DNA of 39,795 nucleotides. It comes from Pirellula staleyi DSM 6068. GTDB taxonomy: Bacteria; Planctomycetota; Planctomycetia; Pirellulales; Pirellulaceae. Position numbers and translations under genes: made by a program. This document shows positions 1 to 39,795 of the stretch, piece by piece. The notes below the pieces were generated by a model. The model did no database searches, had not been told where the DNA came from, and saw nothing but the letters and a program-made list of their open reading frames with translations. Location of the stretch: the NCBI GenBank assembly GCA_945900945.1, contig CAMDKL010000040.1:1-39795 (forward strand). Reading direction: 5' to 3'. The number at the start of each line of letters is the position of its first letter. Position 1 is the first letter of the stretch.

Positions 1-213
1 TACGGCAATCATATTCGGCCAAAGATGCCTTGCAGAGTTCGATACAATACTTTGCATTGTCAACAATGTTCCAACGACGCCTGCACCAAACACACCAAGA
101 CCGATCAGAAAAACCGCGGTACCAGCGGCTATGCGAATGTAACCTGGAGTTCGAACAGGCTCTGTCTCGATGCCGGTGGGAGGCTCATAAGGGTTTGGGG
201 GAATCGTTGGCAA
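1..213 (-). CDS. Partial small membrane protein, possibly ExbB/TolQ-like (5' end only)
   Basis: The minus strand is open from a TTG at 211-213 to the window edge, giving the first 71 residues of a protein. The frame has a TAA a few codons upstream. GAGG lies about 5 bases before the TTG, which supports this unusual start. The translation begins with a proline-rich cytosolic stretch (NPYEPPTG), followed by one strong hydrophobic segment at about residues 26-50 (AAGTAVFLIGLGVFGAGVVG) and then TLLTMQSIVSNSARHLWPNM. The GxVGTLLTM pattern after a Pro-rich leader resembles short planctomycete MotA/TolQ/ExbB-like proteins, but too little is present to be sure. It would be transcribed away from recQ, in the same direction, about 95 bases downstream of its stop. 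Confidence 0.5.
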   Translation of the reverse strand, partial: MPTIPPNPYEPPTGIETEPVRTPGYIRIAAGTAVFLIGLGVFGAGVVGTLLTMQSIVSNSARHLWPNMIAV

Positions 214-307
214 ATCGGCCTCGACAGATGCACTATTTTCTTACGAGATAAAAAACCATTCTCGTTGAACATCACTCGCGTTCACCAGGTGGGTTGCCCA
301 TTTGTTC

Positions 308-2560
308 CTATGGGTTTTGCTGTTTTTCGAAATGGAGTGTAAGCCGAATTTGTTCGTAGGGGACACTTAGCTCCAAATGCTCAAAAATCGGCTTCAACTT
401 TTCTCGACCTACAATATCGGCAGCGGCAATGATCCGCTGTTGCACCTCAGGTGCCATCCAGCAATCGATCGACGAAATCGCCTCGTCCTGCATCAAATCC
501 AGCAGATGAGATACGACTGTCCCAACGGTGATCTCCGCCTTTTCCGCGATTTCTTCGAACGGTCGGCCCTCTCGCAATAGTGGATAGGATATCGCTTTGG
601 TCCCGGCTGGGCCCAATCGAACGGTTCGCGGTTTGCCGACCGCTTGTCCGATTAAATCCTTTTTCCAGTTCACATCCATCTCGACAGAAGCCGAACTGCA
701 GTGTTCCTGAATGGCTTCTAAAAACGTTCGACCGTAGGCGTTTAGCTTTACATTTCCGATTCCAGAGACGTTCAACATTCCCTCTGGAGTGGAGGGTCTT
801 TGCGCGCTCATTTCGAACAAAACATTGTCGGAAAAAATGACGAACGGCGGCACGTTTTGTTCGCTCGCCAACTTACGCCGAACCGCTTTCAGCTTTTCAA
901 ACAATGCCTTATCCGCGTGCGCAATCGCATCGCTTGGTGCCGCTTGCCTTCGATCCTTCGAAGCGGATGCAGCGACCGTGCGAATCAGTCTCGGTTGTCC
1001 GTCGCCAAACAAGATCGCTTTGGAATTGGCGTTGAGCTTGAGAATGGGATACTCGGTCCCTTCCAATTCCAGCGAGCCCTGGCCGATGAGCTGATAAACC
1101 CAATCTCGCAGTTGAGCTTTGGGGATATCCTTTAACAATCCATAAGTACTAAGTTTGTCGTGCCCACGTTGCAATACCATTTGCGTTTTGGCACCGAGCA
1201 AGATCTCGACGACATAGTTGACTCCGAACCGTTCCTGTACTCTAAAGACGCAGGACAGGATTTTTTGAGCGACGACTTTTGCGTCGGGCACATCATCGGT
1301 ATCCCCTAAACAAATATCGCATGCGCTGCACGAGTCATTACCGTAGGATTGCCCGAAGTATTCGACTAACGCCCTGTGGCGACACACCGGCGTTCGACAA
1401 TAACGAGACATTTCCTCGATCTGATTTCGCGATGCGATAAGGATCTCTTCACGCGCACCGGCTTCGATGAGACTTGCTTCGGTAATCTTCTTGAGAGTGA
1501 TCGCATCACCAGCGCTGTGGAACAAGACGCACTCGGCTGGCAAGCCATCGCGTCCAGCTCGACCTGTCTCTTGTTGATAGTGCTCAATGGATTTGGGAAT
1601 CGAAGCGTGTAGAACAAATCGAACGTTGGATCGATCGATACCCATTCCGAATGCGACCGTCGCTACCGCCACATCAACCGCTTCGGTGAGAAAGGCTTCT
1701 TGCGCTAACTTACGTTCCTCGTGCGACATGCCAGCATGGTAACCGACCGCCGAGTAGCCTTTTCGTTGTAAGTATTCAGTGACGGACTCGACATCTTTGC
1801 GGCGTAAACAGTAAATGATTCCTCCGGAGCCTCGATGGCGTTCACAGACCTCTCGAATTTGATCTTGCACGTCGAGTTGCGGCAAAACGCGGTAGGTCAA
1901 ATTAGGGCGATCAAAGGAACTGACTAGGACTCGGGGCGTCTTGAGCCCCAATTGGTCGATGATATCCAATCGTACTTTTTCCGTAGCCGTTGCGGTAAAG
2001 CCATGCATGGCCGCCGTTGGGAACAACTTGCGAAGGCTGCTCAATTGCCGATACTCTGGTCGGAAGTCATGCCCCCATTGCGATACGCAGTGGGCTTCAT
2101 CGATCGCAATGGTGTGGACGTCGTTTCCATCGAGAAATCGGACGAAGTCCTGATTGGCGAGACGTTCCGGCGAAACGAACAGCATCCGCACTTGGCCAGA
2201 GCGAATCTGGTTTGCCGAGTCTCTTTTTTCGGACGCCGAGAGTGTACTATCGATGCGAATTGCATTGACACCGACTTGCTTCAGCGAATCAACTTGGTCC
2301 TTCATCAGTGCGATCAGAGGTGAAACCACGATCGTCATCCCACCCCGAAAAATGGCGGGCGCCTGATAGCAAAGGGATTTGCCACCGCCTGTGGGCATGA
2401 CCACCAAAGTATCGCGGCCTTCGAGAATGGATCCTATCGCTGCGTGCTGTGACGGGCGAAGGTTGTCGAACCCCCAAATTTCCCGAAGCAACGAAAAGAA
2501 CTGATCCGGAATAACGGTTTCAGGTTGCTGGACCAACAAGGGCGTAATGGCAGATGGCAT
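308..2560 (-). CDS. recQ: ATP-dependent DNA helicase RecQ
   Basis: Superfamily 2 3'-5' DNA helicase of recombination and replication-fork repair. Visible parts, counted from the ATG at 2560 (750 aa): Walker A TGGGKS at about 57-62, DEAH box at 154-157 within AIDEAHCVSQWGHDFR, helicase motif VI QETGRAGRDG, the RQC zinc site (Cys residues in YCRTPVC and SCSACDIC), a winged-helix RQC region, and an HRDC domain (FEKLKAVRRKLA to GRTFLEAIQEHC). A C-terminal helix-turn-helix segment (FEEIAEKAEITVGTVVSHL) makes it longer than the roughly 610-residue E. coli enzyme. Such an extra HTH tail is known in some RecQ proteins. The frame stays open to 2620, which would add 20 residues. The start at 2560 is preferred because the added residues lie before the conserved region, but neither start has a convincing ribosome site. 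Confidence 0.95.
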   Translation of the reverse strand: MPSAITPLLVQQPETVIPDQFFSLLREIWGFDNLRPSQHAAIGSILEGRDTLVVMPTGGGKSLCYQAPAIFRGGMTIVVSPLIALMKDQVDSLKQVGVNAIRIDSTLSASEKRDSANQIRSGQVRMLFVSPERLANQDFVRFLDGNDVHTIAIDEAHCVSQWGHDFRPEYRQLSSLRKLFPTAAMHGFTATATEKVRLDIIDQLGLKTPRVLVSSFDRPNLTYRVLPQLDVQDQIREVCERHRGSGGIIYCLRRKDVESVTEYLQRKGYSAVGYHAGMSHEERKLAQEAFLTEAVDVAVATVAFGMGIDRSNVRFVLHASIPKSIEHYQQETGRAGRDGLPAECVLFHSAGDAITLKKITEASLIEAGAREEILIASRNQIEEMSRYCRTPVCRHRALVEYFGQSYGNDSCSACDICLGDTDDVPDAKVVAQKILSCVFRVQERFGVNYVVEILLGAKTQMVLQRGHDKLSTYGLLKDIPKAQLRDWVYQLIGQGSLELEGTEYPILKLNANSKAILFGDGQPRLIRTVAASASKDRRQAAPSDAIAHADKALFEKLKAVRRKLASEQNVPPFVIFSDNVLFEMSAQRPSTPEGMLNVSGIGNVKLNAYGRTFLEAIQEHCSSASVEMDVNWKKDLIGQAVGKPRTVRLGPAGTKAISYPLLREGRPFEEIAEKAEITVGTVVSHLLDLMQDEAISSIDCWMAPEVQQRIIAAADIVGREKLKPIFEHLELSVPYEQIRLTLHFEKQQNP

Positions 2561-2660
2561 GATCGTTTTTCGAGCGTTGAATTCCCTTAAAGAAATCGGA
2601 ATGGACAGCAGTTGTATCATACCGAGTCAGGATGCTCGGCAAAGTGTTCCTGCTGTCAGT

Positions 2661-2682
2661 GTCCGGCTGAGGACAGCCGGAC
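2661..2682 (+). repeat. Hairpin repeat with AGGA loop (copy 1)
   Basis: Perfect 9-bp inverted repeat, arms GTCCGGCTG and CAGCCGGAC around the loop AGGA, followed directly by CTACGTGA. Related copies lie at 11946-11967, 22124-22145 and 22166-22187. It sits upstream of recQ and upstream of the tRNA-Thr promoter. A partial extra arm (GACAGCCGGA) follows at 2691-2700. Confidence 0.75.
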
Positions 2683-2741
2683 CTACGTGAGACAGCCGGA
2701 TTTGCGAATCAATATTAAATAAAATAATAACTAGGTTGCCC

Positions 2742-2770
2742 TTGACGATTCCTACCCATTCCCTTTATTT
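2742..2770 (+). promoter_or_regulatory. Putative sigma-70-type promoter for tRNA-Thr
   Basis: TTGACG at 2742-2747 is followed after exactly 17 bases by TTATTT at 2765-2770. The -35 box is a 5/6 match and the -10 box is weak. It lies about 70 bases upstream of the mature tRNA, with an AT-rich stretch (2708-2732) just before it. Inferred from spacing and position only. Confidence 0.45.
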
Positions 2771-2848
2771 TATGGGATTCTTGGAAAAGGGGTCGATTTA
2801 CCTAGGTGGCGGCCTGGTGTTTGCACGTCGCGACGATCCAAGCGAAAT

Positions 2849-2922
2849 GCCGATGTAGCTTCAATTGGTAGAGCACCGCATTCGTAATGCGGGGGTTGCG
2901 GGTTCGACTCCCACCATCGGCT
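2849..2922 (+). tRNA. tRNA-Thr, anticodon CGT
   Basis: A complete 74-base cloverleaf can be folded by hand. Acceptor stem GCCGATG pairs with CATCGGC, with discriminator T. D-stem is GCTT/GAGC. Anticodon stem CCGCA/TGCGG encloses loop TTCGTAA, so the anticodon is CGT and reads ACG (threonine). The variable loop is GGGTT and the T-loop is TTCGACT on stem GCGGG/CCCAC. That T-stem has one C-A mismatch at its second pair. CCA is not encoded. The gene stands alone between recQ (divergent) and the TPR/alpha-CTD gene downstream in the same direction. Confidence 0.95.
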
Positions 2923-2992
2923 TCCAAGATGCTGGTTCGGATGACTAGTGAAAGCCAGTCGACAAAATATTTAATTGGGGATTTTAGAGCAT

Positions 2993-4318
2993 ATGGTTCA
3001 AATGGCGGTAATAGATATCCGTGAGATCGTTCTTTCCAACCATTCGTTTGGTCCTCTGGACATTGATCGGTTGGTTCGATCGATCGAAGATGACCTGACA
3101 CAGTGTGCGTTGTTGCGAGATGCTGTTCACGAGCTTCATCAAACCCCGAATCCATCCCCTGCTACATTGACTCGGCTGGGTGTGTGCATGTATTTGATCG
3201 GCAAGTTTGAGGACGCTGAAGCGACGCTCAAGCAAGCGGATGGTGGTGCATTGGCTCAGTATTACCTAGGGAAAAGCTGTTTTCAGCTAGAAGAATACGA
3301 GCGAGCGTTGGGCTATTACGACGCCGCCGAGCGGTCAGGTTACACCCCAGAATGGTGCCAACTATCTCGCGCAGAAGTACTTCGCTATGTCGGTCGTAAG
3401 GATGAAGCGCTGAAGCTATTGGACAATATATTTGGTTCCGTAGAGCAACATGCAGAATATCCTTTTCAACGTGCGGCTACGTTGGCTTCGATTGGCGGCA
3501 ACTTAACCGAAGTGATTGCACTTTACCAAAGAGCTCTTCAAGTGAATCCACGGCACGCCGGTGCCCTTTTTGGGTTGGCCTTAGAGAACGATCGGGTTGG
3601 GAATGACCAGCATGCGTTTGAACTCTATCAACGCGGTGCTGGAGTTATTCCTTCGCACGTGGGAACGTTGCTCAATTTGGGAATTATGTACGAAGACCGC
3701 AACGACTATGCGCGTGCTCAGGCTTGCTATCGACGCATTTTGGAAACACAACCCGACCACCGTTTGGCAGTCCTTTATTTAAAGGATGCGGCTGCGGGTG
3801 GCAACATCCTGTACGATGAGGATTCGCAAAAAAAGAACGAGCGATTGGCACAGTTGCTTAACGTGCCGGTAACCGATTTCGAACTTTCGGTGCGATCCCG
3901 AAATTGCTTGCAGAAGATGGGGATTCGAACGCTTGGCGATTTGACTCGCGTATCGGAGCAAACGCTTCTTTCCAGCAAGAATTTTGGCGAAACCTCACTT
4001 GTCGAAATCCGAGAAATGCTCGTTGCACGCGGTTTGGGACTCGGTCAGTTTTCGCATGAAAAACGAGAAGCGGATCCACCGTTGGATGTCAGCGGCATGA
4101 CGCCGGATCAGCAAATTCTGCTTGACCGGCCAATTTCGGAATTGAATCTATCGGTGCGTGCTCGCAAGTGCATGGTTCGATTGCAACTCAATACGATCGG
4201 CGAGCTGATTCGCAAGACGGGCGACGATCTATTGGAGTGCAAAAACTTTGGCGTGACCAGTTTGACGGAAGTGCGAGAAAAACTCGAGATCATGAATCTC
4301 AAGCTTCGAGGTGATTGA
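2993..4318 (+). CDS. TPR protein with two RNA polymerase alpha C-terminal-like domains
   Basis: A 441-residue protein joining two unrelated parts. Residues 1 to about 285 are tetratricopeptide-type helical repeats (GALFGLALENDRVGNDQHAFELYQRG, GTLLNLGIMYEDRNDYARA and similar). About 293-352 and 376-441 are two copies of the RNA polymerase alpha C-terminal fold. Copy 1 contains ELSVRSRNCL, GDL and KNFGETSLVEI. Copy 2 contains NLSVRARKCM, GEL and KNFGVTSLTEV. The arginine equivalent to E. coli alpha R265, central to UP-element binding, is present in both copies, as are the helix-hairpin-helix glycine and serine. The role is unknown; DNA or polymerase contact through the alpha-CTDs with protein binding through the TPRs is inferred. 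The frame is open from a TTG at 2975. ATG 2993 is chosen, and ATG 3002 is also possible. It follows tRNA-Thr by 70 bases. Confidence 0.85.
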   Translation: MVQMAVIDIREIVLSNHSFGPLDIDRLVRSIEDDLTQCALLRDAVHELHQTPNPSPATLTRLGVCMYLIGKFEDAEATLKQADGGALAQYYLGKSCFQLEEYERALGYYDAAERSGYTPEWCQLSRAEVLRYVGRKDEALKLLDNIFGSVEQHAEYPFQRAATLASIGGNLTEVIALYQRALQVNPRHAGALFGLALENDRVGNDQHAFELYQRGAGVIPSHVGTLLNLGIMYEDRNDYARAQACYRRILETQPDHRLAVLYLKDAAAGGNILYDEDSQKKNERLAQLLNVPVTDFELSVRSRNCLQKMGIRTLGDLTRVSEQTLLSSKNFGETSLVEIREMLVARGLGLGQFSHEKREADPPLDVSGMTPDQQILLDRPISELNLSVRARKCMVRLQLNTIGELIRKTGDDLLECKNFGVTSLTEVREKLEIMNLKLRGD

Positions 4319-4506
4319 TAGAGGGCGGTTCGGTAGCTTGGAGAACGATTAACCGAGTCGTTTTCCTTGAACCAACCGTCAAAGATGCGTTGTTGGACTA
4401 TCAAAAAGCGATATACTCGTTTCCGGCTTGGTGCGACCGGATCGGTTCGCCGCAGAGTTGGTTCCCATTAAGATACATCCCATTACGATACAACAGTTGA
4501 CTTAAT

Positions 4507-5250
4507 ATGCCTAAACCAAGTGTTAGCTCCACAGTGATGATTGAGGCTGAGGGATTGTCCAAGTTTTATGGTCCGTTCGCCGCTGCTCGAGACGTGTCGT
4601 TCAAAGTTAGTAAAGGCGAGCTTGTCGCATTCTTGGGGCCAAACGGTGCCGGGAAAAGCACGACCATGAAGATGCTGACAGGATATCTAGCTCCAAGTGA
4701 AGGAGTCGCTCGCATCGCTGGGCACGATATGTTTTCCGATCGCATTGCAGGTTCCATTCGACTTGGATATTTGCCCGAGAACGGCCCACTCTATCCTGAC
4801 ATGACTCCTCACAGTCTGCTCAGTTTTTTCGCCGATGCTCGTGGAATGGCTACCGCTTATAAGAAGACTCGGATCGAAGCCGTCATCGAACTTTGCGATC
4901 TAAAATCGGTCGTGCACAAAGCGATTAGCAAGCTGTCCAAAGGATTTCGCCAGCGAGTTGGCATGGCTCAAGCATTGCTGCACGAACCTGAAGTGCTCAT
5001 TCTCGACGAACCGACAGCGGGTCTTGATCCGAACCAAATCCGCGAGGTTCGCAATACCATGAAGAAGCTTGGTGAGACCAAGACTATTTTGTTGTCGACA
5101 CACATTTTGCAAGAGGTCGAGGCGATGGCCTCTCGCGTCATCGTGATCAACGAAGGCCGAAAGGTTTTCGAAGGGACGGTAGATGATTTAAAGCAAGTCA
5201 AGGGTGACTTGTCTGCTGCGTTCCACAAACTTACTGGTGCAGCAGTTTAG
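4507..5250 (+). CDS. ABC transporter ATP-binding protein, GldA-like
   Basis: 247-residue nucleotide-binding subunit of an ABC-2 type exporter. Walker A is GPNGAGKST, the signature is LSKGFRQRVG, Walker B is VLILDEPTAGLDP, and the switch histidine is in LLSTHI. The sequence around them (LGYLPENGPLYPDMT, THILQEVEAMASRVIVINEG) is of the GldA/NatA class. It is the first gene of a three-gene set with the GldF-GldG fusion (132 bases downstream) and the DUF4340 protein, the arrangement expected of a gliding-motility-type ABC complex at the inner membrane. ATG 4507 is taken as the start. A second in-frame ATG at 4537 (MIEAEGLSKFYG) is also plausible, and neither has a visible ribosome site. Confidence 0.9.
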   Translation: MPKPSVSSTVMIEAEGLSKFYGPFAAARDVSFKVSKGELVAFLGPNGAGKSTTMKMLTGYLAPSEGVARIAGHDMFSDRIAGSIRLGYLPENGPLYPDMTPHSLLSFFADARGMATAYKKTRIEAVIELCDLKSVVHKAISKLSKGFRQRVGMAQALLHEPEVLILDEPTAGLDPNQIREVRNTMKKLGETKTILLSTHILQEVEAMASRVIVINEGRKVFEGTVDDLKQVKGDLSAAFHKLTGAAV

Positions 5251-5382
5251 TACACACGTGCAAAGCATGGGATTCTCCATGATGCAACTCGAAGCAAATC
5301 AATAGTGCGTCATCAAAACCGTTTGCTGACTCAAGACTCAAACGTAACCGATCAACGATTTTGTGATTAAGGAATACCGCAA

Positions 5383-8250
5383 GTGGCTCTCGTTCTCACC
5401 GCATTGGTCAAGCTGCTGTTGCTAGACATTGTTTTCTTGGCTGTAATTCTCGCACTCGTGGTCTTGCTTGCTCGCGGCCGCCGCGTTGCATACGCCGTGC
5501 TCAAGCGAAACTTCTACGGCTATTTTTCGAACCCGACCGGCTATGTCTTTCTTTGTCTGTTCGTTTTGCTTACGAGCATGGCTGCGTTTTGGCCGCACGA
5601 ATTCTTTAGTTCGAACCTTGGAACTCTCGGGCAACTAAACAAGTGGTTTACTTATATTATGATGTTTTTCATCCCTGCCATCACGATGAGCATTTGGGCT
5701 GAAGAAAAGCGGCAAGGAACGGACGAGCTGCTCTTAACGCTTCCTGCGGATGACTTCGATATTGTGGCAGGCAAGTACGTGGCAGCCTCGGCAATTTACA
5801 CTGTTTCGCTCTTGTTTTCGCAGCTCTCGACCTTCATCGTATTGGCATTGTTGACTCAAGGTGAGATCGATACGGGGCTCTTCTTTACCAACTACATTGG
5901 CTACTGGTTTATCGGTTTAGCCATGATCTCGATCGGGATGGTCGCATCGTTCTTGACCAGCAATCTGACGGTCGGATTCATCCTCGGTGCCCTGTTCAAC
6001 GCACCGCTGGCTTTTGCATTTAAAGCTGACACCATTGCAAATCGTACCGTTGCGAGAGAAATTAAGAACTTCAGCATTCAAGAACGATTCGATGACTTTG
6101 GCCGAGGCGTCTTGAGCCTTTCGGGTATGTCGTACTTTTTGCTCGTAGCGACCTTTGGCGTTTACTTGTGCATGGTGTTGATCGGCAAGCGGCACTGGAG
6201 TGGCGGACGAGATGGCAATGCAAAACTAGCTCACTTCCTGACCCGAATCGCTTTGCTCGGGGTGCTTGCTTACGCGGGTAGTGTGCTATTCCGAAATCGA
6301 GATCTATTGCGGCTGGACGCTACCGAAATGAAGGTGAGTTCACTTTCTCCAGTCACCTCCGAAATGATTCGATCGCTTGGCAAGGATCGAGACATCGTCG
6401 TGGACGCTTTTATCTCGGACGAAGTGCCAGAACAATACGCCAAAATTAAGTATCAAATCGTTTCGTTGCTCAAAGAATTCGAATCGACAGCAAAATCCGC
6501 TGGGATTTCGATGCGAGTGCATATCTACGACTCGATCGTTCCATCGAGCGACGAGGAGAAGTTGGCCGAACAACAATACGGTATCGTACCGCAGATGATA
6601 CGTGTGCGCGAACGCGGTACCTATTCCGATCAACCCGTACTTTTGGGAGCGGCTTTTCGAAGTGGTTTACAAAAAGTCGTGATCCCATTCTTCGAACCGG
6701 GCGTGCCCGTCGAATACGAACTTGCTCGATCTTTGACTACGGTCGCCAAACCCACTCGCAAGAAACTTGGGATTGTTAAAACGGACGCCAAGCTGATGGG
6801 GGGCGCAGACATGCGAACCTTCCAGACGCAACCACAGCAACCGATTGTGGAGGAGCTAGCCAAACAGTACGAAATTATAGACGTCAACCCAGCCTCGCCT
6901 ATCGATACCGAGAAGGTCGATGTCTTGCTGGCTGTACAGCCTTCGTCGCTCGCGCCAGAAGAAATGATCCATTTTACGAACGCGGTGTTGGCTGGCGTCC
7001 CAACTGCAATCTTCGAGGATCCAATCGTCGCTCTGGACCAGATTCCTGGAACGGGCGATCCTAAGCCGCCTGCTGGCGGAATGATGGGAATGATGGGTGG
7101 GGGCGGGCAGCAGCCCAAAGGAGACATCCGTCCTCTTTGGCGAGCACTTGGTATCGAGGTCCCGGGCAGGCCAGGTATGATGGGTGGCTTTTCGCCAGAC
7201 ATTTGCTGGCAAGAGTACAATCCCTATCCAGTCTTGGCCGAGACATCGGAAGCCTCCGATCTTTGGATCTTCGCTCGTGAGGAAGCGCCAGGGGCCGAAA
7301 ATGCGCTCAGTGATGATAGCGAAATCACCAAGGGCTTAAAGGAAATCATGTTTCTCTACGCAGGTGTGATTCTTCCAGCCAAGGATTCCGGTATCAAGTT
7401 CACGACGTTAGTAAAAACAGGCCAAATCGCAGGCACCATGCCGAAGTCGGAAATCGATGGTGTGCAGCAGTCTGGTCTCAGTCGAGCCACCGAGTACCAA
7501 ATTAGACGTGGAGCGAATAAAGGAGAGCAAATCCTTGCCGCGCTAATCGAAGGCGAGGAAGGAGCCAAGAGCGAGTCCTCATCAGCAAAACGTCCAATTA
7601 AGGCTGTCTATGTTACCGACATCGACTGTATGTCCAGAACATTTGTCGACATCCGCAATCGTCCGCCAATGTTGGAGGATATCAATTTTCAATTCCAAAA
7701 TATCACCTTTGTTTTAAATGCAATTGACGTCCTTGTTGGCGAAACGCGATACCCTCAAGTACGGCGACATATTCCAACTTACAGCACGCTAAAACTGGTC
7801 GAGCTCAAAGCGGATGAAGCTCGCAAAGACGAAGCAAAGAAGCGAACCGACTATCAGAGTGATTACACCAAAGCGGTCGCAGCGGTAGAAGAGGAAAATG
7901 CCAAGTCGGAACGAGACTTGAAGGAGCAAATTGAAAAATTGCAATCGCAAGGTGCAATCGACCCTGAGAGCATTAAAAAGCTGCAAGAAAAGATGCAGAT
8001 AGACCAAATCAAAAAGATGCAATTGACAAAGAAGTTCCAGGTCGAAAAAGAACGCCTAGAACGAACTCGGGACCAGGGAATCCGTGAGGCCCGCCGTCAA
8101 TCGGATGATGCGATTGGCAAGATACAAAACTACTATAAATTGCTGGCTGTCTTTGTGCCACCCATCCCGCCGCTCCTCGTTGGAATCATCGTCATGGTTT
8201 CGCGTCGATTGCGTGAACGCGATGGTATTGCAAAGACCCGTTTGCGATAA
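5383..8250 (+). CDS. GldF-GldG fusion: ABC-2 permease joined to auxiliary GldG domain
   Basis: 955 residues in two parts. Residues 1 to about 300 form an ABC-2 permease with about six hydrophobic segments and the GldF-type sequence YFSNPTGYVFL / FFIPAITMSIWAEEKRQGT. From about 305 on it is a GldG/IFT52-like auxiliary domain (ABC_transp_aux) facing the periplasm, with paired signatures such as KVSSLSPVT and EPGVPVEYELAR. A Gly/Met-rich loop sits at about 562-575 (GGMMGMMGGGG). Residues 805-910 are a charged coiled coil, followed by a final membrane helix (about 922-942) and a basic tail. In Bacteroidetes GldF and GldG are separate proteins; here they are one chain. The start is GTG at 5383 with AAGGA at 5369-5373, nine bases upstream. 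The substrate is unknown. Confidence 0.88.
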   Translation: MALVLTALVKLLLLDIVFLAVILALVVLLARGRRVAYAVLKRNFYGYFSNPTGYVFLCLFVLLTSMAAFWPHEFFSSNLGTLGQLNKWFTYIMMFFIPAITMSIWAEEKRQGTDELLLTLPADDFDIVAGKYVAASAIYTVSLLFSQLSTFIVLALLTQGEIDTGLFFTNYIGYWFIGLAMISIGMVASFLTSNLTVGFILGALFNAPLAFAFKADTIANRTVAREIKNFSIQERFDDFGRGVLSLSGMSYFLLVATFGVYLCMVLIGKRHWSGGRDGNAKLAHFLTRIALLGVLAYAGSVLFRNRDLLRLDATEMKVSSLSPVTSEMIRSLGKDRDIVVDAFISDEVPEQYAKIKYQIVSLLKEFESTAKSAGISMRVHIYDSIVPSSDEEKLAEQQYGIVPQMIRVRERGTYSDQPVLLGAAFRSGLQKVVIPFFEPGVPVEYELARSLTTVAKPTRKKLGIVKTDAKLMGGADMRTFQTQPQQPIVEELAKQYEIIDVNPASPIDTEKVDVLLAVQPSSLAPEEMIHFTNAVLAGVPTAIFEDPIVALDQIPGTGDPKPPAGGMMGMMGGGGQQPKGDIRPLWRALGIEVPGRPGMMGGFSPDICWQEYNPYPVLAETSEASDLWIFAREEAPGAENALSDDSEITKGLKEIMFLYAGVILPAKDSGIKFTTLVKTGQIAGTMPKSEIDGVQQSGLSRATEYQIRRGANKGEQILAALIEGEEGAKSESSSAKRPIKAVYVTDIDCMSRTFVDIRNRPPMLEDINFQFQNITFVLNAIDVLVGETRYPQVRRHIPTYSTLKLVELKADEARKDEAKKRTDYQSDYTKAVAAVEEENAKSERDLKEQIEKLQSQGAIDPESIKKLQEKMQIDQIKKMQLTKKFQVEKERLERTRDQGIREARRQSDDAIGKIQNYYKLLAVFVPPIPPLLVGIIVMVSRRLRERDGIAKTRLR

Positions 8251-8316
8251 CCGAACACTACCGTACAAAATAAATTTAATAGACAAACCAAGCGTAGATA
8301 TTGGAGAGATTGAAAA

Positions 8317-10257
8317 GTGACAGAGGGAACCAAGACCGGGTCATTAGCAGCCGTGGTTGGCATCGTTGTACTCTTGGCGTGGTTTACGTCGAACGGCAAC
8401 CGTGTCAACTCTCCGATTATAGAGATGGTGGGAAAACCACTCTTTGAGAAGTTTACCGATCCTCTTGCAGCGGCATCGCTCAAGATACTGCGATACGATA
8501 CGCCCAAGGAAGATTATGTCGATTTCGAGGTCGCTCGCGATCGAAAGTTTGGAATTTGGACCATTCCGTCGCACGAGAGTTATCCAGCCGATGCAGGCAA
8601 GCAGATGAGCGAGGCCGCAAATTTGTTTGTCGGCCTTAAAGTACTGGGTATCGCGACGGAAAAGAAGTCGGAACAAGCGCTTTTTGGTGTCGTTGAGCCG
8701 AACAAGCAGAACTCAGACCAAGGAGGAGAAGGCGTAGGCATGCTGGTCCAAATGCGGGATGAAAAAGGGGACATGCTGACGGACGTGATCATCGGCAAAG
8801 AAATCGACAAGAAAAAACGATACGTTCGCGTCCCGTCCGAGGATGTCATTTATGTCGTTGAATTGGATACCGCTCCGCTAAGCACGGATTTCAAACAATG
8901 GATCGAACCGGACCTACTCAAATTGAGCAGCAATGACATCGAGACGCTGGGCGTTCGAGATTACCAAATCATAACAACTCAACAAGGGCTCGCGCTGAGT
9001 CGTAACTACGAAGCGGATTTAAATTTTGCGACTGGGAGCGGTCAATGGGAACCGAAACGTATTACCAGTTTCGAGTCTGATCCGCCATCCGAACGCGCCT
9101 TGAATCCTGAGGAGCAACTCAACGCAACCAAATTAAACGAAATGAAGAACACTCTCGACAACTTGAAGATTGCGGACGTCATCAAGAAGCCTGCCGGGCT
9201 TGCAGCGGATCTTAAAGGAGACAGCAACCTGTTGAAGAACAGCGAGTCGCTCATGTCGCTTCAACGCCGCGGGTTCTTTCCAAATCCAAATCAAAAAGGT
9301 GGTGACACCATCGATTTCTATTCCAAGAGTGGCGAGCTGGTGGTAACGCTCAAGGATGGTGTTCAATACCTACTGCGATTCGGTGGTGCTGCCGGAGCAG
9401 AGATTAACGCTGTCGATGCCGCTGACGCAAAAGAAGAAGGCAAAGCGGAGGAAACGGTTTCGATCAATCGATTCATGTTAGTCACGACCCGAGTGGACGA
9501 GTCAAAGTTTCCAGAACCCGATCTAGAACGACTTCCTGAAACGGTAGAAGAACTGAAGGAAATCGAACGTTTGAAGATGCCGGCACCAGCAGTGACGCCG
9601 CCTAGTGAACCCAAAGTGGACGAACCCAAAGTGGACGAACCCAAAGTGGACGAACCAAAGGGGACAGATCCCGCTGCTTCCGATGCGAACCCGAAGGATC
9701 CCGCGCCCGCGACCGAAAAACCATTGGAACCTCCCGCCGCTGAAAAACCGGCTTCGGAAAAGCCTGCCTCTGAACCTGCGGTCACTCCGGAGGAGCCAAA
9801 GACACCAGCAGAACCGGAAAAGCCGCAAACGCTTTCGAATCGTGGCGATTCACCAGCGGGTAGACTGGTCGCCTTTCAAGAGCCTTCCGAGGAAAAGAAG
9901 TCCGAGGTGCCAGCGAGTGCCGATGCACCAGCGGTCCCGAAAGAACCAGCTGCAAACGCAGAACCGACCGAGGACGAGTGGAAGGAACGATTAGAAGCGA
10001 CGCGTGAGCGGATTACCAAAGAGAACCAACGCAAAATCGATCAAAAAAATGACAAATTGAAGGCTGCGAAAAACAAAGTCGCCGAACTCAATGGCCGTTT
10101 TGCGGATTGGTATTATGTTGTTAGCGAATCGGATTATAAAAAGTTGAAAATTGCGATCACGGAATTGATCCAGCCAAAGACTGCCCCTGGAGCGGGCATG
10201 GGAGCACCTCAAGGTGGATTTCCAGGCCAGGGAGCATTCCCAGGTTTCCAACCTTAG
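8317..10257 (+). CDS. DUF4340 domain protein of the Gld-type ABC operon
   Basis: 646 residues. It has one N-terminal membrane anchor (about 5-22, LAAVVGIVVLLAWF), then a DUF4340-type periplasmic region (about 70-400; DVIIGKEIDKKKRYVRVPSEDVIYVVELD), then a low-complexity Pro/Glu/Lys/Ala tail (about 395-560) and a short charged helix before a Gly/Phe-rich end (GGFPGQGAFPGFQP). DUF4340 proteins are regular neighbours of GldG-type genes, so this is probably the third part of the same membrane complex. The start is GTG 8317 with GGAGAG at 8303-8308, eight bases away, which fixes it well. The tail contains a 15-base tandem repeat at 9607-9651. Domain function is unknown; the operon membership is strong, with 66 bases between genes. 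Confidence 0.85.
   Translation: MTEGTKTGSLAAVVGIVVLLAWFTSNGNRVNSPIIEMVGKPLFEKFTDPLAAASLKILRYDTPKEDYVDFEVARDRKFGIWTIPSHESYPADAGKQMSEAANLFVGLKVLGIATEKKSEQALFGVVEPNKQNSDQGGEGVGMLVQMRDEKGDMLTDVIIGKEIDKKKRYVRVPSEDVIYVVELDTAPLSTDFKQWIEPDLLKLSSNDIETLGVRDYQIITTQQGLALSRNYEADLNFATGSGQWEPKRITSFESDPPSERALNPEEQLNATKLNEMKNTLDNLKIADVIKKPAGLAADLKGDSNLLKNSESLMSLQRRGFFPNPNQKGGDTIDFYSKSGELVVTLKDGVQYLLRFGGAAGAEINAVDAADAKEEGKAEETVSINRFMLVTTRVDESKFPEPDLERLPETVEELKEIERLKMPAPAVTPPSEPKVDEPKVDEPKVDEPKGTDPAASDANPKDPAPATEKPLEPPAAEKPASEKPASEPAVTPEEPKTPAEPEKPQTLSNRGDSPAGRLVAFQEPSEEKKSEVPASADAPAVPKEPAANAEPTEDEWKERLEATRERITKENQRKIDQKNDKLKAAKNKVAELNGRFADWYYVVSESDYKKLKIAITELIQPKTAPGAGMGAPQGGFPGQGAFPGFQP
9607..9651 (+). repeat. 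15-bp tandem repeat inside DUF4340 gene
   Basis: Three identical units GAACCCAAAGTGGAC (9607-9621, 9622-9636, 9637-9651) followed by a degenerate fourth at 9652-9666. In frame they encode the pentapeptide EPKVD repeated. The exact DNA identity between units points to recent slippage expansion in a flexible linker. Confidence 0.95.
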
Positions 10258-10429
10258 TTCGCGACTAAAAGTCGCTTCAAATGTTGAACCTGCGCAGCCG
10301 TGAGGTCGACGTGTAACCGGCGCAGCCGCGAGATCTTCTAATGCCATCCGATCAAACATCGCCCGCTGCTACGCGGGTTAAACATGCGATGGTCAGCGAT
10401 AAATCGCTGACCGACACGGAGCAGATGGA
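10258..10429 (+). repeat. Intergenic hairpins between DUF4340 gene and uvrC-like gene
   Basis: Two perfect inverted repeats: arms GCGACT/AGTCGC with loop AAA at 10261-10275, and arms GGTCAGCGA/TCGCTGACC with loop TAAA at 10391-10412. Between them is a direct repeat of the form GCGCAGCCGYGAGRT (near 10290 and 10320). The second hairpin lies just before the uvrC ribosome site. The first has no T-run after it, so it is not a classic terminator. Confidence 0.6.
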
Positions 10430-11905
10430 ATGACCGACATCGACCGGACGGAAACGGATGAGGAAGACGAGCTTGGTTTAGAAGTCACACTCGTAGAGCC
10501 CGACGAACATCTTGCGGATGCAAGCCCGGAAGTTCGAGAGCGTCTTGATGCGTTGTTGAGCGGGAATCTTGGATTTCGCCACGCTGCCGAAAAGGTTCGG
10601 GATTTTCCGCAATCACCTGGCGTCTATCTGATGAAGGACGCGACCGGTGTCGTTATCTACGTTGGCAAAGCAAAGAACCTACGCTCGCGAGCCGGTAGCT
10701 ATTTTTTAGCCGCTGCTGCTCAAGAAATTCGGACGGCCGATTGGGTTCATGAAATTGCCGATATTGACTTCATGTTGTGCCGTAGCGAGGTGGATGCCTT
10801 GCTGACCGAAAGTCGCCTCGTAAAAGACATTCAACCGCGGCACAATAAGGACCTCAAAGACGACAAAACCTTTCCGTATTTGATGATCACCACGCATGAG
10901 GACTTTCCTCGTGTCGAAGTAACACGCACGCCGAAAGCGAAGGGTGCCAAGCTCTATGGACCGTTCACCAGCGCTGGTCAGTTGCGTGGCGCGCTCCAAG
11001 TCATGCAAAGAGTTTTTCAATTCAGAACTTGCTCACTGGACATCGAGGAAAACGATCCACGTTGGGAGTGGTTTCGTCCCTGTCTACTCGCCTCGATCAA
11101 ACAATGCACTGCTCCTTGTAACAAACGCATCGGCAAGGCAGACTATCGACGGGACATTCGTCGGCTACAAACTTTTCTTGAGGGAGGCAGCGATCGATTG
11201 CTCAAGCAGATGCGAGAGGAAATGTTGGAGGCGTCTACCAAGCTCGAATTTGAAAAGGCGGCAAAACTCCGAGACGAGATCCAGTTACTAGACAACTTAA
11301 GTGACCGGGGAGAGATCGATCTCCATGCGCAGCCTGAGGTTTTTTATATTGATCCCAAGAAGGGAATGCGTGCCCTCAAGAAGGTGCTTGGAATGGACAA
11401 GGAGCCGCGAGTGATCGAAGGAGTCGATATTGCACACTTGGGTGGCAGCAACACGGTTGCCTCGTTGGTGCAGTTCTTAGACGGTTTACCTTTCAAGCCT
11501 GGTTACCGTCGGTATCGAATCCAAGAAGTCAAAGGGATCGACGATTTTCGAAGCATATACGAGGTGATCTCACGTCGCTTTCGCAAGTTGAGCGATGAGC
11601 AAGAAGCGTTTCCCGACTTGCTCATGATCGACGGAGGCAAAGGGCAATTGAATGCCGCGTTGGCTGCATTCCGCGATCAGGACATCGAGCCACCTGTGAT
11701 GGTCTCGCTGGCAAAGAAAGAGGAGGAGATCTACCGTCCGGGCGAGAGCGACCCGATCCGGCTGGGCCGCGAGTCGTTTGCGTTACGATTGTTGCAGTAC
11801 GTTCGAGACGAAGCACATCGTTTCGCTCAGCACTACCATCATCTCTTGAGGCAGAAGAGCACATTTGATAGCGAAGTGCGTGGCAAGAAAAAGCGGCCCT
11901 CGTAA
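10430..11905 (+). CDS. uvrC: UvrC-type excinuclease subunit, short form
   Basis: 491 residues, against about 600 for typical UvrC. UvrC makes the dual incisions in nucleotide excision repair. Present: GIY-YIG nuclease domain (about 60-140; GVYLMKDATGVVIYVGKAKN), the UvrC iron-sulfur-type cysteines (FRTCS, RPCLLASIKQCTAPC), a UVR motif (about 262-295; LEFEKAAKLRDEI), and the RNase H-like nuclease domain with its acidic residues (GVDIAHLGG, MIDGGKGQ) and the late DEAH motif (VRDEAHRF). Absent: the tandem helix-hairpin-helix DNA-binding tail; the protein ends in a basic KKKRPS. The linker between UVR and RNase H-like parts is also short. It has an acidic N-terminal extension of about 55 residues. 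The ATG at 10430 has GGAG at 10418-10421. It could be the cell's only UvrC or a paralogue. Confidence 0.88.
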   Translation: MTDIDRTETDEEDELGLEVTLVEPDEHLADASPEVRERLDALLSGNLGFRHAAEKVRDFPQSPGVYLMKDATGVVIYVGKAKNLRSRAGSYFLAAAAQEIRTADWVHEIADIDFMLCRSEVDALLTESRLVKDIQPRHNKDLKDDKTFPYLMITTHEDFPRVEVTRTPKAKGAKLYGPFTSAGQLRGALQVMQRVFQFRTCSLDIEENDPRWEWFRPCLLASIKQCTAPCNKRIGKADYRRDIRRLQTFLEGGSDRLLKQMREEMLEASTKLEFEKAAKLRDEIQLLDNLSDRGEIDLHAQPEVFYIDPKKGMRALKKVLGMDKEPRVIEGVDIAHLGGSNTVASLVQFLDGLPFKPGYRRYRIQEVKGIDDFRSIYEVISRRFRKLSDEQEAFPDLLMIDGGKGQLNAALAAFRDQDIEPPVMVSLAKKEEEIYRPGESDPIRLGRESFALRLLQYVRDEAHRFAQHYHHLLRQKSTFDSEVRGKKKRPS

Positions 11906-12282
11906 TTCAAACGCCCTACCCCCAACTTGGCCTATCCTCACATAGGTCCGGCTGTCCTCAGCCGGACATAGCCTCACGTGGGACATGCTGACCTACGTAA
12001 TTCTGAAAATATATCGGGTTGTGGAGCAATAGAAGGAATAGTCCGAAAAGACAAGCTGTAACGATCGATCTGTTCTCGTTCTGATGAAATTGACGATAGA
12101 ACGACGACTCTACCGAAATGAACGTGTAGCATTCAACCGTTAGTATTTGATTTTTCATCAGGAATTCTACGATAGATCGTCGGACCCTTGCGATTCTTGC
12201 CCGGAGGCCAAATGGTGTGCTAAATTTTTAATAAAGGTTTTTTCCACTTTGATCCAAAGTATAGATTCACCGCCGGCCAAAA
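11906..12282. other. Intergenic region with AGGA-loop hairpin
   Basis: 377 bases without a credible gene. At 11931-11967 is an inverted-orientation copy of the AGGA-loop hairpin. At 11976-12000 a second partial palindrome (CACGTGGG then CCTACGT) follows. The remainder (12000-12282) is AT-richer and should hold the promoter of the Hpt gene, but I cannot pick out boxes with confidence. Confidence 0.6.
11946..11967 (-). repeat. Hairpin repeat with AGGA loop (copy 2)
   Basis: Arms GTCCGGCTG and CAGCCGGAC around TCCT on the plus strand, which is AGGA on the minus strand. Read on the minus strand it continues into CTATGTGAGG, matching the CTACGTGA tail of the copy at 2661-2682 with one change. Confidence 0.75.
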
Positions 12283-12639
12283 ATGTCTATCACTAGCCCA
12301 TCGATTGACAAAGTCAAGTTGCTTGAACGCTGCTTAGGCAATTCCGCATTGGTGGAAAAACTGCGTATTGCATTTTTGAGTTCACTTCCCAGTGAGCGTC
12401 ATTTGTTGCAGGATGCGATTGAGATTTGCGACCTGAGTTCAGTCGCCAGGATTGCACACAAGTTACGCGGCACAGCGTCGAATATGTGTGCGATTCCGCT
12501 ATCGGAAGCAGCGCATCAAGTCGAACGCGTTGCGCGCAACAACGAAATCGATCTAATCGCTGAGCGATGGTGGGATTTGAATCAACAAATCGAAAAGTCG
12601 ATCGACGCACTTTCTGTAAGGGATTCGAATCCATTATGA
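12283..12639 (+). CDS. Stand-alone histidine phosphotransfer (Hpt) protein
   Basis: 118-residue cytosolic four-helix phosphotransfer protein. The motif VARIAHKLRGTASNMCAIPLSE matches the Hpt active helix, with His59 as the expected phosphorylated residue and the small GT/S residues after it. Hpt proteins pass phosphate between two receiver domains. The stop codon overlaps the start of the REC-HD-GYP gene (ATGA at 12636-12639), so the two are translationally coupled. The hybrid kinase encoded at 15242-20860 ends in a receiver and has no Hpt of its own, which makes it the natural phosphate source. Confidence 0.88.
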   Translation: MSITSPSIDKVKLLERCLGNSALVEKLRIAFLSSLPSERHLLQDAIEICDLSSVARIAHKLRGTASNMCAIPLSEAAHQVERVARNNEIDLIAERWWDLNQQIEKSIDALSVRDSNPL

Positions 12640-13781
12640 CATTGACGACCGAAATACCATCCGTGACTGAAGCCAAATCCAATGGACTCAAGGTGATGAT
12701 CGTTGACGACGATCCGATTGCACTAGAGATACTGTCCAACTTTCTGCGAGAGTCGGGTTACACGGTTGAACTCGCAATGAACGGCAAAGAAGCACTCGAA
12801 AAGATGCGTTACTTCTCGCCTCGCATCGTGATATCCGATGTGGATATGCCGGAGATAAACGGTGTTGAACTTTGTCGCGCGATTCGGAATCGGCCGTCGA
12901 TTCAGTATACGTATTTGATTCTCTTAACGAGTCACTCAGACACAAAAAGTCTGATACTCGGACTCGATGCCGGAGCAGATGATTATTTGAGCAAGCCGTT
13001 TCGTCACGAAGAATTGCGATTGCGACTGGAGGGCGGTCGGCGTCTGCTGTCACTTGAGGGACGCGACATGATGATCTTCTCGCTGGCCAAATTGGCCGAA
13101 AGTCGCGATTCTGATACAGGCACTCATCTGGAGCGAATTCGCGAGTACTCGAAAATTTTGGCGACCGAACTAATGACTTGGCCCAAATTTGAAAATGTCG
13201 TCGATGCCCAGTTCGTCGAATTGATCTATTTGACGAGCCCGTTGCATGATGTTGGCAAAGTTGGCATTCCGGATAATGTTCTGCTCAAACCGGGTAAGCT
13301 TACGCCGGAAGAGTTTGAGGTGATGAAGCGTCATACTTTGATCGGTGGCGAAACTCTAGGTGCGTCCGCGCAAGCCCATCCGGAAGCAAGCTTTCTGAAG
13401 ATGGCAATGGACATTGCGTTGAAGCACCATGAACGCTGGGATGGTACTGGCTATCCGTTTCAACTCAAAGGTGAGGAGATTCCATTGTCCGCACGCATTG
13501 TTGCAGTTGCCGATGTTTACGATGCATTGACAACCAAACGAGTCTACAAGCCCGCCTTTACACACGAAGCGGCCGCCGAAATCCTTTACAAGAGTCGCGG
13601 TTCGCACTTCGACCCTGATTTGGTCGATGCATTCTCAAATGTCGAAACGCAAATGCGACGCATACGATTCGAACTTGATGTTCAGATGCACGCCAATGAA
13701 GAATCGATCAAGACCAATACTCCTCTTTCGGTACCTGAGCTTGGTACATACCCGGCGCCAGTGCCATCGAACGCGTTCTAG
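12636..13781 (+). CDS. Response regulator with HD-GYP c-di-GMP phosphodiesterase domain
   Basis: 381 residues from the ATG at 12636. The receiver domain has the acidic pair in MIVDDDP, phosphoacceptor Asp68 in ISDVDMP, and Lys120 in LSKPF. The HD-GYP domain has HDVGK at 204-208, HHERWDGTGYP at 264-274 and the downstream VADVYDALTTKRVYK. This domain hydrolyses cyclic di-GMP and the layout is that of RpfG-type regulators. The frame is open to 12567, but the upstream part overlaps the Hpt gene and does not resemble a receiver. The ATGA overlap makes 12636 the clear start. It is the likely output of the Hpt-centred relay. It converges on the methyltransferase gene with no gap (ends 13781, next gene ends 13782). 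Confidence 0.92.
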   Translation: MTLTTEIPSVTEAKSNGLKVMIVDDDPIALEILSNFLRESGYTVELAMNGKEALEKMRYFSPRIVISDVDMPEINGVELCRAIRNRPSIQYTYLILLTSHSDTKSLILGLDAGADDYLSKPFRHEELRLRLEGGRRLLSLEGRDMMIFSLAKLAESRDSDTGTHLERIREYSKILATELMTWPKFENVVDAQFVELIYLTSPLHDVGKVGIPDNVLLKPGKLTPEEFEVMKRHTLIGGETLGASAQAHPEASFLKMAMDIALKHHERWDGTGYPFQLKGEEIPLSARIVAVADVYDALTTKRVYKPAFTHEAAAEILYKSRGSHFDPDLVDAFSNVETQMRRIRFELDVQMHANEESIKTNTPLSVPELGTYPAPVPSNAF

Positions 13782-14807
13782 TTAGGTCCGTGTTACCTCG
13801 AGGAATATGATATTTTGGTTTTCTTCTACACTGACATGAATGTCTCGTATATCTGCTTGGTCGATCAGTTTAGTCAGACCCATCATGTCCATTCGATCGC
13901 GATACACCAAAAACCAATCCATGCAGGCTTCCATGTACCCGATGTCATGGATGGTTGGCAGGAAATTTGCGAGTACGAGTTTTCCGCCGGATTTGAGCAT
14001 CGAAAACAAATGGCAGCTTAGATTTTGCGCGGTCTTTTCATTGAGATAGTCATACAGTCCGGTCGAATAAATCAAATCGAGAGTGCCGAAGTCCATACGG
14101 CCTGCGAGCAGTTTTCGAATATCGGCCAGCTCGCACTGAACTCCATAGCGTCCGAAACTGCGTTCGACTTCTGCTAGGCTTTCCGCATCTGCGTCCAATG
14201 CGATAAACCTACCAAACCTTCGACGCCGAACGGCGGAACTCATTGAGGCTTCCCTCAGGTGACCGGAAGCGACAGCCATCACTTCGGGTTTGGCTTTGGA
14301 ACGCGCTATCTCATCGAGTTTCTCCGCCAAATGTTCACGTCGTGCACGCACTCCCGCAGAAGCAGAAGCGCTAATCGTATACTGAAAGATTCGTTGGCCG
14401 AGTAGACTCGTTGCTGGTGGTTGCCATCCCTCATCCAAGCCATAGATATAGTCCATCATCACCGCGTCGCCAGCGTAGCCTCGAGGCTTGTTGTACGCTC
14501 GACTGGTGAATGGATCTTGGTGAACGAGGGACAGTAGATCCGATTCGCGAATTTGCTTAACACAGTTTGCCCATGCGTCTGGGGCCAATTGGTCTCGCAA
14601 TTTTTTGCATTCGATACACAGTCGATGCACGGATGCCTGGACCTCCTGAGGTTCAGCTGCGGATGATCGCAGATTTGCTACAACGGAGTTAAGGAAGGTT
14701 AAGTTCGTATCCGGAAGAGTTTCATGCGGGTGATCAAAACGCCTCGATATCGTTTTTGAAATACTTTCAATCACATGTCCCTGAAGGTTGGGTATGACCG
14801 ATGCCAT
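13782..14807 (-). CDS. Class I SAM-dependent methyltransferase, PhcB-like
   Basis: 341 residues. The N-terminal part carries DPFTSRAYNKPRGYAGDAVMMDYIYG, a hallmark of a methyltransferase group often named after 3-hydroxypalmitate methyl ester synthesis (PhcB of Ralstonia). The catalytic Rossmann part has motif I (VMAVASGHLRE), an acidic SAM-ribose position (FIALDADAESL), and LDLIYSTGLYDYL and GGKLVLANF before a YMEACMDWFLVYR segment. The substrate cannot be read from sequence; an acyl substrate is an inference from family naming. The start is ATG 14807, with AGGAG nine bases upstream on the minus strand (near 14817-14821), rather than the TTG at 14816. It lies between the HD-GYP regulator (convergent) and the hybrid kinase (divergent), inside the signalling island. 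Confidence 0.8.
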   Translation of the reverse strand: MASVIPNLQGHVIESISKTISRRFDHPHETLPDTNLTFLNSVVANLRSSAAEPQEVQASVHRLCIECKKLRDQLAPDAWANCVKQIRESDLLSLVHQDPFTSRAYNKPRGYAGDAVMMDYIYGLDEGWQPPATSLLGQRIFQYTISASASAGVRARREHLAEKLDEIARSKAKPEVMAVASGHLREASMSSAVRRRRFGRFIALDADAESLAEVERSFGRYGVQCELADIRKLLAGRMDFGTLDLIYSTGLYDYLNEKTAQNLSCHLFSMLKSGGKLVLANFLPTIHDIGYMEACMDWFLVYRDRMDMMGLTKLIDQADIRDIHVSVEENQNIIFLEVTRT

Positions 14808-15241
14808 AGTTTGCAACTCCTATCCTAAGTTCAACCAAAAAACCATGAAAAATCGAACATGAAAATGCGTTTGAACGGCTGGGCGATCTGGACTTGAAAT
14901 TCAAGAGCCGCGAACATAACCGTACCGACATGAGACAAATACAAAAACTGCATCCAAGAATTGAAAATAAGATATTTGCATCGGTACAATCAGGATTTTC
15001 GATTGCCTTTCACACGACTTCATTGAAAGCGAATTATTTTTTATGGCAGCTCGTTATTTACATTCCATACTCTATTCAGTGCAAAGCGATAAGCTTTGCT
15101 AAGAGCGCCAGGTGTTAAATTCCCAATTCTGTTTGTGCCCTGTCTTTTTGGGTGTTTTGTTACCCCCATTTGTGCTGTCGGTTGATTCTCGTGCAGGATC
15201 CCATTTCATCGAAGAATCAAACCGACGAACCACCGAGCAAC
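14808..15241. other. Divergent intergenic region of the signalling island
   Basis: About 430 bases between the methyltransferase and the giant kinase. It is AT-rich from 14890 to 15120. It must carry promoters for both directions. One candidate pair is recorded separately. No conserved small gene was recognised; an open frame at 14894-15118 has no recognisable features. Confidence 0.6.
14961..14990 (+). promoter_or_regulatory. Putative promoter for the hybrid kinase gene
   Basis: TTGAAA at 14961-14966, spacer of 18 bases, TACAAT at 14985-14990. Each box has at least four matches to the sigma-70 consensus. The distance to the kinase start is about 250 bases, so a long leader would follow. Low certainty. 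Confidence 0.35.
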
Positions 15242-18200
15242 ATGCACACGACTTCTGGCGCCATTCCGATTGCTGATTGGATATCCTCCATCAGTGATAA
15301 TTCTCAGCGCATACTGTCCTTGCTGAAATTGTCTACGGACATCCTATTGGATCTCCAAACACGACACGCCAATGGAGAACTTTTTTCGGAACTAAACGAT
15401 GCGACTATTCGCATACTTCTGCCCGAGCGACGGGCGGTTCTTATTAGCAGCACTTCGGTTGTAACTCCAAAGATGATTGGAGGTGCGATCAATACGACGC
15501 TATCTTTGGAACGGGCTATCTTCCTCGCCCCCGAGCAGACGGGTGTTCTACAACGAACCGTCGGACCGCATACAGATTTATACAGTTTAGGGGTCTTTCT
15601 CTATCGTACGATAAGTGGCGAGGATCCGATCCCAGCATCCAATTTGAGCGAACTGATGTTGGGGCAAATGACTACATCGGTTGCCAGCTTGCGAGAAAGA
15701 GGAAACTCAATAGCACGCTGTATTGATGAATTTATTTTGCGACTATTGAAGCGAGAACCGCGCGATCGCTATCAATCCGCAAAAGCCGCACTTGCGGATT
15801 CGAATTCGATTGTGGATTGGCTTGAAGGAAATAGAAAAGATTCGGTCGTACTTGGTTGCACCGATAAACGCGAGCGATTGTGTGAACCCTCTCTTGTAGG
15901 TCGGGATCCGTGGCTAAATCGGTTCGTTCAGGCTCTCTCTGATACTAGTTTGCCGGTTCAACGCTGGCTAATTCTATCCAAATCAGGAGAGGGCAAAACG
16001 CGACTCTTGGATGAGTTTGCAAAGGAAGCCATGGCCTGCGATGCGAGGGTCGTTCGAATGACGGGAATAGACAGCGAGCACTCTCGCCCTCTCGAGACAT
16101 TTGGTTCGCTCAGCCGCGATTTGGAAGAGCATTGCATTGCGAATCCGGCACTTCTCTGCACCATGACCGAAGACTTGGCCCAGCATGAGGAAAGTATAAA
16201 CACGCTATTTCCTTGGCTGTTCGCTTCCAAGGAAAAGACAACGAATGTTGGGCCAGAGAAGTTTGCTGGGCAACGAATGAAACGAGCTGTCGAGTCCCTT
16301 TTGGACATGTTGAATACACGACCAAACCGCTTCGTGATGTTGGTGGACAATCTCGATCGGTTCGACGCACTCTCGCGCGACTTGCTGACCGGCTGGTTGA
16401 AAACAAGAAAAGTGGGGCAAGGCAATTCGCTTATGGTCGTCGTTACGGGATTGCTGAGTAGCGGCATGCAACTCCAGTCCGAACTGGGACAAACTCCCGA
16501 GATACTAGAACCGTTGGCTCGGTACGAAATCAGCGCAATACTTAACTCGATGATCGGTGAATTCCCAAGAGAAGCTTTGAAAATGGCAGCGAATGCCGCC
16601 AAAGGAAACCCGTTCCTAGCGATATCTTTACTCCAGGGAATGATCGAATCCGGAAGTGTTTACTTTCGCGATGGGGCATGGTCTATTCGGCCTGGTACCC
16701 CCCTAACTCTTCAGAGCCATAGCCACGGATCGAGTGCATTGACAACACGCACTACCGGACTGCCCGCTCACGCAGTGCTGCTCCTGCGAGCCGGCGCCAT
16801 ATTGGGAAAAAGCTTTCGATATCGCGAAGCGCAATTGCTTTCCAATGTCGACGGGGATCCGGCACAAGAGGCTTTGGAGTTGGCAATCCAACGACAACTG
16901 GTTTGGTCGGATAGCCAACAGCGGCAAATGGGGTTCGTCCACGACGATGTTCGACAGCTGTTCTTGGGCCAGCTCAATCCGGAAGAGAAGAACGCATTGC
17001 ATGTCGATGCAGCAAAACTAATATTCCACGAGGATTCGAATCGCTATTACGAACTTGCATACCACTACGATGCGGCTGGATGCCGTAACGAAACGATCGA
17101 TTTTTCAACACTGGCTGCAAAGCACGCGCAGCGCCAATATGCAAATGATTTGGCTATTCGCTATTATCGGATGGCTCAGAATTGGATCACCGTATCCGAT
17201 CGGACCCGAAGGCGAACGACATCGGAGAGCATTGGAGAAGTCTTCCTGAGCATAGGCGATTATGATGCCGCCGATTCCGCGTTTGCTGAATCGCTTACGT
17301 ATGCAGACCAAGCTATGGATCGAACCCAAATAACGGGCAGATTGGGCGACGTCGAGTTTAAACGCGGGCGCATGAGGCAAGCGGCGGAGCAGTATATTGC
17401 AGCGCTCGAATTAAGCGGAGTTCGAGTCCCACGCACTACGTCTCAATTGATTCCGTGCTTATTTTGGCAATCCTTGCTGCAAGCTCGACATTCACTTTTG
17501 GGATTGCCTAGAAATTGCAAAGAGGCGTCGCCACTACAACGCTTGCAGTGGACCTTGTTTAGCCGCTTGGGCCACACATACTGGTTTAGCCGTGGAGCCG
17601 TTTGGACTTTGTTCGCGCACCTTTCAACCATGAACGATGCCGAACGCTATCAAGACACGCCAGAACTCGCCCAGAGTTACTCAGAACATGCTCCGGTATG
17701 TAGCCTGTTGCGATTCTTTCGACGTGCTGAAGTCTATTCAAAGCGATCTCTCAAGATACGTTGCGATCAACAGGATCTTTGGGGACAGGGCCAGACGCTT
17801 GCTTATGCCAGCGTCGTGCATTTGGCCGCAACCCATTTTCAATCTTGCATCGATGTCGCCTCGGAAGGGATCGAGTTGCTAGAACGAACCGGAGATGCTT
17901 GGGAAACCAATATGGCCCGCTATCAACGGGCCAATGCACTCTATCGAGCGGGCCGTTTTCGAGAAGCAGCCAACGACGCGAAACGCATTCACGATTCAGG
18001 CGTGGAAATCGGAGACGATCAAGCTGCCGGCATCAGTTTAGACGTTTGGATGCGATCCGCACCACACCAAGTTCCTGCGGATATTGTTGTGAAACAGGCG
18101 GGGATTCACCGAACCGATGCTCAAAGTCATACTCAAACCCATCTCGCTTTGGCCATCGTTCAGATGCGAGGCGACCAGCTCACACTCGCAGTAGCAACGT

Positions 18201-20860
18201 TGCGAGATTCGATTGAACGTTGCAAGCAAGCAGGGCATCTCAACACCTATACCAGTCCCAGCTATGCATGGCTTGTGACCGCTCTTCGACGCATTGCAAG
18301 TACGACGCCACGTTATCAAGTCCAGCTGTTTCGAAATCGTATTGATCAAGCACGACTTGCAGCCAAGACTGCCTATAAAATTGCTAAGAAATTTCCGGCT
18401 GATCTTCCACAAGTATTGCGAGAGTCAGCCATGATCGAATCGCTCATCGGGAAAAATTCCTCGGCTGCGAGGTTGTTTCGGAAAAGCATCAAAATCGGCG
18501 AAAAGCTCAATAGTTTAATGCAGGTTTGGGAGTCACTTACGTCCCTCAGCGAGTTGTCTCAAGACCTGAATGATCGTCAGCTGCAATTGACACACGAAGA
18601 AGCCAAAAGGCTGGCTTGGTTGACGGAAAACCTGGCGGATTCCATACGCTGCATTGAGGGAAATACGGCCTCGCAAGAATCGCTTTCGCTTGCAGATCGA
18701 TTTGACACGTTGCTGGCAGACGGACGTCGAATCACCCGATCGCTGGACAAACGCGACATCTTTCGGGAAAGCTGCTTAACGGCACAGCATCTCCTAAGAG
18801 GACAAATCATTCTCATTCTCTCCAGAGATGAGGGGGACGCAAAGTGGACCGTTTGCGACAAAATATCGACAGGTGTTGTCACACTATCACAATTGGATGG
18901 CATCTCCCAAGATAACAGCTTCATCGGCCGAATAGGCAATGCAGGTGTGACACGAGTCATGCCTTGGGACGATCGAAATCGCTTTGCCAACGGTAGTCTT
19001 TTAGCCACTCCGATCCGAGTTCGCGAATCGATCGTGGCCTACCTTTTGGTTGGTCACACGGAACTGGACAACCTGTTTGGCAATGAAGAGTTGAAGGTGG
19101 CTGAGTTTATCGCTACGTTGACGGGTGCCGCGCTGGAAAATGCAGAGGGGTTTGGCGAACTGCATAAACTGAATTCCACTTTGGAACAACGTGTAGAGGA
19201 GCGCACTGCTGCGGCTGAACTTCGCTCAACAGAGCTGATTCTAAGCAATGAAGCACTCCGTGTAACCGAAGAGCAGCTTCGCGATGCGATTGAGGTAGCC
19301 AATGCGGCTAGTCAAGCAAAGAGCCGCTTCCTGGCAACGATGAGCCATGAGATCCGAACGCCCCTCAACGGAATCTTAGGAATGACGCAACTCGCATTGG
19401 CAAACGATCCCAATCAGCGGCTTACCAACTACTTGAACACCATCCAACGTTCAGGGGATTCGTTGCTCCGATTGATCAATGATCTGCTCGATTTTTCAAA
19501 GCTAGAGGCAGGGAAAATGACGGTAGAATCGATCGTATTCTGTCCGAGGGAAGTATTCCAGGATGCAGTTGGACTTCTTTCCGTTCCGGCTTGGCAAAAG
19601 GGGATTGAGATCGCCGCCTACTTCCCTCCGAATATGCCGGAAAAAATGATCGGCGATCCGATGAGGCTACGGCAAATCCTCCTAAATCTTTTAGGAAACG
19701 CGATAAAATTCACTTCCAAGGGCTACGTCGAATTGCGAGTGGATGTAGGTTTAGCTGAGTCGCCGAAATGGAAGATTCGTGTCATGGATACAGGTATCGG
19801 CATCCCTGAAGACAAACAAAAATCAATCTTTGAAGCGTTTTCTCAAGCGGACAACAGCACAACACGTCGATTCGGAGGCACTGGACTTGGGCTTTCCATT
19901 TCAGCCGAGCTCGTTCGATTGATGGACGGAGTCATCGAGGTCACGAGCCAAGCAAACGTCGGCAGCGAATTCACGATCGTCCTACCGCTGACCGTGCCAA
20001 CATCAACAATTCAAACTGCAGATAAACGACAGCATCGTTTTTCCAGCCAGAGGTTCTTGATCGTCGAACCATGCGATGCAGCTAGACGTTGCCTGGAACA
20101 AAATCTAAACGATTGCGGTGGGTTTACGATTAGCTTGGATACTTGGTTCGACAAGTCCACAACGGAACGCCCTGACTTGGAACTCTTTGACGCTGTCATC
20201 GCTGCAGGCCCCGAGGCAAGCGATATCCTTGACCAAACCTCAGCCCTTGGCATTCCAAGCTGGTTGGCTCAAGGCCCAAATGCTTTGCAGGATGTGACTC
20301 GCAAAGTTCTAGTCAAGCCGTGCATTGGAAATGAATGGATCGACACCCTTACGGATGCCTTTCTGGAACAGGAACCCAATGCAATAGCCTTAACAGATCC
20401 AATTTTCAAACCACGGAGCACACCCTCCGAGCCAAACGCAGCATCGGACCTCAATATCAACCTACATGTCTTAGTAGCCGAGGACGGGCTGGTCAATCAA
20501 CTCGTTCTAGTAGGTCTACTCGAGTTGTCTGGCCATAGGGCTACCGTTGCAAACAATGGACTAGAAGCAGCTGAGTTACTTGAGAGCCAGAACTTCGATG
20601 TTTGTCTGATGGACCTCGATATGCCTGAGTTGGATGGAGTTGGGGCGACACGGCAAATTCGCGGGCGTGGTATTGGTTTGCCCATCTATGCAATGACCGC
20701 GCATCACGACAAACACCATGCCGATCAATGTCGCGATGCAGGCATGAACGGATTCCTCACCAAGCCAATTAATCCAATCGACTTACAACGGATCCTCGAC
20801 TCGGTGGCCCGACAGGTGGGCTCGAGTCAGCAAGTCGTCCCCAAAACAGGAAGACACTAG
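15242..20860 (+). CDS. Giant hybrid sensor histidine kinase: pseudokinase-AAA-TPR-GAF-HK-REC-REC
   Basis: 1872 residues from ATG 15242 (the frame is open from GTG 15152). No membrane segments are seen. Order: 12-195 remnant of a Ser/Thr kinase C-lobe (APEQTG, DLYSLGVFLY, EPRDRYQSA) with no N-lobe and no HRD or DFG; about 218-600 STAND/AAA ATPase (Walker A SGEGKT, Walker B MLVDNLD); about 600-1150 helical TPR-like repeats; about 1150-1300 GAF domain; coiled coil; HisKA with phosphorylated His1369 (TMSHEIRTPLNG); HATPase with DTGIGIP and GGTGLGL; a receiver-like domain at about 1600-1710 with Ala where the phosphorylated Asp should be; a full receiver at about 1740-1860 with Asp1791 and KPI. 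The trifunctional kinase/ATPase/histidine kinase layout is known. The input signal is unknown. With no Hpt domain it probably feeds the Hpt protein at 12283-12639. Confidence 0.9.
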   Translation: MHTTSGAIPIADWISSISDNSQRILSLLKLSTDILLDLQTRHANGELFSELNDATIRILLPERRAVLISSTSVVTPKMIGGAINTTLSLERAIFLAPEQTGVLQRTVGPHTDLYSLGVFLYRTISGEDPIPASNLSELMLGQMTTSVASLRERGNSIARCIDEFILRLLKREPRDRYQSAKAALADSNSIVDWLEGNRKDSVVLGCTDKRERLCEPSLVGRDPWLNRFVQALSDTSLPVQRWLILSKSGEGKTRLLDEFAKEAMACDARVVRMTGIDSEHSRPLETFGSLSRDLEEHCIANPALLCTMTEDLAQHEESINTLFPWLFASKEKTTNVGPEKFAGQRMKRAVESLLDMLNTRPNRFVMLVDNLDRFDALSRDLLTGWLKTRKVGQGNSLMVVVTGLLSSGMQLQSELGQTPEILEPLARYEISAILNSMIGEFPREALKMAANAAKGNPFLAISLLQGMIESGSVYFRDGAWSIRPGTPLTLQSHSHGSSALTTRTTGLPAHAVLLLRAGAILGKSFRYREAQLLSNVDGDPAQEALELAIQRQLVWSDSQQRQMGFVHDDVRQLFLGQLNPEEKNALHVDAAKLIFHEDSNRYYELAYHYDAAGCRNETIDFSTLAAKHAQRQYANDLAIRYYRMAQNWITVSDRTRRRTTSESIGEVFLSIGDYDAADSAFAESLTYADQAMDRTQITGRLGDVEFKRGRMRQAAEQYIAALELSGVRVPRTTSQLIPCLFWQSLLQARHSLLGLPRNCKEASPLQRLQWTLFSRLGHTYWFSRGAVWTLFAHLSTMNDAERYQDTPELAQSYSEHAPVCSLLRFFRRAEVYSKRSLKIRCDQQDLWGQGQTLAYASVVHLAATHFQSCIDVASEGIELLERTGDAWETNMARYQRANALYRAGRFREAANDAKRIHDSGVEIGDDQAAGISLDVWMRSAPHQVPADIVVKQAGIHRTDAQSHTQTHLALAIVQMRGDQLTLAVATLRDSIERCKQAGHLNTYTSPSYAWLVTALRRIASTTPRYQVQLFRNRIDQARLAAKTAYKIAKKFPADLPQVLRESAMIESLIGKNSSAARLFRKSIKIGEKLNSLMQVWESLTSLSELSQDLNDRQLQLTHEEAKRLAWLTENLADSIRCIEGNTASQESLSLADRFDTLLADGRRITRSLDKRDIFRESCLTAQHLLRGQIILILSRDEGDAKWTVCDKISTGVVTLSQLDGISQDNSFIGRIGNAGVTRVMPWDDRNRFANGSLLATPIRVRESIVAYLLVGHTELDNLFGNEELKVAEFIATLTGAALENAEGFGELHKLNSTLEQRVEERTAAAELRSTELILSNEALRVTEEQLRDAIEVANAASQAKSRFLATMSHEIRTPLNGILGMTQLALANDPNQRLTNYLNTIQRSGDSLLRLINDLLDFSKLEAGKMTVESIVFCPREVFQDAVGLLSVPAWQKGIEIAAYFPPNMPEKMIGDPMRLRQILLNLLGNAIKFTSKGYVELRVDVGLAESPKWKIRVMDTGIGIPEDKQKSIFEAFSQADNSTTRRFGGTGLGLSISAELVRLMDGVIEVTSQANVGSEFTIVLPLTVPTSTIQTADKRQHRFSSQRFLIVEPCDAARRCLEQNLNDCGGFTISLDTWFDKSTTERPDLELFDAVIAAGPEASDILDQTSALGIPSWLAQGPNALQDVTRKVLVKPCIGNEWIDTLTDAFLEQEPNAIALTDPIFKPRSTPSEPNAASDLNINLHVLVAEDGLVNQLVLVGLLELSGHRATVANNGLEAAELLESQNFDVCLMDLDMPELDGVGATRQIRGRGIGLPIYAMTAHHDKHHADQCRDAGMNGFLTKPINPIDLQRILDSVARQVGSSQQVVPKTGRH

Positions 20861-20874
20861 CATTCAAAAAATGT

Positions 20875-21561
20875 CTAATCGCTTTGCGGCTCAAAGACAA
20901 AATGACGATACCAAACTTCGCTCCCATGATCGGTAAGCATCAGCTTTCCTCGAGGCTGCTGACTAAACTCTGCGTATTCACTGAATTTGCTTTCGCTGAT
21001 ACGTTTTTTCCACTCGGCGTCGCCTACGGTTGCGATGACAACTTGCTGGCCGTTGAGCCAGTGCTCGATTCGATTGCCTCGAACGACAATCTTAGCTTGA
21101 TTCCATTCACCCGCTCGTTTAAGTTGCTTGGCCGAGTTGGGTTCGTAGAGATCATATAGCGAACCTGCACTATTTCGCGGTTGCATTTTCTTCGGTCCTT
21201 CGTCATCGTAGACTTGATATTCACAGCCTAAAACTTTGTTGCCGTAAGATTGCACTCGATACTTTAAACCGCTGTTTCCCCCCTTTGCGATCTTCCATTC
21301 GAAGGCCAACGTAAAGTCGCCAAACTCGTTCGCCGTGAGTATATGCCCCGAACCCTTGCCATCCTTTTTGAGATGAATCATTCCATCGAGTACTTCCCAG
21401 CCAGCGGTTACAGGCTTGCCGTCAATCGTTGTCCAGGCTGACAGAGATTTCCCATCGAAGGGATCCGCAGCGAGGACGGAAAAATTTGGAAACGTCGATG
21501 AAATTGCTCCAATAAAAAGAGCGGCAACGTATGGAACAGTTGTTCTTATCGATAGGAGCAC
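20875..21561 (-). CDS. Secreted DUF1080 (3-keto-disaccharide hydrolase-like) protein
   Basis: 228 residues. A signal peptide covers about 1-32 (ALFIGAISST to VLAAD). The rest is a DUF1080 beta-sandwich: DPFDGKSLSAWTTIDGKP, GSGHILTANEFGDFTLAFEWKIAKGGNSGLKYRVQ, GCEYQVYDDEG, GEWNQAKIVVRGNRIEHWLNGQQV and the final LTDHGSEVWYRHFVF. The family, abundant in planctomycetes, is a concanavalin-like fold linked to glycan binding or hydrolysis. The start is GTG 21561, supported by AAGGA eight bases upstream on the minus strand. It converges on the hybrid kinase with a 14-base gap, so the two may share a termination zone. Confidence 0.9.
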   Translation of the reverse strand: MLLSIRTTVPYVAALFIGAISSTFPNFSVLAADPFDGKSLSAWTTIDGKPVTAGWEVLDGMIHLKKDGKGSGHILTANEFGDFTLAFEWKIAKGGNSGLKYRVQSYGNKVLGCEYQVYDDEGPKKMQPRNSAGSLYDLYEPNSAKQLKRAGEWNQAKIVVRGNRIEHWLNGQQVVIATVGDAEWKKRISESKFSEYAEFSQQPRGKLMLTDHGSEVWYRHFVFEPQSD

Positions 21562-21794
21562 GGCGGGGTTCCTTAACCATTGGAAGAAGATCAGACTCTT
21601 CCATTATGAACTCCACCGCATCAGATGGCTACCGTAGGTCAGAACCGTACGATGCATTGTTTAGTTTTTCATGAATAATTCGTTTGGAATTCGAATTCCC
21701 CGTGACTTTCTTTGAGACAATAGCTTATAATTATTCCTTACGAACGATTAAGGTGTTTTTCGCAATCTTGAGTAAGGAATTTTGAGTTTTTTGG
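21562..21794. other. Short divergent intergenic region
   Basis: 233 bases between the DUF1080 gene and a small secreted protein gene. AT-rich from 21655 to 21790. No repeat or RNA gene was recognised. Promoters for both directions are expected here. Confidence 0.4.
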
Positions 21795-21998
21795 ATGACT
21801 GGCCTGCGACGATTTCGCGACTTATTATTTTTGCTTTTTTTAAGCGTGATTGTGTTTGGGGGAGCCGACTGCTCGAGTAGACCCTCTTCCGAACTAACCA
21901 AGGAACAATTGGAAAAGCATAAAGCAGAAGATGCCGTTTATCATTCAGACGAAGATCGGATGGAAGCCGAGCAGAATAAGAAAGCCCGCAAGAAATAA
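21795..21998 (+). CDS. Small secreted or lipoprotein-like protein
   Basis: 67 residues. An N-terminal hydrophobic segment (LLFLLFLSVIVFGGADCSS) looks like a signal peptide ending near a cysteine; the lipobox is non-canonical (GADC). The mature part is very polar and charged (SELTKEQLEKHKAEDAVYHSDEDRMEAEQNKKARKK), probably a single helix. Family not recognised. Short lysine/glutamate-rich lipoproteins of this type are common next to unrelated genes in planctomycetes. Confidence 0.65.
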   Translation: MTGLRRFRDLLFLLFLSVIVFGGADCSSRPSSELTKEQLEKHKAEDAVYHSDEDRMEAEQNKKARKK

Positions 21999-22070
21999 AA
22001 ATGGATACGGATTTTGGCGTGATATTATCGTTTTTTAGACACTTCTCGGTGAGCACTACTAGTTTTGAAC

Positions 22071-22089
22071 CTCGTTCCCAAGTCGGAGC
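22071..22089 (+). repeat. Truncated copy of GTTCCCAAG palindrome
   Basis: CTCGTTCCCAAGTCGGAGC matches the left arm and loop of the full hairpins at 23840-23869 and 37019-37044. The distal arm is missing and unrelated sequence follows. Confidence 0.5.
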
Positions 22090-22123
22090 GCAACGCCGTG
22101 AAGGTCTTTTGTGGAGTCGGATT

Positions 22124-22187
22124 GTCCGGCTGTCCTCAGCCGGACATTTTTTTGACTCTACCAGTGTCAGCCTGAGGACAGGCTGAC
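22124..22187 (+). repeat. Pair of AGGA-loop hairpins in opposite orientation (copies 3 and 4)
   Basis: First hairpin at 22124-22145: arms GTCCGGCTG/CAGCCGGAC, loop TCCT, followed by a run of seven T, so it could also act as a terminator for the small gene upstream. Second hairpin at 22166-22187: arms GTCAGCCTG/CAGGCTGAC, loop AGGA, followed by CTACGTGA. The arms differ between the two but each is internally complementary. Confidence 0.75.
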
Positions 22188-22240
22188 CTACGTGAAGACA
22201 AGCGAAAAAAATAAATGTGATTGACTATCCGCGTGTTGCC

Positions 22241-22714
22241 ATGCGGGGCAGAGTTTTTCGCCGAAGGTTCGTTGCTTCGATCTGGGGCATTGGCTTGTTT
22301 TTTTTGCTTCATGCAATCCCTGGATGCGATAGTAAAAAACCGCCAACCCACCCGCAGGTCCGTTTGCGTTCAGTTACGTTGAATCCACCTAGCGTGGCAG
22401 AACGGACGGCGAGTTTAAAAAGGTCTGTTGATTCGATTGTTAAATCGTTGAGTGCAATCCAAGATGAAGCCAGATCCAACGCTGCTTTACCCACAATCGA
22501 AGAGGCTGCAACGGCGGTGATTGGATTGAAACTGGATCGTCTTCCAGAGTCTCATAAATCCGCGATGATCGAGGTTGTGCGGCCGATGGTCCACAAAATG
22601 GTCCAGGTCTTGAAAGGACTCTATAAATTGCCAGGTGTTCAGGCAATTATCGAACCTTCGATTTCGCCCATGTTGAGTCGACTCCAAGCCTTTGCTAATG
22701 TCAAAGCGGATTAG
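22241..22714 (+). CDS. Putative lipoprotein of unknown function
   Basis: 157 residues from ATG 22241 (a GTG at 22217 would add 8). The N-terminus MRGRVFRRRFVASIWGIGLF has a positive n-region, then a hydrophobic core and a cysteine at AIPGC, consistent with a lipoprotein signal. The mature protein is mostly helical: a Pro-rich linker (KKPPTHPQVRL), then amphipathic helices (SLKRSVDSIVKSLSAIQDEA, MIEVVRPMVHKMVQVLKGLY). No family was recognised. It is convergent with the glycosyltransferase-like gene, 27 bases apart. Confidence 0.7.
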   Translation: MRGRVFRRRFVASIWGIGLFFLLHAIPGCDSKKPPTHPQVRLRSVTLNPPSVAERTASLKRSVDSIVKSLSAIQDEARSNAALPTIEEAATAVIGLKLDRLPESHKSAMIEVVRPMVHKMVQVLKGLYKLPGVQAIIEPSISPMLSRLQAFANVKAD

Positions 22715-22741
22715 TGACGCAACCTTTTTTGTGTCTAATTG

Positions 22742-23656
22742 CTACGCGGCTCGGTGTTGCACTGCTCGATAGATTGAACCGTTCATGGGAATCGTTACAC
22801 CTTCCAATTCCATCGCAGCGGAAGCCGTTTCTAACCGACTTTGAATCGTACCGACAAGGGTTCTGTCGCGGATCCCCATCACCCAGCCCAATCGCTCTGC
22901 AACTGACTTTGGACTCATCAATCCACTAGCAAGATGGCCAAGTCGACGCGCTAACGAATCTATGACTACCCCGGATCCTTCGATCGATGCATAAGCACAT
23001 GCTAACTGACCACATACTCTCCCGATCTCGTAACCCGCTTCGTTGCCAACGGCCGTCCGCTTCGGTGCTCTAATCGTCACGTCGCGAGCTACTTCGATCT
23101 CAATCTCCAATGCGGAGACCAAAAGTGCAAACTCCACTTCGGCAATCTCTCGTTGGCATGGCACTAACCAGCCCTCAACACTTTTTAGCAATCGCTTGCG
23201 AAAGACTCCTCCGCATAAAAGCGGAGCGGCCACGCTTTGTTCCAAGCACGCGATTCGACGGTGTGGCAGCGAATCACTCGAAAGGCCAACGTAGATGTCA
23301 TTGGAAACTATGTCTCCGATCGGCTGACAGACCGCCGAAACCGTTTTGTCATTCAAGAGATAAAGCGATTCGTCGCACCAATGAGGATCGACTATAGAAC
23401 CTGGCAACAGCACCTGAATGATCGGCGAGCAAGCCGATGCAACCGCCAAGTTGAGTTGTTCCGAAAAACTCGCATGGGAGTCGGAAGCGACCAAAATCGC
23501 TTCTTCTTGATCAAGACTGTATGGGTCGTTGTACCGACCATTGTGAGCAATGAGGATTTCAAAATCGCTCTCTCGATTCTCAAGAATGGAAAGGAGAGTG
23601 AGTTCGAGACCTGAATCATCGTGAAGGTGAGGAACAATGATTGAGAGACGTGGCAC
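22742..23656 (-). CDS. Family 2 glycosyltransferase-like protein
   Basis: About 304 residues. The N-terminus VPRLSIIVPHLHDDSGLELTLLSILENRESDFEILIAHNG is the opening of a GT-A (GT2-type) fold, where the nucleotide-sugar binding region lies. The canonical later DxD is not obvious (LPGSIVDPHWCDESL is in the right area), so enzymatic activity is uncertain. The frame stays open far upstream to 24490, but that part runs antisense to the PIG-L gene and across a palindromic repeat. I choose GTG 23656 because CTGGAG precedes it by nine bases; TTG 23674 is an alternative. Its gene is divergent from the PIG-L deacetylase gene, a pairing seen in sugar-modification loci. Confidence 0.65.
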   Translation of the reverse strand: MPRLSIIVPHLHDDSGLELTLLSILENRESDFEILIAHNGRYNDPYSLDQEEAILVASDSHASFSEQLNLAVASACSPIIQVLLPGSIVDPHWCDESLYLLNDKTVSAVCQPIGDIVSNDIYVGLSSDSLPHRRIACLEQSVAAPLLCGGVFRKRLLKSVEGWLVPCQREIAEVEFALLVSALEIEIEVARDVTIRAPKRTAVGNEAGYEIGRVCGQLACAYASIEGSGVVIDSLARRLGHLASGLMSPKSVAERLGWVMGIRDRTLVGTIQSRLETASAAMELEGVTIPMNGSIYRAVQHRAA

Positions 23657-24025
23657 TTCAATGGACTCCAGCAAATCGTGATTTGGCGGACTAAATCGAT
23701 TCGAATAGGTTGATCGATCGGCCAGATTGAAACCTAAATTCAGCCATTTGGACGTTTGCCTGTTAGTTAAGCCTGAGAGACTTTGACGCTTAGGCTGGGG
23801 AATTGGACACCGCTCAGCGAAATCTACTATTTGTGTCCGCTCGTTCCCAATCTCTAGCTTGGGAACGAGGGGCCACGAAGCTCTGCTTCGACGCCCTGCA
23901 TGTACCGGCCTACAATTGCATCGGTTCCAAGTTCCCCACTTCAAAGCTATCCCATAATTCGATATAACGATTTCGCCTCTGGAAACAATGCTCCGTCCCT
24001 TATTCCCAACCTTAGAATCCACTTC
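23657..24025. other. Divergent intergenic region with composite palindrome
   Basis: 369 bases between the glycosyltransferase-like gene and the PIG-L gene. It holds the double hairpin at 23840-23890. No gene was recognised although frames are open on both strands. Confidence 0.5.
23840..23890 (-). repeat. Composite double-hairpin repeat (GTTCCCAAG type)
   Basis: Hairpin 1: arms CTCGTTCCCAA and TTGGGAACGAG with an 8-base loop (23840-23869). Hairpin 2: arms CGAAGC and GCTTCG with loop TCT (23876-23890). The same two hairpins in the opposite orientation and order occur at 36997-37046, so the pair behaves as one unit. Confidence 0.75.
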
Positions 24026-24808
24026 ATGCCATCCGTCCTTGCTCTCTTCGCCCATCCTGATGATATCGAGTTCGTCGCCGCAGGTACTCTCCTGCGACTC
24101 AAGGATTTGGGCTGGCAAATTCACTATTGCAATCTCGCTAATGGATATGGTGGTTCGAAGGTCACCGACCGCAACCAAACCGCCGCCATTCGCCTTGCCG
24201 AATCCCAACGCGCGGCTCAGCTCCTGGGTGCGACTTTCTACCCGCCCATCTGTGACGACTTGGACATTTTTTACAACGCCGAAAATTTGTCTAAAGTCGC
24301 TTCGGTTGTTCGCCAGTCCAAACCCTCGGTCGTTCTCACGCATGCTCCAGTGGATTACATGGAAGACCACACGGAGACCTGTAGGTTGGCGGTTACGGCG
24401 ACCTTTGCGAAAGGGATTCCTAACTTCGCTAGCATTCCAAGTCTCCCCAGCTTTGACGGCGACGTAGTTATCTATCACGCTCAGCCGCACGGCAATCGTA
24501 CGCCGATGGGTGACGTGGTTTATCCCAAATTAGCCATCCCGATCGATTCGGTGATAGACCGCAAGCTAGCGATGCTAGATTGCCACCAATCTCAACAGCA
24601 ATGGCTTCAGTCAACGCAGAAAATGAATTCCTATTTGACGACGATGCTGGAATTGAACGAGGAAGTTGCGAAATTATCCAACTTGGATTGCAAGTACGCA
24701 GAAGGATGGCACAAGCACCTGCATCTAGGATTTGGTGCCAAGACCTTTGATCCATTGTCCGAGTTGCTTGATTCAAGTTTGCGCGACGTGCAATACGATC
24801 GCAGATAG
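24026..24808 (+). CDS. PIG-L/LmbE family deacetylase
   Basis: 260 residues from ATG 24026. Zinc-dependent N-acetylglucosaminide-type deacetylase fold. The metal-binding motif AHPDDIEF is at residues 9-16, followed by GTLLRLKDLGW, YGGSKVTD and VLTHAPVDYMEDHTETCRLA with the second histidine group, and the late His in YHAQPHG. Family members act on GlcNAc-linked lipids, thiol precursors or antibiotics; the substrate is not visible here. Upstream frame extension to 23900 lies in poor-looking sequence and is rejected. It is divergent from the GT2-like gene, consistent with a glycan-modifying pair. Confidence 0.9.
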   Translation: MPSVLALFAHPDDIEFVAAGTLLRLKDLGWQIHYCNLANGYGGSKVTDRNQTAAIRLAESQRAAQLLGATFYPPICDDLDIFYNAENLSKVASVVRQSKPSVVLTHAPVDYMEDHTETCRLAVTATFAKGIPNFASIPSLPSFDGDVVIYHAQPHGNRTPMGDVVYPKLAIPIDSVIDRKLAMLDCHQSQQQWLQSTQKMNSYLTTMLELNEEVAKLSNLDCKYAEGWHKHLHLGFGAKTFDPLSELLDSSLRDVQYDRR

Positions 24809-24921
24809 GAATATACGATTCATCCGGCACAACCAATAACTCGGTATTTTCTTAGAGTTGGGGCGTGCCGTGAGTCGATTCAAAACCCTAGTTTGTTGCC
24901 TCGACTACTAAAAAAGATTTT

Positions 24922-25215
24922 ATGGCCATGGACATCGATCGAAACCGATATTTTATGTTTGGCGTGGTACTGTTCCTGTTAGGGTTGCAGTTCCGACTTG
25001 TTGATTCATTTGTTTTGAACGAGAACAGCACTCGTGCTATCCATCGTTTTTCTCAAAGATCGAACATCGCCGACAGCAACTTAGCAACCAACGTTTACAT
25101 GCAAGTGGGCACTCCGAAAAAGAGCCTTCGACCTCCTAACTGGCTGGGCTTTGTCCTGCTATCGGTCGGTGGTGTAATTTGCTTGCATGCGATGGTGTTG
25201 CCTCGTCGTGAATGA
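24922..25215 (+). CDS. Small two-helix membrane protein
   Basis: 97 residues. Two hydrophobic segments: about 10-29 (YFMFGVVLFLLGLQFRLVDSF) and about 74-92 (WLGFVLLSVGGVICLHAMVL), joined by a polar loop of about 45 residues that would face the periplasm. The end is basic (PRRE). Family not recognised. A second ATG two codons in is equally possible as start. Confidence 0.7.
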   Translation: MAMDIDRNRYFMFGVVLFLLGLQFRLVDSFVLNENSTRAIHRFSQRSNIADSNLATNVYMQVGTPKKSLRPPNWLGFVLLSVGGVICLHAMVLPRRE

Positions 25216-25286
25216 GGCGTAGCTAGAGTCACCGATTCGAAGCCAGACTGATTCGAAACCACTCTGCCGTTCAGGGGTCATAGAAA

Positions 25287-25685
25287 ATGCGTGTTTTTCG
25301 ATCTCCTGCTTTTTGGGTAATTCTGGCGTTTCTCTTTACGGCCGTGTTCTCCAACCTCGGCGGGGATAGCCGAATGAGTTCCAGCGCGATCATGGCAGGT
25401 GAGCGTCCATCGCTGTCGTCGATGGCCAAGAAAGAGTCCAGCATGCGAGAGGGGGCACTCCTCTCGGAAGTGAAGGGGCGTTTTCGGAAACAGGGAGAGC
25501 GGTTGCTGTTTATTGAGGACGGGACCAATAAATCATTTAAATGCTTAGAGAACTTAAGCTTGCAAAGAATGGAAGCGAGCCAACAAGACGACGACCGGAA
25601 AGTAGCTTGGATCGTTTCTTCAAAGGTCACGGAATTCAAGGGCGAGAACTTCTTGTTAGTCGAAAAAGCTATCCGAAGTAGATAA
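25287..25685 (+). CDS. Secreted or anchored protein of unknown function
   Basis: 132 residues. The N-terminal hydrophobic segment (about 7-24, PAFWVILAFLFTAVFSNLGG) is a signal or anchor. The C-terminal half (GRFRKQGERLLFIEDGTNKSFKCLENLSLQRM to VAWIVSSKVTEFKGENFLLVEKAIR) alternates hydrophobic and charged residues like a small beta-barrel. Similar tails occur in secreted planctomycete proteins, but I cannot name the family. It lies 71 bases after the two-helix protein gene and before the hairpin array. Confidence 0.7.
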   Translation: MRVFRSPAFWVILAFLFTAVFSNLGGDSRMSSSAIMAGERPSLSSMAKKESSMREGALLSEVKGRFRKQGERLLFIEDGTNKSFKCLENLSLQRMEASQQDDDRKVAWIVSSKVTEFKGENFLLVEKAIRSR

Positions 25686-25839
25686 TGGTTGGTCTCTGAC
25701 CACGGATGCCTTGCGGTTTGAACCGCAGCCGCTCCCTGGTCTGATAGGCTGTTGACTTGCTGGATTGGTTGGACGATACTTGATTTGTTGAATGCATTTG
25801 CGCCTGCCCCTTTGATTGCCACAGTGCTTTGTTCTGTCG

Positions 25840-25869
25840 GTAATTCCCTCCCACTGTAATTCCCTCCCA
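25840..25869 (+). repeat. 14-bp direct repeat
   Basis: GTAATTCCCTCCCA occurs at 25840-25853 and again at 25856-25869, two bases apart (period 16). The role is unknown; the spacing would suit a protein binding to two sites about one and a half helical turns apart. Confidence 0.8.
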
Positions 25870-25963
25870 AAATATTGGTGCGACATGAGAACTGGTCTTG
25901 GCCTGTTACTTCGTTACCTACGCATCGAGCGGAAAATTACTGTCGATTCCTCATTGTACGACT

Positions 25964-25984
25964 CCCACGAGCTTGTCTCGTGGG
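25964..25984 (-). repeat. ACAAG-loop hairpin, inverted
   Basis: Arms CCCACGAG and CTCGTGGG, perfect 8 bp, loop CTTGT, which is ACAAG on the minus strand. Shares its loop with hairpins at 26121-26143, 36579-36599 and 36645-36669 while the arm sequence differs. Confidence 0.7.
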
Positions 25985-26024
25985 TGAGAGAGTTTGGGAA
26001 CCAGATCGTGCCTACCCAGAATCC

Positions 26025-26075
26025 CTATTTTCAAGCTTGCTGGCCGCCGGAGGCGTCCAGCAAGCTTGAAAATAG
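26025..26075 (+). repeat. 51-base near-perfect hairpin
   Basis: Arms CTATTTTCAAGCTTGCTGG (26025-26043) and its exact complement (26057-26075), 19 bp. Inside them a further 4-bp stem CGCC/GGCG closes on loop GGA after one C/T mismatch. It is the longest perfect inverted repeat noticed in the window. Confidence 0.95.
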
Positions 26076-26120
26076 AGGAAAGGCGTATGGTTGGGTAATA
26101 TCGGGTTACCGAACTTTGCT

Positions 26121-26143
26121 TCCTGCCAGACAAGCTGGCAGGA
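26121..26143 (+). repeat. ACAAG-loop hairpin
   Basis: Arms TCCTGCCAG and CTGGCAGGA, perfect 9 bp, around loop ACAAG. Confidence 0.75.
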
Positions 26144-26175
26144 GAGGGATTTCGGCCCACTTGTGGGGTATAAAA

Positions 26176-26217
26176 AGGCTTCGAACCTGTGGTCGTAAAA
26201 TCACAGGCTGGAAGCCT
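26176..26217 (+). repeat. Inverted repeat abutting the DUF1549 start codon
   Basis: Outer arms AGGCTTC (26176-26182) and GAAGCCT (26211-26217), inner arms CCTGTG (26186-26191) and CACAGG (26202-26207), 10-base loop. It ends directly before the proposed ATG at 26218, so in mRNA it could mask the start region. No ribosome site is visible there. Confidence 0.65.
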
Positions 26218-29160
26218 ATGCCACTCATTTTCCGCACGATGCTATGTTTTGCGTGCACCGTAGTATTTTGCTTTTTCTATACAATAGCAAGCGCACGTGG
26301 CCAGGCTACCTTGGCAACTGCGATTGACTCTTTGGTGGAGCGGGATTTCGAACCGTTGATGGGTGCAAATGAGTCCGATGGATTATTGCTACGACGACTC
26401 TCGTTGGACCTGCGCATGTTGGTTCCGACACAACACGAACTGGACGAGTTTTTGGCAGACAAGGCTGCCGACCGATGGTCCCGCTGGGTTCAGCGGTTCC
26501 TAAGCGATCCGCTCTACGATGAACGCATGGTGGACTGGCTCGACAAAACGCTACTACAACGTCGGCCATTTCAACACGTCGACCGAGCCAAGTGGCTAGT
26601 TTATTTACGAAAAGTTGTCGATGACCGTACTCCGCTCGATCAAATTTCAAAGGAGACAATTGGGAGTGTTTGGTGGAATCAGAGCCAGCGTGCTCAACAG
26701 AGATTCTTCCTGGAGCGGGCGGGTGATTCGCACGCGGTTGCGCGGGATATTGGCCGGGTTTTCTTTGGGCGAGACATGCAGTGCGCACAGTGCCATGATC
26801 ATCCTCTGGTAGATGATTACTTGCAAATAGACTACCACGGATTGTTGGCATTCGTATCATCGAGTTCATTTGTGGAAACGAAATTCAAGGACGAAAAAGG
26901 GGCTGAACAAAAGCTTCAAATCTACGCCGAACGGGCTGCCCGCGATGCTCCTTTCGAATCGGTTTTTGATAAGGGAATTCTCTTCCGGACCGGTAGACGT
27001 GCACCAGGCGGCAGCGAGTCTTTCGACCCGTTTGAAGCCCCCGACATGCGGTATCAAACAAAGCCTATGCCGGAGTCTATGGAGGGGGCGCCCAATCCAC
27101 CGCTCTTTAGTCGGCGATCCTCACTCGTTGCTCAACTCTCAGCGACCAACCGAGCCTTTGCTGAAAATTGGTCGAATCGTCTTTGGGCGCTGATGATGGG
27201 CAAGGGTTTAGTGCATCCATTGGACATGCACCATCCCGACAATCCGCCTACGAACCCAAAACTCTTGGACGCATTGACCGATGCATTGATCGATTCTGGT
27301 TTCAACATGCGTACCGTGATGGAGCAAATTGCATTGAGTCGTGCCTATAGAGTCGGAGCCCGAATGCTGATTGAGGAATCATTGCGACTCGGATCTGTCA
27401 TCAATCTTCCGCTTGAATTGCAAGTCAATTTCGAAAGCGATCTATCATCTCGCAAGAAGGCGTTGGAAGCCCCACTGCTTCAACTGGCATCGTCTGCGGA
27501 CGTCGCAAAAAATCGGTACGCAGATGCGGAATCCTCTTGGAGATCCGTTCAAAAAGAGCGAGTGGAGGTTTGGTCTGAACTCGACAAGTCCGAAGGGGCG
27601 TTCAAAGAAGTGATGAAAAAAGCAGATGCCGCCAACCAGGCATTTGAGAAAGCCCAGAAGCTGCTCTCGGATGCAGCATCCAGACAAAAACTTTTAGAAG
27701 AAGCATCCGAAAAACTAGAGCAAGCCAAATTGCTAGGACCCGCCGACGATGCGGAGTTGATGCAAGCCATTGCCACGACCAAATCTAAAGCGGACGGCAG
27801 CAAGGCAACTATTCCAAACCTTGAGAAGGCGCTTGCGGACGCGACGACAGCTCGCGACACCCATAAACTTAGCCTGGAGGCCGATCGCAGCCGTCTCCAT
27901 GAAATTGCTGCGAAATTGCAGACGGTCGAGCAACGACTGCACATTGCGGACGACGTTTTCGTCGCCGCGCGTTCCAATTGGCAGAAAGCACAATCGGAAC
28001 ACGTGGTCGTTGAGAATCGAATGAACGACCTGTCTCGAATCCAATCGTGGCTGACGGCTTCCCAGTCGGTAAGAAGCCTCGAACAGGAGCACTCTCTCGC
28101 TATTCAATCGTCCGAACAATGCAAGACAACGTTAGCGACTCAGGTGGCTCAAACAACGCTACTGCAACAACAGATTGCAGACACCACGCTTGCAAAGAGC
28201 GCCGTCACATTGAAACACGATCAAGCGATGGAAGAAAAAAAGAACACACTATCCCAGCTGGAACTGCTTCGAACGACATACGTTTCCCTCGACAAAGCGA
28301 TCGCGCTCGTCAAGTCGACAGAATCGCTCTTTGCAGCGAAACAAGTAATTAACGATGCGATCGAATCAACGCAACAAGCATATGCTAATACGGAAACAAG
28401 GATTGACTCGATTGCGGACGAGCTTGTAGCGCAAGCGAAAGTTTTGGAGTCTCAAACAAGTCAGCTTGCGAATGATCAGCAGACTTGCCTCGTTCTGCGA
28501 CAGCGCGCTGAACAGTCGGCGAAATCAGTTACCTCAAAAGCGGAATGGGTAGGACAGTCGATCCAAGTTTGCGCCATTGCGATGCAAAGCGTTCAAGAAG
28601 AACGGCAGAAGTCTGGTCATTTAGCGCAGGCACGCCCATTATCACCAGAGCAGCTTTGCTTGAGCATTTTGCAAATAACCGACGTCCTTCGAAACCATGT
28701 CGATGCTGAATCCGCCGAGCTTGAAAAACAAATGCCACTTGCGGCTGACTCTTCCACAGAACAGAGGTCGGCCAGAGCACATCAAGCGACAAGACAAGCA
28801 ATCGATAAACTCCGCCCCCACATGGACACTTTTGCCAGCCTCTATTCCTCCGGTGTTGGCCAAACAAGCGATGAGTTTTTTGCTTCTCCAGATCAAGCCC
28901 TGTTTATGGCAAATGGTGGCTCGGTATTCCAGTGGTCGTCCGTCGGCAGCAACAATGTTACTGGACAGATTGTAAAACAGCCTGACGCCTCCATCGCGGC
29001 ATCCGTGCTCTTTCGATCGCTTTTGTCTCGCGATCCAACGCAAAATGAAGGACAATGGATCGGTGAAATTCTGAGTCAAGCGGGTGACAAAAAGCCTGCG
29101 GTCGCTCAGGAATTGGTTTGGAGCTTGCTCACAAGTTCCGAGTTTCGAGTTTACCCGTAG
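26218..29160 (+). CDS. DUF1549/DUF1553 protein with long coiled-coil insertion
   Basis: 980 residues. A signal peptide or anchor covers about 8-30 (MLCFACTVVFCFFYTIASARG). The DUF1549 part (about 35-240) includes RRLSLDLRMLVPTQHELDEFL and a CxxCH motif (CAQCHDHP, starting near residue 189) as in planctomycete cytochrome-c-like families. DUF1553 sequence follows (LSATNRAFAENWSNRLWALMMGKGLVHP, DMHHPDNPP, ALIDSGFNMRTVMEQIALSRAYR). Then about 405-875 is almost entirely charged heptad-like coiled coil, and DUF1553 resumes with ASVLFRSLLSRDPTQNE to LLTSSEFR. Function is unknown; these proteins are exported and paired with DUF1501 partners, as here (DUF1501 gene 21 bases on). The start could also be ATG 26239. 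Confidence 0.88.
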   Translation: MPLIFRTMLCFACTVVFCFFYTIASARGQATLATAIDSLVERDFEPLMGANESDGLLLRRLSLDLRMLVPTQHELDEFLADKAADRWSRWVQRFLSDPLYDERMVDWLDKTLLQRRPFQHVDRAKWLVYLRKVVDDRTPLDQISKETIGSVWWNQSQRAQQRFFLERAGDSHAVARDIGRVFFGRDMQCAQCHDHPLVDDYLQIDYHGLLAFVSSSSFVETKFKDEKGAEQKLQIYAERAARDAPFESVFDKGILFRTGRRAPGGSESFDPFEAPDMRYQTKPMPESMEGAPNPPLFSRRSSLVAQLSATNRAFAENWSNRLWALMMGKGLVHPLDMHHPDNPPTNPKLLDALTDALIDSGFNMRTVMEQIALSRAYRVGARMLIEESLRLGSVINLPLELQVNFESDLSSRKKALEAPLLQLASSADVAKNRYADAESSWRSVQKERVEVWSELDKSEGAFKEVMKKADAANQAFEKAQKLLSDAASRQKLLEEASEKLEQAKLLGPADDAELMQAIATTKSKADGSKATIPNLEKALADATTARDTHKLSLEADRSRLHEIAAKLQTVEQRLHIADDVFVAARSNWQKAQSEHVVVENRMNDLSRIQSWLTASQSVRSLEQEHSLAIQSSEQCKTTLATQVAQTTLLQQQIADTTLAKSAVTLKHDQAMEEKKNTLSQLELLRTTYVSLDKAIALVKSTESLFAAKQVINDAIESTQQAYANTETRIDSIADELVAQAKVLESQTSQLANDQQTCLVLRQRAEQSAKSVTSKAEWVGQSIQVCAIAMQSVQEERQKSGHLAQARPLSPEQLCLSILQITDVLRNHVDAESAELEKQMPLAADSSTEQRSARAHQATRQAIDKLRPHMDTFASLYSSGVGQTSDEFFASPDQALFMANGGSVFQWSSVGSNNVTGQIVKQPDASIAASVLFRSLLSRDPTQNEGQWIGEILSQAGDKKPAVAQELVWSLLTSSEFRVYP

Positions 29161-29181
29161 TCACTATTTTGGAGCCCACAA

Positions 29182-30483
29182 ATGACGATTGCACATTACG
29201 CTTGCGGTACACCTGAGCATGGCTCTAGCCGACGCCGTTTCCTGCGTCAGTCGCTATCGGGACTTGCAGCAGGTGGCTCGATCGCAGGAGGATTAGGATC
29301 ACTCACCTTCGGTGCTGTAGCCGAACAATTGAAGTCGCAGGATATGCGAATCGTTGTTTTCAATATGCATGGAGGTTTAAGCCAGCTAGAGAGTTGGGAT
29401 CCAAAGCCAGGCACCAAGACGGGTGGTCCTTGCAGATCGATACCAACATCGGTACCTGGAACTCATATCAGCGACTTGTTGCCCAACACGGCAAAGCAAA
29501 TGCATCATCTTTGTCTAATGCGTGGAGTAAACACCGCCGAGGACGATCACGGCAAGGGCACGTATCTGATGTTGACTGGACGGCGGCAATCTGCGGCTGC
29601 AGAGTATCCACAGATTGGGGCTGTAGCAGCCAGAATGCTAAACGATGAAAATCGCGGTTTACCGGGGCATATTGTCGTGACTCCGAACGGCGGAGGCGGG
29701 AAAGGGAACGAAGCAGCGTATCTAGGTCCGAAGTATTCCAGTATTTCTTTAGGAGGAACTAAACCGCCACCTAATACTACCAAGCCGGATGCAATCAACG
29801 ACGAATCGGAAGCGAGGCGTCACGAGTTTCGTCGCCATATCAACCAAGAGTTTCTTACACGGCGAAGGACAGCGATCACCGACGCGTACACACACAGTTA
29901 CGAACAGGCGTTGCGATTGATGGAACGCAAAGACGTTTTCGACATTTCGAAAGAGTCGGTTAGTGACCAAGACCGGTACGGAAAACACGATTTTGGACGA
30001 CAGTGCTTGATGGCCCGCCGCTTACTCGAAAACGGTGTGTCTTTTGTACAGGTAACACATTCCAATTACGATACGCACAACGAAAATTTCATTTTTCACA
30101 TCGAACAGCTCGGCGAGTTCGACCAGTCGTTCGCAACTTTTGTGGCTGACCTGGCCGATCGCGGCTTACTGGAGAAAACACTAGTCGTCGTTTTGAGCGA
30201 GTTTGGCAGAACGCCTAACATCAACTTGTACTATGGTCGCGATCACTGGTCCAAAGCTTGGTCGGTGTTGATGGCTGGCGGCAAGTTAGCCAGAGGCGCA
30301 GTCTTTGGCAAGACCAATGACGAGGGAACTGAGGTCGTCGATGGCCAGGTGGATCACGGAGCTCTGTTTCATACGTATCTCCGAGCTGTTGGAGTGGACT
30401 CGTCACAGTCGATCGCTGTCGACGGACGGGAGCTGCCCATTGCGGACCCTGCTGCGGCTCCCATTTGGAAAGTGCTGACTTAA
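29182..30483 (+). CDS. DUF1501 protein with Tat signal
   Basis: 433 residues. The twin-arginine signal SSRRRFLRQSLSGLAAGG at about 14-31 predicts folded export. The body is an alkaline-phosphatase-like DUF1501 fold: VVFNMHGGLSQLESWDPKPG near the start, AEDDHGKGTYLMLTGR, FVQVTHSNYDTHNEN, LVVVLSEFGRTPNIN, GRDHWSKAWSVLMAGG and VDHGALFHTYLRAVGVD, with several His/Asp that could bind metal. DUF1501 genes nearly always follow DUF1549/DUF1553 genes in planctomycetes. The ATG 29182 has GGAG at 29171-29174, seven bases away. The stop is one base before the WD40 gene start, so the three genes form an operon. Confidence 0.93.
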   Translation: MTIAHYACGTPEHGSSRRRFLRQSLSGLAAGGSIAGGLGSLTFGAVAEQLKSQDMRIVVFNMHGGLSQLESWDPKPGTKTGGPCRSIPTSVPGTHISDLLPNTAKQMHHLCLMRGVNTAEDDHGKGTYLMLTGRRQSAAAEYPQIGAVAARMLNDENRGLPGHIVVTPNGGGGKGNEAAYLGPKYSSISLGGTKPPPNTTKPDAINDESEARRHEFRRHINQEFLTRRRTAITDAYTHSYEQALRLMERKDVFDISKESVSDQDRYGKHDFGRQCLMARRLLENGVSFVQVTHSNYDTHNENFIFHIEQLGEFDQSFATFVADLADRGLLEKTLVVVLSEFGRTPNINLYYGRDHWSKAWSVLMAGGKLARGAVFGKTNDEGTEVVDGQVDHGALFHTYLRAVGVDSSQSIAVDGRELPIADPAAAPIWKVLT

Positions 30484-30484
30484 G

Positions 30485-31483
30485 GTGAGTTCAGCCATCG
30501 ACATTATCAAGACCCATGTGGCTTATGAGTGGAAACATGACCGGCCACTCATTGCATGCCGCATGTCGCCCGATGGATTGCAAGTCGCCAGCAGTTCCGA
30601 GGATTCAACGCTGCAGCTATGGACGGTACCAAGCGGCGAAAAGAAAATTCTAACCGGACACGAAAGCTGGGCCCATGCCCTGTGCTACAACGCCGACAGC
30701 CAGCAACTCGTATCGGGTGGCTGCGATGGGAGAATCATCTGGTGGTCAGTCCGACCCAATGTGCCTTCGATTCTTCGCAAGATCGATGCTCATGCGGGCT
30801 GGATCCGTTCTATGGCGATCTCTCCGGACAATACCTTGCTGGCTTCGGTAGGCAACGACAAGATAGTCCGGCTATGGAGTATGGCTACGGGCGAAAAGAT
30901 TGGCGAACTGGCCGGTCACGATCGGCACATCTATAGTGTGTTATTCCATCCTAGTGGAGCTCAGCTCGTAACAGGTGATTTGATTGGCAAGATCCACATC
31001 TGGAACGTTGCTGATCGAAAGCTGGAACGATCGATGGACGCCACGCCGTTGTATGCAGAGAACAAGGGGCAGAGCGCGGAGTTTGGTGGCGTTCGAGCAA
31101 TGGCATTGAACATCGAGCGGAGCGAACTCATTGCAGGTGGCACGCACAAAGCGACGAATCCATTTGGCGCAGTGCATGAACCGCTGATCCTCCGGCTGAA
31201 TTGGGCTGACGGAGTTTTAAAGAAATCGCACGCATGCGAGGGAATAGCGGGCGGCTTGGTGTGGCGAGTTCAGTGGCTGGGGGACGGGACGGCAGTCGGG
31301 GTTTCAGGGGGTTCCACGGGCGGTATTTTGCTATTCTTCAGCGATACGCAGGAGAAAGAAATTCACCGTTTTAAGCTCCCCTCGCTGGCCCGTGATATGG
31401 ACATTCACTTGGCAAGCAATTTGGTGGCTACCGCTCACTACGACAACCACATCCGAGTTTCAGCCATGTATGCTAAAGTTTAA
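30485..31483 (+). CDS. WD40 repeat beta-propeller protein
   Basis: 332 residues made of about six or seven WD40 blades: SPDGLQVASSSEDSTLQLW, LVSGGCDGRIIWW, SPDNTLLASVGNDKIVRLW, HPSGAQLVTGDLIGKIHIW, then less regular blades with AGGTHKATNP and HLASNLVATAHYDNHIRVS. There is no signal peptide, so it should be cytosolic, unlike its two exported operon partners. It starts with GTG 30485, one base after the DUF1501 stop, suggesting translational coupling. WD40 genes after DUF1549/DUF1501 pairs are a recurring planctomycete arrangement. Partners are unknown. Confidence 0.9.
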   Translation: MSSAIDIIKTHVAYEWKHDRPLIACRMSPDGLQVASSSEDSTLQLWTVPSGEKKILTGHESWAHALCYNADSQQLVSGGCDGRIIWWSVRPNVPSILRKIDAHAGWIRSMAISPDNTLLASVGNDKIVRLWSMATGEKIGELAGHDRHIYSVLFHPSGAQLVTGDLIGKIHIWNVADRKLERSMDATPLYAENKGQSAEFGGVRAMALNIERSELIAGGTHKATNPFGAVHEPLILRLNWADGVLKKSHACEGIAGGLVWRVQWLGDGTAVGVSGGSTGGILLFFSDTQEKEIHRFKLPSLARDMDIHLASNLVATAHYDNHIRVSAMYAKV

Positions 31484-31607
31484 CCCGCGCAGCGGCTATC
31501 GAGCCTGACGCCGCTTCGGTTCCATGGAGTCTTCCATGACATGTCGGATCCGTTTCTACAGCGCCCGCGATCGAGGCTTGATGGCCTCGATCGGTTAAAC
31601 ATTTGAC
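31484..31607. repeat. Intergenic palindromes after the WD40 gene
   Basis: Contains AGCGGC (31491-31496) with GCCGCT (31510-31515), and a perfect 10-bp hairpin with arms CGATCGAGGC (31568-31577) and GCCTCGATCG (31584-31593), loop TTGATG. No strong T-run follows on the plus strand. An AGCGGC/GCCGCT pair also occurs at 36525-36541. Confidence 0.6.
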
Positions 31608-31638
31608 AAAAAAGACCCGCTGTTTTACAGCGGGTCTT
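31608..31638 (-). terminator. Rho-independent terminator of rplM-rpsI
   Basis: Perfect 11-bp stem AAGACCCGCTG (31612-31622) with CAGCGGGTCTT (31628-31638) and a 5-base loop. On the minus strand it is followed by a run of six U (31608-31613), 25 bases after the rpsI stop. Confidence 0.9.
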
Positions 31639-31663
31639 AGGTTGGATAGGCTTTGAACGCAGA

Positions 31664-32080
31664 CTAACGCTTGGAGAACTGAACTCCGCGTCGTGCGCCT
31701 CGAAGCCCGTATTTCTTTCGTTCTTTCATTCTGGAATCGCGGGTCAAGAATCCGTCAGCACGAAGTGCCGCAAAATTTTCTTCGTTGAGGCTAACCAACG
31801 CTCGAGCGAGTCCCATTCGGACAGCGCCCGCTTGACTAATTGTTCCACCGCCACTGACTCGGATGAAGATATCGACTTTATCTCGGTGCCCGACGTGATC
31901 GAGCGTTTCCAAAACTAGTCGTCGTTCCGATTCGTTGACGAAGTAATCTTGGAACTCGCGATCGTTCACCGTGATTTTCCCAGCACCGTTCTTGACGCGG
32001 ACTCGCGCAACGGACGATTTGCGACGTCCTGTACCGAGGCTATCACCGCTAACTTTGTCTTTCTTGATTACTGCAACCAT
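31664..32080 (-). CDS. rpsI: 30S ribosomal protein S9
   Basis: 138 residues. Typical S9 sequence: GTGRRKSSVARVRVKNGAGKITVNDREFQDYF, VSGGGTISQAGAVRMGLARAL, and the basic tail DSRMKERKKYGLRGARRGVQFSKR whose final KR reaches the ribosomal P site. The second gene of the rplM-rpsI operon, 38 bases after rplM. Confidence 0.97.
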   Translation of the reverse strand: MVAVIKKDKVSGDSLGTGRRKSSVARVRVKNGAGKITVNDREFQDYFVNESERRLVLETLDHVGHRDKVDIFIRVSGGGTISQAGAVRMGLARALVSLNEENFAALRADGFLTRDSRMKERKKYGLRGARRGVQFSKR

Positions 32081-32118
32081 TGAATCTTACTCTATGCTGG
32101 GTGGTGTTGAAGGATCGG

Positions 32119-32571
32119 TTAGCTAGCTTGGTGGCCAAAAGGAGCTGGCTGTGGCTGTTGAGCTTGATGCGGATGTTCGCCACCTGCATAAACTTTTAAT
32201 TTAAAAAGCATGTGGCGACCAAGTGCATTTTTGGGGAGCATGCGTTTGACTGCCATGGTAACCAAATCGGTTGGTTTACGCTCGAGTCGTTCTGCGTAAC
32301 TTTCCATCTTTTGGCGGTTATAACCGTTGTACCAGGCATAGTGACGCACTTTGAGCTTATTGCCTGTCATGATCACTTTTTCTGCGTTGATGACAACGAT
32401 GAACTCACCGGTATCGACGTGTGCTGTGTACTCTGGCCGGTGCTTGCCCATCAAGATCATGGCAATATCGGTTGCCAATCGACCTAGAATGCAGTCCGTC
32501 GCATCGACGAGAAACCAGTTTTGCTCGACTGAGCCGGGTTGTGCTACGTATGTTTTGGGTTGTGCTACCAT
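32119..32571 (-). CDS. rplM: 50S ribosomal protein L13
   Basis: 150 residues. Typical L13: WFLVDATDCILGRLATDIAMILMGKHRPEYTAHVDTGEFIVVINAEKV, MTGNKLKVRHYAWYNGY and VKRMLPKNALGRHMLFKLKVYAGGEHPH. The C-terminus is extended by a Gln/Pro-rich tail (QAQQPQPAPFGHQAS). AAGGA lies seven bases before the ATG. Transcribed with rpsI from the promoter at 32684-32712. Confidence 0.97.
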   Translation of the reverse strand: MVAQPKTYVAQPGSVEQNWFLVDATDCILGRLATDIAMILMGKHRPEYTAHVDTGEFIVVINAEKVIMTGNKLKVRHYAWYNGYNRQKMESYAERLERKPTDLVTMAVKRMLPKNALGRHMLFKLKVYAGGEHPHQAQQPQPAPFGHQAS

Positions 32572-32983
32572 GAGTCGTTCCTTGGATTCCCGCAGTGAAA
32601 ACTAAGCCTTCAGCCAAGCACCTTATTGATCGGATGCCGCTTTTTCTGCGAAAAACCGGGTATTTCGAAATTTGTGAGGGCAGAGTATATCGGTACGATA
32701 ACGCGTTCACAAGGGCTTTTCGACCCCTTCTACTCGGGATTTCCTGGGTTCGGCAAATAACTGTTGGCAATCTAGGGGCAATGGGAAGGAAATAGGGTGT
32801 ACCGAGTTTGCTAAATCGCAGGTATAAAGAACGTCCGATAAACGTAGGAACAGAGCGTTCAATTTACCTTATCGTTGCGATGACCGCGACGATTTTTTCG
32901 AGCAGCGGGGTTCGGGCCAGTAAATGGCGTATTGAGTCTTCGCCCACGACTGTTCAAGGTCGACTTCCAAAGGGAATAAACTT
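32572..32983. other. Divergent intergenic region between rplM and the acyl-AMP ligase fusion
   Basis: 412 bases. It carries the rplM promoter and about 105 bases of rplM leader. The right half (32720-32983) should hold the promoter of the fusion gene. A weak open frame at 32808-32996 overlaps the fusion start and shows no family features. Confidence 0.6.
32684..32712 (-). promoter_or_regulatory. Sigma-70-type promoter of rplM-rpsI
   Basis: On the minus strand TTGTGA (32712-32707) is followed after 17 bases by TATACT (32689-32684). Five of six -10 bases match consensus. Transcription would start near 32677, leaving a leader of about 105 bases that could hold an autoregulatory site. Confidence 0.65.
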
Positions 32984-35900
32984 GTGTTGGATCTGACCCG
33001 CTTTCATGCTCCGTTGAACCCGCCTAAGACCACCTTAGTGGATGTTCTTCGCTATTGGGCCAACGTGTTGCCTAACAAAGTTGCTTTCTATTACACCGAT
33101 GGGGAAACCGACGACGATACGTCGATGACATTTGCCGAATTGGACCATGCGGCCAGGGCGGTTGCCGTAAAAATCCTCGAAACCAACCGGCCAGGCTCTC
33201 GAGGCCTGCTATTGTATCCACCGGGAATAGAATTTGTCGTTGGCTTTTTTGGATGCCTTTATGCAGGTTGTGTTAGCGTGCCCGCATACCCACCGCGACG
33301 TAGTCGAAAAGGAGCCAGGATTCAAGGAATCGCGATGGATTGCCAAGCGCAATTTGCGCTTACCACCTCGGAGACGTTTGTCCAAATCCTCAAGGACGTA
33401 TCGACTCAAGCAGAAACGAGTTCGATGCAATTGATTCCTACGGACACGATCGATCGGTCGTTGGCTATTCAATTCACGGAGATGCCTATCCCTCCCTCGG
33501 ACTTGGCCGTTCTACAGTACACTTCAGGTTCCACCGGACAGCCCAAAGGTGTCATGTTGACCCATGCCAATCTCATCCGCAATTGCGAAATGATTTCGGT
33601 GCTCTTTGACGAAACAAGCAAGACGGTCGGCGTGAGCTGGCTTCCTATGTACCACGACATGGGACTCGTGGGCGGCGTTCTATCTGCCGTATCGATGTCG
33701 CTAAGCATGGTGCTCATGAGTCCGATGTCCTTCATGCAGAGACCCGTTCGCTGGTTGAAAGCGATCACAAAGTACCAAGCGACGACAAGTGGAGGGCCAA
33801 ACTTTGCCTACCAGCTTTGTGTCGACAAAGTCACCGATGAAGAAATGCAGGGATTGAACCTTAGTTCATGGGCCTTGGCTTTTAATGGTGCTGAGCCAGT
33901 TCGCGCGAGCACACTCGAACAGTTCAGTCGCAAGTTTGAGCGGGTTGGTTTTTCTAACACATCTCATTTTCCATGTTATGGAATGGCGGAAACGACACTG
34001 ATCGTTACGGGTGGTCCACGTCAAACTCCGCCAGTCGTGAAGTACTTTGACGGGCGACGTCTGGATGCTCGCATGGTAACTCAAGTCAGTGAAGATGCTC
34101 GCGACGCTCGAAGTTTGGTGGGGTGTGGGCATGCGACGAAAAACGAAACGATTTTGATTGTTGATACAGAAACACTAAAACCGCTACCGGAAAACTCGAT
34201 TGGTGAGATCTGGATCCAGAGCCCTAGCGTGGGTCTTGGTTATTGGGAAAAAGAAGAAGTCTCGCAGGACATCTTCCAGGCCAGAACGGCAGACAATGAA
34301 GGCCCTTTTCTGCGAACCGGCGATCTGGGTTTTTGGAGCGATGGGCAGATTTACGTCGCCGGACGCGTCAAGGATTTGATCATCGTGCGCGGCGTCAATC
34401 GCTATCCACAAGATATCGAACAGACCGTAGAGGAATGCCATGAATCCATTTCTTCGTCGGCTGCTGCCGCATTCGCAGACGATTCGGGGCCGCGCGAGAG
34501 ATTGATCATTACTGTCGAGGTGCAACGGTCCTTAGAAGACGACTGGAATCCGGTAGTTTACGCTATACGTCGCAGTGTGACGCAGGAGCACGAGCTGCCA
34601 CCTGACGCCGTGGTTCTCGTTCGACACGGATCGCTACCAAGAACTTCGTCGGGCAAGATCCAGCGTCATGCTTGCCTGCGAGATTTTCGCGAGGGCAATC
34701 TGCGAGTCATTCACCAATGGCTATCCTGGGACGACAACCTACCAGAGCAAGCTCCGATGATCGCCGCTTCGACTCTCGACGATGTGCGATTGGGATCCAA
34801 CCGGCGCACCAACTTTGGCTCATCCCTGCCCTTCAAGAAGACTCGTGATCCGGACATCGATATCGTCGAATTGGTCAAGAGAGCTGTAAAAACGGTTGCG
34901 CAGGAACGTGCCAAATTGCTCGACCTGGACACGAATATCGTTGTCGATCTTGGACTGGATAGTCTGGAGAGACTTCAGATTGCTCACGTCCTCGAAAGCT
35001 CCGTTGGTGGTCGTTTTCCTGAAGAAGTCCTTCAAGAAATTGAGACGGTCCGTGAAATCGCAGAAGCGATCGAAAAGCACTTTGGGAAAGAACGCATTCG
35101 ATCTGATTTCATCTCCGAAAGCCAGGAAAGTGAATCAGGCCCTGTCCAGCGTGAGGTTGCACCGGAGGACTATCGTTTCGACTTGATGCCAGAGTATCGT
35201 CGCCTCAAACAGACTATGAACCAGTTCGAAATGACCGGGCTACCCAACCCCTATTTCTCCGTACACCAAGGGCTCACTCGAGACACGACTACGGTCGGTG
35301 GAAAGCAGTTGATCAGCTTTGCGAGTTACAACTACCTAGGCATGAGCGGCGATTCCTATGTAACTCAAGCGGTGGTTGACGCCGTCAAGAAATATGGCAC
35401 GAGCGTTTCTGCGTCGCGATTGGTTAGTGGCGAAAAAGATATCCATCAGCAACTAGAACGATTGATCGCCGATTGGATCGGAGTCGAGGATTCTATCGTT
35501 TTGGTGGGCGGGCACTCGACCAATGAAACGGTCATCGGACACATCGTTGGCCAACAGGACTTGATTTTGCACGACGCCCTATCGCATAACAGCATCGTTC
35601 AAGGTGCTATTTTGTCCGGTAGTCGTCGTCGCGCATTCCCACACAATGACTTCGTCGCACTCGACGATGCGCTCGCAGAATTGCGAACTCGCTACAGGCG
35701 AGTATTGGTTATCGTCGAGGGGGTCTACAGCATGGACGGCGATTTCCCAAACCTTCCCAAGTTCATCGAAGTTTGCAAAAAACACAAGTGTTGGTTGATG
35801 GTTGACGAGGCTCACTCTATTGGAACGATGGGAGCCCACGGGCGAGGAATGGCCGAGCACTTCGGCGTCAATCCGACCGATGTGGATATTTGGATGGGTA

Positions 35901-36412
35901 CGTTGAGCAAGTCGTTTGGATCTTGCGGTGGCTACATTGCTGGTCGAAAAGAGCTTGTCGAATTCCTTAAATACACCGCACCTGGATTTGTTTTCAGCGT
36001 TGGCCTTTCACCGAGCAATACGGCTGCCTCGATCGCATCGCTTCAACTGTTGAAACGGGAGCCGATGCGAGTGGCACGTCTTCAAGATGCGTCCAGACTT
36101 TTCTTGACAGAAGCCAAGAAGCGAGGTCTGAACACGGGCAATAGTGGCGAAACTGCGGTCATCCCCATTATCACCGGAAACTCGTTGCACGCACTGCAAC
36201 TATCCAGACGCATGATTGATTCGGGCGTGAATGTGCAGCCTATCCTTTATCCGGCAGTCGAAGAATCGGCTGCCCGATTGCGGTTCTTCATTAACTCCAC
36301 GCACACCAACCAACAAATCCTTTACGCAGTCGACAAGTGTGCGGAGCATTTGCAATCGATTGCGCCTGAGTACTTCCGGGCAATCCTGAGTGAGCCAGCC
36401 TTGGCCAGATAA
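32984..36412 (+). CDS. Fatty acyl-AMP ligase / acyl carrier protein / alpha-oxoamine synthase fusion
   Basis: 1142 residues with three catalytic parts. About 15-590: fatty acyl-AMP ligase of the adenylating superfamily (LQYTSGSTGQPKGVMLTHANL from about 176; YHDMGLVGG; CYGMAETTL; LRTGDLGFW; RGVNRYPQDIE; SGKIQR). About 625-705: acyl carrier domain with GLDSLERL, phosphopantetheine Ser660. About 730-1135: PLP-dependent alpha-oxoamine synthase (ASYNYLGMSG, DEAHSIGTMGAHGRG, TLSKSFGSCGG with Lys976 as the expected Schiff-base lysine). Predicted chemistry: activate a fatty acid as AMP ester, load it on the carrier, then condense it decarboxylatively with an amino acid to an alpha-amino ketone, as serine palmitoyltransferase does. 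The amino acid used is not readable. The start is GTG 32984 with AGGG nine bases before it. Confidence 0.9.
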   Translation: MLDLTRFHAPLNPPKTTLVDVLRYWANVLPNKVAFYYTDGETDDDTSMTFAELDHAARAVAVKILETNRPGSRGLLLYPPGIEFVVGFFGCLYAGCVSVPAYPPRRSRKGARIQGIAMDCQAQFALTTSETFVQILKDVSTQAETSSMQLIPTDTIDRSLAIQFTEMPIPPSDLAVLQYTSGSTGQPKGVMLTHANLIRNCEMISVLFDETSKTVGVSWLPMYHDMGLVGGVLSAVSMSLSMVLMSPMSFMQRPVRWLKAITKYQATTSGGPNFAYQLCVDKVTDEEMQGLNLSSWALAFNGAEPVRASTLEQFSRKFERVGFSNTSHFPCYGMAETTLIVTGGPRQTPPVVKYFDGRRLDARMVTQVSEDARDARSLVGCGHATKNETILIVDTETLKPLPENSIGEIWIQSPSVGLGYWEKEEVSQDIFQARTADNEGPFLRTGDLGFWSDGQIYVAGRVKDLIIVRGVNRYPQDIEQTVEECHESISSSAAAAFADDSGPRERLIITVEVQRSLEDDWNPVVYAIRRSVTQEHELPPDAVVLVRHGSLPRTSSGKIQRHACLRDFREGNLRVIHQWLSWDDNLPEQAPMIAASTLDDVRLGSNRRTNFGSSLPFKKTRDPDIDIVELVKRAVKTVAQERAKLLDLDTNIVVDLGLDSLERLQIAHVLESSVGGRFPEEVLQEIETVREIAEAIEKHFGKERIRSDFISESQESESGPVQREVAPEDYRFDLMPEYRRLKQTMNQFEMTGLPNPYFSVHQGLTRDTTTVGGKQLISFASYNYLGMSGDSYVTQAVVDAVKKYGTSVSASRLVSGEKDIHQQLERLIADWIGVEDSIVLVGGHSTNETVIGHIVGQQDLILHDALSHNSIVQGAILSGSRRRAFPHNDFVALDDALAELRTRYRRVLVIVEGVYSMDGDFPNLPKFIEVCKKHKCWLMVDEAHSIGTMGAHGRGMAEHFGVNPTDVDIWMGTLSKSFGSCGGYIAGRKELVEFLKYTAPGFVFSVGLSPSNTAASIASLQLLKREPMRVARLQDASRLFLTEAKKRGLNTGNSGETAVIPIITGNSLHALQLSRRMIDSGVNVQPILYPAVEESAARLRFFINSTHTNQQILYAVDKCAEHLQSIAPEYFRAILSEPALAR

Positions 36413-36430
36413 TAAGATCGTGGGCGACGC

Positions 36431-36461
36431 TTTCGTGAACCGGCGGGCGCTAGACCCGGGC
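36431..36461 (+). repeat. 31-base downstream element (copy 1)
   Basis: Begins TTTCGTGAACCG, has the core GGGCGCTAG and ends CCCGGGC. It lies 18 bases after the acyl-AMP ligase fusion stop. A copy differing at three positions lies at 39120-39150, 44 bases after glmS. GGGCGCTAG..CCCGGGC can partly fold back. Confidence 0.8.
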
Positions 36462-36578
36462 TGTTAAAAAAACGGGTATTGCGGCGTTTTGAGCTTGCGC
36501 ATCTTTTGTTCCATGAGAGACCCCAGCGGCCTCGTGCCGCTTGGTGAATCAGGTTCATTCGCTAACGAACCTTGCGTT

Positions 36579-36599
36579 CCAGTCGGACAAGCCGACCGG
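36579..36599 (+). repeat. ACAAG-loop hairpin
   Basis: Stem GTCGG/CCGAC around ACAAG, extended by CC/GG beyond one A-C mismatch. Third member of the loop family. Confidence 0.65.
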
Positions 36600-36644
36600 G
36601 GACGAGAGGAGTAGGGAAGAGCGAGTCTAGCTGTTAGCCTTTTG

Positions 36645-36669
36645 CCCCAATTCGACAAGCCAACTGGGG
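36645..36669 (+). repeat. ACAAG-loop hairpin, degenerate
   Basis: Arms CCCCAATTCG and CCAACTGGGG, eight of ten pairs, around ACAAG. It lies 66 bases after the previous copy in the same orientation. Confidence 0.55.
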
Positions 36670-36996
36670 GCAGGACATTACTATGTGTCCCTGTGTTTCC
36701 CTCCAGCCCCCTAGTTCATAGATATTGAATTGGGCCATCGTGCCATTTCCTCGCAGAATGGAATCGAGCATGAGCGATACAGCTTCGTAACTAGCTCCGT
36801 ATCGGTTAGCCACGTTGATTTACCAATTGCTCGCCTTGTTCCATCCATCGCGTCATCGAATTATCCGTTTAATACCTGCTAGGAAATAAGTTGACGGTAC
36901 GAAACTATATGCTAAAAATCGAACGGCAGATAGATTTCAGCCAATGGACAGCGGTTCCAAGGGCTGGCGGCCGCACTCTTTGAGTTCAGCGGCCTG

Positions 36997-37046
36997 GAAG
37001 CGGAGCTTCGAGAGTGCGCGTTCCCAAGCCGGAGCTTGGGAACGAG
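36997..37046 (+). repeat. Composite double-hairpin repeat (GTTCCCAAG type)
   Basis: Hairpin 1: GAAGC/GCTTC around GGA (36997-37009). Hairpin 2: arms CGTTCCCAAGC and GCTTGGGAACG around CGGA (37019-37044), then AG. Same unit as 23840-23890 in reverse orientation. Confidence 0.75.
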
Positions 37047-37179
37047 TTGAAAAATCGGAATATTCCGGTGGACTGAATGGGTAAAATATTCGGTTCGCGA
37101 CATCTCGCTCCCTCAGCGACCAAAGGCGGGGGTAAAGTTTGACGGTCGAATTGATTTTCATTCCCAATTGGGTGATAGC

Positions 37180-39075
37180 ATGTGCGGAATTGTTGGCTAC
37201 GTAGGCAAGAAAGAAGCGACACCTTTTCTCGTTGGCGGACTACGTCGACTTGAGTATCGCGGATACGACAGTTCCGGCATTGCTACCCTGCCGAGCAACG
37301 GTGGTACTTTTCAACTTAGGCGTGCCGTCGGAAAGATTGACCGATTGGCCGAGTTGCTTGCCATCTCCCCAATGATGGGGTTCACGGGCATCGGACATAC
37401 TCGCTGGGCCACGCACGGGCCTGCAACCACCGAAAACGCGCACCCACACCTCGGTGGGCGCGGTATTGTTGCTGTGGTGCACAACGGCGTTATCGAAAAC
37501 TATCTAGCGCTGAAGGAATCCCTTATTGAAAAGGGCTACATGTTTCAATCCGCGACCGATACGGAAGTCATTTCCCACTTGATTGCGGACAATCTCAAAA
37601 CACTCCTCGATTCGCCCGCAGGCACTGATAGCGAATCCACACACGCTAACGAGGGGCCGAACGCGGTATTTGTTGAAGCGGTACGAACTGCATTGCCGCT
37701 TTTGCGTGGAACCTATGGCTTGGTTGTCATGTTCCGCGACCGCCCCGATTTGTTGGTAGCCGCCCGATGTGGAAGTCCGTTGGTGCTGGGAGTTGGCCGG
37801 GGAGAGCAGTTCATCGCAAGCGATAGCTCTGCTTTGATTGGCCATACAGAGCGAATCATCTATTTGGCAGACCATCAAATCGCAGTGGTTACCCGTGACT
37901 CAATCCAAGTCGTGCACCGCGATCAAGGTCGCATTCGACCTGAAGTGCGCGTGCTTGAGAATCGAGACCAGGATGTTTCGAGCGAAGGCTATGCACACTA
38001 CATGCTCAAGGAAATTTATGAGCAACCGACTTCGCTTCGAAATGCGATGCGAGGGAGACTTGATCGGGAAAGCGCAACGGCAAAGTTTGGTGGACTTAAC
38101 TTAACTCCTGCTCAACTTCGAGGTGTCAATCGCCTGATCCTGACAGCCTGCGGGACATCGTGGCATTCGTCGTTGGTAGGTGAGTATCTAATCGAGGAAT
38201 TTGCCAGGATGCCGGTCGAAGTAGAGTATGCGAGTGAATTACGATATCGCAATCCGCCAGTCGATCACGACACCCTGATATTTGGAATTACGCAAAGCGG
38301 CGAGACGGCCGACACACTCGCTGCCCTCCGCGAGATGAAGCGAAAAGGGCACCATACGCTCGCGATTTGCAACGTCATCGGGAGCAGTATTGCACAGGAA
38401 GCCGACGGCGGCATCTATTTGCATGCTGGCCCCGAGGTGGGAGTCGCGTCGACCAAAGCGTTTACATCCCAGTTGTGCGTCCTATCGATGTTGGCACTCT
38501 ACTTTGGACGCCTCAGGCATTTGAGCTTCGAAGCCGGGTTGCGCATTATCGATCAACTGGAAAACCTCCCCACGGCCGTTGAACATGCCCTGGGATGTGA
38601 TGCACAAGTGAAACGTATCGCCGAGAAATACAAGGACGCTACAAATTTCTTATACTTGGGTCGCCACTACAATTTCCCCACGGCTCTCGAGGGCGCGCTC
38701 AAGCTCAAGGAAATCAGTTACATTCACGCCGAGGGCTATCCCTCGGCCGAAATGAAGCATGGTCCGATCGCATTGGTCGACGAACATACTCCCTCCGTGT
38801 TCTTGCTTTCTCGCTCAAGTGTTTACGACAAGGTTATGAGCAATTTGCAAGAGGTCAAGGCTCGACGAGGGCCCGTGATCGCGGTCGTGGATCAAGTGGA
38901 CAGTAAGCTCGACGGATTAGTAGACGACATCATCGAGATCCCCTACGTAGAGGATTTTTTACAACCCATTGTTGCAACGATTCCCTTGCAGCTCTTGGCA
39001 TACCATATCGCAGTCCTTCGCGGTTGCGATGTCGACAAACCCAGAAACCTAGCGAAGAGTGTTACGGTCGAGTAG
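37180..39075 (+). CDS. glmS: Glutamine-fructose-6-phosphate aminotransferase (isomerizing)
   Basis: 631 residues. Makes glucosamine-6-phosphate from fructose-6-phosphate and glutamine, the entry to UDP-GlcNAc and glycan synthesis. The start ATG 37180 places the nucleophile cysteine directly after Met (CGIVGYVGKKEA), as required for the N-terminal amidotransferase; the upstream TTG 37168 would bury it and is rejected. GGGTGA lies just upstream. Other landmarks: LEYRGYDSSGIA, GIGHTRWATHG, HNGVIENY; two SIS sugar-isomerase domains (TACGTSWHSSLVGEYL, ITQSGETADTLAALR, GRHYNFPTALEGALKLKEISYIHAEGYPSAEMKHGPIALVD) and the typical end DVDKPRNLAKSVTVE. A polar insert of about 20 residues (SPAGTDSESTHANEGPN) sits in the glutaminase domain. 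No glmS ribozyme was recognised upstream. Confidence 0.97.
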   Translation: MCGIVGYVGKKEATPFLVGGLRRLEYRGYDSSGIATLPSNGGTFQLRRAVGKIDRLAELLAISPMMGFTGIGHTRWATHGPATTENAHPHLGGRGIVAVVHNGVIENYLALKESLIEKGYMFQSATDTEVISHLIADNLKTLLDSPAGTDSESTHANEGPNAVFVEAVRTALPLLRGTYGLVVMFRDRPDLLVAARCGSPLVLGVGRGEQFIASDSSALIGHTERIIYLADHQIAVVTRDSIQVVHRDQGRIRPEVRVLENRDQDVSSEGYAHYMLKEIYEQPTSLRNAMRGRLDRESATAKFGGLNLTPAQLRGVNRLILTACGTSWHSSLVGEYLIEEFARMPVEVEYASELRYRNPPVDHDTLIFGITQSGETADTLAALREMKRKGHHTLAICNVIGSSIAQEADGGIYLHAGPEVGVASTKAFTSQLCVLSMLALYFGRLRHLSFEAGLRIIDQLENLPTAVEHALGCDAQVKRIAEKYKDATNFLYLGRHYNFPTALEGALKLKEISYIHAEGYPSAEMKHGPIALVDEHTPSVFLLSRSSVYDKVMSNLQEVKARRGPVIAVVDQVDSKLDGLVDDIIEIPYVEDFLQPIVATIPLQLLAYHIAVLRGCDVDKPRNLAKSVTVE

Positions 39076-39119
39076 ACCTGAAACACGATCGGCGAGCCAT
39101 ATGTCGCTCACTTTGCGGT

Positions 39120-39150
39120 TTTCGTGAACCGATGGGCGCTAGCCCCGGGC
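39120..39150 (+). repeat. 31-base downstream element (copy 2)
   Basis: Near-identical to 36431-36461. A possible degenerate remnant (GCTTTCGTGAAC then CCGGGC) is at 39516-39538. Confidence 0.8.
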
Positions 39151-39221
39151 CTAAATTGCGCAGCAATATCCTTGGCTCCACAGCCCGAGTCACTATTAAA
39201 CGCCTACAGAAACAAAGCACA

Positions 39222-39437
39222 ATGAGAAAAGAAGATTTAAGTTTATCCTATAGTGCTCGCAAGGCATTGACCGTTCATCTAGGCGAAAGTGCAGGAAATG
39301 AAATTGCATCTCTATTGCAGCGGATGGCCGCCCAAATCGAGGAATTGAAGCGCAATAAAGTAAGCGTCACGCAGATTATCCCCAACATGAGCAAGATGGA
39401 TCCATCCATCCAAGCTCTCGAGAGCGAGACTTTTTAG
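39222..39437 (+). CDS. Small conserved-looking helical protein
   Basis: 71 residues from ATG 39222. Sequence features: KALTVHLGESAGNEIASLLQRMAAQIEELKRNKVSVTQIIP, a probable amphipathic or coiled-coil helix followed by a short extended end. No signal peptide or membrane segment. I believe similar short proteins exist in other planctomycetes, but cannot confirm it. The frame is open back into glmS (39024), which is not used. Function is unknown. Confidence 0.65.
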   Translation: MRKEDLSLSYSARKALTVHLGESAGNEIASLLQRMAAQIEELKRNKVSVTQIIPNMSKMDPSIQALESETF

Positions 39438-39651
39438 GGACAATCGCCATTGTAGAAAAAATGGCCCTCATTAAAAAGCGAAATGAAACACGCTGTTAAA
39501 TCCCTCGTATTTAATGCTTTCGTGAACAAATTCCGGGCATCCTTCGTCTTTCCTTTTGGAGTTTCATTACCCATAATTATTGCTGGAGAAACAAGCATCT
39601 TAACTTCGATGCACCAAACCAGCCTCAATAGTCAAATCTGCTAGGCATTTT
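39438..39651. other. Intergenic region before the Uma2 gene
   Basis: 214 bases, AT-rich, with no recognised RNA or gene. It includes the possible remnant of the 31-base element near 39516-39538. Confidence 0.4.
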
Positions 39652-39795
39652 ATGTCCACCTTGTTTTCCCGTGTTGAAATGGATTATCCCGAAAGCGATG
39701 GAAAGCCGATGGGCGAGACAGACTGGCACATCGATGCGATCATTCGACTACGCGACATGCTGCGCCTGCGGTATCGTGGTGAACAAGTCTACGTT
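39652..39795 (+). CDS. Uma2 family restriction-endonuclease-like protein (5' end only)
   Basis: 48 residues are visible from ATG 39652 to the window edge, all in one frame. The segment YPESDGKPMGETDWHIDAIIRLRDMLRLRYRGEQVYV matches the opening of the planctomycete branch of the Uma2 (DUF820) family, whose members have a PD-(D/E)XK nuclease-like fold. Catalytic residues lie beyond the window. Uma2 genes are often numerous in planctomycete and cyanobacterial genomes; their role is unclear. Confidence 0.8.
   Translation, partial: MSTLFSRVEMDYPESDGKPMGETDWHIDAIIRLRDMLRLRYRGEQVYV

What the first reader, a model, noticed from the sequence alone, without database searches (positions are those of the whole stretch)
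12283..20860. Possible fatty-ester signalling circuit: PhcB-like methyltransferase inside a split phosphorelay to HD-GYP
Seen: Hpt (His59) overlapping REC-HD-GYP by ATGA, then a methyltransferase with the PRGYAGD-type N-terminus, then a hybrid kinase ending in a receiver but lacking Hpt. Known: Ralstonia Phc and Xanthomonas Rpf systems pair a fatty-acid-derived signal synthase with a hybrid kinase and a response regulator; RpfG is REC-HD-GYP. Inferred: this locus is an independent assembly of the same logic, with a soluble AAA/TPR/GAF sensor instead of a membrane sensor, and with c-di-GMP hydrolysis as output.
Basis: partly seen in the sequence, partly recalled or inferred. Interest (0 to 1): 0.72.

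Follow-up and report, generated by a model that had tools for sequence, protein, structure and literature searches.

The report
Planctomycete lipid-signal circuit with swappable synthases
A conserved but patchily distributed gene set pairs a methyltransferase with a fatty-acid importer, a sensor kinase and a relay to an enzyme that breaks down a bacterial second messenger, which looks like a cell-to-cell lipid-ester signalling system in a bacterial group where such systems are hardly known.

Summary
The kinase occurs in 59 of 246 genomes of the order; of 57 kinase loci with at least 1.5 kb of 5' flank, 51 have a methyltransferase within 1 kb, 43 of them divergent from it.

First, a FadL/TodX outer-membrane lipid transporter belongs to the set: within 9 kb of the kinase in 32 of 47 loci with long flank. 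The window genome's only FadL is on another contig, yet groups (100%) with the locus FadLs of the three genomes whose kinase and methyltransferase are nearest. Second, the methyltransferase slot is exchangeable: two PhcB-superfamily clades, a thioesterase-like/carboxyl-methyltransferase fusion, or a hydrolase-like protein plus another methyltransferase.

Best reading: a self-made fatty-acyl methyl ester is taken up by FadL, sensed by a soluble kinase and relayed through Hpt to c-di-GMP hydrolysis. It works like Phc or Rpf but is neither: the window enzyme lies outside the PhcB clade; the kinase lacks membrane segment and Hpt. Substrate, ligand and phosphotransfer are untested. Interest 0.78; new variant of a known kind.

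The parts
12283..12639 (+). stand-alone Hpt phosphotransfer protein, 118 aa, His59
   Evidence: Pfam PF01627 E 1.5e-11; His position; His aligned in all 8 Hpt sequences aligned
12636..13781 (+). response regulator REC-HD-GYP, predicted c-di-GMP phosphodiesterase, ATGA overlap with Hpt
   Evidence: Pfam Response_reg and HD_5; HD, HHE, DGTGYP motifs
13782..14816 (-). type A methyltransferase of the PhcB superfamily, predicted signal synthase (ORF from TTG 14816; an ATG lies at 14807)
   Evidence: class I methyltransferase fold in a model of moderate confidence
14817..15151 (.). divergent intergenic region between methyltransferase and kinase, presumed promoters
   Evidence: 335 bp; the divergent layout is found in 43 of the 51 loci with a methyltransferase within 1 kb; 4 type A are convergent at the kinase 3' end, 4 type F co-directional
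15152..20860 (+). soluble hybrid histidine kinase, 1902 aa (GTG start; ATG at 15242 possible)
   Evidence: Pfam and hydropathy
15152..15856 (+). degenerate Ser/Thr-kinase-like N-terminus
   Evidence: Pkinase C-lobe match at residues 124-210, E 1.3e-5, below cut-off; alignment with 14 relatives
15893..16423 (+). AAA_16 ATPase domain, P-loop-like SGEGKT
17069..18751 (+). TPR-rich region conserved in the relatives, candidate sensor; used as probe A2
   Evidence: mean column identity 55% over 14 sequences
19316..19993 (+). HisKA (His1399) and HATPase core
20468..20794 (+). C-terminal receiver, Asp1821

Best explanation
The locus encodes a cell-to-cell signalling circuit for a lipid methyl ester. 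The methyltransferase methylates a fatty-acyl (probably hydroxy-fatty) carboxylate to make the signal; the signal leaves the cell and re-enters through a FadL-type outer-membrane channel (here encoded elsewhere in the genome); the soluble AAA/TPR hybrid kinase senses it in the cytoplasm, and phosphate passes kinase His1399 - Asp1821 - Hpt His59 - REC-HD-GYP, changing c-di-GMP hydrolysis and so, presumably, the swimming/attached switch. SHOWN by sequence: gene set, motifs, linkage, co-occurrence, grouping of kinase, methyltransferase and FadL with the same partner genomes, exchangeable methyltransferase cassettes. INFERRED: carboxyl substrate, identity of the ligand, sensing domain, direction of phosphate flow, output.
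For: Linkage: 51 of 57 kinase loci with at least 1.5 kb of 5' flank have a methyltransferase within 1 kb on either side (24 B, 9 E, 7 A, 7 E2, 4 F). Co-occurrence: 35 of 36 genomes with a type A/B enzyme have the kinase, which is present in 59 of 246; the one exception is cut by a contig end inside the methyltransferase gene. FadL: hit at E<=1e-10 in 55 of 59 kinase genomes against 31 of 187 others; within 9 kb of the kinase in 32 of 47 loci with at least 5 kb of 5' flank. Window FadL, kinase and methyltransferase all group with the same three loci, L033/L035/L184 (support 100, 100, 95). Replacement enzymes are again methyltransferases, with a possible acyl-handling partner: hot-dog + LCM fusion; alpha/beta-hydrolase-like protein (by eye, no database support) beside Methyltransf_20. 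Same superfamily as PhcB-type enzymes (hhalign E 3.7e-26, shared DPF..R...KPxGYAGD, GLFDYL, ME..xW.LIYR). The same set occurs in another order (L205, L206). FadL takes up long-chain AHLs in rhizobia (PMC9938287, passages).
Against: No substrate, ligand or phosphotransfer was shown. FadL also imports food lipids and aromatics. The window locus itself lacks FadL. 6 of 57 loci lack an adjacent methyltransferase, and none of the 7 type E2 loci has linked Hpt or HD-GYP. Of four more loci in another order, two show only kinase and methyltransferase in the stretch fetched (L204, L207). One same-genus genome (G007) has the kinase and part of an HD-GYP gene but no methyltransferase hit at E<=1e-3, and another (G002) has a distant kinase copy with none. 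Motif I of type A (VAxGHLREA) departs from the usual GxGxG. Top PDB sequence matches are phosphoethanolamine-type N-methyltransferases, weakly. Type E's hot-dog match is below Pfam's cut-off in 7 of 8 scanned. Co-occurrence p-values ignore phylogeny.
Confidence: 0.62

Rival explanations
1. An environmental lipid sensor, not self-signalling: FadL takes up foreign (for example algal) fatty acids or hydrophobic compounds, the kinase senses them, and the methyltransferase modifies or inactivates the ligand to reset the sensor.
For: FadL is a general hydrophobic channel; G007 keeps the kinase without a detectable methyltransferase; in genus g49 the type A gene sits on another contig than the kinase.
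Against: Clade-wise exchange of whole synthase cassettes is more like signal-type switching than like clearance; the thioesterase-like and hydrolase-like partners fit release of acyl groups from the cell's own pools.
Confidence: 0.17
2. The methyltransferase acts on a protein (kinase, Hpt or FadL) or a membrane lipid head group, as an adaptation or envelope-remodelling step under kinase control.
For: LCM enzymes are named for protein carboxyl methylation; weak PDB matches to phosphoethanolamine N-methyltransferases.
Against: At least two unrelated methyltransferase families in one slot, some with an acyl-type partner; superfamily with PhcB; FadL linkage.
Confidence: 0.12
3. An ordinary kinase-Hpt-HD-GYP relay with a neighbouring methyltransferase of unrelated function.
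For: Window data alone would allow it; stand-alone type C relatives occur without the kinase.
Against: 51 of 57 adjacency and 35 of 36 co-occurrence; congruent grouping of three genes.
Confidence: 0.04

Closest known systems
Phc quorum sensing (PhcB/PhcS/PhcR/PhcQ) of Ralstonia, Cupriavidus, Paraburkholderia
   Same: Methyltransferase of the same superfamily beside a histidine kinase and receiver proteins; PhcB is essential for making 3-OH PAME / 3-OH MAME (PMC6989110, passages)
   Different: Type A lies outside the PhcB clade and lacks its long N-terminal domain; the kinase has no membrane segment; Hpt plus REC-HD-GYP instead of PhcR/PhcQ; FadL part of the set
Rpf/DSF system (RpfF/RpfC/RpfG) of Xanthomonas (recalled; no call)
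   Same: Hybrid kinase to REC-HD-GYP output driven by a fatty-acid-derived signal
   Different: Hpt is a separate gene; sensor soluble; a methyltransferase in the synthase place; no crotonase-type RpfF was noticed in the loci, but none was searched for
Stand-alone type C methyltransferases of relatives
   Same: Same superfamily, PRGYAGD-type motif
   Different: No Hpt, HD-GYP or full kinase seen near any of 14 type C loci (several are short contigs, two have a weak match to the kinase N-terminus in another ORF)
Phc-like cluster of a relative, L064 (genome G053)
   Same: Methyltransferase, hybrid kinase, receiver protein; enzyme in the PhcB clade, 41% identical to Paraburkholderia graminis
   Different: A separate locus in a genome that also has the window-type circuit (L035)

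Membership tests
Phc system | methyltransferase of the PhcB superfamily | tested here: met
   hhalign type A vs PhcB-type E 3.7e-26
Phc system | methyltransferase inside the PhcB clade | tested here: not met
   type A and PhcB are separate supported clades (100 and 98). Ralstonia solanacearum PhcB itself was not fetched; 9 Burkholderiales loci, the P. graminis gene and L064 stood for it; only L107 (C. necator) and L069 were checked for the kinase and two receiver genes beside it
Phc system | membrane-bound sensor kinase PhcS | tested here: not met
   no hydrophobic segment in the window kinase
Phc system | PhcR/PhcQ-type response regulators beside the kinase | tested here: not met
   Hpt and REC-HD-GYP instead
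Phc system | product is a 3-hydroxy fatty acid methyl ester | not testable with these tools
   needs enzyme assay and lipid analysis
Rpf/DSF system | REC-HD-GYP output (RpfG-type) | tested here: met
   motifs
Rpf/DSF system | hybrid kinase carrying its own C-terminal Hpt (RpfC; recalled) | tested here: not met
   kinase ends in a receiver; Hpt is a separate gene
Rpf/DSF system | crotonase-family synthase RpfF | not tested
   no search was made
FadL/TodX transporter | Pfam PF03349 above cut-off | tested here: met
   L033, L035, L055, L063, L038, L056, L182, L205, L208 by hmmscan and the window genome's own FadL, E 1.9e-29
Type E synthase as thioesterase-carboxyl methyltransferase | LCM domain and hot-dog domain in one chain | tested here: inconclusive
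   LCM above cut-off in all 8 scanned of 16 (E 4 of 9, E2 4 of 7); hot-dog (YiiD_C/DUF4442) matched in all 8 but above cut-off in 1 (L196)
Phosphorelay | phosphate flow kinase - receiver - Hpt - REC-HD-GYP | not testable with these tools
   residues present

The most novel reading that the evidence does not exclude
Planctomycetes carry a family of lipid methyl-ester quorum-sensing circuits in which a conserved receiving half (FadL, AAA/TPR kinase, Hpt, HD-GYP) is combined with exchangeable synthases drawn from at least two unrelated methyltransferase families (PhcB superfamily and LCM) and a distant third (Methyltransf_20). Each exchange would be a change of signal type, carried between species with its matching kinase and importer, and lineages that keep the kinase but lose the enzyme may be listeners only.
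Probability: 0.45. Interest if true: 0.9.

Novelty: new variant of a known kind. Interest (0 to 1): 0.78.

Why it matters
Outside anammox bacteria, for which an AHL-based system is reported (PMC7734396, seen in a search listing only), cell-to-cell signalling in planctomycetes seems to be little more than a hypothesis: a 2020 paper only speculates on it for stieleriacines (PMC7293339, passages), and a 2022 paper calls it recently hypothesised (PMC9028447, passages). Pirellulaceae switch between swimming and attached life (PMC7293339, passage), a kind of step that c-di-GMP often controls (recalled). The locus names the genes to delete, predicts a compound class to look for, and offers a natural series of swapped synthases to test signal-receptor specificity. 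The listings of searches of the held library show no description of such a circuit; most subscription papers and all preprints are outside that library.

Tried and rejected
Treated as a plain Phc homologue: rejected, since type A and type B enzymes fall outside the PhcB clade. Chance neighbours: rejected by counts. Methyltransferase loss as the explanation of kinase loci without type A/B: rejected for most, because the slot holds E, E2 or F enzymes. Two first-stage details: GAF was not called by Pfam, and the methyltransferase is on the minus strand. 'Three unrelated methyltransferase families' was dropped on checking: type F is a distant relative of types B and C by profile comparison (probability 93 and 95%); only type E/E2 shows no relation. 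Structure route: model of the window enzyme only moderate (mean pLDDT 68.4, pTM 0.70); its best fold match, and second sequence match of profile A3, is 3ocj, a Bordetella parapertussis 'possible exported protein' of no stated function, so it did not settle the substrate. PDB profile search of the F-type hydrolase gave nothing significant (best E 0.095). A paper search with 3OCJ gave nothing useful.

Circularity and dropped rows: HMMs for types E, E2 and F were built from proteins found in the slot itself, so their counts rest on the independent Pfam hits of 8 of 16 E/E2 and 3 of 4 F proteins. Of 63 kinase places, four were left out of the locus table (three below 1200 bits: G069, G064, second copy of G194; one not fetched: G040 C14); G109 is counted twice as two contig pieces and G138 has two copies. 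L155 was labelled type A in the kinase tree because its methyltransferase lies about 8 kb away on the same contig. Fisher p-values ignore relatedness. By genus, counted by hand (FadL at E<=1e-3): 33 of 36 kinase genera and 34 of 78 others. Trees were 'quick' builds; the two kinase trees were made without mixture model, and the larger one carried long-branch warnings, the window row among the long ones.
Full report
What is in the window. The four genes are as listed: Hpt 12283-12639, REC-HD-GYP from ATG 12636 to 13781, methyltransferase 13782-14816 on the minus strand, hybrid kinase 15152-20860. Catalytic and relay residues are present: Hpt His59, HD-GYP motifs, kinase His1399 and receiver Asp1821. 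The kinase has no membrane segment. Its N-terminus is a degenerate Ser/Thr-kinase-like domain followed by AAA and TPR regions; GAF was not called by Pfam.

Neighbourhood test. A search with the window methyltransferase over 99 genomes gave 33 with any family match, the window's own included, and one of 26 other same-genus species among them (G025, weak); nine other genomes have relatives at 39-51% identity. Of those nine, five repeat kinase, methyltransferase, HD-GYP and Hpt (L033, L034, L035, L038, L039), two show kinase and methyltransferase only (L040, L041), and two of one genus have the gene away from the kinase (L036, L037). To avoid choosing loci by the methyltransferase, I then searched with the kinase TPR region: 59 of 246 genomes of the order. 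Of the 59 loci counted, 57 have at least 1.5 kb of 5' flank and 51 of these have a methyltransferase within 1 kb: 24 type B, 9 E, 7 A, 7 E2, 4 F. 43 of the 51 are divergent at the kinase 5' end, as in the window; four type A genes are convergent at the 3' end and the four F genes are co-directional. Of the six without, one has a type A gene about 8 kb off on the same contig (L155), two have it on another contig (L159, L160), three have none found nearby (L177, L178, L197). In loci with at least 5 kb of 5' flank, HD-GYP was found in 33 of 47, Hpt in 33 of 47, FadL in 32 of 47, all five genes in 26 of 47. Conversely 35 of 36 genomes with a type A/B enzyme have the kinase; the exception, G124, ends its contig inside the methyltransferase gene, next to FadL, HD-GYP and Hpt. 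Near 14 type C loci, stand-alone relatives, no such kinase, Hpt or HD-GYP was seen.

FadL. The extra gene between HD-GYP and methyltransferase in several loci is a FadL/TodX transporter (PF03349). FadL with E at most 1e-10 occurs in 55 of 59 kinase genomes and 31 of 187 others. The window genome has one FadL, on another contig. In a tree of 62 FadL proteins it forms a 100% group with the locus-linked FadLs of L033, L035 and L184, the same three loci that are its closest kin for kinase (100%) and methyltransferase (95%). So the window set seems to have kept its importer although the genes moved apart. Locus FadLs come from two deep FadL clades, so the association arose more than once or was rebuilt.

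Exchangeable synthases. Types A and B, stand-alone type C and the PhcB-type enzymes are separate clades of one superfamily (hhalign E 4.6e-26 to 3.6e-42). Type E and E2 proteins are a hot-dog domain of thioesterase type fused to an LCM carboxyl methyltransferase; LCM is far above cut-off, the hot-dog match below cut-off in seven of the eight scanned. Type F pairs a Methyltransf_20 enzyme, a distant relative of types B and C by profile comparison, with a protein that looks like an alpha/beta hydrolase with a conserved Cys in an A-T-C-Y-G-like elbow and a conserved Asp-His near the C-terminus; that reading is by eye, no Pfam or significant PDB hit supports it. Type E enzymes are not detectably related to types A/B. 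Synthase type follows kinase clade: 10 changes of label on a 60-row kinase tree against a shuffled mean of 34, and 6 when loci without an enzyme are left out. In the window's own genus the kinase is in 4 of 27 genomes: G025 has a type B gene and the rest of the set on two contigs, G007 a kinase with no methyltransferase hit, and both kinases sit in the type B clade, away from the window kinase; the fourth, G002, is a distant copy without an enzyme beside it. The window system was thus probably exchanged or transferred as a whole.

Wider range. In 294 genomes of the phylum the kinase appears in 7: the window, one of its family, four of another order of the class, and one distant form. The four carry type B enzymes; two of them have the full set with FadL, Hpt and HD-GYP, the other two show only kinase and methyltransferase in the stretch fetched. 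The distant one, L208, has FadL, a kinase-like protein, a receiver and HD-GYP, with a transketolase-C protein between FadL and kinase and no methyltransferase found.

Mechanism. The features shared by most versions are methylation, often a possible acyl-handling partner, a lipid importer, a cytoplasmic sensor kinase and, outside the E2 clade, Hpt and HD-GYP. The simplest mechanism is production of a lipid methyl ester, uptake through FadL, and relay to c-di-GMP hydrolysis. PhcB is essential for 3-hydroxy fatty acid methyl ester signals (PMC6989110, passages) and FadL takes up long-chain AHL signals in rhizobia (PMC9938287, passages), so both ends have precedents. Nothing here shows the substrate or the ligand. 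My odds: functional unit about 0.95, phosphorelay about 0.85, lipid ligand about 0.75, self-made signal about 0.62.

Known or new. It works like Phc and Rpf but fails tested defining features of each. I rate it a new variant of a known kind. The listings of paper searches show no description of it.

Noticed in passing
L064:8923-14345 (genome G053): A relative also carries a Phc-like cluster (497-aa methyltransferase 41% identical to Paraburkholderia, hybrid kinase, receiver protein), besides a window-type circuit elsewhere in the same genome.
   Followed up: partly
L209 (genome G007, same genus): Kinase and an HD-GYP fragment at the contig end, but no methyltransferase hit in the genome at E<=1e-3; the hisC-like neighbour abuts the kinase where same-genus G025 has the type B enzyme in between. 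Possible listener-only locus.
   Followed up: partly
L208 (genome G354, another class of the phylum): FadL, distant kinase, receiver and HD-GYP with a transketolase-C-domain protein between FadL and kinase.
   Followed up: partly
L191-L196, L198: The seven E2 loci have the thioesterase-like/LCM fusion by the kinase (three also FadL) but no linked Hpt or HD-GYP, so their output must differ or lie elsewhere.
   Followed up: no
window 15152-15856: Kinase N-terminus is a decayed Ser/Thr kinase in the window but keeps HRD-like and lysine motifs in some relatives (for example L056), by eye.
   Followed up: no
window 11946-11967: GC-rich perfect inverted repeat (8-base arms, 6-base loop) downstream of the uvrC-like gene, terminator-like, seen by eye only.
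   Followed up: no
window 8317-10257: DUF4340 protein with a tandem EPKVD repeat stretch.
   Followed up: no
PDB 3ocj (Bordetella parapertussis): Uncharacterised solved protein is the best fold match of the window methyltransferase model and second in the profile search; may be a structural entry point to the superfamily.
   Followed up: no
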